NCBI GenBank assembly: GCA_002733135.1
Contig: NVUJ01000010.1
Location: 1 to 64,000 of the forward strand
Length of the DNA: 64,000 nucleotides
Reading direction: 5' to 3'
DNA from: Cycloclasticus sp.
Lineage (GTDB): Bacteria; Pseudomonadota; Gammaproteobacteria; Methylococcales; Cycloclasticaceae
Part shown: in pieces, positions 1 to 64,000 of the stretch
Layout of the letters: the number at the start of each line of letters is the position of its first letter
How positions within the stretch are numbered: the first letter of the stretch is position 1
The notes under the pieces: generated by a model
The model's input: the letters and a program-made list of their open reading frames with translations, nothing else
The model's database searches: none
Told to the model about the DNA's origin: nothing
Made by a program: the position numbers and the translations under genes

Positions 1-57
1 GAAAAGAAACAGGCGGGCTTAATCAGTCCGATAAAATAAAACACAGTGGCTCACTTT

Positions 58-1017
58 TCAGTTGATGGAGTGGCTCAGTTTTAGGGCGTTGTTGACAAAT
101 AATCTAATACCCGATATACCATAACCACCACACATAACAGCTTTGTCTAAGTTTTCTGGCCCTATTCCACCTAGCGCAAACACGGGTAATGAAACCTGCC
201 CTACCATGTCTGCAAAAGCCTTCCACCCCAATGGCTTTACATCGACATGAGTATTAGTCTTTTTAACTGGCGAAAGAACAGCAAATAACGCACCTGATTT
301 ATATGCGTTTTTCAAATCCATTTGTGTATGACATGACACTGCAAATGAAATGCCACTGGTTGAGCGGTGTTTTATTTTTTTAAATTCCGCCCCATTCAAA
401 TGCACCGCTTTTGCATTAAGAGTCTTTGCTACATCCAAGTTAGTATTTAGAAATAAACGAACGTTTTTAAGTTTACATTTATTGAGCGCTTCAAAAGCTA
501 ATGCTTTAAATTCATCGTCACTCTTTGATTTTGCTCTTAGTTGAATCATTCCAAACCCTCTAGAAATCAAGCTGTCTAAATGATTCAACAGTGTTTCATC
601 ATCACCTAAACACTCGTCAATAATTGGGTAATAATGTGGTAGGTTTAATCTATCAATTATCACTTGGTTAGCAGCAGGAAACGCATAATGTGCCAACTCG
701 GAAACCGTAACCCACTTGGTGACTTGTTGCTCCATGCCTCGTACAGCACCTTGAAACTCATCAACAGAATACACATCAAGATTAACTGATACATCATCGT
801 ATTGATGCTGAACGACTAGAAATGGCTTTGCCGACAAAACTTCGATACTCAATTCTTCGAAAAGTTCTCTTTTAAGTGCTTGAAAAGTACTTTCACCACT
901 CTCCAACTTACCGCCTGGAAATTCCCACAAACCACCTTGATGAACATCTTCAGCGCGTTGACTAATCAGTACTTCACCAGACTGATTCTTAATAACACCA
1001 ACAGCTATCTTTAGCAT
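58..1017 (-). CDS. Nudix hydrolase fused to a ThiE-like domain (MutT-type)
   Basis: The 319-residue protein has two domains. Residues 1-125 are a MutT-type Nudix hydrolase with a complete Nudix box (G36, E42, R50-E51, E54-E55, I58), the Mg-binding signature used to hydrolyse nucleoside triphosphates such as 8-oxo-dGTP. Residues about 130-319 resemble thiamine-phosphate synthase (TIM barrel, with a GGIGPENL phosphate-binding loop near the C-terminus). This Nudix-ThiE fusion is a known gammaproteobacterial architecture. The ThiE half is not proven active, and a genuine thiE may lie elsewhere. The gene is last in a leftward run, 12 nt after argJ, with a weak ribosome site. Nucleotide clean-up is the most likely role; a thiamine role is speculative. 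Confidence 0.88.
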   Translation of the reverse strand: MLKIAVGVIKNQSGEVLISQRAEDVHQGGLWEFPGGKLESGESTFQALKRELFEELSIEVLSAKPFLVVQHQYDDVSVNLDVYSVDEFQGAVRGMEQQVTKWVTVSELAHYAFPAANQVIIDRLNLPHYYPIIDECLGDDETLLNHLDSLISRGFGMIQLRAKSKSDDEFKALAFEALNKCKLKNVRLFLNTNLDVAKTLNAKAVHLNGAEFKKIKHRSTSGISFAVSCHTQMDLKNAYKSGALFAVLSPVKKTNTHVDVKPLGWKAFADMVGQVSLPVFALGGIGPENLDKAVMCGGYGISGIRLFVNNALKLSHSIN

Positions 1018-1029
1018 TTTACTGGGTTG

Positions 1030-2250
1030 TTATGAACGATATTCAGCGTTAATCTTGACGTAATCGTAAGATAAATCACACGTCCATATCGAAGCATCAT
1101 AAGAGCCTTCTCCCATACAAATTCGAACGGTAATTTCTTCCTTGTTCATAACCTGTTGCGCTTTTTCTTCAGAGTAGTCAGTGGCCCGCATACCGGAATT
1201 TACGATGCATACTTCATCGAGATAAATGGAGATGTTGTCGACATTCATAGACGTAACTTTCGCCCGTCCAACCGCCGCCAAAATTCTACCCCAATTAGGG
1301 TCACTTGCAAAAAATGCTGTTTTTACCAGCGGTGAATGGGCCACTGTATAAGCAATTTCCTTTGCATCCCTTGTACTACTAGTTTGTTGAACTTCAACTT
1401 TGATCAGTTTATTTGCACCCTCTCCATCACGCACTATAGCCTTAGCTAGATGTTGGCATACGTCTGTTAACGCAACTAGTAATTGCGCATATCTTGGATC
1501 TTCTTCGACACATATTATTTTTGTATCTATCGCCGCTGTTGCCATCAATATAACCGCATCATTTGTCGACGTATCACCATCCACAGTAATACAGTTGAAT
1601 GATACGTCCACAGCTTTTTTGAGCATTGATTGAAGTGTTGGGTTTGCAATAGGCATGTCTGTCGCAATATAAGAGAGCATGGTTGCCATATTAGGCTTTA
1701 TCATCCCTGAACCTTTAGCGATACCTGTAATCGTTACGCACTGACCATCAATCTCAACAGTACGAGAATAACCTTTTTCGCAAGTGTCTGTTGTCATAAT
1801 AGCGTTAGCTGCTTTATGCCAATTTTTTTCATCTAGACCGTTAACAGCAGACTGTAACGCAGCCAATATCTTATTAACAGGTAATGGCTCGCCAATAACC
1901 CCCGTTGAAAATGGCAACACACGAGAAGCTGTAATTTGAACTAAATCTGCTAACCCTTTGCAGCATTTTTCAGCAGACGCTACGCCTAGTTTGCCTAGGC
2001 CAGCATTTGCATTACCAGAATTAATCAATAAATATTTTGGACTAGTAGCAATTAAGTATTTTTTTGCCAACAGTACCGGCGCAGCACAAAACTTATTTTT
2101 TGTGAACACGGCTGCAACTTGAGTCTTGTCACATAGCTCAAATATCGTTAGGTCATCGCGTTCTGTCTGGCAAATAGCTGCCGAAGACGTACCAATTCGG
2201 ATACCAGAAATGCTTTTTAAATCTATTTGAACTGAACCGCCAACAGGCAT
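1030..2250 (-). CDS. argJ: Bifunctional glutamate N-acetyltransferase / amino-acid acetyltransferase ArgJ
   Basis: ArgJ moves the acetyl group from N-acetylornithine to glutamate, making the cyclic arginine pathway possible, and in bifunctional forms also uses acetyl-CoA. The 406-residue length is normal. The self-cleavage site is visible: the A-T-M motif puts the nucleophile Thr at T190, splitting the chain into alpha and beta subunits. The oxyanion-hole T116-G117 (STG motif) and the KGSGMI stretch before the cut are present. The ATG at 2250 has an AAGGAAA ribosome site. It starts 18 nt after secA, matching the secA-argJ order of Pseudomonas, so it is probably co-transcribed with secA. The sequence does not settle whether it is mono- or bifunctional. 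Confidence 0.96.
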   Translation of the reverse strand: MPVGGSVQIDLKSISGIRIGTSSAAICQTERDDLTIFELCDKTQVAAVFTKNKFCAAPVLLAKKYLIATSPKYLLINSGNANAGLGKLGVASAEKCCKGLADLVQITASRVLPFSTGVIGEPLPVNKILAALQSAVNGLDEKNWHKAANAIMTTDTCEKGYSRTVEIDGQCVTITGIAKGSGMIKPNMATMLSYIATDMPIANPTLQSMLKKAVDVSFNCITVDGDTSTNDAVILMATAAIDTKIICVEEDPRYAQLLVALTDVCQHLAKAIVRDGEGANKLIKVEVQQTSSTRDAKEIAYTVAHSPLVKTAFFASDPNWGRILAAVGRAKVTSMNVDNISIYLDEVCIVNSGMRATDYSEEKAQQVMNKEEITVRICMGEGSYDASIWTCDLSYDYVKINAEYRS

Positions 2251-2268
2251 GAAGGTTTCCTTTTCGGT

Positions 2269-4914
2269 TTATAGTTTTCCGTGACATTGTTTAAACTTCT
2301 TACCGGAACCGCAAGGACATGGATCATTACGTCCTACTTTTCGATCTACGCGCTTAAACGGCATCTCCTTCTGTTGTTGAGTTTCATCATCTAACGCGTT
2401 TACATCGGCGTGTTGAAACTCCATGCCTTGTTGTAATCGACGTTGTTCATCGACAGCTTTAACATCCTCTTCTGCACGCACCTGAACTTTAGTTACCAAC
2501 ATCACCACTTCAGTTTTTAAAGCATCCAACATCGAGGTAAACAATTGAAATGCCTCACGTTTATATTCTTGCTTAGGGTCTTTTTGGGCATACCCTCGTA
2601 GATGAATGCCTTGCCTTAAATGATCCATTGCTGCTAGATGGTCACGCCATAAACTATCAAGGGTTTGCAACATAACGGATTTTTCAAAATGTCGAAGCAC
2701 ATCGGCACTGGCTAAAATTTCTTTTTTCGCGTAATCATCAGTAATGGTTTTTAGTATTAATTCACGCAAATTCTCTTCATGCAAATGACTATCTTCATCT
2801 AACAATTGTTGAACCTGTAATTTACAATTAAACTCCTCATCTAATGCTTTTTCCAACCCCTCAACATCCCATTGGTCATCCATAGATTGATGAGGAATGT
2901 ATAGTGTAATGATGCCAGCCACCACATCTTCACGTATCGATGTTATGGTTCTAGAAATATTATCTGACTCCATTATTTCGTTACGTTGGTTATAGATGAC
3001 TCTACGTTGGTCATTAGCCACGTCATCATATTGAAGCAACTGCTTACGTATATCGAAGTTATGGCCTTCTACTTTTCTTTGTGCGTTTTCTATCGCCTTA
3101 CTAACCCAAGGGTGCTCAATCGACTCACCTTTTTCTAAACCGAGTTTTTGCATTAAGCCCGACACCCGCTCAGATGCAAAGATTCGCATCAAGCTATCTT
3201 CTAATGATAAGTAAAAACGACTAGCACCTGGGTCACCTTGACGACCAGACCTACCTCTAAGCTGATTATCAATTCGCCTTGATTCATGACGCTCTGTACC
3301 AATAACACGAAGACCACCTGCATCTAACACAGCTTGGTGATTATTTAACCACTCCTGTGACGGCTCAACATCTTCGTTCTTTCCACCCAAAACAATATCT
3401 GTACCTCGACCGGCCATATTAGTGGCAATCGTTACTGATCCCAAAGCACCTGCATGGGCAATAATTTGCGCTTCCCGCTCATGTTGTTTGGCATTTAAGA
3501 CTTCATGAGTAACTTTCTTGTTGGTCAAGCTACTTGATATAAATTCGGACACTTCAATAGACGTTGTACCGACCAATACGGGTTGTTTACGTTTATGACA
3601 ATCTTCGATATCCGCAATAACCGCTTCAAATTTTTCTTTTTCCGTTAAATAAACCAAATCACCAGCATCATCTCGAGTCATATCACGATGGGTCGGAATA
3701 ACAATAACTTCTAAACCGTATATTTGCTGAAACTCAAACGCTTCAGTGTCCGCAGTACCTGTCATTCCAGACAGCTTATCGTACATTCTGAAATAATTTT
3801 GAAACGTAATTGACGCCATCGTTTGATTTTCACTCTGGATTTTTACATTTTCTTTCGCCTCAACAGCTTGGTGCAAGCCCTCACCCCAACGTCTTCCCGG
3901 CATAGATCGTCCAGTAAATTCGTCAACGATGACCACTTGAGAATGTTGTAAAATATAATCAACATCTTTTTGATACAGTACATTCGCACGTAACGCTGCA
4001 TACACATGATGCATTAAGCCAATATTAGACGCATCGTATAAACTTTCAAATTCACTCAATAAACCACTGTCCGCTAAAAGCACTTCAATCTTTTCGTGAC
4101 CCGCTTCTGTTAGATAAACCTGCTTAGCTTTTTCGTCAATTGTATAGTCGTCTTCTTGCGTCTCTAATCCATAAGTCAAATCTTTTATTAAGGTGTTTAA
4201 CTTAGCGTACAATTCACTCTTATCTTCTGTCGGTCCAGAAATAATCAGTGGTGTTCTAGCCTCATCAATTAAAATAGAATCAACTTCATCCACAATGGCA
4301 TAATGAAGACCGCGTTGAACTCTATCTTCAACACTGAACGCCATATTATCTCTAAGGTAATCAAAACCAAACTCGTTATTAGTACCGTATGTAATATCTG
4401 CAGCATACGCCTCTCGACGTTGCTCTGGACTCATTGCGTTAACAATAACGCCTGTAGTTAAACCTAAAAATGTAAATAACTGCCCCATCCATTCTGAGTC
4501 ACGTTCTGCTAAATAATCATTTACTGTGACAAGGTGAACACCCTTTCCTGGTAAGGCGTTTAAATAAGCTGCTAGCGTTGCGACTAACGTTTTACCTTCA
4601 CCTGTTTTCATTTCCGCGATACGCCCATCGTCGAGCACCATGCCGCCAATTAATTGCACATCAAAATGGCGCATACCTAACGAACGAATACCCGCTTCTC
4701 TAACAACTGAAAATGCTTCAGGCATTATGGATTCGAGCGATTCACCTTTTTTAAGCCTTTCTCTAAATTCACCAGTTTTAGCTTTTAATTCGTCATCATT
4801 TAATGACTTAACGCCTTCTTCTAGTGAATTAATGCTGTTGACAGTTTTATGCTTAGCCTTAACTAACCGGTCATTGCGGCTGCCAAACATTTTTTTTACG
4901 ATATTTGCGATCAT
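2269..4914 (-). CDS. secA: Preprotein translocase ATPase SecA
   Basis: SecA is the ATPase motor that pushes unfolded preproteins through SecYEG. The 881-residue protein has Walker A at 102-109 (MKTGEGKT), the DEVD box at 209-212, a second helicase-like half ending in a [10 protein letters not shown] motif, and a C-terminal zinc tail with C866, C868, C877 and H878, which binds SecB and lipids. Length is normal. No secM-like arrest gene is seen upstream: only 91 nt separate it from the M23 peptidase gene on the same strand. The ATG at 4914 has only a weak ribosome site. Confidence 0.98.
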
Positions 4915-5005
4915 CTGTTGTATTAAGAATTTAATGTAAAACGAAAAGCCGAATGATACCGCAAATTACGATACAACTGGTATTTGAAGGACTTATTTTG
5001 TGGAA

Positions 5006-5929
5006 TTATCTAGCGCTGTAGAGGTATTTTCGTGGGTTAACTTTTTTACCGTATCGAAGCACTTCGAAATGAACATGAGGTCCAGTTGAACGACCTGTGG
5101 AACCCATCTTTGCAATAACGTCGCTTTGCTTAACCACATCACCTAATTTAACTAGAATTTCTTTGTTATGCCCGTATCGGGTGACATAACCCAAACCGTG
5201 GTCTACTTCTATTAAAGAACCATAACCACCTTTTTCACCGGCCCAAGTGACGATGCCAGAGGCAATCGCTAATACATCGGAGCCTTTCTTACCAGCGATA
5301 TCGACACCATGATGAAACGCTTTTTTACCAGTGAAAGGGTCCACTCGATAACCGTAATGAGACGACAACCAACCTCTTTTTACCGGTAACCCAGCTGGTC
5401 GAATTTCTTTGGATAAAAGCTTATTGGCCGAAAAATAATCAAGCAACTCTAACTGTTTTTCACGTAATGATAACTGGCTATCAAGCATTTGTATGTCATG
5501 CAACAACTGGCTTTCGGTAAAACTATCTAATGTTACTGTAGTATCCGCACTACCAATCGCTATGGCTCGATCAAAATCGAATTCTGGCGCATTAAGTTTA
5601 GCTTTTTTCGCTAAATATTCGCCCACTGCATTTAACCGTGTTAACTGAGCTTGCATTTGCCCTACCCTCAATGCAACAGCGTCTAATGTATTTCGTGTTT
5701 TTTCGCGAAGCCTTTGGACTTCAGCTCGTTGCTCTAATAATTCCGTCACCAATTCACTTGTACCATGAGAACTAGTTAATGTTATAGAGCGTTGTGAATT
5801 AACATAATAAACACAACAAGCAGATACCAACACAAAGCCACTCAAAAATAGAGTAATTATTTTATTCAGGCTTAATGAAAACCTAAGTGTTTTCCTTTGC
5901 CCTTTTGTTAGCAGTATAATTTGCATCAT
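5006..5929 (-). CDS. M23 (LytM-type) peptidoglycan endopeptidase, membrane-anchored
   Basis: The 307-residue protein has a short basic N-terminus, one membrane segment at about 22-43, a coiled-coil stretch at about 60-170 and a C-terminal LytM/M23 domain. The zinc residues are intact: H206/H207 with D210 (HHGVD motif) and the HxH pair H285/H287, plus H254. An active endopeptidase that cuts peptidoglycan cross-links in the periplasm is therefore likely, rather than a degenerate EnvC/NlpD-type activator. It sits between dciA and secA, its usual gammaproteobacterial place. It starts only 35 nt from the divergent dciA gene, and neither start has a clear ribosome site. Confidence 0.9.
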   Translation of the reverse strand: MMQIILLTKGQRKTLRFSLSLNKIITLFLSGFVLVSACCVYYVNSQRSITLTSSHGTSELVTELLEQRAEVQRLREKTRNTLDAVALRVGQMQAQLTRLNAVGEYLAKKAKLNAPEFDFDRAIAIGSADTTVTLDSFTESQLLHDIQMLDSQLSLREKQLELLDYFSANKLLSKEIRPAGLPVKRGWLSSHYGYRVDPFTGKKAFHHGVDIAGKKGSDVLAIASGIVTWAGEKGGYGSLIEVDHGLGYVTRYGHNKEILVKLGDVVKQSDVIAKMGSTGRSTGPHVHFEVLRYGKKVNPRKYLYSAR

Positions 5930-5964
5930 TATTATTACGTTTTAAACCCTAATTACTCTTAACT

Positions 5965-6405
5965 ATGCTGAAACATCCTATCAATAAGTCCCGTTTGTCA
6001 GGCTTACAGAACATCCAGCAACATCTATTACAGCAACATCAACTATTAAAAGTAGTAAACAGTGCCTTACCAAACAACTTATCTGAGCACTGCCTTCACG
6101 CGACTTACTACAAAAACAATCTCACCCTCTATACAAACTCGTCTGTATGGGCCTCTAAACTTCTTTATATGCGTGCTCCCATCCTTAACGCTATTTCAAA
6201 AAGCGTTGGTGACAGAGTTACAACATTACACGTTAAAGTCCTGTCTAAAAAACACAGCTTAGAAACTTACAAAACCCCAAAATCGCCTTCAAATAAATCA
6301 ATCCAATTTCTTTGCAATGCCAATAAACCCAAACATGCTGATAAATTAAGTGTGGCAATGAACAAACTCATCAACACGCTTCAAAAAAATAAACTATCTA
6401 ATTAA
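5965..6405 (+). CDS. dciA: DciA-family (DUF721) replicative helicase loader
   Basis: This 146-residue protein matches the DUF721/DciA pattern: a basic N-terminal helix ([15 protein letters not shown]), then a KH-like fold with an [16 protein letters not shown] segment typical of the family, and a Lys/Asn-rich disordered tail. DciA helps load the replicative helicase DnaB in bacteria lacking DnaC/DnaI. The location between lpxC and the M23/secA genes is the conserved gammaproteobacterial one. It is the only plus-strand gene in the first 25 kb. Its TAA overlaps the lpxC stop tail-to-tail in the tetranucleotide TTAA. The family call is firm; the helicase-loading role is taken from the family. 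Confidence 0.85.
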
Positions 6406-7316
6406 GCTGACGCAGGTAGGGGGTCAATATAAGAAATAGGGTGTTCATCACCTTCTTCAAACGTCACTTCTTCCCATGCATCTTTTTCTGCCAGTAGCGC
6501 CCTTAACAACCTATTATTCAACTCATGCCCAGACTTATGGCCTTTGAACTCCCCAATCAAGCTATGTCCTAATAAATATAAATCCCCAATAGCATCTAAA
6601 ATTTTGTGCTTTACGAACTCATCTTCGTAACGCAAGCCATCTTCGTTTAACACTCTAAAATCATCTACTACAATTGCATTATCCATACTTCCGCCAAGCG
6701 CTAGATTACGTTGACGTAGCATTTCAATGTCTTTCATAAAACCAAATGTTCTGGCACGGCTAATTTCTTTAACGAAAGATGTCGACGAAAAATCTATCGT
6801 TGCTTCTTGTGTGCGGGATTTAAAAACAGGGTGCTCAAACTCAATACTAAAACCCACTTTAAACCCTTCAAACGGGGCAAAACTTGCCCACTTATCACCG
6901 TCTTCTACACGAATTTCTTTTTTGATACGAATATAGCGTTTTGCAACATTTTGCTCTTCGATGCCAGCTGATTGCAGAAGGAATACAAAAGGGCCAGCGC
7001 TACCATCCATAATTGGCACTTCTGCTGCGCTTAAATCTATAAAAATATTATCTATGCCAAGCCCAGCAATAGCAGATAGCAAATGTTCTACTGTAGAGAC
7101 CCTAACACCATTTTGTATCAGCGTGGTTGATAACTGCGTATCGCCAACGTTTTCAGCTTTTGCTGCTATAACGACAGGCTCATCAAAATCAACTCTGCGG
7201 AATACAATACCAACGTTCGGCCCAGCTGGACGTAATGTTAAGTAAACTTTCTCCCCACTGTGCAAGCCAACGCCAGTAGCACGAATCACATTTTTCAGCG
7301 TTCGTTGTTTAATCAT
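6402..7316 (-). CDS. lpxC: UDP-3-O-acyl-N-acetylglucosamine deacetylase LpxC
   Basis: LpxC performs the committed, zinc-dependent deacetylation step of lipid A synthesis. The 304-residue protein shows the catalytic E77-H78 pair, the zinc ligands H237 and D241 (HKILD) and the general acid/base H264 (KSGHE). The ATG at 7316 has GGAGT six nt upstream. A 185-nt gap separates it from ftsZ and may hold its own promoter. The C-terminus ends in PLPASA; in enterobacteria the C-terminus is the FtsH degradation signal, but whether that applies here cannot be told. Its presence indicates an LPS-bearing outer membrane. Confidence 0.98.
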
Positions 7317-7501
7317 CTTTAAGACTCCAAGCTGCGGATTTTAGCTATATTTATAATTATTGCTACAAACAATCCTAACATATTGCAGCAAGTCATTGCA
7401 AAATCAGCGGTTCTCCCACTTCCATCACTACTTAGTATTCAAGTTTCTATTGAAATTCCTAGTCAATGGTTCTCCTCTGTACAAAAGTATCCACAAACAC
7501 T

Positions 7502-8665
7502 CTAATCAGCCTGCCTCCTTAAAAAAGCAGGTATATCTAAATACGCTGGATCAGACATATCATCCATGCCACTCACTTTTTTTGAAGCACCCTTATCCTT
7601 ATTTTCGCGCATAATTGTTGGTATATCGAAGTCTTCCTCTTGTATCTTCGCGACACTCATTGGCTCCTTTTTAATATGCACCATCGGTGTAGGCTCAGCT
7701 GCTGTAACCTTTTGACCCAAGCCTGTTGCTACAACAGTAACTCTCATCTCATCAGCCAAGTCTGGATCAATAACTGTCCCTACCACTACATTTGCATCAT
7801 CAGCTGCAAACTCTCTGATAGCTTGCCCAACTTCTTCAAATTCACCAATGGACATATCTAACCCAGCCGTAATGTTCACCAATATCCCTCTTGCCCCTTG
7901 AACATTTATGTCTTCTAATAATGGACTATGAATTGCTGCTTCAGCTGCTTCACGTGCACGTGAGTCTCCTTTAGCGCTACCTGTCCCCATCATCGCATCG
8001 CCCATCTCTGACATCACTGTTTTGACGTCTGCAAAGTCGACATTTATAAGACCTGGACGTGTAATTAGCTCCGCTATTCCTTGCACCGCCCCGAGTAAGA
8101 CATTATTTGCTGCCTTAAACGCATTTAATAGGCTCATATCTTTACCCAATACATGCAATAATTTCTCATTCGGGATGGTTATTAACGAATCCACGTGAAG
8201 AGCCAGTTCATCAATTCCTTTTTCAGCAACAGCTTGCCGTTTCTTCCCTTCAAAAGGGAAGGGCTTAGTCACAACTGCGACCGTTAAAATCCCCATTTCC
8301 TTTGCAATCTCAGCAACAATGGGTGCTGCCCCAGTACCTGTACCCCCGCCCATCCCGGCTGTAATAAAAATCATATCGGAGCCTGAAATAACTTCTTGAA
8401 TCCGCTCGCGATCTTCAAGTGCAGCTTGACGCCCTACATCGGGGTCTGCGCCCGCTCCTAGCCCTTTAGTATGGTTATTGCCAAGCTGTAGCACCATCCT
8501 GGCCGGCGAATTTTTAAGTGCCTGCGCATCAGTGTTCGCACAAATAAATTCAACGCCTTCAATTGAGCTACTCACCATATGATTAACCGCGTTGCCACCG
8601 CCTCCACCAACGCCGATTACTTTGATAACTGCATTTTGTGTGTGTGCATCCATTAATTCAAACAT
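7502..8665 (-). CDS. ftsZ: Cell division GTPase FtsZ
   Basis: FtsZ is the tubulin-like GTPase that assembles the division ring. The 387-residue protein carries the tubulin signature GGGTGTG at 106-112, the T7 loop ([11 protein letters not shown]), a variable linker of about 50 residues, and the C-terminal tail peptide DIPAFLRRQ that docks FtsA and ZipA. The ATG at 8665 has an AGGGG ribosome site six nt upstream. It is the last division gene of the dcw series, 53 nt after ftsA. Confidence 0.99.
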
Positions 8666-8718
8666 GTTATTCCCCTTGTATTGTTTATCTAAAATTATTT
8701 CTATAAAAACCGTTACTG

Positions 8719-9948
8719 TTAAAAATTACCTTGAAACCAACTCTTCATTTTTTCCCACATCGCCTGAAAACCACCTTTCACTTCGCCTCCATTTACGACA
8801 CTATTTTGTTGACCAAACAGCAATAAACCGACGCCCGTTGCATATATGGGGTTGCGAACCACATCACTTAACCCCGACACATACTGCGGACAACCCAAAC
8901 GAACTGGCATATGAAATACCTCTTCCGCCAATTCGACCAAACCTTCTACTTTAGAACTCCCTCCAGTTAGTACAACACCCGCCGCAACAATATCTTCAAA
9001 ACCGCTGCGTCTTAATTCAGCCTGTATCAACATCATTAATTCTTCGTACCTCGGCTCAATAATTTCTGCTAAATTTGCGCGTGAAATTTTACGTGTAGGG
9101 CGATCACCAATACTTGGCACATCAATCATTTCATCCTCTTGAACTAATTGAGTCAGCGCGCAAGCGTATTTCAATTTAATCTCATCCGCGTGTTGCGTCG
9201 GTGTTCTTAATGCAACGGCAATATCATTTGTGACTTGATCACCGGCTATTGGAATAACCGCTGTGTGACGTATAAACCCATCACAAAAAACTGCTATATC
9301 AGTCGTTCCACCACCAATATCTACCAAACAAACACCCAGTTCTTTTTCATCATCTGTTAACACAGAACTACTAGATGCTAGCTGCTCTAAAATAATATCA
9401 TCTACTTCTAAGCCGCAGCGGCGTACACATTTGATAATGTTCTGAGCCGCACTCACTGCCCCCGTAACAATATGAACTTTGGCTTCCAACCTAATACCAG
9501 CCATGCCAACGGGTTCTTTAATACCTTCTTGCGCATCAATAATGAATTCTTGAGGCATGATATGAAGGATCTTCTGGTCCGCTGGAATAGCCACGGCTCG
9601 TGCTGAATCGATGACCCGCTCTATATCCGATGCGATAACTTCATCTTCTCTAATGGCCACCACTCCGCTTGAGTTCAAACTGCTGATATGGCTTCCAGCA
9701 ATACCAACAAACACAGAATTAATTTGGCAACCTGCCATTAATTCCGCCTCTTCCACAGCACGCTGAATTGATTGCACTGTGGACTCAAGGTTAACCACTA
9801 CGCCTTTTTTTAGGCCACGTGAGCGGTTTGAACCAATCCCAATCACATCAATAGTGCCATCAGGCGTAATCTCTCCCACAATTGCAGCCACTTTTGACGT
9901 GCCTATGTCTAACCCAACAATTAAATTTTTATCGTTACTTTTTTTCAT
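8719..9948 (-). CDS. ftsA: Cell division protein FtsA (actin-like)
   Basis: FtsA tethers FtsZ to the membrane and recruits later division proteins. The 409-residue protein has the actin-fold phosphate loops (GLDIGTSKV near the start, [12 protein letters not shown] in the middle, [11 protein letters not shown] late) and the C-terminal amphipathic membrane-targeting helix ([12 protein letters not shown]). Order and spacing (5 nt after the proposed ftsQ reading frame ends, 53 nt before ftsZ) match the standard dcw cluster. Confidence 0.98.
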
Positions 9949-9953
9949 TTCCT

Positions 9954-10745
9954 TTAGCCTTTTGTTGGCTTATTGTTCTTAATTACCAATGAACGCATAC
10001 GCTCATTTGGTTGCCCCACTACATACCCTTTTTTCCACATCACTGACACGCCATTCGGATAACGTAAATCCATCATTTTTGCGTGCTCAATTAACTCACC
10101 TTCCTGTGATGCCAGCGCGTTCAATGATTTAATGATTTTTCTTTCTGGACTTTGCTTTCCAGCATTAATCTTAAGTCCGTTGCTCAAAACGACGGACCAA
10201 CTACCATGTTCGGCCAATTTGAGTTCCTGAACGGATAACGCTAGCTCTGTCATTAATACATTCAGATTCTTTTGCACGGTTAATATTTGTTTGCTCTCGC
10301 TATTAACACCTGAGAAATACGGCAGCCTAAAAATCTGCATGTTCAACATGGGCTTAAACACCTCTCCTTGTACATTCAATAACTGCGTCTTATTCCAAAC
10401 AGCAACAGGGTTTTGTTCTTCAATTGACACCACTAGCGTATCCGGCCAAACACGTCTAATACGTGCCTCACGTATCCATTGTAAATCGGTAAGTTTGTTG
10501 ATAATTGCGTCACTATCCACCGCGAAATACCCCGTTTGAACTAACACCGCTAGTGCATTTGAGATATCTTCTTGGGGAATATGCTTCATCTCCCCTTCGA
10601 TACGAACGTGCTTAATGGGCATTGTGTTTGGTTGCCCCATCCATTGCAGCAATTGCCAAATAGACAGCCCGATTAACAATAGTAAAATCGTAGGTACGGC
10701 GAATGCTTTAGATGGTTTCATAGTGTCGGTATTTGCATTCTTCAT
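9954..10745 (-). CDS. ftsQ: Cell division protein FtsQ
   Basis: FtsQ is a bitopic membrane protein that joins FtsB/FtsL and the septal synthase at midcell. It has a short cytoplasmic N-terminus, one membrane segment (about residues 17-33 of the proposed product), a POTRA domain starting near IKHVRIEGEMKHI, and the beta domain. I place the start at the ATG at 10745, giving 263 residues. It overlaps the ddl stop as ATGA and has an AAGGCGG ribosome site six nt upstream. The longer reading frame from 10787 would add 14 cysteine-containing residues inside ddl and is less likely. Confidence 0.93.
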   Translation of the reverse strand: MKNANTDTMKPSKAFAVPTILLLLIGLSIWQLLQWMGQPNTMPIKHVRIEGEMKHIPQEDISNALAVLVQTGYFAVDSDAIINKLTDLQWIREARIRRVWPDTLVVSIEEQNPVAVWNKTQLLNVQGEVFKPMLNMQIFRLPYFSGVNSESKQILTVQKNLNVLMTELALSVQELKLAEHGSWSVVLSNGLKINAGKQSPERKIIKSLNALASQEGELIEHAKMMDLRYPNGVSVMWKKGYVVGQPNERMRSLVIKNNKPTKG

Positions 10746-11683
10746 AATGCCGCCTTTGCAGTCACACTGGTTTCCAAGATGCGCCACACCAACGCTTCAA
10801 AATTCACACCTGCTTGTTGTGCCGCCATTGGCACCAAGCTATGATCAGTCATACCAGGTACCGTATTAATTTCTAATAATTGCGGTTCATTAGATGCGTC
10901 CATCATCAAATCAACTCGGCCCCAACCTTCACCTCCTAGCACCTTAAATGCCCTTACCGCTAACTCTTGAAGCTCAAATTCTTGGCTAGGGCTTAATCCC
11001 GCAGGGCAATGGTATTGTGTTGTATCTGCTTGATATTTAGCGTCGTAATCGTAAAAATCATTGGGTGTTTCGAGACGAATTATGGGTAAAGCTTTATCCG
11101 CCAAAATGGCCACCGTATATTCGTCGCCTTCCATCCACTGTTCGGCCATCACGTCACAGTCAAAGCTCGATGCGTTTTGATACGCGTCATGTAACTGCTC
11201 AACATTGTCTGCTTTAGCCATGCCAATACTTGAGCCTTCTAGAGAAGGTTTCACCATTAAAGGGAAGCCCAATTGTTCCACGCAAATTTTCAGCGACGCT
11301 TCACTAGTGAGCGTCATCCACTTTGGCGTTGGTATGCCAGCGCCCAACCAGCAGAGTTTTGTTCTTAACTTATCCATACCCAATGCCGAGCCAAGCACAC
11401 CACTTCCGGTATACCGTATACCGGCTAATTCAAGTGCGCCTTGTAACTGGCCATCTTCCCCGCCACGGCCATGTACGATATTGAATACGCGGTCAACAGC
11501 CATGTCTTTTAACGAACTTATATCGACGCTTTTTGTATCCCACTTAATGGCGTCCACACCTTTCGCTATTAGTGCTGATAACACCGCCTCTCCACTCAAC
11601 AAAGAAATCTCGCGCTCCGCTGCATCACCACCCATAGCAACAGCCACTTTTCCAAAATCCTTTGCTGATTCAACTAAATTCAT
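10742..11683 (-). CDS. ddl: D-alanine--D-alanine ligase
   Basis: Ddl makes D-Ala-D-Ala for the peptidoglycan stem peptide. The 313-residue ATP-grasp protein has the N-terminal VAVAMGGDAAEREISLLSG motif, the FPLMVKPSLEGSSIG phosphate loop and the C-terminal LLEINTVPGMTDHS motif that carries metal ligands and binds substrate. It is the DdlB-type gene of dcw clusters, overlapping murB upstream and ftsQ downstream by 4-nt ATGA junctions, so translational coupling is expected. Confidence 0.97.
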   Translation of the reverse strand: MNLVESAKDFGKVAVAMGGDAAEREISLLSGEAVLSALIAKGVDAIKWDTKSVDISSLKDMAVDRVFNIVHGRGGEDGQLQGALELAGIRYTGSGVLGSALGMDKLRTKLCWLGAGIPTPKWMTLTSEASLKICVEQLGFPLMVKPSLEGSSIGMAKADNVEQLHDAYQNASSFDCDVMAEQWMEGDEYTVAILADKALPIIRLETPNDFYDYDAKYQADTTQYHCPAGLSPSQEFELQELAVRAFKVLGGEGWGRVDLMMDASNEPQLLEINTVPGMTDHSLVPMAAQQAGVNFEALVWRILETSVTAKAAL

Positions 11684-12588
11684 GCGCTCAGATCCTCACC
11701 AATAATTCTTACTTCAGTTTCAAGTAAAATGCCTTGCAGCTTCAGAACTTGGCTTTTGACCTCAGCGATAAGATCTTCAATATTTTTTGCAGTCGCCTCA
11801 CCCGTATTGAGTATGAAATTCGCGTGTTTTTCAGCGACTTGTGCACCGCCAATTTGTAGGCCTTTCAATCCCGTCGCCTCAATCAAACGCGCGGCGTGAT
11901 CTCCCACTGGGTTTTTAAATACTGACCCACCGCTGGGCATATTCGTTGGTTGTGTTTGCGAACGTTTCGCCAATAATTGACGAATTTTTTCTTTGCCTTG
12001 CGCATCCTCACCAATAGGTATATCTAGGTAACAGGCTACAAACCACTCATCTTCTGCCACTGATACTGAACGGTAACCTACTTCAAATTCTGCTGCTTGA
12101 CGCTCTATTAACTCGCCTTGTCGATTAAGCAATAACACTTTACTAACGATATTCCAGGTCTCTCCACCAAAGGCACCCGCGTTCATGGCTAATGCGCCAC
12201 CCATGGTGCCAGGGATACCTGCTAAGAACTCAGCACCTGACAATCCTTTCTCAGCCGCCATCTTAGCCACTAAAGCACACGGAACACCGGCTTCGACATA
12301 CAGCGAGCCTTCACTGAGTTCTTCCATTTGCTTTAGGCATCCGCGAGTATAAATTACTGACCCGCGTACACCACCGTCACGAATTAACACGTTACTGCCT
12401 AAGCCTAACCACAATACTGGCTCATTGCTTGGCAACGATTGCAAATAGCACTGACAGTCTTCAATACTACTAGGCTTATACAAGCGATCAGCAAAACCAC
12501 CCACTCGCCACGATGTATAGCGAGCCAAAGGCTCCCTTTCCATCAGCTGTCCTGTGAATTGATTACTGTCTTGTTTCATTGCCTGCAT
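11680..12588 (-). CDS. murB: UDP-N-acetylenolpyruvoylglucosamine reductase MurB
   Basis: MurB reduces enolpyruvyl-UDP-GlcNAc to UDP-MurNAc with NADPH and FAD. The 302-residue protein has the TSWRVGG entry of the FAD domain, LGLGSNVLIRD (FAD pyrophosphate), the AGIPGTMGGALAMNAGAFGG loop and the catalytic serine S222 (SGGSVFKNP). Two close ATGs (12588 and 12579) are possible; the first has AGGA nearby and is kept. The end overlaps ddl by ATGA. Confidence 0.96.
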   Translation of the reverse strand: MQAMKQDSNQFTGQLMEREPLARYTSWRVGGFADRLYKPSSIEDCQCYLQSLPSNEPVLWLGLGSNVLIRDGGVRGSVIYTRGCLKQMEELSEGSLYVEAGVPCALVAKMAAEKGLSGAEFLAGIPGTMGGALAMNAGAFGGETWNIVSKVLLLNRQGELIERQAAEFEVGYRSVSVAEDEWFVACYLDIPIGEDAQGKEKIRQLLAKRSQTQPTNMPSGGSVFKNPVGDHAARLIEATGLKGLQIGGAQVAEKHANFILNTGEATAKNIEDLIAEVKSQVLKLQGILLETEVRIIGEDLSA

Positions 12589-12593
12589 AATTC

Positions 12594-14051
12594 CTATTGT
12601 TCCGCCTGCTGTGCTGCCAACATGCTGTTCAACTGCCCTTCTAACTTTGCCGATGCAGCACCAATATCTCCGGCGCCAGATGTCAAAATAATGTCACCTG
12701 CTAGCAACACGTCTTTCAACACCTCTGCTAACTGCCCAATATTTTTTACGAAAATGGGGATTAGCTTTCCCCGTTGGCGAATTGCTTGACTTAAAGCCGC
12801 TCCATCTGCACCAACAATGGGTTCTTCGCCCGCAGCAAACACATCAAGCAACACCAACACGTCCACTTCGTTTAACACCTCCACGAAGTCTTCAAATAAA
12901 TCGTGCGTTCTTGAATAACGGTGTGGCTGAAACGCCAATACCAACCGTTTGTCAGGCCAACCTGCTCTGACTGCTTCAATCGTTGCCATGACTTCACGAG
13001 GGTGATGCCCATAGTCATCCACCAATATGACTGAACCCTTGGGCAAGTTGATTTCACCGTTCACTTCGAAGCGACGGCCGATGCCTTTAAATTGGCTTAA
13101 GCCCGCTGCGATAGCGTCATCCGACACCCCGAGCTCGCTGGCGACCGTAATGGCGGCTAAGGCATTTAAAACATTATGCTTACCGGGCATATTTAGGGTC
13201 AAAGGCAATAACTCATCACTGCCTAATCTTTTTAAATTAAAGTGCGTGCAGAAACCTTCTTGACGAATATCAACGGCCTGGAAATCTGCTGCTGTATCAA
13301 TACCGTAGCCTAGAATAGGTTTGCCGATATGCGGCGTTAATTCCCGTATATTCTCGTCATCAACACACATTACCGCTAAGCCATAGAAAGGCAATTGATG
13401 AAGGAATGATTTAAACGCATCTTTTACTTGCTGGAACTCGCCCCCATACGTTGCCATATGGTCTTCATCGATATTTGTCACCACCGCTATCATCGGTTGA
13501 AGGTGTAAAAATGATGCGTCACTTTCGTCGGCTTCAGCCACTAAGTAATGGCTTTCGCCTAACTTGGCATTTGTTCCTGCGCTATTCAGCAAACCACCTA
13601 TCACAAAGGTTGGGTCTAACTGGCCTTCTGTCATCAACACGGCTAATAAACTAGTTGTTGTCGTTTTTCCATGCGTACCAGCAATCGCGATACCAAAACG
13701 GAAACGCATCAATTCTGCGAGCATTTCTGCTCTTGGAATGACGGGGATTCTTTGCTCCAAGGCGGCAACCACTTCAATATTGTTTTTACTAACCGCTGTT
13801 GACGTCACCACCACATCACAATCGTTTATATTCTCAGCAACGTGGCCTATAAAAATAGATGCGCCCTTACTCAATAGGTGCTTGGTTTGCTTACCTTCTC
13901 GTATATCAGAACCAGACACTTCATAACCGAGGTTAATAAGCACCTCAGCAATACCACTCATTCCCGCACCACCAATCCCAATAAAATGGATTTTTTTGAG
14001 CTTTCCAAACCCCAAATGAGCCGAATAGTGTTTATGCGAATCAGGCATCAT
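12594..14051 (-). CDS. murC: UDP-N-acetylmuramate--L-alanine ligase MurC
   Basis: MurC adds L-alanine to UDP-MurNAc, the first amino acid of the stem peptide. With the ATG at 14051 the product has 485 residues, the GIGGAGM substrate loop at 25-31 and the ATP loop GTHGKT at 125-130, followed by the Mur central and C-terminal domains ([10 protein letters not shown]). The chosen start overlaps the murG stop as ATGA and has a GAGGTGG ribosome site. The longer frame from 14069 adds six residues inside murG and has no advantage. Confidence 0.96.
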
Positions 14052-15109
14052 AGCGCCACCTCTAAACAAGTATTTGCAACCAATGCTGTCGCTTCAGGTT
14101 TGGCTAATGAACGCACTTTCTGCCGCATAACTGATAGCTTTGTTGGATTTGATAACAGTGATTTCAACACGCTTGATAAGGACTCAGCTGTTAGCTGAGA
14201 TTGGCGCATTAGCACCGCCGCATCACCTTCCGCAAGGTACTCGGCATTTTTTGTTTGGTGATCATCAATAGCGTGCGGTAATGGCACTAGAATCGACGGC
14301 AAACCCATCATCGCCAGTTCAGATACTGTCATCGCACCTGCTCTACAAATAACAACATCAGCCCATTGATAGACCTCTTGCATGTCCTCTATAAACGGAC
14401 GAACATCGGCACTAACGCCTGCATCCTCATATCTTGATATCGCCACGTCAATCGTCGCTTCACCTGCTTGATGAATGACCTCCAATGACAATTCATCTTG
14501 CAAATATTTTAATGCGTCGGGCACGACCTCATTCAATACGGAAGCACCTAAACTACCGCCTACAACCAAGACATGCTTACCTGTTTTATTGTCTCCAGCG
14601 CTATCACCCAATAACTCTTTACGTAAAGGATTACCGGTAAAGATGGCGTGCACCTTTTCTTCAAAGCTGCCAGGAAATGCCTCCAACACACGAACAGCTA
14701 ATTTTTTTAATAGCTTATTTGTCGTACCTGGCACTCTATTTTGCTCATGAATAACCAACGGCTTGCCGTGAATCCAGCTCATCAAACCACCCGGTCCAGA
14801 AGCGAAGCCACCTAAGCCTAACACCACGTCAGGCTGACGTTGACGAATAATGCTAGAGGCTTGCCAGCACGCTTTTAGTAACATGAATGGCGCCAAAATA
14901 AGGCTTAGCATGCCTTTACCGCGCAAACCCGTTACGCTTAACCAATCTATAAGAAAGCCCGCCTCAGGCACTACTCGAGCTTCAATACCTTTTTTGGTAC
15001 CCAACCAACTCACTTGATGGCCTGCATCATGCAAATAGCGCGCAACTGCAAGCGCTGGAAAGACATGCCCACCAGTTCCACCCGCCATGATCATTACGCG
15101 TACTGCCAT
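14048..15109 (-). CDS. murG: UDP-GlcNAc:lipid I N-acetylglucosaminyltransferase MurG
   Basis: MurG adds GlcNAc to lipid I, making lipid II on the inner face of the membrane. The 353-residue GT-B protein starts with the GGTGGH loop at 10-15. It also has the GGSLGA loop in the second domain and the [21 protein letters not shown] donor-binding stretch. The ATG at 15109 lies inside the ftsW 3' end (16-nt overlap) with an AAAGGGG ribosome site. A second ATG forming a TAATG junction with ftsW at 15094 would remove conserved N-terminal residues. Confidence 0.97.
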
Positions 15110-16290
15110 GGCGACGCCCCTTTCATTTGGTCTTCAAAGTCGAGCTGTGTTTCATGGTGGATACGGCACAATAGGCCGATCACCATGCACATAACAATCA
15201 TGCTACTGCCACCGTAGCTCATCAACGGTAGTGTGAGCCCTTTAGTCGGTAGCGCGCCCATATTAACGGCGATATTAACGAATGATTGAAGGCCCAACCA
15301 AACACCCAGTCCATAGGCCAATAGAGAATAAAATCTTAAATTTAATCGTTCCGCAGCTTTACCCATTTGAAAGGCTCGCCACACTAATAACCCAAATAAA
15401 AGAATCACAATACAAACGCCCGCGAAGCCTAACTCTTCACCAAGAACGGCAAAGATAAAATCGGTGTGCGCTTCGGGTAAGTAAAACAACTTCTGAATGC
15501 TGCCGCCTAAACCAACCCCAAACCACTCCCCACGGCCCATAGCTATTAGGGACTGCACTAATTGGAACCCTGAGCCCAAATGGTCCGCCCAAGGATCCAT
15601 AAATGCCGTTACTCGTTCCATTCTGTAGGCTGACGAGGCAATCGCCACAACGCCTAAAATAATTGCCATCAATACCAAGGTTAGAAACTCGATTAAACGC
15701 GCTCCTCCTAGAAACATCATGCACACAACGCTAAAACCAATCACGAACGCAGCACCAAAATCTGGTTCCGCCAACAACAAGCCAAATACAAGGCCCAGCG
15801 GTAAGATAGGACGTATCACCCCTTTTATTGAAGCCCGCACGACATCTACGTGCCGTGTCAAAAATCCCGCGATGTACAAAATACAAATCAACTTAACTAT
15901 TTCTGATACTTGAATTCGAGCCACTCCTAAATTAACCCAACGATAACTACCGTTAACCTTCGCCCCGATACCTGGGATAAACACCAACACCAATAAACCG
16001 ATAGCCACCAAAATCATACTAGGGCCGCTCTGCTCCCAAGCTTTTAATGGCACTTTCGCCATAATAAGAGCCAAAACAAGGCCAATGACAATATGCGCTG
16101 CTTGACGCATAGGGTAATGCCAAATATTGTTAAACACTCGCTCACCAAGGTGTAACGATGCTGAAACCACCATTACATACCCAATGCTTAGCAAACTAAA
16201 TGCGGCGAACAATAACCAACCATCTACGTAATAACGGCCACGCCTTGGCATAATGGATGAATCCATTGTGCTAGACACGGCAAAACTCAT
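15094..16290 (-). CDS. ftsW: Septal peptidoglycan glycosyltransferase FtsW
   Basis: FtsW is the SEDS-family polymerase that builds septal glycan together with FtsI. The 398-residue protein has about ten membrane helices, the family segment HTDFIFAVLGEELGF in the large periplasmic loop, and the C-terminal TLPLMSYGGSSMIVM signature. It overlaps murD upstream by ATGA at 16287-16290 and murG downstream, in the standard dcw position. The ORF is intact. Confidence 0.97.
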   Translation of the reverse strand: MSFAVSSTMDSSIMPRRGRYYVDGWLLFAAFSLLSIGYVMVVSASLHLGERVFNNIWHYPMRQAAHIVIGLVLALIMAKVPLKAWEQSGPSMILVAIGLLVLVFIPGIGAKVNGSYRWVNLGVARIQVSEIVKLICILYIAGFLTRHVDVVRASIKGVIRPILPLGLVFGLLLAEPDFGAAFVIGFSVVCMMFLGGARLIEFLTLVLMAIILGVVAIASSAYRMERVTAFMDPWADHLGSGFQLVQSLIAMGRGEWFGVGLGGSIQKLFYLPEAHTDFIFAVLGEELGFAGVCIVILLFGLLVWRAFQMGKAAERLNLRFYSLLAYGLGVWLGLQSFVNIAVNMGALPTKGLTLPLMSYGGSSMIVMCMVIGLLCRIHHETQLDFEDQMKGASPWQYA

Positions 16291-17684
16291 AACTTGAGCC
16301 CCCGAACCGCCGCCATAAAACGATCTCCACGTTGCTGATAATTTGCAAACTGATCTAACGAAGCACAGGCCGGTGACAGCAACACCGTATTACCAACGAC
16401 GGCATGTTTGGCAGCCAATTGAGTCGCTTGCTCAATATCATCAGCCATTAAATAAGGCTTAGACAAAATAGCTTCTTGCTTAAATCTTGCTGCATCTTTG
16501 CCGATAAGAATAGCGAGTGATACGTGTGACTCAATAGCCTCACGTAATATGTTGAAGTCTGCACCCTTACCATCACCACCGGCGATTAAAACGATAGGGG
16601 GTTGCAAGCCTTCTAATGCCGCTAAGCAGGCACCGGGATTAGTCGCTTTCGAGTCATTAATCCACGTCACGCCTTTGATTTCAGCTACCCATTGCGTACG
16701 GTGCTCTAAACCAGTAAAGCTAATTAAGGCTTGTTTTTGTGCCTCATGCGAAAGGTGTAATGCATCCGCCATTGCCATCGCAGCTAATGCATTTTGTAAG
16801 TTATGAGAGCCTTTTATTTTTAATTCATCTGAGGCTATTAAGGGATAGCCTGCTTTTGCCAAATAAGTTTGCCCATCTCGTAACATCAAACCGTATTCGC
16901 CATCTTGAGGCTGGTCTAAACCGAATGATGCTACCATTCGACCTTCTGGCAGAGTCATAGACGTGACCGCCTTATCTTGACGATTAATAATCGCGACACC
17001 CTCACCATAAAAAATTCGCTCTTTGGCGCCTGCATAACTCAGCACGCTACTATAACGATCCATGTGATCCGCGCTAATATTCAATACCGTCGCTACCGTC
17101 GCTCTCAACTGCGAGGTTCTTTCAAGCTGAAAACTAGACAACTCAAGCACGTATAAATCAGCAGGCTGGCCGCTTAATAAATCTAAGGCTGGTACACCTA
17201 AATTACCACCGACTCGCACATCTAGGCCTGCGCAACTTGCCATCTCACCCAATAATGTTGTTACCGTGCTTTTTCCGTTAGATCCTGTAATGCAAGCAAC
17301 CGGCGCGTCAACGCATACGGCAAATACGTCAATATCTCCAAATACTGGAATACCTCGTTCCGCTGCAGCTTGAATCTCTATCTGTTCCAAACTAATACCT
17401 GGACTGACGATGATGTGTGTAGCCACTTCAAATACAGCGTGTTCAAAACCACCGGTAAACACTGCAACGTCCTGATAATCAGCTTCCACCTCAGCCAAGC
17501 CGGGAGGATTATCCCTACTATCGAGTACTGCAACATCGATACTGTTTTGCTGCAAAAACTTAATAACTGACAAACCCGTAACACCCAGACCAATCACCAA
17601 CACGCGCACATCACTTTGGTCCAACCCCAATCTGGCTAAACCTTGACGTTGCTGTGGTAACTCATTAATCATCAGCGCTTCCAT
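16287..17684 (-). CDS. murD: UDP-N-acetylmuramoylalanine--D-glutamate ligase MurD
   Basis: MurD adds D-glutamate to UDP-MurNAc-L-Ala. The protein has an N-terminal Rossmann-like domain (VLVIGLGVTGLSV), the ATP loop (ITGSNGKSTVTTLLG) and the Mur C-terminal domain (AGGDGKGADF). I use the ATG at 17684, which overlaps the mraY stop as TAATG and gives 465 residues. A second ATG 12 nt later, with GGAAG in front, is also possible. The longest frame, from 17741, would add 19 residues inside mraY that do not look like the family's start. Confidence 0.95.
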   Translation of the reverse strand: MEALMINELPQQRQGLARLGLDQSDVRVLVIGLGVTGLSVIKFLQQNSIDVAVLDSRDNPPGLAEVEADYQDVAVFTGGFEHAVFEVATHIIVSPGISLEQIEIQAAAERGIPVFGDIDVFAVCVDAPVACITGSNGKSTVTTLLGEMASCAGLDVRVGGNLGVPALDLLSGQPADLYVLELSSFQLERTSQLRATVATVLNISADHMDRYSSVLSYAGAKERIFYGEGVAIINRQDKAVTSMTLPEGRMVASFGLDQPQDGEYGLMLRDGQTYLAKAGYPLIASDELKIKGSHNLQNALAAMAMADALHLSHEAQKQALISFTGLEHRTQWVAEIKGVTWINDSKATNPGACLAALEGLQPPIVLIAGGDGKGADFNILREAIESHVSLAILIGKDAARFKQEAILSKPYLMADDIEQATQLAAKHAVVGNTVLLSPACASLDQFANYQQRGDRFMAAVRGLKL

Positions 17685-18766
17685 TATCTTAGTTTTAATG
17701 TAGACAGGCCGATGAGTACTAGAATCACCGTGATAATCCAAAAACGCACGATAATCCTTGGCTCAGGCCAACCTTTTAATTCGAAATGGTGATGAATGGG
17801 CGCCATTCTGAATATCCGCTTGCCTGTTAACTTAAACGAAGCCACTTGCATAATGACGGACACCGTCTCCATGACGAACACACCGCCCATAATAATTAGC
17901 ACCAATTCTTGTCGAACCAACACCGCTACGATGCCTAGTGCCGCACCCAGTGCCAAAGCACCCACATCACCCATGAAAACCATCGCTGGGTACGCGTTAA
18001 ACCATAAGAAGCCCATACCCGCACCGACAAGAGCACCGCAAAAAATAACTAACTCACCAACCCCTCTTAAATTGGGTATAGCCAGATATTGAGCGAATTG
18101 AACGTTGCCCGATAGATAAGCAAAAATACCTAATGCCCCAGCAACCAAGACTGTCGGCATTATTGCTAGGCCATCCAAGCCATCTGTTAAGTTCACCGCA
18201 TTACTGGTTCCAACAATCACAAAATAAGTCAGTGGAATAAACAACCAACCTAGTTGAAAACTAACGTCTTTGAAGAACGGAACAAACAAGGTTGTTTCTT
18301 GTGGCGATGAAGCGCTATAAAACAAAAAAAACGCGGCGCCCAGCGCAATAATAGATTGCCCTAAATATTTCTTGCCTGCAGACAAACCCTTGGGGTCTTG
18401 CAAAGCCACTTTTTTATAGTCATCAATGAAACCGACAACACCTGTCAGCATCGTTACCAACAACGCCACCCACACGTATTTATTGTGCAGGTCTGCCCAT
18501 AAAAGCGTACTCAAACCTACCGCCACTAAAATAAGCGTACCGCCCATCGTTGGCGTACCTGCTTTTTTAAAATGAGTCTCGGGCCCATCATCACGTACAG
18601 CTTGGCCAATATTATGAAACGTAAGTCGACGAATCATCCAAGGGCCGACCATAAATGCAATAAAAAGCGCGGTTAAGGTACCCAGAATTGAACGCATAGT
18701 GAGGTATTGAAACACCCTAAAACCACTGTGGTATTCAGATAGCCATTCCGCCAACATTAACAACAT
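17684..18766 (-). CDS. mraY: Phospho-N-acetylmuramoyl-pentapeptide transferase MraY
   Basis: MraY transfers phospho-MurNAc-pentapeptide to undecaprenyl phosphate, forming lipid I. The 360-residue protein has about ten membrane helices and the family's acidic and histidine motifs: [28 protein letters not shown] and [13 protein letters not shown]. The first ATG at 18766 has a strong AGGAGG ribosome site and the MLLMLAEWL start seen in the family. A second ATG at 18757 forms TAATG with murF but would cut conserved residues. Confidence 0.97.
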
Positions 18767-20157
18767 GAGTGGCCCTCCTGTAACGTTATCTCTTGTATGA
18801 CGCTTTCTAAACCTTGAGACCTAGACCCTTTTACCAACACAACAGTATCAGAGCGCATTTCAGCAACTAACCGAGCGACCATAGAGCGCTTGCTTGGGAA
18901 ATGCTCTGCCGAACGCTGTGCGCCGGATAACGCCTGGTTAAATGCATTAACTAAGCACTGCATATTGTCACCAACAGCGAAAACCCGTTGTACGTTTGAC
19001 TCGACGAGTGCTTCACCTATTTGTTGATGAATTTGCTGACTATTTACACCTAACTCGGCAAAATCGCCAAGTACCAACCAGACAGGTATGTTTACCTGAG
19101 CCAAGCTATCCATCGCTGCTTCAAAAGACTTGGGGTTTGCGTTGTAACAATCATTAACCACCACACTTCCCGCCAAACCTCGAAACGGCTGCAGCCGGCC
19201 ACTCACCGGCTTTAGAACAGCCAAACCCTGTTGCACCTGCTCTAACGAAACAGCTAAACTTATTGCCGCAGCAGAGGCCGCCAATGCGTTAAGTACATTG
19301 TGCTGGCCAACTAAATTTAATCGTATAGCAGCGCTTTGCTGTTGATAATTCAAGACGAAACTCGTGCTAAACACGCCATCCGTTAATCCTGTTTTTACTG
19401 ATGCAATATCCGCCCACACATCCGCCGTATTTGACCAACCAAAACTCGTCACTTTTTTACCCGCTGCTAAAGCAACCCACTGCTCAAACCATGGTTCTTC
19501 TCGATTTAACACCGCCGTTCCAGCATCGTTTAAACCTGAGATAATTTCACTCTTAGCTGAAGCAACACCTTCAAGGTCACCAAAACCCGCCAAGTGGGCA
19601 GCCGCAATATTATTCAAAATAGCGACCGTTGGCTTCGCTATGCCACATAAGTGACGAATATCACCCTGCTGGCTGGCGCCCATTTCAATCACAGCCACTT
19701 GATGTTCTTTGGTGAGTTTCAACAGCGTTAAAGGCACGCCAATTTGATTATTTAAATTTCCTTGCGTCGCCAACACCTTCATATGGGGACTTAGAATGCT
19801 CACTAGCATTTCCTTAACACTGGTTTTGCCATTGCTGCCGGTAATACCAATAACTGGAATAGTTGTTTTTTCGCGCTCAGCTGTTGCTAATTGAGTCAGC
19901 GCTTTCAAGGTATCGGCAACCTTGATATATGGCATATCAACGGACGAATCGGCGCTTAGCAAAGCCGCAACAGCACCTTTATTTTTTGCTTGTTCGGCAA
20001 ACTTATTTGCATCGAAGTTTTCACCTTGCAAGGCGACAAATAATTCGCCTACTTCTAAAGTTCTAGTGTCACTACTGATAGCGTTAAAAGTAACATCAGC
20101 ACCATGTACAGTGCCATTTGTTACTGCTGCTAACTGTTGAAGACTCATGATGCGCAT
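18757..20157 (-). CDS. murF: UDP-N-acetylmuramoyl-tripeptide--D-alanyl-D-alanine ligase MurF
   Basis: MurF adds D-Ala-D-Ala to the UDP-MurNAc tripeptide, finishing the pentapeptide. The 466-residue protein shows the ATP loop [26 protein letters not shown] in the central domain and [15 protein letters not shown] at the start of the C-terminal region. The start at 20157 has GGAGA nearby and matches family length. A second ATG at 20148 makes an ATGA junction with the murE stop and cannot be excluded. Confidence 0.96.
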
Positions 20158-21692
20158 CCGCTGTCTCCAGTGTCAGTTAACACACGGCTTTTCAATGCGC
20201 TTTTTACGCAAGCTATATCACTAAATATGAATCTCTCATCGCCTATTAGTTGGTAAGTTTCGTGCCCCTTACCTGCGACCAAAATAATGTCGTCACTATT
20301 AGCAGATCTAATTGCATGTTGTATCGCTTGAGTGCGATCCAAGATAGTTTCAACGTGAGCAGAACTTGTTATATCTGCCGTGATTTGTGCGGCTATATCT
20401 TCGGCGTTTTCTAAACGCGGATTATCATTGGTGATAATAACTTCATCAGCCATATCAGCGGCGATTGCACCCATCATTGGACGTTTCGCAGCGTCTCTAT
20501 TACCACCGCAACCAAACACAACAAGCAATTTTCCAGAACAGTGTTCACGCAAACTGCTTAATGCCAATTTTAGAGCGTCCGGTGTATGCGCATAATCAAC
20601 GATAACCGTTGGGCAAGTCGGGAACAAAGAGACCTTCTGCATGCGACCTAACACACTCGTTATTTGTTGGATTTTCTCTACCGCCTCTTGAAACGAAACA
20701 CCCATCGCTACAAGAGACGCCATTGTGGCCGTTAAGTTATCAATATTAAAACGCCCAAATAACGACGATTCAATATGTGCAAACTCACCGTCAAACTTCA
20801 CGTCAAACGACAAGCCTGACGCAGTTTGTTTTTCATTTGACATTATGAAAGAACGACCTAAAGAATCAATCAGTCTTGAATAGGAGAAAACCTCTATAGT
20901 TGGCGATAATACTTCAATAATTTCATTACTAAATACATCATCGGCATTCAACACGACAAACTCAAGTGAAGGCGATTTGAACAACGCTAACTTTGCTTGC
21001 CCGTAAGCCTCAAGGGTTAGATGATAATCTAGGTGATCGTGATTTAAGTTTGTGAAGATAGCGCCTTTAAACTCAACGGCTTTCACTCTAGCCTGATTCA
21101 AGCCGTGTGACGAAACTTCCATCGCTATAGCAGCAACACCATCATTTAATAAGCATGAAATTTGGCGTTGAACACTGGCGGCATCAGGTGTTGTATTCAG
21201 CGTGCTTGTTAAATTACTTAGTAGACCCCACCCCAATGTGCCAATCACACCACAGGTAGCAGCATCGTCAGTAAATGCTTGAGAAATAAAATGACTAACT
21301 GATGTCTTGCCATTGGTTCCTGTTATACCAATAACCGGTAGCTGGCTTGATGGTTGATTATAAAAACGTGATGCAATATCGCTAATATGTGCATTTAGAT
21401 TGGCTAATGGAATTAATTTAATGCTACATTTTTCGGCTATATTATTAGCCAACTGTTCGCCGCCACCAGCAGGGTCATACACAATCGCCCCAACACCGTT
21501 TTGAATCGCCTGATCAACAAAACTCAACCCATGCGAATGAGATCCCGAGACCGCCAAGAACAAGCCATTTTGCATAACCTCCCGGGCATCTACGGTTGGT
21601 TCTGTCACATAAACGTCCTCGTCAAGCTGCACAAAATCGTCCAACAATATTTTTAAAGCAACTGTTTGCGACTCCAATTGAGCAGGCATCAT
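20145..21692 (-). CDS. murE: UDP-N-acetylmuramoyl-tripeptide synthetase MurE
   Basis: MurE adds the third residue of the stem peptide. The 515-residue protein has the ATP loop ITGTNGKTSVSHF, the VIVDYAHTPDAL motif and, importantly, the DNPR motif (TNDNPRLENAEDIA) that marks enzymes specific for meso-diaminopimelate. The wall is therefore expected to be of the usual gram-negative DAP type. It overlaps ftsI upstream through ATGA at 21689-21692 and murF downstream. Confidence 0.97.
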   Translation of the reverse strand: MMPAQLESQTVALKILLDDFVQLDEDVYVTEPTVDAREVMQNGLFLAVSGSHSHGLSFVDQAIQNGVGAIVYDPAGGGEQLANNIAEKCSIKLIPLANLNAHISDIASRFYNQPSSQLPVIGITGTNGKTSVSHFISQAFTDDAATCGVIGTLGWGLLSNLTSTLNTTPDAASVQRQISCLLNDGVAAIAMEVSSHGLNQARVKAVEFKGAIFTNLNHDHLDYHLTLEAYGQAKLALFKSPSLEFVVLNADDVFSNEIIEVLSPTIEVFSYSRLIDSLGRSFIMSNEKQTASGLSFDVKFDGEFAHIESSLFGRFNIDNLTATMASLVAMGVSFQEAVEKIQQITSVLGRMQKVSLFPTCPTVIVDYAHTPDALKLALSSLREHCSGKLLVVFGCGGNRDAAKRPMMGAIAADMADEVIITNDNPRLENAEDIAAQITADITSSAHVETILDRTQAIQHAIRSANSDDIILVAGKGHETYQLIGDERFIFSDIACVKSALKSRVLTDTGDSGCAS

Positions 21693-23428
21693 TGGATACC
21701 CCCATCTAACGACGCTAACAAAGCCGATTCTTCAATATCATCTGGCGCAATATTCAACAATCTCAACGCGCCGCTCATCACTCTTGAAAATACAGGGGCT
21801 GCTACTAACCCACCGTAATAATCGCCCGCTTGAGGCTCATCAATCAGCACCACCATAACCAGCTTAGGGTCACTAGCAGGCGCCATTCCCGCAAAAATAC
21901 CGATGTATTTGTCTTCTGAATACCCCCCTGCGATAGCCTTTTTTACCGTGCCGGTTTTGCCAGCCACTGTGTAACCTTTTACTTGAGCCCGAGGAGCTGT
22001 ACCTGCTTTACTCACAACACCTTGCAGCATGCTTCGAATTTGCTGGGCGACTGTAATGTCCATCACCCGTTCACCAACATCTTCTTTACTGGTTGCAAGT
22101 AAGGTGACGGGCATCAATACGCCGTCATTAGCGATAGCACTGTATGCGCGCGCTAACTGTAAAACGGACGATGATAACCCATAGCCAAATGCCAGCGTGG
22201 CTCGTTCTATTGGGCGCCAACTTTCATAGCCCGCTAACTTTCCTCTCGCCTCTCCAGGAAAACCCATATTGACCGGGCGGCCAAAACCTAACTTATTTAA
22301 TAAACCCCAATGCACTTTTGGCTCTATACTCAATGCTATTTTTGCAGACGCAACGTTACTAGACTTAAGCAGTAATCTAGCCAAATCAACCTCACCATAG
22401 TTACGGTGATCTCTCACTTGATTGCGCCCAACTTTCATATAGCCTGGTGCCGTTTCAATAACAGTATTTACATCATATAAACCTGAATTCATACCGGCGG
22501 CAACAGTGAATGGTTTTATTGTCGACCCCGGCTCAAACACATCTACAAACGCCCGGTTGCGCATGTGTGAGGCTTTAAATTTTGATCTATCATTTGGGTT
22601 GAACGCCGGTTGATTCGCCACGGCTAATAGCTCACCCGTTTCTGGATTTAAGATAACCAAAGAGCCAGATTTGGCCTTCTGTTGAGCAACCGCCGCTTTT
22701 AGCTCACGGTACGCCAAATACTGTAATCGTCTATCTATAGACAGACGCACATCTTTGCCAGGGATCGGTGAGCGAATGTTGTCGACGTGGTTTACCATAC
22801 GTCTTTTACCATCCCTCAGCACACGCTCAACACCCGATATACCTCTTAATCGATCGTTTAATGCCAATTCAAGGCCTTCCTGCCCAGCATCATCTATATT
22901 AGTGAAACCCACTAAATGCGCAGCAATTTCTCCATCAGGATAATAACGTCGGTACTCTTTTTGCAGATACACACCAGGCAACTTTAGGTCATCTATTACT
23001 TTAGCGACCTGTGGATCCATGTGTCGACGTAAATATGCAAAACGCCTAGACGCTACTTTTTTTAATTTCTTATCCAACGCGGTAACATCAAAGCCGAGTA
23101 ACGAAGCGAATTCTTTTTTATATTGCGTTAGTTCTAATTCTTGTGGGTTCACCCAAACTGAACTCACTGGTGCGCTAATCGCAAGTGCGTGACCATCTCT
23201 ATCGGTTATTTTCCCACGATAAGCCGGCAGTTTAATGTCTCTTAGATAAACCGCCTCACCTCTTTTTTGTAGGTATTGATTATTTAACACCTGTAAATCA
23301 ACAGCCCTATAGATAAGCGCGCACATCACCAACATAAAGCACGCCAAAATAAAGCGGCGGCGGCCCGCAAGCTCAGGCACTATAACCTTCTGTGCTTTAT
23401 CTTTAGATTGTCGATAACCGTAGCTCAT
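21689..23428 (-). CDS. ftsI: Septal transpeptidase FtsI (PBP3)
   Basis: FtsI is the class B penicillin-binding protein that cross-links septal peptidoglycan. The 579-residue protein has a cytoplasmic N-terminus, one membrane segment at about 27-43, a pedestal domain and a transpeptidase domain with all active-site motifs: S302-T-I-K305, S357-S-N359 and K492-T-G-T495. It overlaps ftsL upstream and murE downstream by ATGA junctions. Confidence 0.98.
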   Translation of the reverse strand: MSYGYRQSKDKAQKVIVPELAGRRRFILACFMLVMCALIYRAVDLQVLNNQYLQKRGEAVYLRDIKLPAYRGKITDRDGHALAISAPVSSVWVNPQELELTQYKKEFASLLGFDVTALDKKLKKVASRRFAYLRRHMDPQVAKVIDDLKLPGVYLQKEYRRYYPDGEIAAHLVGFTNIDDAGQEGLELALNDRLRGISGVERVLRDGKRRMVNHVDNIRSPIPGKDVRLSIDRRLQYLAYRELKAAVAQQKAKSGSLVILNPETGELLAVANQPAFNPNDRSKFKASHMRNRAFVDVFEPGSTIKPFTVAAGMNSGLYDVNTVIETAPGYMKVGRNQVRDHRNYGEVDLARLLLKSSNVASAKIALSIEPKVHWGLLNKLGFGRPVNMGFPGEARGKLAGYESWRPIERATLAFGYGLSSSVLQLARAYSAIANDGVLMPVTLLATSKEDVGERVMDITVAQQIRSMLQGVVSKAGTAPRAQVKGYTVAGKTGTVKKAIAGGYSEDKYIGIFAGMAPASDPKLVMVVLIDEPQAGDYYGGLVAAPVFSRVMSGALRLLNIAPDDIEESALLASLDGGIQ

Positions 23429-23703
23429 TTAACCTTAACGTAAATTATTTGTTCTGCTGTGGGCGCTTGTAACTGCAGGACCGAACGCGCTATTTCTTCA
23501 ATACGATTACTGGATGACCAAGTATTTTGTTCTAATTGCAAACGACTCCACTCAACACCCAAACGATCTTGTTCGCTAAACTCGCCTTGAAGCTGGTTAA
23601 ACTTTAAGCGAGCATCATATTTCACATACACCATCGTTAATGCAGACGACACAACGAGTATTGCCAATATGGAGACCCAGCTTGATAATCCATGTGCCTG
23701 CAT
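23425..23703 (-). CDS. ftsL: Cell division protein FtsL
   Basis: FtsL is a small bitopic protein that pairs with FtsB through a periplasmic coiled coil and helps activate FtsWI. The 92-residue product has one membrane helix at about residues 8-26 followed by a heptad-rich region (RLKFNQLQGEFSEQDRL). Sequence conservation in this family is low, so the call rests on size, topology and the position between rsmH and ftsI. It starts in a TAATG overlap with rsmH and ends in ATGA with ftsI. Confidence 0.93.
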   Translation of the reverse strand: MQAHGLSSWVSILAILVVSSALTMVYVKYDARLKFNQLQGEFSEQDRLGVEWSRLQLEQNTWSSSNRIEEIARSVLQLQAPTAEQIIYVKVK

Positions 23704-24638
23704 TACAATTTCTCCGCAATACGTAAAACGGCACTACGGCTCCGTACATTTTCTTTCACCTCTTCTACTGACGCTTTTATCGCTTTTCCAATGCACTTAA
23801 AGAGCGGCTTATCTGCGTCTACAGGTAGCGGTAAGTGACGAGGCACTATCACGCCACGAGACTGCTCACGCATAAATCGCTTAACAATTCTGTCTTCTAG
23901 CGAATGAAAACTGATGACCACTAAACGGCCACCTTGTTTAAGAATGTCGCTGGCTTGTGCCAACACGTCCTCTAGGTCATCTAACTCTTTATTTACTTTG
24001 ATGCGAATCGCTTGAAAGCTGCGTGTCGCAGGATGCTTGCCTAGCTCACGTTTTTTAACCACACTCTCAATTAAACTGGCTAACTGACTGGTTGTTTCAA
24101 TGGCTTTCTCGTCGCGCTGTAAAACTATCTGAGCTGCAATTTTACGTGCGAACTTTTCCTCACCATAATCTCGTAGCACTTTGAGCAATTCCCTTTCTTC
24201 AACATGAGACAACCATTGCGCCGCCGATTCGCCCTGGGTTACATCCATACGCATATCTAGCGGGCCGTCTTTCATAAAACTAAAGCCACGTTCAGCAACA
24301 TCCAATTGAGGCGACGACACGCCAAGATCAAGCAGAATACCGTCTACCTCGCCAGACCACTGACGCTCATCAACCAACTCTCTCATTTGAGCGAAACTAC
24401 TATGCGCCAACTCAAAGCGACCATCGCTGAGTAATTGCCTTGCTTGACTCGAGTTCACAGCGTCCATGTCCTTATCAATAGCGAGCAGTTTTCCTTGCGC
24501 AGATAATGCCCGCATGATTGCCCTACTATGCCCACCACGACCAAAGGTTCCATCGATATAAACCCCATCAGTTTGTCGTATTAGCCCACTTAAGGCTTCG
24601 TCCAATAAGACTGACTTATGCAACCCCACGCCAGCCAC
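23703..24638 (-). CDS. rsmH: 16S rRNA (cytosine1402-N4)-methyltransferase RsmH
   Basis: RsmH (MraW) methylates N4 of C1402 in 16S rRNA; RsmI, encoded at 32646, adds the 2'-O-methyl group to the same nucleotide. The 311-residue protein has the SAM-binding motif YIDGTFGRGGHS and the VISFHSLEDRIVKRF motif. The start is a GTG at 24638 that overlaps the mraZ TAG stop as TAGTG. The next junction, with ftsL, is TAATG. Confidence 0.97.
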   Translation of the reverse strand: MAGVGLHKSVLLDEALSGLIRQTDGVYIDGTFGRGGHSRAIMRALSAQGKLLAIDKDMDAVNSSQARQLLSDGRFELAHSSFAQMRELVDERQWSGEVDGILLDLGVSSPQLDVAERGFSFMKDGPLDMRMDVTQGESAAQWLSHVEERELLKVLRDYGEEKFARKIAAQIVLQRDEKAIETTSQLASLIESVVKKRELGKHPATRSFQAIRIKVNKELDDLEDVLAQASDILKQGGRLVVISFHSLEDRIVKRFMREQSRGVIVPRHLPLPVDADKPLFKCIGKAIKASVEEVKENVRSRSAVLRIAEKL

Positions 24639-25093
24639 TAAAGAGACAATGATCCCAGTTCAGGTGATAACTCACCGTCTTCTGCATTCTCCTCTTCAAA
24701 CCATATGTCGCGTTTAGCCACCCAGGTTTGATCATTCCAAATCTCGAACTTATTCCCTTGCCCTATCATCACAACTTTCTTATCCAGATCAGCAAATTCG
24801 CGCAACGGCGGAGATACTAGAACTCTGCCTTGCCCGTCTAATTCACACTCAGTTGCATGACCAATCAGCAAACGTTGTAAGCGTCTTGCCTGTTTATTTA
24901 ATGTGGGTAACTTAATCAGTTTGCGTTCTATATCTTCCCAAACCGGTAGTGGATACAATAAGAGACTATGCTCACGATCAACGGTCATCACCATTTGCCC
25001 ATCGCAAGAAGTTTTCAATTGCGCACGGTAACGCGTAGGAATCGACAATCGCCCCTTCGCATCCAACGTCACATTATTAACCCCTCTGAACAA
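24638..25093 (-). CDS. mraZ: Transcriptional regulator MraZ
   Basis: MraZ is the DNA-binding regulator of the dcw cluster, repressing its own promoter in E. coli. The 151-residue protein has the two AbrB/MraZ-type half-domains (TLDAKGRLSIPTRYR and ELDGQGRVLVSPPLR). The conserved N-terminus MFRG requires the start at 25091-25093, which is TTG, not ATG. An AAGGGG ribosome site lies six nt before it. A rare start codon on the first gene of the cluster may lower MraZ yield. Repeats upstream look like its operator (see 25118-25142). Confidence 0.95.
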   Translation of the reverse strand: MFRGVNNVTLDAKGRLSIPTRYRAQLKTSCDGQMVMTVDREHSLLLYPLPVWEDIERKLIKLPTLNKQARRLQRLLIGHATECELDGQGRVLVSPPLREFADLDKKVVMIGQGNKFEIWNDQTWVAKRDIWFEEENAEDGELSPELGSLSL

Positions 25094-25117
25094 ATCCTTC
25101 CCCTTATAGTTAGTAAT

Positions 25118-25142
25118 TTCCCTTTATTACCACTTTTTCCCA
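25118..25142 (-). promoter_or_regulatory. Probable MraZ operator (direct repeats)
   Basis: Read on the minus strand, three related hexamers follow each other at 10- and 9-nt steps: TGGGAA (25137-25142), TGGTAA (25127-25132) and AGGGAA (25118-25123). E. coli MraZ binds TGGGN repeats about 10 nt apart in front of its own gene. Position just upstream of mraZ and the helical spacing fit; the third repeat is imperfect. Confidence 0.55.
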
Positions 25143-25284
25143 CTTTTTTGCACTATAAGGGTGAAAATACCACTCGTCAAGCATCTATTTCCATAAATAC
25201 TTTCTTTGTGAACAATGACTTAGCCGCGTTTACCAACATTGAAACAATACCACTTTAAACAAACACATAAAGGTAATAGAAATC

Positions 25285-25434
25285 ATGAGGTTGCAGCGCT
25301 TTCTTAAAGAAAAAACTAAAAATGTTGATTTCAAACAAATTTTTGTAACAAAAGAAGAGGTACGTACAAATTCGTGGCAGGCATTGCCGGATCATCGAAA
25401 AAATCTTGTCTTAATAGTTAAAATCTTGTTGTAA
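25285..25434 (+). CDS. Possible small ORF, unknown function (49 aa)
   Basis: An ATG at 25285 opens a 49-codon frame ending in TAA at 25432-25434. It encodes a basic peptide (starts MRLQRFLKEKTKNV, ends LVLIVKILL). An AAAGGT stretch lies about 10 nt upstream, slightly far for a ribosome site. It lies between mraZ and the outer-membrane protein gene, ending before the Crp-like palindrome. I recognise no family. It could be a real small protein, a gene remnant or chance. Confidence 0.25.
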   Translation: MRLQRFLKEKTKNVDFKQIFVTKEEVRTNSWQALPDHRKNLVLIVKILL

Positions 25435-25467
25435 AATTGGAACAATGCGGGTATTGTCATTCATCTG

Positions 25468-25483
25468 TGTGATGCGTATCACA
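25468..25483 (+). promoter_or_regulatory. Crp/Vfr-type binding site (perfect palindrome)
   Basis: TGTGA at 25468-25472 and TCACA at 25479-25483 are separated by six bases (TGCGTA), exactly the TGTGA-N6-TCACA consensus of Crp-family regulators. The match extends one base outward on each side (GTGTGAT/ATCACAC). It lies 84 nt before the outer-membrane protein start at 25568 and about 375 nt from mraZ, so the outer-membrane gene is the likelier target. cAMP control is inferred. Confidence 0.7.
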
Positions 25484-25506
25484 CTTTAAAATTGATTTTG
25501 ATGGGA

Positions 25507-25549
25507 TTCCAGCCCCCCAAAAAATACAAAAAAAATAATGGGACTGGAA
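25507..25549 (+). promoter_or_regulatory. Leader stem-loop before the outer-membrane protein gene
   Basis: TTCCAGCCCC (25507-25516) pairs with GGGACTGGAA (25540-25549) over ten positions with one mismatch. The 23-nt loop is very A-rich. It sits just before the ribosome site (GAAGGA, 25554-25559) of the gene at 25568. It may stabilise the mRNA 5' end or modulate translation; no T-tract follows, so it is not a standard terminator. Confidence 0.45.
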
Positions 25550-25567
25550 AAATGAAGGATAATTATT

Positions 25568-26590
25568 ATGAAGGCAACAATAAAACGCGCACCTTTTGCG
25601 CTTTCAGGCATTGCACTTGCAGTTAGCATGGGTATTAGTGGCGTAGCATCTGCAGACACATTATCAATTCAAGGGTCATGGCTTGATTTTCAAGCTGGCA
25701 AGGACGCTAGAACCAATGCAATCTCTTGCGAGAGCGTCAATTGCGAGAGTACATCGAACATTGAGAACTACCCAACTCAAAACCACGAAAGTAACTTTGA
25801 CGACACCTTTTCAGGCTCATTCAAATGGACCCATGATATGAATGGAAAAGGTTTATGGGGTACTGATGATATTGCGATTGCCGGCAGTTACTTTAGAGAT
25901 AAATCTGATACAACAAATCTTGATGTGTCACAAGGCGGCTCTACTAGCGCCCGGGTATTCGGCACAGGTTTCGTACCAGTTGATAGCTCAACTGCCGACA
26001 TAAGCAGCGTTCAAGACGATGCGTGGTTTGTTACAGGCGATGTTGAGCTAGGATGGAATCATAAAGAAGGCGATGCAGATGTGCGTCTTTTTGCTGGTAT
26101 AAGAGTCGCTGCGACTGAATATGAACGTAACGCTACCCACAATGTGAATGCCAGCAGCGATCTTTTTGACGGGGAAGAAAAGTCTAAATTTTTCGGCTTA
26201 GGCCCTCGTATTGGCGCATCCATTAAACAACCCATCGGTAATTCAAACCTAGCTCTTACTGCCGCAATATCAGGAGGAGTGCTTTTTGGTAAGCTAGAAC
26301 GTGAGTATGATGTATCATCTGATACCGATGACGGCAGCTCTTATAACGATAAAAGCAGTAATGAATGGGTGCCGTTTACAGATGCTGAAGCAGCATTAGC
26401 TTATCAAATTAACGACAATGCATCTATAGAGTTTGGTTACCAGTACAATTATCAAGATAATGTTATTCTTCTGGGTTCTGTTTGTACTGACTCGGACGAC
26501 GGTCCGAAACCAAGCAACTCAAGTTGTAGTGATGATAAAAGCCACGCTGAAACTCACGGGCCATTTATAAGGCTAACATTTGAACTATAG
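25568..26590 (+). CDS. Outer-membrane beta-barrel protein, MOMP/Lpg1974-like
   Basis: The 340-residue precursor has a clear signal peptide (basic start, hydrophobic core, cleavage after A29 in the ASA-D context) and no internal hydrophobic helix. Alternating polar/aromatic strands run through the mature part, which ends in RLTFEL with a terminal hydrophobic residue as expected for BAM-assembled barrels. Segments such as KFFGLGPRIGASIKQPIG and the C-terminal GPFIRLTFEL resemble the Lpg1974 group of major outer-membrane proteins. Acidic, Ser-rich loops each hold a Cys pair (about residues 54/59 and 317/325). A strong GAAGGA ribosome site, Crp-type operator and own terminator suggest a regulated, well-expressed porin-like protein. 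Substrate unknown. Confidence 0.75.
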   Translation: MKATIKRAPFALSGIALAVSMGISGVASADTLSIQGSWLDFQAGKDARTNAISCESVNCESTSNIENYPTQNHESNFDDTFSGSFKWTHDMNGKGLWGTDDIAIAGSYFRDKSDTTNLDVSQGGSTSARVFGTGFVPVDSSTADISSVQDDAWFVTGDVELGWNHKEGDADVRLFAGIRVAATEYERNATHNVNASSDLFDGEEKSKFFGLGPRIGASIKQPIGNSNLALTAAISGGVLFGKLEREYDVSSDTDDGSSYNDKSSNEWVPFTDAEAALAYQINDNASIEFGYQYNYQDNVILLGSVCTDSDDGPKPSNSSCSDDKSHAETHGPFIRLTFEL

Positions 26591-26600
26591 TCTCAGGTAA

Positions 26601-26643
26601 CGAAACAAAAAAAGGGTGGGCTATCCACCCTTTTTTTGTTTCG
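26601..26643. terminator. Strong bidirectional rho-independent terminator
   Basis: A long perfect inverted repeat runs from CGAAACAAAAAAAGGGTGG to its complement around a GCTAT loop. The core stem AGGGTGG/CCACCCT is followed by seven T on the plus strand and preceded by seven A, so it can act in both directions. It separates the outer-membrane gene from the convergent sulfotransferase gene. Confidence 0.9.
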
Positions 26644-26656
26644 CAAGATTTGTTAT

Positions 26657-28192
26657 TCACCCCCCTCTTATTAGCGCCAGATACGGCTCTGAAACCCCAA
26701 TATCGTTTGGGATACCAAAGTCTACAGGAGCTGGCTTTTCAATCTCTAGAAAAGCTAAAATAACCTTTAACTGTTCAGCCGAGTTGTTCACTAGGGTCTT
26801 GTAATCGATCAAAATAACTTTATCAGGAAATTTGTTTTGCCATACATCAACAAGCTTGTAATACCACTCAACGTAATTCAAGCACCATTTGTAATCATAT
26901 GAGTGGTAATTTGCATTGCTGTAATGTGTGAAAAACATACGCAAAGCGATATCATGAACGTTTCTTTTCATAAAAATAAATTTTGCGTTAGGCAGCGCAC
27001 TAAGAATAGAAGGTACACTGGTAACCAAACCAGGAGTGGTGACTGTATATATACTCGAATCTTGGGCGTTTTCTTTATACGAGCTACGGTAGAAGTTAAC
27101 GAATTCAGGGATTAATTCGTCAGGCAAATGAGGCAAATAGCCTGACGGCAGGCGGTTCCCCACATTAAAGGCCTGTGCAGTTGAATCAGATAAAATCTTA
27201 CTTTCCAGCCCTTTCCTAATGCCTGGAATCCAACCCAACGCCTTTTCTAAGCTTGTTTTTCCAGACCTAGATGGCCCCAGTATGTAAAGTGGCTGCGTAT
27301 TACTGCTGTTCTCTGTAAAGAATGTTTTTTTAAAATCGGTGTTTTTTGCCCAACTTAATATTTCTTTTTCCCATTGCGAATTTGTTTGAAATTTATCCTT
27401 GATATCATCTTTTACCATCTCATTCGCTAAGCAAAATTTATCCCATGCTTTTTTATAATCGCCATTGATATGATAAAGTTTGGCAATTGAAAACGTCCAT
27501 CCTATTTTCTCTTCGTGATTACTAGGTGTAATTTTCTCCGCAACGAAAAGATAACGACGAACGTTTTTTTTGATAAATTTCGCAGGAAAATCTGATAAGG
27601 CGTAAATAAATTGATTTGACTCAACCTTTTTATTCTTAATAAACTTTTCTATAACGATTAACCCAGCTGTGTAATTCCCTAAATCTCTATAGCATTTAAT
27701 AAGTTTTAATGCGGGTTCCACACTAAGTGGTTTAGATTTTAAACACCATTTAAATTCGATGATTGCTTTTGCATATTCATGGTTTTTTAACAACAAACTC
27801 CCTTTATTAAAGTGGTGTACATCGGAGTGTTTCTTAAGTCCCATTTTCTCGCCAAGATGCTCTATATCTTCAGAAAGTTTCAACCCTGTTCGAATCATAT
27901 CTAATTCAATAGTCAGAGCTTCCATATTCAACATAGAATAATAATCAGTATTGTCCCCACCGAGCGCTACACTGAGGTGTTGATACGCCAAATAGAACTT
28001 TTTTTGATGTATATAAAGCCCGGCTATCGCTCGATGCGCAGAGTAATATTCAGGATAATCCAATATCAATTGTCGATAGATTCTCTCCGCTTCTGTGGCT
28101 TGGCCTTGATGAACGAACTGCTTTGCACGCGTTAATTTCTGATGAGCTGACTCAATATCATCGCGTGAGTAAAAGGTTTTATTATCTGCCAT
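26657..28192 (-). CDS. TPR-repeat protein with C-terminal sulfotransferase domain
   Basis: The 511-residue protein begins with tetratricopeptide-like helical repeats (about 12-260, including a QATEAERIYRQLILDYPEYYSAHRAIAGL unit, positions 31-59) and ends in a sulfotransferase domain. The PAPS 5'-phosphate loop is at 305-314 (LGPSRSGKTS), and a 3'-phosphate segment lies around R410 (FMKRNVHDIALRM). TPR-sulfotransferase fusions are common in proteobacteria; the acceptor is usually unknown. No signal peptide is seen, so it should be cytoplasmic. The ATG at 28192 lacks a ribosome site and lies only 36 nt from the rnpB remnant, so insertion events may have replaced its promoter. Convergent with the outer-membrane gene. 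Confidence 0.8.
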   Translation of the reverse strand: MADNKTFYSRDDIESAHQKLTRAKQFVHQGQATEAERIYRQLILDYPEYYSAHRAIAGLYIHQKKFYLAYQHLSVALGGDNTDYYSMLNMEALTIELDMIRTGLKLSEDIEHLGEKMGLKKHSDVHHFNKGSLLLKNHEYAKAIIEFKWCLKSKPLSVEPALKLIKCYRDLGNYTAGLIVIEKFIKNKKVESNQFIYALSDFPAKFIKKNVRRYLFVAEKITPSNHEEKIGWTFSIAKLYHINGDYKKAWDKFCLANEMVKDDIKDKFQTNSQWEKEILSWAKNTDFKKTFFTENSSNTQPLYILGPSRSGKTSLEKALGWIPGIRKGLESKILSDSTAQAFNVGNRLPSGYLPHLPDELIPEFVNFYRSSYKENAQDSSIYTVTTPGLVTSVPSILSALPNAKFIFMKRNVHDIALRMFFTHYSNANYHSYDYKWCLNYVEWYYKLVDVWQNKFPDKVILIDYKTLVNNSAEQLKVILAFLEIEKPAPVDFGIPNDIGVSEPYLALIRGG

Positions 28193-28227
28193 ATGATTTA
28201 TTGTTTATTTATAAGCACTTAAAAAAA

Positions 28228-28287
28228 TGGAGTTGGCCGATAAGCCGTGTTCTGTCGTGGGAAGTCATTCATCTGGGATGCACGTCA
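28228..28287 (-). repeat. Partial copy of the rnpB 3' end (attachment-site-like repeat)
   Basis: Sixty bases match the 3'-terminal 60 bases of the intact RNase P RNA gene (32255-32314) in the same orientation, with three mismatches. The rest of rnpB is absent. The copy ends abruptly after the shared GCACGTCA. Its mismatches fall in positions conserved among RNase P RNAs, so it is a non-functional remnant. The arrangement is that of a duplicated integration site bounding the 28288-32254 segment. Confidence 0.85.
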
Positions 28288-28720
28288 AACCTTGGTATTA
28301 CTGGCTTTAGCTCCTCTTCTTCACACATAACTTTATCAATGCGTTATACCTTCATAGTACCATTTTGTACCATTTTTTGTACCGGATTGAAGCCCCTCAA
28401 CTTAACTATATAAGCATGGGAATAAAAAGGAAGAAAGAGGTTGCTATGCAAAAAACAGTTTTTAAAACAATTAAACAGTTGAGCAACTACACCTTTTAGC
28501 AATTTCCGATTTAATGCTTGAAGACCTATAACCAAAACAAAGATTAATTGTGTTTTAAAATCGAACTTTATTGTTTTTTACATGACTAACTTTTAACCCT
28601 TTTAGCTTAGCTATTTATTTAGGGGTATTGAATTCATAAGGACTGACTCAATTAGTTGGGCTTTAGACTTAGTTATCTTGTCTAAAGACCTTTTATTAAC
28701 TTTTGGCTTGGAACCTGAAT
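28288..28720. other. Non-coding left end of the rnpB-flanked segment
   Basis: No convincing gene is seen in this 433-nt stretch. It contains three GTACC motifs at 28357, 28367 and 28379, and an 8-bp inverted repeat CTTTAGAC (28661-28668) / GTCTAAAG (28680-28687). A 63-codon minus-strand frame at 28344-28535 has no recognisable features. The short AT-rich stretch is where an integrase gene might have been expected. Confidence 0.5.
28357..28383. repeat. Three GTACC direct repeats (possible recombinase arm sites)
   Basis: GTACC occurs at 28357-28361, 28367-28371 and 28379-28383, the first two copies each followed by ATTTT. A further GTACCAT lies at 32185 near the other end. Both groups are about 70 bp inside the rnpB-derived repeats. 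Repeats like these can be binding sites of tyrosine recombinases, but no integrase gene is present to confirm this. Confidence 0.4.
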
Positions 28721-29188
28721 ATGTGCCGCATAATTAAAATAGGTCTACAACTCCCTGTTGTTCTCACTATATTGTTTCTGTTGGCAATGTTTTCAATTGA
28801 AGCTGTCTGCGTAGGCTGCCGTATTGATGCTGCACTTGCTGCGGTTGTTCCTTACATTATTTTCTTTTTCAGTGCTTTTATTATTGCTTACGCATGTCTT
28901 TTATTTTGGCGCGAAAAAACTACAGCAAACCCTATTACGCCTGAAAATGCGTCGACGCTTGTGACGACGGGTATATATGGTATTTCACGTAACCCTATAT
29001 ACCTCGGGTTTTTATCCATCTTGATTGCATCAGCTTTTCTTTTTAGTAATTACATCAATTTCTTTCTCTTACCTCTGTTTGTTTTACTCGTTAATAAAAT
29101 GTACATCAGTGGTGAGGAAAAGGCGTTAGAGAGCATCTTTGGCAATGAATTTATTGCTTATAAAAGCAAGGTAAGGCGTTGGGTATAG
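28721..29188 (+). CDS. Membrane methyltransferase, isoprenylcysteine/PEMT-type family
   Basis: The product has four or five hydrophobic helices and the C-terminal family pattern: TGIYGISRNPIYLGF, then EEKALESIFGNEFIAYKSKVRRW. The R-N-P-x-Y segment and E-E pair are the SAM-binding features of ICMT/phospholipid methyltransferase-like proteins. I use the ATG at 28721 (155 residues), with GGAA seven nt upstream, instead of a TTG at 28703. Substrate unknown; small bacterial members may methylate lipids or thiols. It is the first gene in the rnpB-flanked segment and is followed by a carbonic anhydrase gene in the same direction. Confidence 0.8.
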   Translation: MCRIIKIGLQLPVVLTILFLLAMFSIEAVCVGCRIDAALAAVVPYIIFFFSAFIIAYACLLFWREKTTANPITPENASTLVTTGIYGISRNPIYLGFLSILIASAFLFSNYINFFLLPLFVLLVNKMYISGEEKALESIFGNEFIAYKSKVRRWV

Positions 29189-29198
29189 AGCTAACACG

Positions 29199-29231
29199 TT
29201 GACTTCGTATCTTGCCATTTTCTGAAGTCAA
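29199..29231. promoter_or_regulatory. Perfect 8-bp inverted repeat upstream of carbonic anhydrase
   Basis: TTGACTTC (29199-29206) is repeated inverted as GAAGTCAA (29224-29231) with 17 bases between. It lies just after the methyltransferase stop and 39 nt before the carbonic anhydrase ATG. No T-run follows, so an operator or attenuator-like stem is as likely as a terminator. Confidence 0.4.
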
Positions 29232-29269
29232 TTCTAACTAATAAAAATGGCCTTTTTAGGAGAATATAA

Positions 29270-29851
29270 ATGAGTAATATCGTAAATGAAGTGACTTCAG
29301 CTAATTCTGAATACGCAGCTAGTTTTGGTGATAAAAAAGACCTCCCAATGCCTCCAGGAAGGCAGTTTGCAATCTTAACCTGCATGGATGCTCGACTAGA
29401 CCCTGCAAAATATGCTGGGCTTGCAGAAGGCGACGCACATGTCATTCGTAATGCAGGCGGAAGAGCCAGTGATGACGCAATTCGTTCGCTAATCATTTCT
29501 TATAAATTACTGGGCACAAAAGAGTGGTTTGTTATTCATCATACTGATTGTGGAATGGAAACTTTCACAACAGAAATTATTGGCGACTTGTTATCTGGCA
29601 GCCTCAAAACATCCAGTGTAGATGCCTCTGGTTGGCATGACAGTAATGCTGGCGGCGGCACAACGGATGGAAAATTCATCAACTGGCTAACTATTAGCAA
29701 TCAAGAAAAAAGCGTATTGGAAGATGTTCAACGCATCAGAAGTAATTCAATGGTGCCTCGTGATATTCCAATTTACGGCTACATCTATGACTGCAAATCG
29801 GGTCAACTTGTAGAAGTTCCTGATGCTACAGAAGCTGGCAAAGCCAGTTAA
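29270..29851 (+). CDS. Beta-class carbonic anhydrase
   Basis: Beta-carbonic anhydrases interconvert CO2 and bicarbonate. The 193-residue protein has the zinc residues C38, H91 and C94 and the catalytic dyad D40/R42 (CMDARLD; HHTDCGM). Length and the [17 protein letters not shown] stretch fit the shorter, Rv1284-like branch. A strong AGGAG ribosome site precedes the ATG, so it is likely well translated. No signal peptide, hence cytoplasmic. It lies inside the rnpB-flanked segment, so it is probably an accessory rather than the only carbonic anhydrase. Confidence 0.92.
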
Positions 29852-29973
29852 ACTGCCTTAGCTTGACTACTTAAAATTTCTCCGTGAATACCACCTTCAT
29901 GTAGTACTTTTAGGTAGCCAGCTATTTTTATTTGAATTAGACTTTAATATAACTCAATAACAAGATTACTTTT

Positions 29974-30468
29974 ATGACAGCACACAATCTTATCTCTGCA
30001 CTTTTTTTATTCTTATTGTCACTCCTAGTGTCACCTATTTATGCTGACACTAAATCAACAGCACCATGGGGCCATGCCGAAACACTCGACATAAAATACC
30101 CGCCACATAAAGTCATCTATGACTTAACAACGGGCGACCTTAAAGAGCTTGATTTTACTCTCAGCAGAATAAGCTATCTTAATAGCCTATACGGCGCTGA
30201 CCCTTTTGAAAGTTCAATCATCGTTGTCATCCATGAAAAAGCACTAGAGCATTTCGCCATTGAAAACTTAAGTGACAACAAACAATTAATGGAGCGCGCA
30301 AGAAACCTAACCATAGGCAGCACCATTGAATTTCGTATGTGTAAAGTGTCCACAAAATTCAAAGGCTATGAACCAAAAGACATACACGGTTTTGTTCAAA
30401 TGGTACCTATGGCTGATGCTGAAATCATTAGGCTTCAATTAGAAGAAGGCTATGCCTACATAAAGTAA
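29974..30468 (+). CDS. Exported DsrE/DsrF-like family protein
   Basis: The 164-residue precursor has a signal peptide (hydrophobic residues 5-21, likely cleavage after IYA) and a mature domain with the DsrE-type pattern: KVIYDLTTGD, then a predicted helix, then SSIIVVIHEKALEHF, and later RARNLTIGSTIEFRMCKVS. The single mature Cys in FRMCKVS is at the place where sulfur-carrier members keep their reactive cysteine. Periplasmic DsrE-like proteins are common in marine bacteria and their role is mostly unknown. The ribosome site is weak. It is convergent with DoxX, 35 nt away. Confidence 0.65.
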   Translation: MTAHNLISALFLFLLSLLVSPIYADTKSTAPWGHAETLDIKYPPHKVIYDLTTGDLKELDFTLSRISYLNSLYGADPFESSIIVVIHEKALEHFAIENLSDNKQLMERARNLTIGSTIEFRMCKVSTKFKGYEPKDIHGFVQMVPMADAEIIRLQLEEGYAYIK

Positions 30469-30503
30469 AGTCCCTTAATGCTGTTCTAGAACCCTTAAGC
30501 ATA

Positions 30504-30878
30504 CTATCTTTTATCGAAACCCCAGATACCTGCGCCACGAGCTGCAATAAATAGAAAAACAAAACAGAATAAAACTGCTGTCTCTCCACCATTAGCCATT
30601 GGTAACAGAGCTTTAGAGCTATGAACCATCCAATATGCCACAGCCATTGTTCCACTTGATATGAATGCTGCTGGGCGTGTAAACAACCCCAACATGATTA
30701 AACCCCCGCCTAATAATTCAATGCCACCAGCAGCGCTAATCATTATGTTTAATGATGGCTGGGGGAAATTAATTGGGAAATTAAAAAACTTTTGCGTCCC
30801 ATGCCATATAAATAAGAACCCACTGACTATTCTCAACAACGCATATAAATGCTCTTGGTATTTATCTAAAAAACACAT
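30504..30878 (-). CDS. DoxX family membrane protein
   Basis: The 124-residue protein has four hydrophobic helices and typical DoxX segments: LLRIVSGFLFIWHGTQKFF, GGIELLGGGLIMLGLFTRPAAF and a C-terminal ARGAGIWGFDKR. DoxX-like proteins are small inner-membrane proteins linked to thiol/oxidative stress and sulfur metabolism in some bacteria; their chemistry is not settled. The ATG at 30878 has a GAGG ribosome site. A DsrE-like sulfur-relay-type protein as convergent neighbour is suggestive but proves nothing. Confidence 0.85.
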   Translation of the reverse strand: MCFLDKYQEHLYALLRIVSGFLFIWHGTQKFFNFPINFPQPSLNIMISAAGGIELLGGGLIMLGLFTRPAAFISSGTMAVAYWMVHSSKALLPMANGGETAVLFCFVFLFIAARGAGIWGFDKR

Positions 30879-31209
30879 TGTTTATCCTCTTATTATTGTT
30901 TGAAATGATGACGCTAAATTTTCGAATCATGAGCATCCCCTTGGTAGTCGCAACTTATGCCCTACCTTTTAAAAACATAGAACTTCATGTATGGTGAAAA
31001 CCATTATGAACGAATGGCATGGGAATCATGCCTCGCTTCCTGCTAAATAAAAGACCAGACAAAGATAGTTAAGTTCAGTTAATTCTAAAGAACTTATAGA
31101 GCCAGCCGTTTAGGCGATAAAATAACAACCATAAAAAGACCTACAATTTCTCGTAAGTCTTTAATTATATTGGTGGCCCTTGAAGAGCTTTAGCCTTCGA
31201 GCAATTAAG
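30879..31209. other. Intergenic region between DoxX and the ABM lipoprotein gene
   Basis: No gene is supported in these 331 nt. They hold the leftward promoter region of doxX, a perfect GGCATG/CATGCC inverted repeat at 31016-31032, a 19-codon frame overlapping it, and the terminator of the ABM gene at 31135-31162. Confidence 0.5.
31135..31162 (-). terminator. Rho-independent terminator of the ABM lipoprotein gene
   Basis: Read leftward, AAAGACTTAC pairs with GTAGGTCTTT around a GAGAAATT loop, and the right arm runs into TTTTTA. It lies about 50 nt after the stop of the ABM gene at 31210. Confidence 0.65.
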
Positions 31210-31936
31210 CTATTTAGAAACCATCACTAAAACTTCAAATTTCTGAACATTTGCGACGACATCCTTATCCCACCCACCTTCTATCAAAGCCTCTGCATTT
31301 GCATTTGCCTTTATAGCAGCTGCTATTTCTCCAGCAAAGTGCGCATCAACACCAGATTGATTAGCAAAAAAATCAATTACCACAAACTCATCTTCAAAAA
31401 CCTGAACAGCAAACCAATAAGCCGTTTTAGGCTCAGTCTTTTCAACAATTGCTGTACCTGTTTTCAGAAAGTCAGCTAATGCGCCAGCTTTTCCAAATTT
31501 AGCTTTAAGCGGAACAAACAGTGCGATTTTCATTTCACCTGGGTTGTTTGATGTCTTAGTCGATAGCACTTTAGGGTTCCTAACATCCGCAAGCACCCCC
31601 TTCTCCCAACCACCTTGCACTAAACTACCTGACTTTTCCTTAAGCGCAGCTGCAACCTTCCCTGCAAAATGGGCCTCTCTACCTGAAGCATCTTCGAAGG
31701 CATCAAATATCATCATGTCATCCTTATTTTTAAGCCCTGCCCACACTAGTGTTTTTGGCTCAGTTTGAGTAACCAATCTTGCTCCTGCAATTAAGAGTTC
31801 AGCTAAACCTTGCTCTTGGCCTTGCTTAGCTTTTAATGGAACATAGGTGGCTTCTGTAATAGTAACCCCCTGTACAAGCACTCAATCCAAACAGCACAAA
31901 GACTAGTGAAGCAAATGTAAATTTGTTTTTAAGCAC
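31210..31936 (-). pseudogene. Lipoprotein with two ABM domains, frameshifted after the lipobox
   Basis: An AAGGAGG ribosome site five nt before a GTG at 31936 opens a lipoprotein signal (FTFASLVFVLFGLSAC, lipobox L18-S-A-C21). At a run of five G (plus strand C5, 31866-31870) this frame goes wrong and stops at codon 37. The frame carrying the rest of the protein, readable from 31881 to the stop at 31210, joins perfectly if the run had four G (CTGVTITEATYVPLKAK). The body is two similar domains of about 100 residues, each with VPLKAK, TEPKT, AHFAG and GGW motifs, typical of antibiotic-biosynthesis-monooxygenase (ABM) ferredoxin-like folds. It may be a recent pseudogene, a phase-variable gene or a sequencing error; the intact body argues the break is young or not real. 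Confidence 0.8.
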
Positions 31937-32253
31937 GATAACCTCCTTAATAAATATTAATTGTTAGTCGCTAAAAGCAGTGACAATTAACCACATGAAA
32001 GCTAACTTTTTTATTCTAAGCCGAACAAAGACCCCTGACCACAGATAAAATTAATTCTAGACTATATCAAATTGATAGGCCTCTTAGCTTCGTCAAGCGC
32101 TAACTGGTAATCTAGAGTGATTTGTCAGTTAAGTTCTCACAACTCGATTTCCCACTTTACGTTAGGGCGCTATAAGGTGACTTTGTACCATCACGTTAGC
32201 TCTCCAAGTGAAAATATTGCTAACACATTGATAAATATAGAAGAAATGAAAAA
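31937..32253. other. Non-coding right end of the rnpB-flanked segment
   Basis: No gene is seen in these 317 nt. They include the strong ribosome site of the leftward lipoprotein gene (about 31942-31948), presumably its promoter, and the GTACCAT motif at 32185-32191 that mirrors the repeats near the left end. The T-rich stretch just left of 32254 may help terminate rnpB transcription. Confidence 0.5.
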
Positions 32254-32614
<361 letters not shown>

Positions 32615-32645
32615 GAGTGCAGTGTACAAACTAACGCATTATCTA

Positions 32646-33503
32646 TCAATCACTATCATTTATTTTTAACGCCGCTTTATACAACTCTTTTTTTGGCTGA
32701 CCCGTTAGTTCTAGCGCTAATTTTACCGCTGTTTTGAGCGAGCATTCCGACAATAGTATTTTAAGGGTATCTAGCGCTTCTTTCGGCAACCCTTCATATT
32801 GTTGTTTTTTATCGATGCCTTCTATTAATACGACGAATTCTCCACGCTGCATATTGCTATCTGTGGCGACTCTTTCATAAAGCTCATCTACAGAACCGGT
32901 GCTGATTGTCTCATACGTTTTTGTCAACTCTCTTGCAATGCTCATAAGCCGAGCCGGTTCGTACACCGCTTTTATATCTTCCATGCATTTTAATATTCGA
33001 TGACTAGATTCGTACAACACCAGTGTTTTTTGCTCCAACCGATGAGATTCAAACATCGCCTTACGGGCGCCAGACGTTCGTGGCGCAAAACCTTCGAAAC
33101 TAAACCGGTCTGTTGCCAATCCTGCAGCGCTCAGAGCGACTATTAGCGCACAACAACCTGGGATGGGTACTACTTGGATGCCAGCTTGTTTTACGTGCCT
33201 TACCAGTGAATACCCAGGGTCATTTATTAAGGGCGTCCCAGCGTCTGAAATAAGCGCTATGGATTCGCCCTCTTGAAGACGATTAATTAATACCTGACGT
33301 TTCTTATCTTCATTGTGGTCATGATAAGCTGTCATCGGTGTTTTGATTGAATGGTGCTTCAATAATACTTTACTGTTGCGCGTGTCTTCTGCAGCGATGA
33401 GGTTAACTGAGCTAAGCACCTCTAATGCACGGATACTAATGTCGGCTAAATGACCAATCGGCGTTGCAACGATATAAAGTATGCCGTTATTGTTTGACAT
33501 CAA
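32646..33503 (-). CDS. rsmI: 16S rRNA (cytidine1402-2'-O)-methyltransferase RsmI
   Basis: RsmI adds the 2'-O-methyl group to C1402 of 16S rRNA, working on the same base as RsmH. The 285-residue tetrapyrrole-methylase-fold protein shows the N-terminal LYIVATPIGHLADIS, the AEDTRNSKVLL and the ALISDAGTPLINDPG SAM-binding motifs. It reads leftward into rnpB and is divergent from lpoA, 70 nt away. Confidence 0.97.
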   Translation of the reverse strand: MMSNNNGILYIVATPIGHLADISIRALEVLSSVNLIAAEDTRNSKVLLKHHSIKTPMTAYHDHNEDKKRQVLINRLQEGESIALISDAGTPLINDPGYSLVRHVKQAGIQVVPIPGCCALIVALSAAGLATDRFSFEGFAPRTSGARKAMFESHRLEQKTLVLYESSHRILKCMEDIKAVYEPARLMSIARELTKTYETISTGSVDELYERVATDSNMQRGEFVVLIEGIDKKQQYEGLPKEALDTLKILLSECSLKTAVKLALELTGQPKKELYKAALKINDSD

Positions 33504-33573
33504 ACACCTCGAAAAAGATACTGGTTGATAGGTTTATCATTTTTTTAATTTTATTGTTGAATTAGCGTTACTT

Positions 33574-35300
33574 ATGGATTATTGCAGCCTTAGATTACCC
33601 ACCAATATTAAACTAATCTTTCTTTTAATCATCGCTCTCATTTTACCGAGTTGCGCGACTATTAAACAGGGCCCAGTTCGACAAAATAGTCAGTCTAACG
33701 CATTGGCTATTGAGGCCCAACAAGCTCTATCTCAAGATCAATACGATGTAGCAGCTAATTTTTTTATGCAACTGGCAAACAATAGCATTGACGAACAAAA
33801 AATCGAATATCTTATCTCAGCAGCCGACGCTTATTTAAGAGCCAATGACTTATTAGCTAGTGCACGTACACGCGTTTCACTTGATTCACTTCTTGCTCAA
33901 TCAGACAAACAACTTAGCAACCAAACAACGCTGATTGAAACATTGTTTTTAATACCTGAAGAGGAAATAAATACACTAGACATGGCCGGAAATATAGCCT
34001 TTGAAGGTTGGGCTGAATTAGCAAGCCTGCTTAAACATCAAATTATTTTCGAGCCAAACAACCCTGACATCAGCGCATGGAGAAGCCAGTATCCCTTGCA
34101 CACTGCTAACGACATATTTTTACCTTTTCTTGCAAAACAAGCAGCAATAAACTTCAAAACGCCTGAAAAAGTAGGTGTCTTTTTACCCACTAAAGGGCCT
34201 CTCTCGAAAGCCGCCTATAGCATTAAAAAAGGCATCATGACCTCTGCCTACACAATGTCTAATCGTTGGAACATAAATGTTAAATTTTATGACACCTCTT
34301 CAACTCCTGTTGAAACTTTGTATGAACAAGCCGCCCAGGATGGTATTCGTGTCATTATCGGCCCATTAGATAAATCTAACGTTAACAAAATAGCCGCTAT
34401 ACAAAACCTTCATATTCCTGTTATTTCATTAAATAAAAATGGCGACCACACGAGCAAAAATTATTACGAATTTTCCTTATCGCCAGAAGACGACATCGCG
34501 CAAGTTTTAAGCCTCGCTTGGCTTAAGGGGCATCAAAAAATACTCATCCTTGCTCCGCAATCACAGCACGGCAATCGCTTATCGAGTCACTCATCTATCA
34601 TTTGGCAACAACTGGGTGGGCATGTGCTAGACGTTCAAACATACACTATTAAACAAGCAGACTATTCCGACCCTATAAAAAACCTGTTGCAACTGGATAA
34701 AAGCGTTAGTCGCTATAAACAACTGCGTCAACGACTTAACTTAGATCTCGAATTCGAAGAGAGACGCCGTCATGATGCGGATTTTATTTTTCTAATAGCC
34801 TCGCCAAGAGAAGGCCGTTTAATTAAGCCTCAACTACGTTTTCATCGGGCTTCGAAGGTACCCGTTTTTAGCACATCACAAATTTATCAAGGCGAAATAA
34901 ATCCTGTTGCAAACAGGGATTTAGACGGTGTTATATTTTGCGACATGCCTTGGTTAATTGATAAAAACAAGCGTTTAACAGGCGCCCTGAACCATGCATA
35001 TAAACTTTGGCCAAATACACCTAGCACGCACAAACGCCTAATGGCTCTAGGCTATGATGCGCAACAATTAACGCCACATTTAGATAGATTAAAAACCAGC
35101 GATTTCGCACGGCTTGATGGTAAAACCGGCATCCTTTCAATGACTCGTAATGGAACCGTTAACCGCCAACTAAGCTGCGGAAGATTCCGACGAGGTATCG
35201 TTAAATCTTTCGGTCTCGCACCGAATTTTCGAAAAGTTACGAATATGACTCAAGAGAACGCAATTAACAGGCCTATTAGTAGTAATACCTCACCATTTTA

Positions 35301-35301
<1 letters not shown>
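33574..35301 (+). CDS. lpoA: Penicillin-binding-protein activator LpoA
   Basis: LpoA is the outer-membrane lipoprotein that reaches through the periplasm to activate the peptidoglycan synthase PBP1A. The 575-residue product has a lipoprotein signal (LILPSC lipobox; Cys near residue 28), a TPR-like N-terminal domain (about 45-190) and a C-terminal periplasmic-binding-protein-like domain (VGVFLPTKGPLSKAAYSIKKG, positions 204-224; IRVIIGPLDKSNV; VPVISLNKNG). Length fits. The position next to rsmI and yraN is the conserved one. The stop overlaps the yraN GTG as TAGTG. Confidence 0.93.
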
Positions 35302-36261
<960 letters not shown>

Positions 36262-36266
36262 CCTTT

Positions 36267-36854
36267 ATGAACACACATAGAACACAAATTTTTTCCTGCC
36301 TATTGATAACGTCTTTAATATCGGGCTGTGCTGCTGTTGCCATAGGAGGAGCAACAACTGGTGTTGCTGTTTTACACGACCGACGCACAACTGGCACTGT
36401 TATTGACGACCAAACTATCGAGTTAAAAGCGCTTAAAGTTTTATACGGCGATGAAAATATTCGCAACAACACGCACGTTAACGCAACCAGCTACAACAAC
36501 GTGCTGCTGCTTACTGGAGAGGCACCTACAGAGCAATTAAGAAATCAAATTGTGGGACAAGTTAGAAAAATACCGAAGGTTAGTAAAATTCATAATCAAA
36601 TTCTATTGGCCGCGCCCAGCACTTTAATTTCACGAAGCAGTGACAGTTATGTAACCAGCAAAGCCAAAGTAGCTTTATTTGACCTTAATAGAATTGCAGG
36701 GTTTGACCCCACACGAGTTAAAGTTGTGACAGAAAATGGCGTCGTCTACTTAATGGGGTTGCTTAAACAACACGAAGTAACGCCCGTTGTCGAAACAATA
36801 CGACGTGTAGGTGGCGTTCAGCGAGTTGTCAGATTATTTGAAATTATTGAATAA
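36267..36854 (+). CDS. dolP: Outer-membrane lipoprotein with two BON domains, DolP (YraP)
   Basis: The 195-residue precursor has a lipoprotein signal ending LISGC, then two BON domains (about 45-115, with ALKVLYGDENIRNNTHVNAT and VLLLTGEAPT; and about 125-195, with KAKVALFDL, GVVYLMGLLK). DolP supports outer-membrane integrity and the BAM machinery in E. coli. It starts 5 nt after the SIS gene and ends the rightward lpoA-yraN-SIS-dolP operon. A weak 6-bp stem (36852-36869) between dolP and the convergent nadC may be a terminator. Confidence 0.93.
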   Translation: MNTHRTQIFSCLLITSLISGCAAVAIGGATTGVAVLHDRRTTGTVIDDQTIELKALKVLYGDENIRNNTHVNATSYNNVLLLTGEAPTEQLRNQIVGQVRKIPKVSKIHNQILLAAPSTLISRSSDSYVTSKAKVALFDLNRIAGFDPTRVKVVTENGVVYLMGLLKQHEVTPVVETIRRVGGVQRVVRLFEIIE

Positions 36855-36887
36855 CCCAAAGCTGGGTTAATTATTCGCCATCAGTTG

Positions 36888-37733
36888 CTAAACATAATCT
36901 TCTAGCATTACGCGCATAGAAAGATCGGCCGCTTGGACATTTTTTGTTAACGCGCCAACAGATACAAAATCCACGCCCGTTAATGCAATATCTCGAATGG
37001 TAGATAAATCGACATTCCCTGACGCTTCAAGCTTTGCCGCTCCTTTGGTTAACTGCACAGCTTGCTTTAATTGATTAAGGTTAAAGTTATCCAATAAAAG
37101 AATATCAGCCTTCGCATCCAGTGCTTGTTGAACTTCATCCAAGTTTTCTACTTCTACCTCAACGTTAACCGAATCACTTACTAAGCGCGCTGACGAAACA
37201 GCTTGCATAATAGAGCCTGCGGCCATAATGTGATTTTCTTTAATTAAAATGCCGTCATATAAGCCCACTCGGTGATTAGAAGCACCGCCGCATTTCACTG
37301 CATATTTTTGCGCTAGTCTTAAGCCTGGTAGCGTTTTTCGAGTATCTAAAACGACAGTCTTTGTGCCTTCAACAGCTTTCGCAAATTGATTTGCCAATGT
37401 CGCCGTGGAAGACAATGTTTGCAAAATATTTAACGCCGCTCTCTCACCTGACATTAGAGCTCGAGCAGGCCCAGACAAAAAGCACAATGTATCACCAGCA
37501 AAGGCTTGGCTGCCTTCTAATTGTTGCCAATCTATATCAATATTAGGGTTTAATTGTTTGAATATCTCATCCACCCAAGCTTGGCCACAAACTATGGTGG
37601 CTTCACGGGTCATAATCGTCGCCTTAGCTAACGTATTATCCGGAATAACGAGGGCCGTTAAATCACCGCCGCCAATGTCTTCAGATAGGAAACGAGCGAC
37701 ATCGTCAGATATTATTTTTGGATTTAGCATCAT
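36888..37733 (-). CDS. nadC: Nicotinate-nucleotide pyrophosphorylase (carboxylating) NadC
   Basis: NadC makes nicotinate mononucleotide from quinolinate and PRPP in NAD synthesis. The protein shows EDIGGGDLTA near the start, GERAALNILQTLS, VLDTRKTLPGLRLAQKYAVKCGG (positions 135-157 from the long start) and VEVEVENLDEV, all family landmarks. I start it at the ATG at 37733 (281 residues; a second ATG follows at once). The longer frame from 37763 begins inside the hairpin terminator of the gene upstream and would add ten atypical residues. Confidence 0.95.
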   Translation of the reverse strand: MMLNPKIISDDVARFLSEDIGGGDLTALVIPDNTLAKATIMTREATIVCGQAWVDEIFKQLNPNIDIDWQQLEGSQAFAGDTLCFLSGPARALMSGERAALNILQTLSSTATLANQFAKAVEGTKTVVLDTRKTLPGLRLAQKYAVKCGGASNHRVGLYDGILIKENHIMAAGSIMQAVSSARLVSDSVNVEVEVENLDEVQQALDAKADILLLDNFNLNQLKQAVQLTKGAAKLEASGNVDLSTIRDIALTGVDFVSVGALTKNVQAADLSMRVMLEDYV

Positions 37734-37753
37734 GTATGTTCTTTGATATAAAG

Positions 37754-37774
37754 AAACCTCCATAATGGAGGTTT
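37754..37774 (-). terminator. Terminator between the DUF1631 gene and nadC
   Basis: A perfect 9-bp stem (AAACCTCCA/TGGAGGTTT) with a 3-nt loop is followed leftward by CTTTAT. It lies about 35 nt after the DUF1631 stop and 20 nt before the nadC start, so nadC probably has its own promoter or depends on read-through. Confidence 0.65.
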
Positions 37775-37808
37775 TTCATTATCACATAAATCAAAAAAGA
37801 TAAAAATA

Positions 37809-40109
37809 CTAGGGTATACACACCTCTGTATTTTTTGGTTTCATTAAGCGCTTCATCCCAAACAATATTCTTTCTACCAATGGGGCTTTTTCTTGGCCAA
37901 CTAAACCCATCTTGTTTTCTCTAAAGTCATCAGCTAAGCGCGCAATGTTGATATCCAACGCTTTCACGCCTCGATCATTTACAAACAAGCACTGTGACGT
38001 TACGGAGCTTTTCCAAGTCAATTTAGCGCGTACCACTAACCCTTCCATATTTGTATATTCAACCCAATCGCCCATTTTCATCTTATTGGCCATTACACTG
38101 TATTTATCATCTGGCATTTGAGATAACTCACCCTCAAGCTCTTTCAATAAATCTTCTTCCAATGTTGCTGCACAGATGTTTGCATCTATATTCACTAAAG
38201 CAACATCATCGGCATGGCCCACTTTTTCACCCGCGTCTATACCAAGATTATGATTATGCCAAGATTCCAATTCTTTTAGAAATGGCGCTGATTCATGATA
38301 ATCGTAAGATATACTCTCCAACCCCTCTTTAATCTCATCCCTTAAGTCGGTTAGATCTATAATGACGTCCATCCTTTCTTCATCATTAGTGAATGGAGTC
38401 GTGCTTTTAATCAAACGTTCTAACACGCTAACACACTGATGCATTTCCTCAGGCGCTCTTTCTCGCCTTAACAAGGCTAACACCAATACATCTTTCCATG
38501 CATCATCTAAAAATAATCGAATAAATTCAGGAAGAGATTTTCCTTGTAACCTAAGCGCCACTTCATAAGAAGCTTGACGTTTTGTTAATTCTAATTGTTC
38601 TGCGCTTTTACTCTCTTTACGAGAACGCTCTTCTATAAGTTCAATTTGATGTTGTTGTTGAGACATGAACACCTCAAACTCTTCATGCAATTCAGCGAAA
38701 ATTTCAACATCGTCATCAAAGTCAATCAATACACGCTCAACCACTTCTTCCATCTTCTCAAAGACAGCGTGCTTGATTCTCATGTTTTTTTCGCTTACGC
38801 CCAAGCCAGCATGTGATAACGAATTCAAAAATTTTCTAGCTGGATGCGCCTTCTTTGCAAAAAATTCTTTATCAATCATTACCACTTTCAAAATAGGGAT
38901 TTGTAATTGAGCAATCATTGCCCTAACAGCATCTGGCAAGTGCTTATCCTTTAAAATCAAATCAAAGAACATAGCGATTACATCAATGAGTACTTCATCT
39001 TGCTCTGTATAAGGCTGGCGATGACCATCGACCTGAATTTTAGAGCCTATTTGTGAACGCACACTCTCTTTTATATCCACACCACCAACAGACCCTTCTT
39101 TTTGTATATCAGTTAACGTGTGTATTAATTCTATTGTAGGGAATTTCGCCCCAGATACAGCCAAGCCATCATTAATTAATTCTTCTTTACTCTGTACGCG
39201 ATACGTCTGCGCCATTTGCACCAAAGAACTATAAATAACCGGCTCAATAGAAGGAGCTGACTTACCTGATTTTTGCCCGCTTTGTATTGAAGAGTTTGCA
39301 GCTGGAAATTGATTGCCACCCCCAGCACCTGGAACATTGCCTAAATTGAATTGTCTTTTATCGACAGTCTCAGTTTTTTTGATTTTTTGTTTTTTAAGCT
39401 TAGGTAAAATATTAGCTTTTATAAACAGTGTGTTTATTTCTTCTAATGCATGTGCTAATTTACCTAATACTTCCTGCTCAAAAGTCGCATATAAATGAAT
39501 ACTTGCTTCTTTAGAAAACGGCTCTTCTTTAATAAGCTCTACATAAGCATTCATTAAAACAGCTGGACCAACAGGATTTTTACTGGCCTTCAACTCATTT
39601 GAATCAAAAAGAAACTCAATTCTTCGTTGCACTGAATACAATATCTTACTTAAATTACTTTCAGCATTGGATATACAGGAATCAATTAGTAACTGTGTAT
39701 CCATTTCATCTGCTGCTAATAACTCAAGAGTTGACCAATCTTCATCAGAGGATTGGGCTTCACCACCAATTATTTTTTCTTGAGAAAAATTCTTTAGATT
39801 CTTAACTACACTATCTATGTATATAGATGGCAGGTACTTGTTAACTTTTTTAAATAATTTTAAATCATCCGTCCTAGCCTCAATTTTTTCAAATTTTAAA
39901 CTAGAAGCCTCCATACTGCCTAGGTCAGCCGCATCGAAGAAGCTTTGCTCAACTTTCTCTCCCTGAACAGCTAAAAACTCTTGAAGGTTTGCTGTTAATA
40001 CGTTAATAGCTGACTGAAGAATCTTTTCTTTTTCAATAGAAAAAACCGACAACGATGATTTCGTGCCTTGCTGCCCTTTAAAGTTAAATTTTGATTCTAC
40101 GTTTTTCAT
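37809..40109 (-). CDS. DUF1631 family protein
   Basis: This large (766 residues from the ATG at 40109) soluble, helix-rich protein belongs to DUF1631, often mislabelled thymidine phosphorylase. The C-terminal part (GDWVEYTNMEGLVVRAKLTW, CLFVNDRGVKALDI) is the family's most conserved piece and looks like a small PilZ-like beta-barrel. The N-terminal and middle parts are charged and may form coiled coils. A Pro/Gly/Ser-rich linker lies near residue 270 (NVPGAGGGNQFPAANSS). It sits between nadC and ampD exactly as in Pseudomonas (PA4522-PA4524). Function unknown. A TTG at 40133 would add eight residues. Confidence 0.85.
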   Translation of the reverse strand: MKNVESKFNFKGQQGTKSSLSVFSIEKEKILQSAINVLTANLQEFLAVQGEKVEQSFFDAADLGSMEASSLKFEKIEARTDDLKLFKKVNKYLPSIYIDSVVKNLKNFSQEKIIGGEAQSSDEDWSTLELLAADEMDTQLLIDSCISNAESNLSKILYSVQRRIEFLFDSNELKASKNPVGPAVLMNAYVELIKEEPFSKEASIHLYATFEQEVLGKLAHALEEINTLFIKANILPKLKKQKIKKTETVDKRQFNLGNVPGAGGGNQFPAANSSIQSGQKSGKSAPSIEPVIYSSLVQMAQTYRVQSKEELINDGLAVSGAKFPTIELIHTLTDIQKEGSVGGVDIKESVRSQIGSKIQVDGHRQPYTEQDEVLIDVIAMFFDLILKDKHLPDAVRAMIAQLQIPILKVVMIDKEFFAKKAHPARKFLNSLSHAGLGVSEKNMRIKHAVFEKMEEVVERVLIDFDDDVEIFAELHEEFEVFMSQQQHQIELIEERSRKESKSAEQLELTKRQASYEVALRLQGKSLPEFIRLFLDDAWKDVLVLALLRRERAPEEMHQCVSVLERLIKSTTPFTNDEERMDVIIDLTDLRDEIKEGLESISYDYHESAPFLKELESWHNHNLGIDAGEKVGHADDVALVNIDANICAATLEEDLLKELEGELSQMPDDKYSVMANKMKMGDWVEYTNMEGLVVRAKLTWKSSVTSQCLFVNDRGVKALDINIARLADDFRENKMGLVGQEKAPLVERILFGMKRLMKPKNTEVCIP

Positions 40110-40224
40110 TATCTTTGATTTTCTTACTATCAACTTTCTTATTTTCTTGTGTAGAGTATAGTTACTCAGTGATTAAAGTTGTGATGCACACCTCAAATTC
40201 AAACATTCATCTAAATTTGTAGCC

Positions 40225-40788
40225 ATGAGTAAAACTCTTAAACAAATTCAACAAGGTTGGCTTAAAAAATCAACACGGACACCTTCACCAAATAAAAATA
40301 AACGGCCAAATTCAGGTGATATCCGTTTAATTATTGTGCATGGTATTAGCCTACCACCTGGTCAATTTGGTGAGCAATGGATTGATGATTTTTTTTTAAA
40401 TCAGCTGGACCCGAATCAACACCCGTATTTTGAAGAAATTTACCAGCTAGAGGTCGCTTCTCACCTACTGATACGTCGCGATGGCAGCATTACTCAATAT
40501 GTGCCATTTCACGAAAGAGCATGGCATGCAGGTGTCTCACAATATGAAGGTTGCGATAAGTGCAATGATTTTTCTATTGGTATTGAGTTGGAAGGAAGTG
40601 ACGATATTCCCTATACTGAAGAACAATATATTGAGCTAACAAATTGCTGTAAAGCGTTAATTGAAACCTACCCAATGATTTCGGAAGATACGATAGTTGG
40701 GCATTGTGACGTTGCTCCTGGTCGTAAAACTGACCCTGGCGAAAGCTTTGATTGGGCGAAGTTTAGGAGCTTACTCAGCAGTCTTTGA
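40225..40788 (+). CDS. ampD: 1,6-anhydro-N-acetylmuramyl-L-alanine amidase AmpD
   Basis: AmpD removes the peptide from anhydro-muropeptides in the cytoplasm during peptidoglycan recycling; where AmpR/AmpC exist, its loss derepresses beta-lactamase. The 187-residue protein keeps the zinc ligands H39, H160 and D170 and the IGIELEG segment with the catalytic Glu. No signal peptide is present, consistent with AmpD rather than AmiD. Its 3' end overlaps the convergent lspA gene by 18 nt. Confidence 0.95.
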   Translation: MSKTLKQIQQGWLKKSTRTPSPNKNKRPNSGDIRLIIVHGISLPPGQFGEQWIDDFFLNQLDPNQHPYFEEIYQLEVASHLLIRRDGSITQYVPFHERAWHAGVSQYEGCDKCNDFSIGIELEGSDDIPYTEEQYIELTNCCKALIETYPMISEDTIVGHCDVAPGRKTDPGESFDWAKFRSLLSSL

Positions 40789-41250
40789 TTTATCCGTTTT
40801 AAAGGCATCCACTAGCATCATCACTACACCAATAGAAATAGCGGAGTCTGCAATATTAAACACCGGCCAGTGATGAGCTTGGTAGTACACGTCGATAAAA
40901 TCAATGACATAACCATACGATATTCGATCGTATAAATTACCAATCGCGCCACCTAATACCATGGCAATCGTTATAGCCATCCATTTTTCCGACGCTTTTA
41001 AACGCGTCAACCAAATCAATAATACCGTTGTCGCCACCACGGCAATCAAAACAAAAAACCAACGTTGCCAACCACCTGCTGAGCTTAAAAAGCTAAATGC
41101 AGCACCCTTATTCTGGACATAGGTGAAATTTACCGATGGCAACAAGGCTATCGATTCATACAATTCAAAATTAGCCACCACCCATAACTTGCTGGCTTGA
41201 TCCAATACCAAAATAAGCAATGCCAACCACAACCACTTCAACATAATCAT
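40771..41250 (-). CDS. lspA: Lipoprotein signal peptidase LspA
   Basis: LspA cleaves the signal peptide of prolipoproteins after diacylglyceryl transfer. The 159-residue product (ATG at 41250) has four membrane helices, the QNKGAAFSFL motif and the two catalytic aspartates D108 (GNLYDR) and D135 (FNIADS). The longer frame from 41289 overlaps ileS and adds a charged stretch, so the ATG 4 nt after the ileS stop is preferred. The ileS-lspA pair is conserved in gammaproteobacteria. Confidence 0.95.
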   Translation of the reverse strand: MIMLKWLWLALLILVLDQASKLWVVANFELYESIALLPSVNFTYVQNKGAAFSFLSSAGGWQRWFFVLIAVVATTVLLIWLTRLKASEKWMAITIAMVLGGAIGNLYDRISYGYVIDFIDVYYQAHHWPVFNIADSAISIGVVMMLVDAFKTDKSKTAE

Positions 41251-41254
41251 CGGC

Positions 41255-44068
41255 CTAGGCGAACAATCTTTCTTCACCTTCACCCTCAATATTATCTATG
41301 CAACGACCACAAATGTCTGGGTGTGTCTCTGATGTGCCCACGTCTTCTCGATGGTGCCAACAACGCGTACACTTCCCATGCTCACTGGCTGCCACTTCAA
41401 CAAATACATGACTGTTTTCCGTAGCACTCGCTTGCGCTGTTTTCTCAGCCAAAGGCTGCACTTGAGCATCGGATGTAATTAATACAAACCGCAACTCATC
41501 GTTTAATTGACTCAGTGTTTCATATAGCTCACCATCACAATACACCGTCACTTCCGCATCAAGCCCAGAGCCAATAAGTCCCTCAGCCCGCACTCGTTCC
41601 AACTCTTTACTCACCAATTCACGTAACGCTATCACTGGCTCCCAATAAGCTAATTGGTCTGAAGCCTCACTTGTTGTTTCAGGGAAACCGTCATAAGCCG
41701 TTTCTAAGAACACTGACTCCCCTCGCTCACCTGGCATAGCTAACCAAATTTCTTCGGCCGTGTAGCTCAATATGGGCGCTATTAATCGCACAAATGATTC
41801 TGCCATATGGAACATAGCCGTTTGTGAAGAGCGCCGTGCCACACTATTTGCTTGCAGCGTATATTGGCGGTCTTTAATCACATCTAAATAGAAACTGCCC
41901 ATGTCTACTGAGCAGAAATGGTGAATTTTTTGGTGAACTTGTAAAAATTGATACTCGTCGTAACAAGCCAACACCTCTTTTTGAAGCTGCTTAGTTTTCT
42001 CAACTGCCCAACGGTCTAATGGCAGTATGTCATCGTAAGCCACACAATCCTGCGCAGGATCAAAGTCATTTAAGTTCGACAATAAATAACGTGCGGTATT
42101 TCTTAAACGACGATACACATCCGACGCACGTTTTAGAATCTCGTCAGATACCGTCATCTCACCTGTGTAGTCATTGGCCGATACCCATAAGCGCAACACA
42201 TCCGCGCCCAGTGAATTGATCACTTTTTGCGGCGCAATCACATTGCCTAACGATTTAGACATTTTGCGACCTTTCGCATCCACCGCAAAGCCGTGCGTCA
42301 ACACCGAGTCGTACGGCGCACAACCATTCATGGCCACGGATGTTAACAACGATGATTGAAACCAACCTCGGTGTTGATCTGACCCTTCAAGGTACATTGA
42401 TGCAGGGAACGGCAAGCCTTCGCGCCTTTGCAAAACAGCCGAGTGGGTAACCCCTGAGTCGAACCAAACATCTAAAATATCATTTATTTTGGTATAGCTT
42501 TTGGCTTCATCACCCAATAATTCGCTAGCATCTAGTTCAAACCACGCTTCAATACCCGCGCCTTCAATGCGCTGGGCAACTTGTTCAATTAAATTCGATG
42601 TATTCGGGTGCAAATCACCCGTTTCTTTATGTACAAATAAAGCAATCGGCACACCCCAATTACGTTGGCGTGAAATACACCAGTCTGGACGGCCTTCAAC
42701 CATGCTGTTAATGCGCGCTTCACCCCAAGATGGAATCCACGAAACGCGTTTTATTTCTTCCAAGGCTTTAGCGCGCAAATTATTCTTATCCATAGAGATA
42801 AACCACTGTGGCGTCGCTCTAAAGATAATCGGCGTTTTATGACGCCAGCAATGCGGGTAACTATGAGTCAGTGCTTCGTCATGGACTAACTTACCTTTTT
42901 CTATCAGCACCTCAATCACGTCACTGTTTGCGCTAAACACGTGCTTGCCAGCAAACAGTGGTGTGCTCGGTAGAAACACACCGTTATCACCCACAGGATT
43001 ATCCACTGGAATATTGTATTGTTGGCCAACGATATAATCGTCTTGCCCATGCCCAGGCGCGGTATGAACTGCTCCTGTACCGGCTTCTGTCGTCACGTGG
43101 TGACCTAAAATAATGGGTACAACTCGGTCATAGAACGGGTGGTTTAGCGTCATATATTCTAGGTCTTTACCTTTGCAGTACGCCACCACACGGTAATCCT
43201 CTATGCCATAACGGAGCATAGTGTCTTTTAACAAGTTTTCCGCCATCACTAATCGTTCTTCGCCGTTTTGCACTAACACGTAGTCAAACTCTGGGTTTAG
43301 CGATACCGCTTGGTTGGCGGGCAATGTCCAAGGCGTTGTGGTCCAGATAACCACTGAAATAGGGCCACGCCCTGGCGAACCATCACTACTATGGAAATGC
43401 TGTACGAAGGTTGCTTCATCTTTTACGGTGAAACGCACATCAATCGCTGGCGAGCGTTTATCTTCGTACTCAACCTCAGCTTCAGCCAGTGCTGAACCAC
43501 AGTCGGTACACCAGTGCACTGGCTTTGAGCCTTTATGTAAATGGCCTTTTTCGATAATGCGACCCAGTGAGCGAACAATATCCGCTTCAAACTGAAAGTC
43601 CATACTCAAATACGGGTCATCCCAATCACCAAATACGCCCATGCGAATAAACTCTTCTTTTTGCATCGCCACTTGTTTGGTTGCGTAAGTTCTACACGCT
43701 TTACGAAACTCACTTGCCGTAACTTTTACGCCCGCTTTGCCAATTTTCTTTTCCACCATCAGCTCAATAGGCAGTCCATGGCAATCCCAGCCGGGCACAT
43801 ACGGCGAGTCAAAACCTTGCAAGGTTTTGCTCTTGATAACCATGTCTTTTAAGACTTTGTTAACCGCGTGGCCAATATGAATCGGGCCATTCGCATACGG
43901 AGGGCCATCGTGTAATACAAACTGAGGCTTACCCGCAAATTTCTCACGGATTTTCTGATATAAATCCATCTCTTGCCATCGCTTTAATGCGACAGGCTCA
44001 CGGTTCGCAAGATTTCCTTTCATTGGAAAGCTAGTTTTAGGCAAATTAAGAGTCGTTTTATAATCCAT
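41255..44068 (-). CDS. ileS: Isoleucyl-tRNA synthetase
   Basis: IleS charges tRNA-Ile. The 937-residue class I synthetase has HIGH at 64-67, an editing (CP1) domain containing [11 protein letters not shown] and [16 protein letters not shown], the KMSKS motif ([11 protein letters not shown]) and a C-terminal zinc knuckle (CTRCW, CGRC). This is the short, bacterial-type enzyme (mupirocin-sensitive class by architecture). No T-box leader is seen. It is 13 nt after ribF and in the conserved ribF-ileS-lspA order. Confidence 0.98.
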
Positions 44069-44081
44069 GCTGCTGTTGTTG

Positions 44082-45017
44082 TTAAGTTCGTTGTTGATTA
44101 AAGTACGTTTTAGCTTGTGTAGAGTCGATTGCGATTTGCGCTTTTAGCTGTTCCAAGCCATCAAATTTTTTCTCTGCGCGAAGTTTTTTATGGAAGCCAA
44201 CACTTACGCGTTGTCCATATAAATCACCCGAAAAATCAAATAAATGCGCTTCTAGCAAAACAGCCGTGACGTCTTCTATAGACGGTCGCGTACCCACGTT
44301 TGCAACACCCTCATACACCAAGCCAGATTCGACGGTTATTGTAACGGCAAAAACCCCTCTAATCGGAGTTTTTCTATTTTTTACACGTATATTTGCGGTC
44401 GGAAAACCCAGTTCGCGCCCGCGTTTATGTCCATGCATAACACGGCCAGACATAACGTAACGCCTACCCAAATAATCAGCGGCCTTTTCAAGCTCACCCT
44501 TTTCTAACGCTAAACGAATTAAGGTGCTGCTCACGCGGTTATCATTCACTATAAATGAGTCAGATTTTTGCACACTAAAACCGTACTCTTTACCGGCTTC
44601 TTGTAAAAAGGCATAATCACCTTGCCTGTTTTTTCCAAAGCAAAAATCATCGCCAACAACCAGGCTTTTAACGTTTAGCTGCTGATGCAAACTGTCTACA
44701 AATTGTTGAGCAGACATCGTTGCCAATGCATCATTAAACGGCACGAGGTACAACACATTCACTCCGGTTTTAGATAACTGAACAATCTTATCCCGTGCGG
44801 TAGATATTCTCGCCGGCGCATTAGCACCTCTAAAGTATTCTATGGGTTGCGGCTCAAAACACATCACAACCGCCGGCAAGTTCATCACATTGGCTTGTTT
44901 AACCAATGCCTCAAGCATCATTCGATGCCCAGAATGAACGCCATCGAAATTACCAATGGTCAACACGCAGCCTTTAGCTAATTCTTCAGCGTCGGTTATG
45001 TGTCTAATCAGCCTCAT
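44082..45017 (-). CDS. ribF: Bifunctional riboflavin kinase / FAD synthetase RibF
   Basis: RibF phosphorylates riboflavin to FMN and adenylates it to FAD. The 311-residue protein has the N-terminal nucleotidyltransferase domain ([28 protein letters not shown]) and the C-terminal kinase domain ([25 protein letters not shown]). It overlaps murJ through ATGA at 45014-45017 and leads to ileS, the usual order. Confidence 0.97.
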
Positions 45018-46567
45018 GTGCTGGCTCGTTTAAACATTAAATGGCTAGGGCGAATGCCCACTGCTAAAGCACTAATAACATACACCAACACTACCACTAC
45101 AATTTCCCCTGCCAAATTTATCGCTCTATCAAACGCACCCCATTCATACCATTGAACCGTCGCTGCGTCATAATAATAAACCAAGCCGACAACCAAGTTG
45201 GCCACCAACACTTTAATTAAAAATAACAGCCACCCGGGCTGGGGCACATAAGCACCCGTTTTAATCAACGTTGCGAACAACAACCCCGCATTAATAAATG
45301 CTGCCAAAGACGTGGCTAACGCAAGGCCTGCGTGTTGATAGAAGTACACCAGCGTCACACTCATTAACAAGTTTGATACGACCGCAATAACACCTATTCT
45401 CACCGGCGTTTTCATGTCTTGTCGAGAGGTAAACCCCGGCACCAACACCTTCACTAAAATAAAGGCCGGCAAACCAATCGCATAGGCCATCAAGCTGAGT
45501 GATGCCATATCAACGTCATGGGTCGTAAAAGCATCGTATTGGAACAAAGTGGTTAACATCGGCTGCGCTAAAAAGAATAAGCCAACGGCAGCAGGCACCC
45601 CTAGCAAAATCACCCAACGCAGTCCTGAATCTAAATTAGCCGAAAATTCATCGTGCCGTTCCGCCGCATGGCTTTTTGACAGCGTAGGAAGAATGACCGT
45701 TGCCAAGGCGATACCAAATATTCCTAACGGGAACTCCACCAATCTATCTGAAAAATAAAGCCACGACACGCTGCCTGTTACCAGAAATGATGCGAGCAAC
45801 GTATCCACCAATAAATTGATTTGTGTTACTGATACGCCAAACAAAGCGGGTAGCATCAAATTCATGATTTTTTTAACGCCTTTATGATCCCTGTCAAACT
45901 TCAGCCTTGGCATTAAACCTAACTTCGCAAGATACGGAAATTGAAACGCGAGCTGCACAGCACCGGCCAACAACACACCCCAGGCCAACGCCATTACTGG
46001 CTCATCTAATAAGGGTGAGAGCCAAAATATAGCCACTAAAAATGACAGGTTTAAAAACACCGGCGTAATCGCTGGCACAACAAATTTACCAAAGGTGTTT
46101 AATAAACCGCCCGCCATCGCGGTTAACGATATAAAAAACAAATAAGGGAATGTTAAACGCAGCATATCAACCGCTAATTCGTGACGAGGCCCGTCACTAT
46201 CAAAACCCGGCGCAAACATAAAAATCAGGATTGGCGCGCCAATAACCCCTAGTAACGTTATAAGAAACAAAACTGCTGCTAAAGTCCCCGCCGTTTTTTC
46301 TACTAATTCTTTTAACGTATCGAACGACTTATTTTCCTTATACTCCGACAACACAGGCACAAACGCTTGCAAAAAAGCGCCTTCTGCAAATAAACGTCGC
46401 ATAAAATTAGGAATTTTAAATGCCACAAAAAAGGCATCCGTTCCCTCACCCGCACCAAAAAAGCGCGCAATAACCATATCCCTCACGAACCCTAAAACTC
46501 GTGAAATCATGGTCATGCTACCTACGATAGCGGTCGATTTTATAAGCGTTTTGCTCAGAGCCTTCAC
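45014..46567 (-). CDS. murJ: Lipid II flippase MurJ
   Basis: MurJ flips lipid II to the outer face of the inner membrane. The 517-residue MOP-family protein has about 14 membrane helices and the N-terminal family block SMTMISRVLGFVRDMVIARFFG (positions 17-38). The GTG at 46567 is the best fit to family length, though the TGAGG sequence before it overlaps the codon and is a poor ribosome site. The murJ-ribF-ileS-lspA operon is leftward; murJ is divergent from rpsT. Confidence 0.95.
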   Translation of the reverse strand: MKALSKTLIKSTAIVGSMTMISRVLGFVRDMVIARFFGAGEGTDAFFVAFKIPNFMRRLFAEGAFLQAFVPVLSEYKENKSFDTLKELVEKTAGTLAAVLFLITLLGVIGAPILIFMFAPGFDSDGPRHELAVDMLRLTFPYLFFISLTAMAGGLLNTFGKFVVPAITPVFLNLSFLVAIFWLSPLLDEPVMALAWGVLLAGAVQLAFQFPYLAKLGLMPRLKFDRDHKGVKKIMNLMLPALFGVSVTQINLLVDTLLASFLVTGSVSWLYFSDRLVEFPLGIFGIALATVILPTLSKSHAAERHDEFSANLDSGLRWVILLGVPAAVGLFFLAQPMLTTLFQYDAFTTHDVDMASLSLMAYAIGLPAFILVKVLVPGFTSRQDMKTPVRIGVIAVVSNLLMSVTLVYFYQHAGLALATSLAAFINAGLLFATLIKTGAYVPQPGWLLFLIKVLVANLVVGLVYYYDAATVQWYEWGAFDRAINLAGEIVVVVLVYVISALAVGIRPSHLMFKRAST

Positions 46568-46671
46568 CTCAGCGCATTAATTTAGCCAACATTATAAAGG
46601 GATGAGGGGACGCAAACAGTAAAGATTCTACAAAAGGCAGTTAAGAATTCATGAGGAATTGCAGTTGATAC

Positions 46672-46700
46672 TTGACAAAACGCGAATATTTAAGCAAAAT
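46672..46700 (+). promoter_or_regulatory. Promoter of rpsT
   Basis: A perfect -35 box TTGACA (46672-46677) is followed after 17 nt by CAAAAT (46695-46700) as the -10 box, 35 nt before the rpsT start. This is the best sigma70-type promoter seen in the window and fits a ribosomal protein gene. Confidence 0.7.
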
Positions 46701-46734
46701 GCGCAATCTTTTTTACACCACTTGAGGATTCACC

Positions 46735-47004
46735 TTGGCTAACAGTGCACAAGCGTTAAAACGCGCCAAACAAGCAGAAAAAAACCGCCAACTAAACATG
46801 GCTGCTCGTACTAGATTACGTACGAAAATTAAGCGCGTCGTTTATAGTGCTGAAGAAGGTAATGTAGAAACAACTGCTGCAGCCTATAAAGAAGCCGTTC
46901 CTTACATCGATTCTGCTGTTAACAAAGGGTTGATACATAGAAATAAAGCGGCTCGTTTAAAAAGCCGCCTAAATGCTCGTATTGTTAAACTACAGCAAGC
47001 ATAA
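46735..47004 (+). CDS. rpsT: 30S ribosomal protein S20
   Basis: S20 binds 16S rRNA early in small-subunit assembly. The 89-residue, Lys/Arg/Ala-rich protein starts ANSAQALKRAKQAEKNR and ends with the family's RLKSRLNARIVKL helix. The start codon is TTG with AGGA six nt upstream. In E. coli rpsT also starts with UUG, which takes part in S20 autoregulation; the same could hold here. It is a single-gene unit with its own promoter and terminator. Confidence 0.98.
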   Translation: MANSAQALKRAKQAEKNRQLNMAARTRLRTKIKRVVYSAEEGNVETTAAAYKEAVPYIDSAVNKGLIHRNKAARLKSRLNARIVKLQQA

Positions 47005-47017
47005 GAAACACTGAATT

Positions 47018-47051
47018 CAAAAAAAGCCGACCTTATGGTTGGCTTTTTTTT
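47018..47051. terminator. Bidirectional terminator between rpsT and proB
   Basis: AAGCCGACC and GGTTGGCTT form a stem (one G-T pair) around a TTAT loop, with A7 before and T8 after. It ends rpsT and, read the other way, the leftward proB unit. Confidence 0.9.
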
Positions 47052-47067
47052 GCTTTCTATTTATCCA

Positions 47068-48192
47068 CTAAACTAACACTAAATTATCTCGATGAATAAC
47101 TTCTGGCTCATTCACATAACCAATGAGCTTTTCTATATCTGAGCTTTTACTCTGTTTTATTTTATCAATATCTACAGAATTGTAATTTGCCAAACCCCGA
47201 GCAAGTACCTTACCACTGTGACTGACACAATTAACCAGCTCTCCTCGGTCAAACACTCCTTCGACACTGACTATACCTATTGGTAGCAAGCTAACGCCCG
47301 ACTTCTTAATGGCATTAATTGCACCGTCATCCAATATCAGTTGTCCTTTGATATCCAAATGAGTTGTTAACCAACGTTTGCGAGCCGGTACAGGTGCTTC
47401 TTCTGGAGTCAATAACGTGCCGACTGTCTCGCCATCAATAACATCTAAAATAACCTGCTGTTTTAGACCAGGCACAATTACAGTAGCCGTACCAGATCGA
47501 GCAGCTATTCGCGCTGCTATTAATTTCGTCTGCATGCCTCCCCGTCCAAGATCACCACTGCCGCCACTTGCCGCTCTATCCAACGACTCGTCATTCACAC
47601 TGACTTGTTCTAATAACCTTGCTTGACTATTTATTCGAGGGTCGCTATCAAAAAAACCATCTTGATCTGTCAATATCATTAATAAATCTGCGCTCATCAA
47701 ATTAGCGATAATGGCGGCTAAGGTATCGTTATCACCAACGCGCAACTCTTCGTTTGCGACCACATCATTCTCATTAATAATAGGAATCACCGATAAATCC
47801 AACAGCGTTTTAATGGTGGCTCGAGCATTTAAATATCGCGTTCTATTGGCCAAATCATCATGCGTCAATAACACCTGCGCCGTTTTAAACCCCTTTGCTT
47901 GAAAGCTTTCTTCATATGCTTGGATAAGCCCCATCTGCCCCACAGAAGCCGCCGCTTGAAGCTCCTGAAGCGCGTGAGGGCGAACATCCCAACCTAACCT
48001 CACCATGCCTTCAGCAACAGAGCCGGATGACACAACAATGACATCAATACCACGAGATTTAAGCTCACTTATTTGGGCGACCCAATGATTAATAGCAGAC
48101 CTGTTTAAACCTTGGCCATTACCAGTAAGTACCGCACTACCTATCTTAATAATGCAGCATTTAACTTGTTTTAAACTGGCTCGTGATTTCAT
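47068..48192 (-). CDS. proB: Glutamate 5-kinase ProB
   Basis: ProB phosphorylates glutamate in the first step of proline synthesis. The 374-residue protein has the amino-acid-kinase domain (KIGSAVLTGNGQG; VVSSGSVAEGMVRLGW; NENDVV; GDNDTLAAIIANL; GRGGMQTKLIAARIA) and a C-terminal PUA domain (from about 275). It follows obgE by 9 nt. The rplU-rpmA-obgE-proB order is common in gammaproteobacteria. Confidence 0.97.
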   Translation of the reverse strand: MKSRASLKQVKCCIIKIGSAVLTGNGQGLNRSAINHWVAQISELKSRGIDVIVVSSGSVAEGMVRLGWDVRPHALQELQAAASVGQMGLIQAYEESFQAKGFKTAQVLLTHDDLANRTRYLNARATIKTLLDLSVIPIINENDVVANEELRVGDNDTLAAIIANLMSADLLMILTDQDGFFDSDPRINSQARLLEQVSVNDESLDRAASGGSGDLGRGGMQTKLIAARIAARSGTATVIVPGLKQQVILDVIDGETVGTLLTPEEAPVPARKRWLTTHLDIKGQLILDDGAINAIKKSGVSLLPIGIVSVEGVFDRGELVNCVSHSGKVLARGLANYNSVDIDKIKQSKSSDIEKLIGYVNEPEVIHRDNLVLV

Positions 48193-48201
48193 AATAATTA
48201 G

Positions 48202-49257
<1,056 letters not shown>

Positions 49258-49297
49258 TTATTTTCTCTACTTTCTTAAGCTTTGCTTTTAAAGCAAT

Positions 49298-49326
49298 AAA
49301 AAACCCTGTCAAAGACAGGGTTTTTT
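49298..49326. terminator. Terminator between rpmA and obgE
   Basis: A perfect stem AAACCCTGTC/GACAGGGTTT with a 3-nt AAA loop has A-rich and T-rich flanks on both sides. It lies 45 nt after rpmA and 44 nt before the obgE ATG. It probably attenuates read-through so that ribosomal proteins are made in excess over obgE and proB. Confidence 0.85.
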
Positions 49327-49370
49327 AAAATTAACACCTGCCGTATTACCGCAGTGTATCGCTTTTTTAT

Positions 49371-49628
49371 TTAAGCACTTTCGATGCGGACGTATTTTCT
49401 ACGTTTTGGACCTTTAACTTCAAAAATCACTTTACCCGCTTCTGTTGCAAATAATGTGTGATCTTTACCGCAACCTACATTTTCACCTGCATGAAAACGT
49501 GTGCCACGTTGACGAACTAAAATATTACCCGCCAGAACACTCTGACCACCGTAACGTTTAACGCCTAATCGTTTTGACTCGGAATCGCGACCGTTTCTAG
49601 TACTACCACCTGCTTTCTTATGTGCCAT
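49371..49628 (-). CDS. rpmA: 50S ribosomal protein L27
   Basis: L27 lies near the peptidyl-transferase centre. The 85-residue protein starts [20 protein letters not shown] and has the [17 protein letters not shown] core. The N-terminus is the short proteobacterial form, without the Firmicute-type cleaved leader. It follows rplU by 4 nt. Confidence 0.99.
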
Positions 49629-49632
49629 TCGA

Positions 49633-50052
49633 TTATTCCTTTTCTACTTTAGGTTTCGCGGCAGCTTTAGGTTTCGCAACAGCTTTAGGTTTCGCAACAG
49701 CTTTAGGTTTCGCAACAGCTTTAGGTTTTGTCGCAGATTTGCCTTCACTGATACCAGTAATTGTAACCTCAGTATAATACTGACGGTGGCCCATTTTTTT
49801 CATATGGTGCTTTCTGCGTTTAAATTTAATAATATTGATTTTCTTCAAGCGCCCTTGTGCTTTGACCGTCGCTGTCACTGTAGCACCATCTAATGTTGGC
49901 GTACCAACTTTAAGGCCCGCTTCACTGTTGACTAATAACACTGAGTCGAACGTAACTTCGTTACCTTCTTCAACATCTAATTTTTCGATCTTAAGGAAAT
50001 CACCCTCGGCGACTTTATATTGTTTACCGCCTGTTTGAATTACCGCGTACAT
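49633..50052 (-). CDS. rplU: 50S ribosomal protein L21 with repeat-rich C-terminal extension
   Basis: Residues 1 to about 103 are a normal L21 ([37 protein letters not shown]). The protein is 139 residues long, against about 103 in E. coli. The extra C-terminal 36 residues are Ala/Lys/Pro-rich, with repeating KPKAVA units encoded by near-identical 18-bp DNA repeats, and end in VEKE. Such a basic tail may contact rRNA or be disordered. It is the first gene of the rplU-rpmA unit. Confidence 0.97.
49648..49737 (-). repeat. 18-bp tandem repeats in the 3' end of rplU
   Basis: Four consecutive 18-bp units start at 49648, 49666, 49684 and 49702, the last three identical and the first differing at two bases. 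A degenerate fifth follows at 49720. Each unit encodes six residues (KPKAVA-type), so gain or loss of units keeps the frame. Confidence 0.9.
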
Positions 50053-50097
50053 TGTCTAGAGACTCCCTAGTTGTGGGTGGTTTTAAAAAAGAGGCGA

Positions 50098-50126
50098 ATT
50101 TTATCCTTTAGTGCGCTGTTGGTCAA
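50098..50126 (-). promoter_or_regulatory. Promoter of rplU-rpmA
   Basis: Read leftward, TTGACC (50121-50126) is followed after exactly 17 nt by TAAAAT (50098-50103). It lies 46 nt before the rplU start. Both boxes are one mismatch from consensus. Confidence 0.65.
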
Positions 50127-50163
50127 TGCCAATTAATAAAGGAAAAGCATTTTCTTAACTGCT

Positions 50164-50191
50164 TTTACAGTTAAATACTTGTTATTATACC
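50164..50191 (+). promoter_or_regulatory. Possible promoter of ispB
   Basis: TTTACA (50164-50169) and TATACC (50186-50191) are 16 nt apart, 35 nt before the ispB start, back-to-back with the rplU promoter. Confidence 0.4.
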
Positions 50192-50225
50192 TAGCTAATT
50201 TAAATCACCTTACGCTATTCGCAAC

Positions 50226-51230
50226 ATGAGCAGTACAGAAACCCCGTCCTTACAGCCAGAAATCGACTTTAGAGCTATTCAAGAACTCATGGACAACGCC
50301 ATGAAATTAGTCGATCAAGAGATACTACATGAACTTAATTCTGACGTTGTACTCATCAACCAAATCGGCTTTCATATTGTTAACAGTGGAGGTAAACGTC
50401 TCAGACCCATGCTTGTGGCTCTATCAGCACTCACACTTGGTTACGAGGATAAAGACCACACAACATTAGCCACTGTCATTGAGTTCATTCATACGGCAAC
50501 ATTATTACACGATGACGTAGTAGACGAATCTGATATGCGCCGTGGTGACGAAACCGCCAATGCAATTTGGGGCAATGCTGCAAGCGTGCTAGTCGGAGAC
50601 TTTTTATATTCACGTTCATTCGAAATGATGGTAGGCATAAATAATATGCGCGTAATGGATATTTTATCCCACACGACTAACGCCATTGCAGAAGGTGAGG
50701 TTCTACAGCTACTCAACATCAATAACCCTGATACAAACGAAGCTCAGTATCTAGAAGTAATTCGTAGAAAAACAGCAAAACTTTTTGAAGCCGCCACTCA
50801 ACTTGGCGCTGTATTAGCCAACGAAAGCGAAGAAGTGGAAACAGCATTTGCCACATACGGATTACATATAGGCAACGCATTCCAAATTATGGACGACATG
50901 CTTGATTACATTGCCGATGTAGAGGCTCTCGGAAAGAATTTGGGCGATGATTTAGCTGAAGGCAAGCCAACACTCCCATTAATTCACGCCATGGCTAACG
51001 GAACAGATGAGCAAGTGAAATTTATTAGAGAAACGATTAAGAATGGTGACCGAGCGGCGTACCTTGATATTCTGGATATTATCAAATCCACTGGATCGCT
51101 AGATTACACGGCTAAATATGCTCAAGGTGAGGCTCAAAAAGCGATAGATGCTTTGGTTGGCATTCCCGATAATAAATTTAAAAAAGCCATGGAAGAACTT
51201 GCTTTGTTTTCTATTCAGCGTAATTTTTAG
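50226..51230 (+). CDS. ispB: Octaprenyl-type polyprenyl diphosphate synthase IspB
   Basis: IspB makes the long isoprenoid side chain of ubiquinone/menaquinone. The 334-residue trans-prenyltransferase has GGKRLRPML, the first Asp-rich motif DDVVDESDMRRG (96-107) and the second one, DDMLDY, near residue 222. The position divergent from rplU-rpmA is as in E. coli. The exact chain length cannot be read with certainty; octaprenyl is assumed by orthology. A small residue (Ala) at the chain-length position before the first motif is consistent with long products. Confidence 0.95.
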   Translation: MSSTETPSLQPEIDFRAIQELMDNAMKLVDQEILHELNSDVVLINQIGFHIVNSGGKRLRPMLVALSALTLGYEDKDHTTLATVIEFIHTATLLHDDVVDESDMRRGDETANAIWGNAASVLVGDFLYSRSFEMMVGINNMRVMDILSHTTNAIAEGEVLQLLNINNPDTNEAQYLEVIRRKTAKLFEAATQLGAVLANESEEVETAFATYGLHIGNAFQIMDDMLDYIADVEALGKNLGDDLAEGKPTLPLIHAMANGTDEQVKFIRETIKNGDRAAYLDILDIIKSTGSLDYTAKYAQGEAQKAIDALVGIPDNKFKKAMEELALFSIQRNF

Positions 51231-51317
51231 TAAAGACGCTAAATAAACATATTTATATTTTTCAAAACATTACCGTAAATTTAACCCAAGGTTGCATCGC
51301 ACGATTTTCTTTAACTT

Positions 51318-51326
51318 TGGTATAAT
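51318..51326 (+). promoter_or_regulatory. Extended -10 promoter before the GAPDH gene
   Basis: TGGTATAAT (51318-51326) is a perfect extended -10 element (TGnTATAAT), 37 nt before the start at 51364. No good -35 box is seen at the right distance, as is usual for extended -10 promoters. Confidence 0.6.
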
Positions 51327-51363
51327 TCTATTTTTCAAAACTTAGACAACGACAGGATATTTA

Positions 51364-52815
51364 ATGAGCGCAGAACAACACGATCAACATCTTGCGGAAT
51401 GGGAAGGCCGCCAAGAAGTAGCTGAAATTATGATCCCCATGATTGGGAAAATGTACCGCAGTAGTGGAGTAGTTCTTAAAATTTACGGAAGAACACTTAT
51501 AAACGCTTCACCTGTCACCCTTTTAAAGCTTCATCGTTACGTTCGTCAGTTTGAAAAAGTCGAATTGTCTATTCACGATAGTTTCGAAGTACTAACCGCG
51601 TTAGAAAAAATGAAACTCGGCCCCGTCAGAATAGACTTAGGCATTTTATCTGTACAGTACAAAAATGACACCAGTGGTTTAGCTATTGAAGACTTTCTTG
51701 CTGAAAAATTAGGTGATGGTATACGTCAAGTTCAAGAACAATTCGATTCGCAACCTAGAGATGTCGTTTTATATGGCTTCGGTCGCATTGGCCGCTTACT
51801 CGCGCGTTTATTAATTGAACGTACGGGCTCAGGAAATAAAATGCGTCTACGGGCAATCGTTGTACGTAAAGGCAGCGACAATGATTTACAAAAACGCGCC
51901 AGCCTACTTCGTCGAGATTCTGTGCACGGTTCGTTCAAAGGCACCATCAAAGTTGACGAAAAAAACAACACTATATTAGCGAACGGCAACTTAATCCAAG
52001 TGATTTACGCCAGTCACCCAAAAGAAATTGATTATACTCAGTATGGCATTCATGACGCATTAGTCGTTGATAACACAGGCATTCGTCGTGACGAAGCAGA
52101 GTTAAGCGAGCATTTCTTGGCCAAAGGCGCCGCCAAAGTATTATTAACAGCGCCCGGTAAAGACGTTAAAAACATCGTCTTCGGTGTTAATACAGATGAC
52201 ATTAAACCTGAAGATAAAGTCGTTTCAGCCGCCAGCTGCACCACCAATGCAATTACCCCAACGCTAAAAGCCATTAATGATGAATTTGGCATTATCAAAG
52301 GCCACGTTGAAACGGTTCACTCCTATACCAACGATCAAAACTTAATCGACAACTACCATAAAGGTGAGCGCCGCGGTCGTGCAGCCGCGCTAAATATGGT
52401 GATTACGGAAACAGGTGCGGCTAAAGCGGTATCTAAAGCCTTGCCTGAGTTAGAAGGAAAATTAACGGGTAATGCCATCCGCGTTCCAACACCCAATGTG
52501 TCAATGGCCATCTTGAACCTTCGCCTGGAAAAAGAAACCGATAAACGCGCTTTAAACAGCTTCTTGCGTGAAACAGCCCTTCACTCATCTATGCGCGAGC
52601 AAATTGATTTCACCACATCAACTGAAATCGTTTCTACCGATCTAGTGGGCGCGCGTAAAGCCTGTACGATTGATTCAAAGGCAACCATCGCTACGGGCGA
52701 CTCTTGTGTACTTTATCTTTGGTATGACAACGAATTTGGCTACAGCTGCCAAGTGATACGCGTGATGCAAAAAATGGCCGGTTTGGACTTTCCCTCTTTA
52801 CCCGCCAAAGACTAA
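51364..52815 (+). CDS. Long-form glyceraldehyde-3-phosphate dehydrogenase
   Basis: The 483-residue protein is a GAPDH with about 130 extra N-terminal residues. The extension (1-130, helix-rich) precedes the NAD-binding GFGRIG at 138-143. The catalytic C292 (SAASCTTNAIT) and the general base H319 (ETVHSYT) are intact, so dehydrogenase activity is likely. This long form is known in marine gammaproteobacteria and elsewhere; cofactor preference and direction (glycolytic or gluconeogenic) are not visible. AGGA precedes the ATG, and a strong terminator follows. Next to it are acs and an acetoacetyl-CoA reductase gene, convergent. Confidence 0.92.
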   Translation: MSAEQHDQHLAEWEGRQEVAEIMIPMIGKMYRSSGVVLKIYGRTLINASPVTLLKLHRYVRQFEKVELSIHDSFEVLTALEKMKLGPVRIDLGILSVQYKNDTSGLAIEDFLAEKLGDGIRQVQEQFDSQPRDVVLYGFGRIGRLLARLLIERTGSGNKMRLRAIVVRKGSDNDLQKRASLLRRDSVHGSFKGTIKVDEKNNTILANGNLIQVIYASHPKEIDYTQYGIHDALVVDNTGIRRDEAELSEHFLAKGAAKVLLTAPGKDVKNIVFGVNTDDIKPEDKVVSAASCTTNAITPTLKAINDEFGIIKGHVETVHSYTNDQNLIDNYHKGERRGRAAALNMVITETGAAKAVSKALPELEGKLTGNAIRVPTPNVSMAILNLRLEKETDKRALNSFLRETALHSSMREQIDFTTSTEIVSTDLVGARKACTIDSKATIATGDSCVLYLWYDNEFGYSCQVIRVMQKMAGLDFPSLPAKD

Positions 52816-52835
52816 ATTAATTAAATTTAGACCAT

Positions 52836-52865
52836 AAAAAAGCCCGCTTTAAAGTGGGCTTTTTA
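52836..52865. terminator. Terminator between the GAPDH gene and acs
   Basis: AGCCCGCTTT and AAAGTGGGCT form a hairpin (one G-T pair) preceded by A-rich and followed by T5 sequence. It can act for both convergent genes. Confidence 0.9.
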
Positions 52866-52878
52866 CATCTATCGAAAA

Positions 52879-54819
52879 CTACTTATTCGGGCGATTAGCA
52901 ATCAGTTCATCCACCACTGATGGATCTGCCAATGTTGATGTATCACCTAATTCATCAATCAAGTTTTCAGAAATTTTACGTAAAACACGGCGCATGATTT
53001 TACCTGAACGCGTTTTCGGTAAGCCCGGCGCCCACTGAATAACGTCCGGTGATGCAATCGGACCGATTTCTTTACGTACGTGCATGACCAACTCTTTACG
53101 TAATTCATCACTTGGCTGCGCACTATCCATTAAAGTAACAAACGCATAAATACCTTGACCCTTAATATCATGTGGGTAGCCGATAACCGCTGCCTCAGCA
53201 ACCGCTGGATGCAGCACAAGGGCACTTTCGACTTCAGCTGTGCCCATACGGTGCCCTGATACATTAATCACGTCATCTACACGGCCAGTAATCCAATAGT
53301 CACCGTCTTCGTCACGACGCGCGCCATCACCGGGGAAATACAAGCCCGGGTAGTTAGCAAAATACGCGTCAATATAACGCTGATGATCACCAAATAACGT
53401 TCTGAACATCCCCGGCCATGGTTTCTTAATCACCAATATGCCTTCCGCAGGATTACCCGTTACTTCGTTGCCATCGTTATCAGCCAAGCCAAACTCAACA
53501 CCAAAGAAAGGTTGCATCGCAGAACCTGGTTTTAAATCGGTTGCGCCTGGAAGTGGTGTCATCAAAATACCACCCGTTTCAGTTTGCCACCATGTATCAA
53601 CGATTGGGCAACGGCCACCACCTACTTTATGGTAATACCATTCCCATGCTTCTGGATTAATCGGCTCGCCCACACTGCCCAAAATTCTCAAGCTACTTAA
53701 ATCACACTTTTCGACAAAAGAATCCCCTTTCGCCATTAACGCGCGGATTGCCGTTGGCGCTGTGTAGAAAATATTAACGTTATGTTTTTCACACACTTGC
53801 CAGAAACGTGAGGCATCTGGATACGTTGGTACGCCTTCAAACATAAGTGTTCTTGCGCCATTGGCTAATGGGCCGTAAACAATATAGGAGTGACCGGTTA
53901 CCCAACCGACATCGGCTGTACACCAGTACACATCACCTTCGTGGTAGTCGAAAACATATTTGTGTGACATCGCAGCGTGCAATAAGTAACCGCCTGTTGT
54001 GTGTACAACACCTTTAGGCTTACCTGTTGAACCCGATGTATAAAGAATAAACAATGGATCTTCTGAGTCCATTTCTTCAGCCGGACAATCATCTGACGCA
54101 GCGTCTAATAATTCGTGATACCAAACATCGCGCCCTTCCACCCAAGCAATATCACCGCCTGTGCGCTTAACCACCACCATGTTTGTAACAAGTGGGCAAC
54201 TTTCTAAGGCTTTATCTGCATTTGTTTTTAGAGGAACCGCTTTACCACCACGAACACTTTCATCGGTAACAATAACCAACGCTGTCTCAGAGTCCGCAAT
54301 ACGGTCTTTTAGTGCATCGGCAGAAAAACCACCAAATACAATAAGGTGAACCGCACCAATTCTGGCACACGCCAACATCGCAATAGCCGCTTCTGCCACC
54401 ATCGGCATATAAATACAAACTCGGTCGCCTTTTTTAACACCTAATGACTTAAGGCCATTGGCAAACTTACATACTTCTGCATGGAGCTCTTTGTATGTGT
54501 ATGTTTTATCGACTTCTGGGTCATCACTTTCCCAAATAATCGCTGGCTGGTCGCCACGCGTTTCTAAATGACGGTCTAAGCAGTTAACACTGACATTTAA
54601 CTTACCACCTTTAAACCATTTAACTTCACCCTTAGGGAAGTCATATTCAACTGTGGTGTCCCATTCTTTCGACCAGGTTAAAAACTCTTTTGCTTTTTCA
54701 TTCCAAAAGTTATCAGTGTCTTCAATCGAGCGTTTATACTCTGATTCGTATAGCTCTTTGTTGATATGCGCATGCGCTGCTACTTCGGCTGTTACTTTAT
54801 AAATTTTTTCAATAGCCAT
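52879..54819 (-). CDS. acs: Acetyl-CoA synthetase (acetate--CoA ligase)
   Basis: Acs activates acetate to acetyl-CoA through acetyl-AMP. The 646-residue protein has the AMP-binding core ([20 protein letters not shown], positions 261-280 region), TWWQTETGG, the [22 protein letters not shown] hinge region and the acetylatable lysine K607 in [11 protein letters not shown], the target of Pat/CobB-type control. Length is standard. The ATG has a GAAGGG ribosome site. It follows phbB on the same strand but behind a terminator. Confidence 0.97.
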
Positions 54820-54857
54820 CTTTTCCCTTCCCCTAAAAATAATCTTTTTATTATCAT

Positions 54858-54888
54858 AAAAAAAGGGCTGCGATTAAGCAGCCCTTCC
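54858..54888 (-). terminator. Terminator of the phbB unit
   Basis: Read leftward, AAGGGCTGC and GCAGCCCTT form a perfect 9-bp stem around a 6-nt loop, followed by T7. It lies just after phbB and before acs. Confidence 0.9.
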
Positions 54889-54892
54889 AGTT

Positions 54893-55630
54893 TTAATGCA
54901 TGAACAAACCGCCGTTCATGCTCAAATCTGAGCCCGTTGTATAGGCTGCCAACTCACTGGCCAAGAACGATATGCCATGAGCAATTTCTTCAGGCTTACA
55001 TAAACGACCTGATGGAATACCACCTTCAATCTTCTTACGAACATCTTCAGCAATCGCCATCACCATCGGTGTTGCAACATAGCCTGGAGAGATTGTGTTA
55101 ACCGTAACGCCCTTACGTGCAGTTTCACGAGCTAATGCTTTAGTAAAACCGTGCATACCTGCTTTAGCAGCAGAATAGTTAACTTGGCCCATTTGGCCTA
55201 ACTGACCATTTACTGATGAAACGTTGATGATGCGACCAAAGCCACGTTCAATCATGCCTTCAAAAATTTGACGAGTCATGTTGTATACGCTGTTTAAATT
55301 CGTATCGATAACTGCATCCCAACGTTCAATAGGCATTTTTTTAAACATGCCGTCTTTAGTGATACCTGCGTTGTTTACTAAAATATCGATAGGGCCAACA
55401 TTGTCTTCAACCCATTTAATCGCTACGCCACATGCGTCAAAATCAGTGACTGGGCAATGAACGATATCAATATCTAAACCTGCTTCTTTTTGAGCAATTT
55501 GCCACGCTTCAGCTTTTTCTTTGTTGTTATAAGCAGCTACTACTTTATAACCGTCTTCTATAAAACGCTTACATACTGCTTCACCAATACCACCTGTACC
55601 ACCTGTAACTAATGCAACTCTCTGACTCAT
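54893..55630 (-). CDS. phbB: Acetoacetyl-CoA reductase (PhbB/PhaB type)
   Basis: PhbB reduces acetoacetyl-CoA to (R)-3-hydroxybutyryl-CoA with NADPH, the second step to polyhydroxybutyrate. The 245-residue short-chain dehydrogenase has the GGTGGIG loop at 10-16, NNAG at 86-89, the catalytic Ser138/139, Y152 and K156, and the PhaB-type LNSVYNMTRQIFEGM and SVNGQLGQMGQVNYSAAKAG segments. It is far closer to PhaB than to FabG. No phaA or phaC is in the window. A GAGGAA ribosome site precedes the ATG. Confidence 0.93.
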   Translation of the reverse strand: MSQRVALVTGGTGGIGEAVCKRFIEDGYKVVAAYNNKEKAEAWQIAQKEAGLDIDIVHCPVTDFDACGVAIKWVEDNVGPIDILVNNAGITKDGMFKKMPIERWDAVIDTNLNSVYNMTRQIFEGMIERGFGRIINVSSVNGQLGQMGQVNYSAAKAGMHGFTKALARETARKGVTVNTISPGYVATPMVMAIAEDVRKKIEGGIPSGRLCKPEEIAHGISFLASELAAYTTGSDLSMNGGLFMH

Positions 55631-55703
55631 TTTTCATTTCCTCATTATTTATTAAATACAATTGCGGCTTTCACAGCCTGGCCGATAGTATTCTAGCATA
55701 ATA

Positions 55704-55714
55704 TTGCGACGCAA
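55704..55714. promoter_or_regulatory. TTGC-N3-GCAA palindrome upstream of phbB
   Basis: TTGCGACGCAA lies 74 nt before the phbB start in an AT-rich promoter-like region. Regulators of polyhydroxybutyrate genes (PhaR/PhbF group) bind TGC/GCA-type palindromes of similar form, so this is a candidate operator; the match is short. Confidence 0.3.
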
Positions 55715-55869
55715 CATATATAACTCCATCCCTAATCCAGCATATTCCCAAATCTTAGTGCATAATTCAAGTAACCAGACTCTATCCACGCTTTAAAAAA
55801 TAAGTTTCTTCGTTTGATCGGCTTTCAGTTAAACTTAAAACCAAACCCATAAACGAACCTTTACGATTC

Positions 55870-56172
55870 ATGACGTTAGCGACACGAGATTCAACTGACA
55901 ACAGACGATTCACACGCTCAGGCTCTGATGCTGAGTTAACGTTCTTTCGCCTTGGGTCAATTGAAGAAGGACTTGGTACTGTTAATAATTTATCAGCCTC
56001 AGGTATTTCTTTTCGAACAAAACATATATTGAACATTGGGCAAGCACTTCACATTACCATTAGTTCAATTAAACCCCCATTAAATGCACTCATTGAAGTT
56101 ACCCGAATTGAAAACGTTAACCATGATGAATATAATGTAGCAGCAACTATTGAAGGCATCAAAGCCTCATGA
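55870..56172 (+). CDS. PilZ domain protein (c-di-GMP binding)
   Basis: The 100-residue protein is a single PilZ domain with both binding motifs: R12-R13-F-T-R16 (RxxxR) and N40-L-S42-A-S-G45 ((D/N)xSxxG). Binding of cyclic di-GMP is therefore expected. The output partner is unknown. It stands 16 nt before queD, which suggests shared transcription, though the two functions have no obvious link. The ribosome site at 55870 is weak. Confidence 0.9.
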   Translation: MTLATRDSTDNRRFTRSGSDAELTFFRLGSIEEGLGTVNNLSASGISFRTKHILNIGQALHITISSIKPPLNALIEVTRIENVNHDEYNVAATIEGIKAS

Positions 56173-56187
56173 TTTTAAGGATTTATC

Positions 56188-56592
56188 GTGTACTCCATTA
56201 CTAAAAACCTAACTTTTTGCTATGGGCACCGGCTCATGAACCACCCAGGAAAGTGTAAAAACCTTCATGGTCATTCTGCTCGCGTTGCCATTACATTAGA
56301 AGCTGACAGCCTTAATACCCAAGGTATGGTTTGTGACTTTTCGGATATAAACCAATTTGCTGGAAAATGGCTTGATGACACGCTTGACCACAATATGTTG
56401 TTACATAAAGACGACCCCATATTACCCATGCTTCAACAAGCAGGTGAGCGCGTGATGGTCGTTGACAAGCACCCAACGGCTGAGTTTCTAGCCAAATTAA
56501 TTTTCGAGCACGTAAAAACAGGTGGTTTCCCCGTTACCAACGTATCCGTTTGGGAAACAGACAGCGCCAACGCGAGTTATTCAACGCCCTAA
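56188..56592 (+). CDS. queD: 6-carboxy-5,6,7,8-tetrahydropterin synthase family (QueD/PTPS)
   Basis: QueD converts dihydroneopterin triphosphate into carboxytetrahydropterin on the way to queuosine in tRNA. The 134-residue protein has the zinc histidines H14, H27 and H29, the catalytic C23 (GKCKNLHGH) and a downstream LDHNML segment. The glutamate anchoring the pterin (VWETDSA) is also present. Other PTPS-type reactions cannot be excluded, because queC/queE are not in the window. Confidence 0.88.
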   Translation: MYSITKNLTFCYGHRLMNHPGKCKNLHGHSARVAITLEADSLNTQGMVCDFSDINQFAGKWLDDTLDHNMLLHKDDPILPMLQQAGERVMVVDKHPTAEFLAKLIFEHVKTGGFPVTNVSVWETDSANASYSTP

Positions 56593-57011
56593 TGCTGAGC
56601 CAACTCAGGCCTATTAATAAATCTTTTTGCTTGCAAACCTTGTGTGAAGAAAATTTCACGCGGCTCATTCGTTTAACGCCAAACCTTGGCAGCAATAACA
56701 CCAGTGGTTCGATTATTCAAACAGAAATTCTCGACACAGGGCCCTTTACATACACACTCATATTGCGCGATAAATTAGTCCCGGGGCAAACGCCTCATAT
56801 TAATTTTAAGTGTCGTGTCTATATGGATACCAAATCTATGGAAGTTATCCAAATTGTTGGTCATTGGCAAACACCGAACTTCCACAAAACGACCCCCAAA
56901 GATATTCTCAACCGCAAATGGGAATCAAATTATTTTCTCGAAAAGTGGTTAGTGTTTCAGCTCGACATGAGTAACGTTACACAAACCAGCCAACAAGTCG
57001 CCAACGTATAA
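56592..57011 (+). CDS. DUF1249 family protein
   Basis: The 139-residue product starts in a TAATG overlap with queD at 56592 and matches DUF1249 (YqiB-type): LCEENFTRLIRLTPNL, a charged beta-rich middle (YTLILRDKLVP) and VYMDTKSMEVIQIVGHW. No function is established for the family. The longer frame from 56550 lies within queD and is less likely. The gene ends 10 nt from the convergent symporter gene. Confidence 0.8.
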   Translation: MLSQLRPINKSFCLQTLCEENFTRLIRLTPNLGSNNTSGSIIQTEILDTGPFTYTLILRDKLVPGQTPHINFKCRVYMDTKSMEVIQIVGHWQTPNFHKTTPKDILNRKWESNYFLEKWLVFQLDMSNVTQTSQQVANV

Positions 57012-57021
57012 GCTGCATTTA

Positions 57022-58356
57022 CTAATTTTTCTTCTTACTCAATTTGAAGACAATTGGGCTTAATAACAGTAAAGCGATAAGGTTAGGTATCGCCATTAAG
57101 CCATTAAGCACATCTGCCAATAGCCATAAGAACTCTAAATCCATTACTGCGCCTACTGGTATAGCCAGTACCCAAGCGATTCTATACCAGGGGATAACTT
57201 TCACTCCTAGAATATATTCTGCGCAACGCTCGCCGTAATAGCTCCAACCCAACAAAGTCGTTAGTGCAAAAATAGCCAAACCAAAACTCACTACGTATTC
57301 ACCATAGCCAGGCAAACCCATGCCGAAAGCGTGTGCAGACAACGATGCCCCCGTCTCGCCACTGGTCCAGCTACCGGTTAAAATAATCACTAAGGCCGTC
57401 ATCGTACAGACGATTATCGTGTCTATAAATGTACCCAACATAGCAATTTTACCTTGCTGAACAGGGTTGTTTGTTTTTGCCGCCGCGTGCGCGATAGGTG
57501 CAGTTCCTAGCCCCGCTTCGTTGGAAAAAACACCGCGAGCCACACCAAAACGTATCGCCGCCATAATGCCCGCACCCGCAAAACCACCCGCTGCCGCAGT
57601 GCCAGTAAACGCGTCGTTAACAATTAACATAATCGCCGTTGGCACGGAGTCTAAGCGTTGAACAATAATAATGCCCGCGCCAAGCACATAAGCTATACCC
57701 ATGAAAGGCACTAGTTTTGAAGCTACTTTACCGATACGCTTTATGCCACCCACCAACACGGCGTACACAATAACGGCCATTACTAAGCCTGTTTGCCAAG
57801 CTGGAATATTGAACGTGCTGCCGAGTGCGTCAGCCACTGAGTTGGCTTGAATCGTATTACCAATACCAAACGCCGCCACCGCACCAAACATTGAAAATGC
57901 GAATGCCAACCAACGCCAGTTATCGCCCAAACCATTTTTAATGTAATACATAGGGCCACCCACATACGCGCCATTCTCATCAACTTCCCTAAAATTAACC
58001 GCCAATACCGCCTCTGCGTATTTGGTTGCCATGCCAACAAGCGCCGTTATCCACATCCAAAAAATCGCCCCCGGGCCGCCTAAAAATATAGCCGTTGCAA
58101 CCCCAGCAATATTGCCGGTTCCAATCGTCGCGGCGAGTGATGTCATTAACGCATTAAAAGGGCTAATTTCACCGTCATCTAAATCATTACTTTTACGACC
58201 ACGCCATAACAACGAAAACGCTGTACCTAATTGTCGAATGGGCATAAATAACAAGCCAACCATCAAGTAAATACCTGTGCCTAGTAGCAGCGCTAAAATG
58301 ACTGGCCCCCAGACAAAACTACTGATTGAATTAAGCAGTTGTGTTAATGTTTCCAT
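57022..58356 (-). CDS. Sodium:alanine/glycine symporter (AGCS family)
   Basis: The 444-residue protein has about ten membrane helices and the AGCS signatures: LAATIGTGNIAGVATAIFLGGPGAIFWMW (positions 74-102), GGPMYYIKNGLG, and FSNEAGLGTAPIAHAAAKT. It should take up alanine or glycine with Na+; the exact amino acid cannot be told. It stands alone on the minus strand between the queD-DUF1249 and CDGSH genes. Confidence 0.93.
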   Translation of the reverse strand: METLTQLLNSISSFVWGPVILALLLGTGIYLMVGLLFMPIRQLGTAFSLLWRGRKSNDLDDGEISPFNALMTSLAATIGTGNIAGVATAIFLGGPGAIFWMWITALVGMATKYAEAVLAVNFREVDENGAYVGGPMYYIKNGLGDNWRWLAFAFSMFGAVAAFGIGNTIQANSVADALGSTFNIPAWQTGLVMAVIVYAVLVGGIKRIGKVASKLVPFMGIAYVLGAGIIIVQRLDSVPTAIMLIVNDAFTGTAAAGGFAGAGIMAAIRFGVARGVFSNEAGLGTAPIAHAAAKTNNPVQQGKIAMLGTFIDTIIVCTMTALVIILTGSWTSGETGASLSAHAFGMGLPGYGEYVVSFGLAIFALTTLLGWSYYGERCAEYILGVKVIPWYRIAWVLAIPVGAVMDLEFLWLLADVLNGLMAIPNLIALLLLSPIVFKLSKKKN

Positions 58357-58445
58357 ACGTTTTATTCGTCTGTAAATTGTGAAGATACCAATATTACAGC
58401 TTTACGCTTTTTAATCCTATTATTCATTTCACGAAGGTCATCCAC

Positions 58446-58670
58446 ATGTATAACAAACAATCTCCGCACGTCATTTCAGTTAAAAAAGATGAAGAAATTT
58501 ATGTTTGCCAGTGTAGAAAAACAAGCAAGGCACCCCTGTGTGATGGCAGCCATAAACAAACCGACGGCATACGCCCATTCGTGTACATCGCTAAAAAAGA
58601 CGAGGAGCTTTATGTCTGTGGCTGCGGAAAATCTAACAATATGCCGTGGTGCGACGGCAGTCATAAATAA
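58446..58670 (+). CDS. Twin CDGSH iron-sulfur protein
   Basis: This 74-residue protein consists of two CDGSH iron-sulfur domains in tandem. The first has C21, C23, C32 and H36, the second C58, C60, C69 and H73, so each can hold a 2Fe-2S cluster with 3Cys/1His ligation, as in mitoNEET. The small size, no signal peptide and no membrane anchor indicate a soluble cytoplasmic redox or cluster-transfer protein. Partner unknown. It starts a rightward series with UPF0149, DUF1853 and possibly the TraB gene, 16 nt from the next start. Confidence 0.9.
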   Translation: MYNKQSPHVISVKKDEEIYVCQCRKTSKAPLCDGSHKQTDGIRPFVYIAKKDEELYVCGCGKSNNMPWCDGSHK

Positions 58671-58686
58671 CTGATAACAACCCTAC

Positions 58687-59190
58687 ATGAACACCTTAAC
58701 CGACTATTTAAGTGCCGACTCAGTGAACGAAGACGCCATGTATTTCGACGAAATGCAGGGTTTTTTGACCAGCTTAGCGATCGTCCCCGGCAACCTTAGC
58801 CAACAACAAATACTGACAGAAATTTTAGCTACTGAGAACATTGACAAACGCCTTTCAGATGCAATTTCCCAGCTCCAAAGTGACATTGAACAATCGCTGT
58901 TAAACGGTGAGTTCCCCGATAGCAGCAATGAACAAGGTGATGAAGACTCCCTAACCTTATGGGCAGCAGGCTTTATGCAGGGCGTCTTTATGCAAGAAGA
59001 CTTATGGTTCACATCGCACCCTGAGGAAGTGGCTGAATTGACGCTACCGATACTCAGCTGCTCTGAATTGTTAGACGATGAAATGGATGACCTCAGCCAA
59101 AACGACGAGTTGATGGACGATATGGCAGAGAAAATCCCAGACTGTATTATCGACTTGTACCTATTATTCAACACACCTGATAGTGCCTAA
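58687..59190 (+). CDS. UPF0149 (YecA/YgfB) family protein
   Basis: The 167-residue acidic protein shows the family's N-terminal motif MYFDEMQGFLTSLAIVPG, the central LWAAGFMQGVFMQEDLW and a C-terminal helical part. The SEC-C zinc tail of YecA is absent, so it is nearer the YgfB type, whose Pseudomonas member is linked to ampDh3 control and beta-lactam resistance. That link is recalled and only suggestive. The following gene starts within its last codons. Confidence 0.82.
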   Translation: MNTLTDYLSADSVNEDAMYFDEMQGFLTSLAIVPGNLSQQQILTEILATENIDKRLSDAISQLQSDIEQSLLNGEFPDSSNEQGDEDSLTLWAAGFMQGVFMQEDLWFTSHPEEVAELTLPILSCSELLDDEMDDLSQNDELMDDMAEKIPDCIIDLYLLFNTPDSA

Positions 59191-60118
59191 AGCATCACCT
59201 CTAAAAAATAATACTGCCGTCAGAGACCTCGATTGGGTTTTAAATAGCCCACCCCTTCTTCAAGGAAATAAAAATCATTGCAATTGGACGAACGACATCT
59301 TCTGGCAACAAGCAACCACACAGTACGCGGATCAATTACAACAGCTTGATGCTAAGCCTAATGCATTAGGCCATCTTATCGCTGAGCAAACAGACCATCG
59401 GCTAGGGCATTATTTTGAAACGCTTTTAAACTATTGGTTTACAACAAGTAGTCGCTATGAAGTGCTGGCTCATAATCTCCAAGTACAGCACGACAAACGA
59501 ACGATTGGAGAATTTGATTTTATTCTACAAGACCACCTAACCAACAAAACTCAACATTGGGAAGTGGCGTGTAAATTTTATTTAGGCATAAACGACACCA
59601 GCCAAATTGACAACTGGTGCGGTCCCATGCTGCAAGATAAATTAGCTAATAAATATCAGAAAATGCAAACACGGCAAAGTCAGCTCTCTGAACAAGCCGC
59701 AGCACAACTTACCTTAAAAAACTTAGCCATACACGTAGACGAAAAAGTGTGCCTGATGAAAGGGCGGTTGTTCTACCCAATTTTGCAAGCTGAACGCGCA
59801 GCGCCTAGCGTTATCGCAAACAACCATTTACAAGGTTGGTGGGCGAGACTTAGCGAGTTTGCTACGCACTATAAAACATCCCCTCTTCGCTGGCGTATTC
59901 TTAATAAAAAGCAATGGCTCGCTGAACAGGTTTTCGACGGCAAAATTCAATCCTATACGAGCAACGAAGTAGTAGATGTTTTTCTATCTGAATACAATCG
60001 TCCTGTTAGCATCGCAGGCTTTAACCCAACTACAAACAACAAGGAGCTAGATCGCGGGTTTTTAGTGCCATCAGACTGGGGCCCAACCAACATCGCTCAT
60101 CAACTTTCCACCACGTAG
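59183..60118 (+). CDS. DUF1853 family protein, possible PD-(D/E)XK nuclease fold
   Basis: The 311-residue protein matches DUF1853: RDLDWVLNSPPLL at the start, LGHYFETLLNYWF, then IGEFDFIL and WEVACKFYLGI. D112 in GEFDFI followed by E127 and K131 in WEVACK is arranged like the catalytic core of PD-(D/E)XK nucleases, with the Lys shifted. Whether it cuts DNA is unknown. It begins with a GTG overlapping the UPF0149 gene by 8 nt, so the two are translationally coupled. No neighbour suggests a defence or mobile-element role. Confidence 0.82.
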   Translation: MPKASPLKNNTAVRDLDWVLNSPPLLQGNKNHCNWTNDIFWQQATTQYADQLQQLDAKPNALGHLIAEQTDHRLGHYFETLLNYWFTTSSRYEVLAHNLQVQHDKRTIGEFDFILQDHLTNKTQHWEVACKFYLGINDTSQIDNWCGPMLQDKLANKYQKMQTRQSQLSEQAAAQLTLKNLAIHVDEKVCLMKGRLFYPILQAERAAPSVIANNHLQGWWARLSEFATHYKTSPLRWRILNKKQWLAEQVFDGKIQSYTSNEVVDVFLSEYNRPVSIAGFNPTTNNKELDRGFLVPSDWGPTNIAHQLSTT

Positions 60119-60138
60119 AAGTTTTCATCAGCTTCTCC

Positions 60139-60165
60139 CTGACACTTACCCCATCTGGGTATAAT
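60139..60165 (+). promoter_or_regulatory. Possible promoter of the TraB-family gene
   Basis: A perfect TATAAT (60160-60165) lies 62 nt before the start; CTGACA (60139-60144) is 15 nt upstream, a tight spacing. Confidence 0.4.
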
Positions 60166-60227
60166 GGCTGCATAATTTCTCACTCAAGGTTTCTCATACA
60201 AACCTCTACGAATATCAAAGGTTAATT

Positions 60228-61418
60228 TTGGACACGCTAAACGAACAACCCATAGAAAAACTATCCATAAACGGTTGTAACATTACCTTATTAGGCACAG
60301 CACACGTTTCACAAGCTAGCGCAGATGCCGTTGAATTTCTATTATTAAATGAAGACTTTGACGCCACAGCGATTGAATTATGCCCAGGGCGTTACAACGC
60401 GTTAATAGACCCTGATAGTTTGTCTAAGATGGATTTATTTAGCGTGATTAAAAGCGGCAAAGCGGCGATGGTTACGGCGAGCTTAGCGTTGGGTGCATTC
60501 CAACAAAAAATGGCCGATGAACTGGGCATTGAGCCCGGCGCAGAAATGAAAAAGGCCGCCGAAATAGCGCAACAAAAAAACATACCTGTGCTGTTGATTG
60601 ATCGTGATGTTGGCACAACACTAAAACGCGTCTACCGGAATGTTCCTTGGTGGAAACGTATGGAACTATTCTCCGGCTTACTCGCCAGCGTAATGTTCTC
60701 AGAAAAAGTAAGTGAGGAAGACATAGAAAAACTAAAAGAAGGCGATATGCTAGACGCCACTTTTTCCCAGTTTGCCGAATCTTCAAAAGAAATTTACGAC
60801 CCATTAGTGAATGAACGCGATCAATACATGGCTCGACGTTTATTTGATGAGGCGCAGTCTGGCGAACATAAAAACGTATTGGCCGTCATCGGTGCAGGGC
60901 ACCTTAAAGGTATTAAAAACTACCTAGAAAACGAACTTAAAGACACTAAAACACTAGAAGAACTGGACTCCATTCCCGCCAAAAGCCGTTGGCCAAAATT
61001 GATCCCTTGGGTCATCGTTGGTTTAGTCTTTGTCGGTTTCGGCATCGGCTTTAATCGCGCGCCGGAACTCGGCTGGCAGCTCGTTATGGAATGGATTGTT
61101 ATTAATGGGGGATTGTCTGCCTTGGGTGCTTTGTTAGCCAACGCACACCCTATCACCATTATTACGGCTTTTTTAGCAGCGCCACTCACCTCGTTAAACC
61201 CAACCGTTGGTGCCGGCATGGTGACTGCCGCCGTAGAAGCATGGGTGCGTAAACCCAGAGTAGGCGACTTTTCCACTTTAAGACAAGACACCGCAAAATT
61301 AAGTGGGTGGTGGAAAAACAGGGTATCTAGAACTTTACTGGTGTTCTTTCTAAGTACCCTGGGTTCTGCAGCAGGCACTTACATCGCGGGCTTTAGGATT
61401 TATGAACAACTCAGTTAA
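60228..61418 (+). CDS. TraB/PrgY-type membrane protein
   Basis: The 396-residue protein has the TraB family domain (1 to about 245), with the conserved GTAHVS at 23-28, E50 in IELCPGRY and GAGHLKGI near 223, residues that in the Tiki/TraB/GumN superfamily resemble a metalloprotease site. Three or four membrane helices follow (about 261-395). Enterococcal TraB/PrgY proteins block peptide pheromone; the bacterial chromosomal members have no established role. The start is a TTG with AAAGG six nt upstream. It ends 10 nt from the convergent plsB. Confidence 0.85.
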   Translation: MDTLNEQPIEKLSINGCNITLLGTAHVSQASADAVEFLLLNEDFDATAIELCPGRYNALIDPDSLSKMDLFSVIKSGKAAMVTASLALGAFQQKMADELGIEPGAEMKKAAEIAQQKNIPVLLIDRDVGTTLKRVYRNVPWWKRMELFSGLLASVMFSEKVSEEDIEKLKEGDMLDATFSQFAESSKEIYDPLVNERDQYMARRLFDEAQSGEHKNVLAVIGAGHLKGIKNYLENELKDTKTLEELDSIPAKSRWPKLIPWVIVGLVFVGFGIGFNRAPELGWQLVMEWIVINGGLSALGALLANAHPITIITAFLAAPLTSLNPTVGAGMVTAAVEAWVRKPRVGDFSTLRQDTAKLSGWWKNRVSRTLLVFFLSTLGSAAGTYIAGFRIYEQLS

Positions 61419-61428
61419 ACGCCTATCG

Positions 61429-63828
61429 TTACTCAATCACTTGATGTATGTTTTTTCTAACGTGCTGGCTCATCACAAGGCCCGCGTCATCAATAATAGA
61501 CTCAAGCACGTTGCCATAGGTTAATTTACCTTTCTCACCCGGCCAAATAATGTTCTGTTCAAACAGCATTTCAATAAAGCCTTTAAATAAGGCCTTATCG
61601 AAGAATTCCGGTGAGTTCAAACCGCTTAACTCAGATAATTCTTCAGCTATTTTTCCACAACTTTTTTCTAGCTCAAAGCGCGTCAGTGCATCTTTACCGT
61701 GATGTTTAACGACCACCACCGTTAAATAAAAGCGCTCCAAACTCAATAACACACCACCAGCCATGGTGTTCAACGCGCCTTCATCAGGTTTATCTACCGT
61801 CAGTTGATCACCGTTTTGCTTCACCAAACCTTGCTCAATTAAACAGGCCATTACTTTATGTGCAACACTCGTTATTTGTCGCGTATTCCAGCACATCGAC
61901 AGCTCAGATTGCAAGAAGGGGTAGACCAATTTAAACCAGTGAGTAATTTGTTTTTGACTTAGTGATTGATTACTCAAAAAACAGCAGGCAACGAAGGATG
62001 GGAAGGCGAACAAATGAACAATGTTATTTCTAAAGTAGGTCAACAAAATAGCATCATTACCTTCAATAGAATAGACAACTCCTTGCTCATTTTCTTGGCG
62101 TTTTAATACACCAAACTCAACGCAATAATCGATAATTTCATCCGCATCTAAATCAAGGCGCGTGATATTTTTGGAATAAGGCGCAGCTTCCAGTAACGCT
62201 AAATACAACGTTAACTGCCTTTTTAAATCCGCTTGGCTTAACGATTGACCCGGCGCACCCAATAGAGCCATTGCCAATAAGCCAATGGCATTAACGTGTG
62301 TTGCCTCGTTAATACCCGACATGATTTGAGCACCCAATTTATCAACAACCGTGCTAACCAGCTCTTTATCTTCTACACAATTTTCCCGACGCCAAGTTGG
62401 GCTTTCTGACTCTATTAATTTGTCCAAATAAATAGGCGAACCAAAATTCACGTGTACTTGGCCAAAATGATCTTTCAATGCTTTAAATGAACGTAAAACG
62501 CCCATCACAGACTCAGACTTTTTAGGCTTGCCACTCAGCTCATTGACGTAGGTTTCACCTTCTACCAATTTTTCATAAGCGAAGTTAACCGGCAAAAACA
62601 CAACCGAACGCTTATGGTCTCTCATGTAGTTTCGAACACTCATCGCCAACAATCCAGGCTTGGCTTTTAGTTTGCGTCCTGTGCGGCTACGCCCGCCTTC
62701 AACAAAATATTCAACCGCTGTGCCTTTATTCGCCAAATAGCCCATGTAGGACTCAAAAACCGCACCATATAAAACATTTCCCTTGAACGTACGCCTTAAG
62801 AAAAACGCGCCACAGCGCCTAATCCACGGGCCTGCAATAGGAATATTTAAATTAATACCCGCCGCAACGTGGGGTGCAGCCAAGCCTCTTGTGAAGAGCG
62901 CGTAGGATAAAACCAAGTAATCCATATGGCTTTGATGGCTCGGCACATAAACAATTTGATGTTCTCGTGACAAACGCTCAACACGCGAGAAGTGATGCAG
63001 CACAATGCCGTCGTATAGCTTATTCCACAACCAGCCTAAAATCTTTTCTAGCACCATGGCTGCTCGAACATTTATAACCGCTGCAATCTCAAGCGCATAA
63101 GCTTTTGCTTGTTCTTCGGCTTCATGTCTAGATAGTTTATTACGGCTGACCTCTCGCTCAACAGCCTTTTGAACTAACTCTGTTTTAAGTAATTCTTCAG
63201 CGAGTTTTTTGGGTGATGGTTGATCCGGCCCAACAGTAGCCAATCTCATTCTAGCCAAATAAACTCGCAACACGCGCGTTAACTTAAGCGTTATATACGG
63301 CGTGTCCTGTTTATCCTCTAGGAGTTTGTCCAGCGAAACCGGCTCACCAAATCTCACCAAAGTGCTTCGTCCGTTAAATAGAACAGACATAAATCGAGAA
63401 AAAATATTGGATTTATAGCCTTCGTCTGAAAATAAACTACTCCAAAAACCACCTGACTTACGCGGGCCACGTCCCCATAAAATAGACACTGGAACAATAA
63501 GAATGTCCTCATCCGATGATTTAACAGCATCAATCAAGCGCGCTAAACGCTGCGGCGCGATATTTGGAGAGTGGGTTTTTAAATTATTTAAAGAAAAAAG
63601 CGCATAGGGTTCTGCATCGTCCCCTATTTCTATCCCATTCGAGGGTAACGGTAGTAAAATATCACGACATACTTGTTCTAAAACGATTTGTTTTGAGCAG
63701 GAGTCGCTAAATGTGACGTAACATACTTTTTTATTTTCAAGTCCCTTAAGCCATTCTTCGTCCCTAGGCAATACTTTAACCTTTACCCAAAAAGACAATA
63801 TCCAGCGTAATAAGAAAGAGCCCACCAT
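61429..63828 (-). CDS. plsB: Glycerol-3-phosphate 1-O-acyltransferase PlsB
   Basis: PlsB acylates glycerol-3-phosphate, the first step of phospholipid synthesis, at the inner membrane. The product is 799 residues from the ATG at 63828, the length of E. coli PlsB. Acyltransferase motifs are present: HQSHMDY (HX4D) near residue 300, GAFFLRR, FVEGGRSRTGR and VFLPVNFAYEKL. A TTG-started frame from 63861 is unlikely because it overlaps the preceding gene. It starts one nt after that gene's stop, so the two are probably co-translated. Confidence 0.96.
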   Translation of the reverse strand: MVGSFLLRWILSFWVKVKVLPRDEEWLKGLENKKVCYVTFSDSCSKQIVLEQVCRDILLPLPSNGIEIGDDAEPYALFSLNNLKTHSPNIAPQRLARLIDAVKSSDEDILIVPVSILWGRGPRKSGGFWSSLFSDEGYKSNIFSRFMSVLFNGRSTLVRFGEPVSLDKLLEDKQDTPYITLKLTRVLRVYLARMRLATVGPDQPSPKKLAEELLKTELVQKAVEREVSRNKLSRHEAEEQAKAYALEIAAVINVRAAMVLEKILGWLWNKLYDGIVLHHFSRVERLSREHQIVYVPSHQSHMDYLVLSYALFTRGLAAPHVAAGINLNIPIAGPWIRRCGAFFLRRTFKGNVLYGAVFESYMGYLANKGTAVEYFVEGGRSRTGRKLKAKPGLLAMSVRNYMRDHKRSVVFLPVNFAYEKLVEGETYVNELSGKPKKSESVMGVLRSFKALKDHFGQVHVNFGSPIYLDKLIESESPTWRRENCVEDKELVSTVVDKLGAQIMSGINEATHVNAIGLLAMALLGAPGQSLSQADLKRQLTLYLALLEAAPYSKNITRLDLDADEIIDYCVEFGVLKRQENEQGVVYSIEGNDAILLTYFRNNIVHLFAFPSFVACCFLSNQSLSQKQITHWFKLVYPFLQSELSMCWNTRQITSVAHKVMACLIEQGLVKQNGDQLTVDKPDEGALNTMAGGVLLSLERFYLTVVVVKHHGKDALTRFELEKSCGKIAEELSELSGLNSPEFFDKALFKGFIEMLFEQNIIWPGEKGKLTYGNVLESIIDDAGLVMSQHVRKNIHQVIE

Positions 63829-63829
63829 G

Positions 63830-64000
63830 TTATTGGTTCGCCTGCATGGCTGGAAAAACAACCGGTTGCGACACTAATTTTTCTACTTCGCTTGTTTGTG
63901 ACAAGCTTTCAAAGTCGAATAACTCTTTGTCCAATAACTGTGATGGCCTAATGTTTTTCAAACTATTAAATATCGTTTCAACACGGCCAGGGAAATCTCT
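63830..64000 (-). CDS. 3' end of an unrecognised gene (partial)
   Basis: An open frame enters from the right edge and ends with TAA at 63830-63832, one nt before plsB. The visible 56 residues (starting RDFPGRVETIFNSLKN, ending PAMQANQ) are soluble-looking and hydrophilic. I recognise no family from this fragment. The tight spacing indicates an operon with plsB. Confidence 0.7.
   Translation of the reverse strand, partial: RDFPGRVETIFNSLKNIRPSQLLDKELFDFESLSQTSEVEKLVSQPVVFPAMQANQ

Follow-up and report, generated by a model that had tools for sequence, protein, structure and literature searches.

Four adjacent genes on a chromosome may serve one process, or they may only share a place. This question is raised by positions 58446-61418 of a 64,000-nt stretch of the Cycloclasticus sp. 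contig NVUJ01000010.1 (positions 1 to 64,000; the whole stretch is called the window below), where four rightward ORFs encode members of the CDGSH, UPF0149, DUF1853 and TraB families. A first-pass annotation of this DNA had listed these genes and families, and had proposed that their coupling suggests a shared process. The ORF list and profile matches confirm the four genes, and all family calls exceed Pfam or NCBIfam cut-offs. The shared process finds no support: we observed synteny of the block throughout the genus, pairings that are confined to the genus apart from rare outside cases in the sampled loci, and losses of single members within the genus. With a probability of about 0.8, we consider the block to be a Cycloclasticus-specific chromosomal neighbourhood and no functional module.

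Arrangement of the block and three of its proteins

The four genes and their two flanking genes are as follows.

57022-58356, minus strand: agcS, sodium:amino-acid symporter, divergent upstream flank (TIGR00835, 501.1 bits)
58446-58670, plus strand: twin-CDGSH protein (type 6 CISD), 74 aa, predicted to bind [2Fe-2S] (PF09360, two motifs)
58687-59190, plus strand: UPF0149 protein, 167 aa, from a group apart from ygfB (PF03695, tree)
59183-60118, plus strand: DUF1853 protein, 311 aa, GTG start, candidate PD-(D/E)XK-like nuclease fold (PF08907)
60228-61418, plus strand: TraB-family protein, 396 aa, TTG start (TIGR00261, GxxH motifs, hydropathy)
61429-63861, minus strand: plsB, glycerol-3-phosphate acyltransferase, convergent downstream flank (NF003441, 831.8 bits)

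The stop codon of the CDGSH gene is separated from the ATG of the UPF0149 gene by 16 nt (58671-58686), and the end of the UPF0149 gene overlaps the GTG start of the DUF1853 gene by 8 nt (59183-59190); both spacings, as annotated before, were confirmed from sequence. A further 109 nt lie between the DUF1853 stop codon and the TTG start of traB. In their packing the first three genes resemble a short transcription unit and would probably be co-transcribed, with traB following after its longer gap. In a scan of the sequence alone, predicted sigma-70-like sites were fewer than in shuffled sequences (2 versus a mean of 5.9) and predicted terminator-like sites slightly more frequent (6 versus a mean of 3.6, sd 2.0). 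Two of the six terminator-like sites are on the plus strand, both of them inside genes.

Upstream of the CDGSH gene (window 58357-58445) we noted a TATTACAG-like motif (reverse complement CTGTAATA), which was found in all 15 genus loci that have CDGSH. Its variants in these loci were TATTACAG in 12, TATTACAC in one, TATTGCAG in one and ATTACAG, at the edge of the stretch, in one. This motif may be an extended -10 element of the divergent agcS.

The CDGSH protein matches zf-CDGSH (PF09360) over two stretches with 68.1 bits (cut-off 29.5), and both of its CxCxx[ST]xxxPxCDGSH motifs, which occupy residues 21-36 and 58-73 and are separated by 21 residues, are complete. The best match in a PDB sequence search was 3tbn_A (E 4.7e-13, residues 4-74), which we take to be MmCISD. 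Type 6 CISDs are defined by a tandem pair of CDGSH motifs spaced by about 20 residues (PMC3174974), and by its motifs the protein is of this type. Like the NEET proteins MmCISD and human Miner2, it is a short chain with two CDGSH motifs, for which cluster binding is predicted here. Such a protein would hold two [2Fe-2S] clusters and move electrons or clusters.

The TraB protein scored 101.2 bits with TraB_PrgY_gumN (cut-off 26.8) and 322.3 bits with TIGR00261 (cut-off 178.35). It also resembles the TraB/PrgY/GumN (Tiki) family, in which the GxxH pair is a metal site, by its own pair of GxxH motifs and by two hydrophobic stretches at residues 255-303, near the C-terminal third. A PDB sequence search gave no match at E <= 0.1. 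The protein is probably a membrane-anchored TraB/Tiki enzyme with a metal site at the GxxH pair.

The UPF0149 protein matches PF03695 with 93.4 bits (cut-off 25) and TIGR02292 also above its cut-off, as YgfB and YecA do, but its gene is without pepP-ubiH-type neighbours. Such neighbours belong to a second UPF0149 gene, the canonical ygfB (G000:C13:77228-77725; L176:4705-5268), which lies between zapA and 5-FTHF cyclo-ligase genes and a second pair of neighbours, genes of the pepP and ubiH types. In E. coli, too, ygfB lies beside pepP-ubiH and zapA. In a tree of 48 UPF0149 sequences, rooted at the midpoint and including only the 30 best-scoring class sequences, the 16 window-type copies grouped with six sequences from three other class families and away from the canonical ygfB of the window's genome. 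This separation, together with the ygfB position being held by the other copy, sets the window-type copies apart as a separate group; in terms of sequence and context, the window gene is not a ygfB orthologue. None of the six outside members had a partner family nearby among the 30 loci.

It had been annotated that none of the four families has a settled bacterial role, which is partly wrong for UPF0149. YgfB of Pseudomonas aeruginosa is an interaction partner of the antiterminator AlpA, and it represses the expression of ampDh3 that AlpA drives (PMC9998450); yet the window copy is no ygfB orthologue. The same paper cites a UPF0149 structure, HI0817. Our PDB sequence search with the UPF0149 protein returned no match at E <= 0.1 even so, hence such searches can overlook relatives. 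PADLOC gave a weak match of the UPF0149 protein to PDC-S12 (28 bits). This paralogue of YgfB may be a helical protein-binding regulator.

Conservation and decay inside Cycloclasticus

The genus was sampled with 18 genomes (G000-G017). Window-type UPF0149 and TraB were each found in 16 of them, and the two genomes without both are 73% and 78% complete. In all 16, UPF0149 and TraB share one locus with agcS upstream. The gene plsB adjoins the block in 14 of these loci; the G003 contig ends before any plsB, and G016 has none within 1.4 kb. The order kept in the genus is divergent agcS, then CDGSH, UPF0149, DUF1853 (where present) and TraB in the rightward direction, then convergent plsB. Since the four frames recur across the genus, they are genes and not chance ORFs.

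Proteins of the block have diverged considerably within the genus. Mean identities were 64% for CDGSH, 63% for UPF0149 and 54% for DUF1853, and the lowest pairwise identities were 51%, 52% and 45%, respectively; the first three genes remain packed despite this large divergence. Tight packing with an 8-nt overlap, an order kept genus-wide at such identities, and the presence of UPF0149 and TraB in all 16 loci could be read as a genus-specific module, whose Fe-S redox protein, regulator, nuclease and membrane enzyme would work together in a single process related to stress or iron. However, flanking genes of unrelated function are equally conserved, so that a persistent gene order within Cycloclasticus does not count as evidence that the genes share a process. 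In six named loci of the Cycloclasticus type, at least two of which (G007 and G011) also count among the 16 genus loci, agcS, plsB and DUF1249 were kept in six of six and ttcA (named by eye) in five. The nearest named relatives are Cycloclasticus bins, a bin named Piscirickettsiaceae and a Bathymodiolus symbiont. As a side observation, a queD-like gene overlaps the DUF1249 reading frame in the window (56188-57011), and these two genes are neighbours in other genus loci also.

Moreover, members of the block are lost one at a time. CDGSH is kept in 15 of the 16 loci, with only a weak trace containing a stop (E 0.003) remaining in G014. Eleven loci have a full-length DUF1853. Of the other five, G007 and G011 carry split copies, the G003 locus has none, G015 retains a 29-aa 3' remnant (E 1e-5), and G016 a similar 3' remnant, read by eye. 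At these loci (L178, L179, L180, L182 and L183: two splits, two 3' remnants and one absence), the neighbours CDGSH, UPF0149 and TraB persist where DUF1853 is gone. Minor defects of the neighbours are an early stop inside the UPF0149 match of G016, near its end, and truncation of the G003 TraB by the contig end. For a module, loss or breakage of DUF1853 in 5/16 loci and of CDGSH in 1/16, with the rest retained, would be unexpected, as would the distance of 109 nt to traB.

The splits and losses of DUF1853 might themselves be assembly errors in a block that is intact throughout the genus, and several of the genomes concerned are indeed fragmented (240 contigs in G015, 380 in G003 and 120 in G011). 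However, in G015 and G016, which are listed as 99% and 98% complete, the gene has internal deletions that leave a 3' remnant, and a single contig holds this remnant together with traB and UPF0149; such deletions are not simple base errors. We therefore regard assembly error as highly improbable.

Pairings outside the genus

Pairings in other lineages were searched with family profiles built within this analysis. A contig scan for DUF1853 yielded at least 595 relatives, and the best 80 of these were examined: six are the loci of the Cycloclasticus type named above, and 74 are others. Flanks of these named loci reached up to 7 kb, some being shortened by contig ends, and flanks of class loci were about 1.5 kb. 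At class level, the best-scoring 30 loci each were taken for UPF0149, CDGSH, TraB and twin-CDGSH, less two genus loci each for TraB and twin-CDGSH.

Among the 74 named outside loci (from the best 80 of at least 595 relatives), neither CDGSH nor TraB was found near DUF1853 within the examined flanks, and UPF0149 was found once, 3.7 kb away in a Halomonas bin. Within flanks of about 1.5 kb, no partner family was found near DUF1853 in 19 class loci outside the genus (17 genomes), near UPF0149 or near CDGSH in the 30 best-scoring class loci of each, or near TraB in the 28 outside-genus loci among its best-scoring 30; in this respect the TraB/PrgY/GumN genes elsewhere differ from the window gene. 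Twin-CDGSH had TraB nearby in one of its 28 outside loci, G273 (L244), where the two genes are convergent and about 0.8 kb apart. In total, any pair occurred in 1/135 loci of this reciprocal test. In G354 (L245), which is of the same family as G273, coordinates place TraB and twin-CDGSH 4.5 kb apart on opposite strands. Proximity of TraB and CDGSH in the family of these two genomes may be a weak local association, and no operon. Several of the outside twin-CDGSH stretches have pirin-like, glutathione-transferase-like or YceI-like neighbours (named by eye).

Conservation of the four families as neighbours, which had been suggested as a check of the shared process, thus amounts, in the loci sampled outside the genus, to one UPF0149 at a distance from DUF1853, one convergent TraB/CDGSH pair and one more distant pair. 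Taken literally, the refutation named in the first-pass annotation, that the pairings would not be conserved beyond this genome, does not apply, as the block recurs genus-wide; beyond the genus, the sampled loci gave the three cases just named. An operon conserved across lineages was accordingly rejected, as pairings are near absent from the sampled outside loci, and recurrence of the pairings in unrelated lineages was not seen in these loci with their limited flanks. A literature search found no paper pairing UPF0149 with DUF1853 or CDGSH with UPF0149. As none of the sampled loci outside the genus holds an operon of this kind, we judge a genus-specific module very unlikely; under the neighbourhood reading, each of the four proteins most likely acts alone.

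The four families also differ in frequency. Among 370 class genomes, UPF0149 occurs in 295, CDGSH in 174, TraB in 98 and DUF1853 in 19, two of the last belonging to the genus, and DUF1853 was found in none of the 43 genomes from other genera of the order. Neighbours of DUF1853 elsewhere, named by reading sequences, vary by clade, and 11 loci have a LON-domain-like gene upstream (named by eye). Separately, in 10 gammaproteobacterial MAG loci (L047, L050-L052, L054-L058 and L090), the next gene on the same strand after DUF1853 appears by eye to encode a Fur-like regulator, and eight of these loci then carry opposite-strand DUF3501-like and Fe-S oxidoreductase-like genes (also by eye).

DUF1853 as a candidate nuclease

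The DUF1853 protein matches PF08907 over its full length with 263.5 bits (cut-off 25), and its structure model has a pLDDT of 93.3. Residues E79, D112, E127, K131, K157 and Q165 are invariant in all 24 aligned sequences. In the model, a helix bearing E79 is followed by one strand with D112 and another with E127/K131, and then by a helix that carries K157 and Q165. The PD-(D/E)XK core has the order alpha-beta-beta-beta-alpha, and the order of elements in the model agrees with this core order.

Structural comparison points weakly in the same direction. In VIA-align 2, the model aligned with MGME1 (Z 5.4, rmsd 4.8, 106 residues aligned) and NucS-type 2vld (Z 5.3, rmsd 3.5, 84 residues aligned), followed by XisH, Card1, McrBC and SduA, all of them with Z under 8, the level below which the tool advises caution. 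Of the 25 rows at the top, about 23 have the PD-(D/E)XK fold. Rubisco small subunits were listed too, with Z around 3 to 3.5 and alignments that mostly fall within residues 140-300. Foldseek gave no match to the model at E <= 0.001; kinesins and PTP1B stood at the head of its list. The PDB sequence search returned an RNA polymerase chain alone (E 0.42), which we rejected as implausible.

In PD-(D/E)XK nucleases such as MGME1, NucS, McrC, Card1 and Shedu SduA, the lysine stands two residues after the glutamate (ExK), whereas in DUF1853 it stands at E+4 (ExxxK). Invariant K157 on the next helix could serve in its place. Because Z is at most 5.4 and the lysine is at E+4, we call the protein a candidate nuclease fold. 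The earlier designation as a nuclease-fold candidate is thus kept, with weak structural support from VIA-align 2 and no significant Foldseek match. In function the protein may be a metal-dependent nuclease of a PD-(D/E)XK-like type, either still active or degenerate.

Scattered occurrence (19 of 370 class genomes, and 0/43 genomes of the order outside the genus), repeated decay in the genus and a mean identity below that of the other three genes (0.54 over 10 copies) might suggest that DUF1853 is a mobile, defence-type or otherwise dispensable nuclease, which came in between UPF0149 and traB and is now being eliminated. However, no PADLOC model matches it, and its matches are rare in phage records (2/50,697) and in plasmid records (15/72,556, of which 9 are from Mycetohabitans). 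Its GC content of 0.433 is like that of the window (0.425), and in other clades it has stable contexts of other kinds. Moreover, dN/dS in the two least diverged intact pairs was 0.089/0.492 and 0.167/1.145 (about 0.15-0.18), which indicates that intact copies are under purifying selection; the TraB pairs used for comparison gave 0.015/0.399 and 0.042/0.905. A mobile, defence-type or dispensable nuclease is unlikely on these data, and the chromosomal neighbourhood remains our reading.

Most of the best 80 among at least 595 DUF1853 relatives come from gamma- and betaproteobacteria, and a few are of planctomycete, flavobacterial or other origin. In the literature searched, DUF1853 is listed as a taxonomic marker protein, and our literature and PDB searches found neither a function nor a solved structure for it. 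One may imagine DUF1853 as a chromosomal PD-(D/E)XK family in which the lysine has shifted (ExxxK) and on which purifying selection acts although the gene has been lost several times. In Cycloclasticus its translation would go in tandem with that of a UPF0149 protein of the group apart from ygfB, which possibly controls it in the way that YgfB controls AlpA. This picture is quite unlikely to hold as a whole.

For these four families, adjacency in one genus gives no basis for a shared process, and a false lead is removed. Our results also show that the UPF0149 family contains a group apart from YgfB. The remaining value lies in the DUF1853 protein, which is well folded in its model, conserved and nuclease-like in its features, with no function found, and which may be the sole part of this block that could repay bench work.
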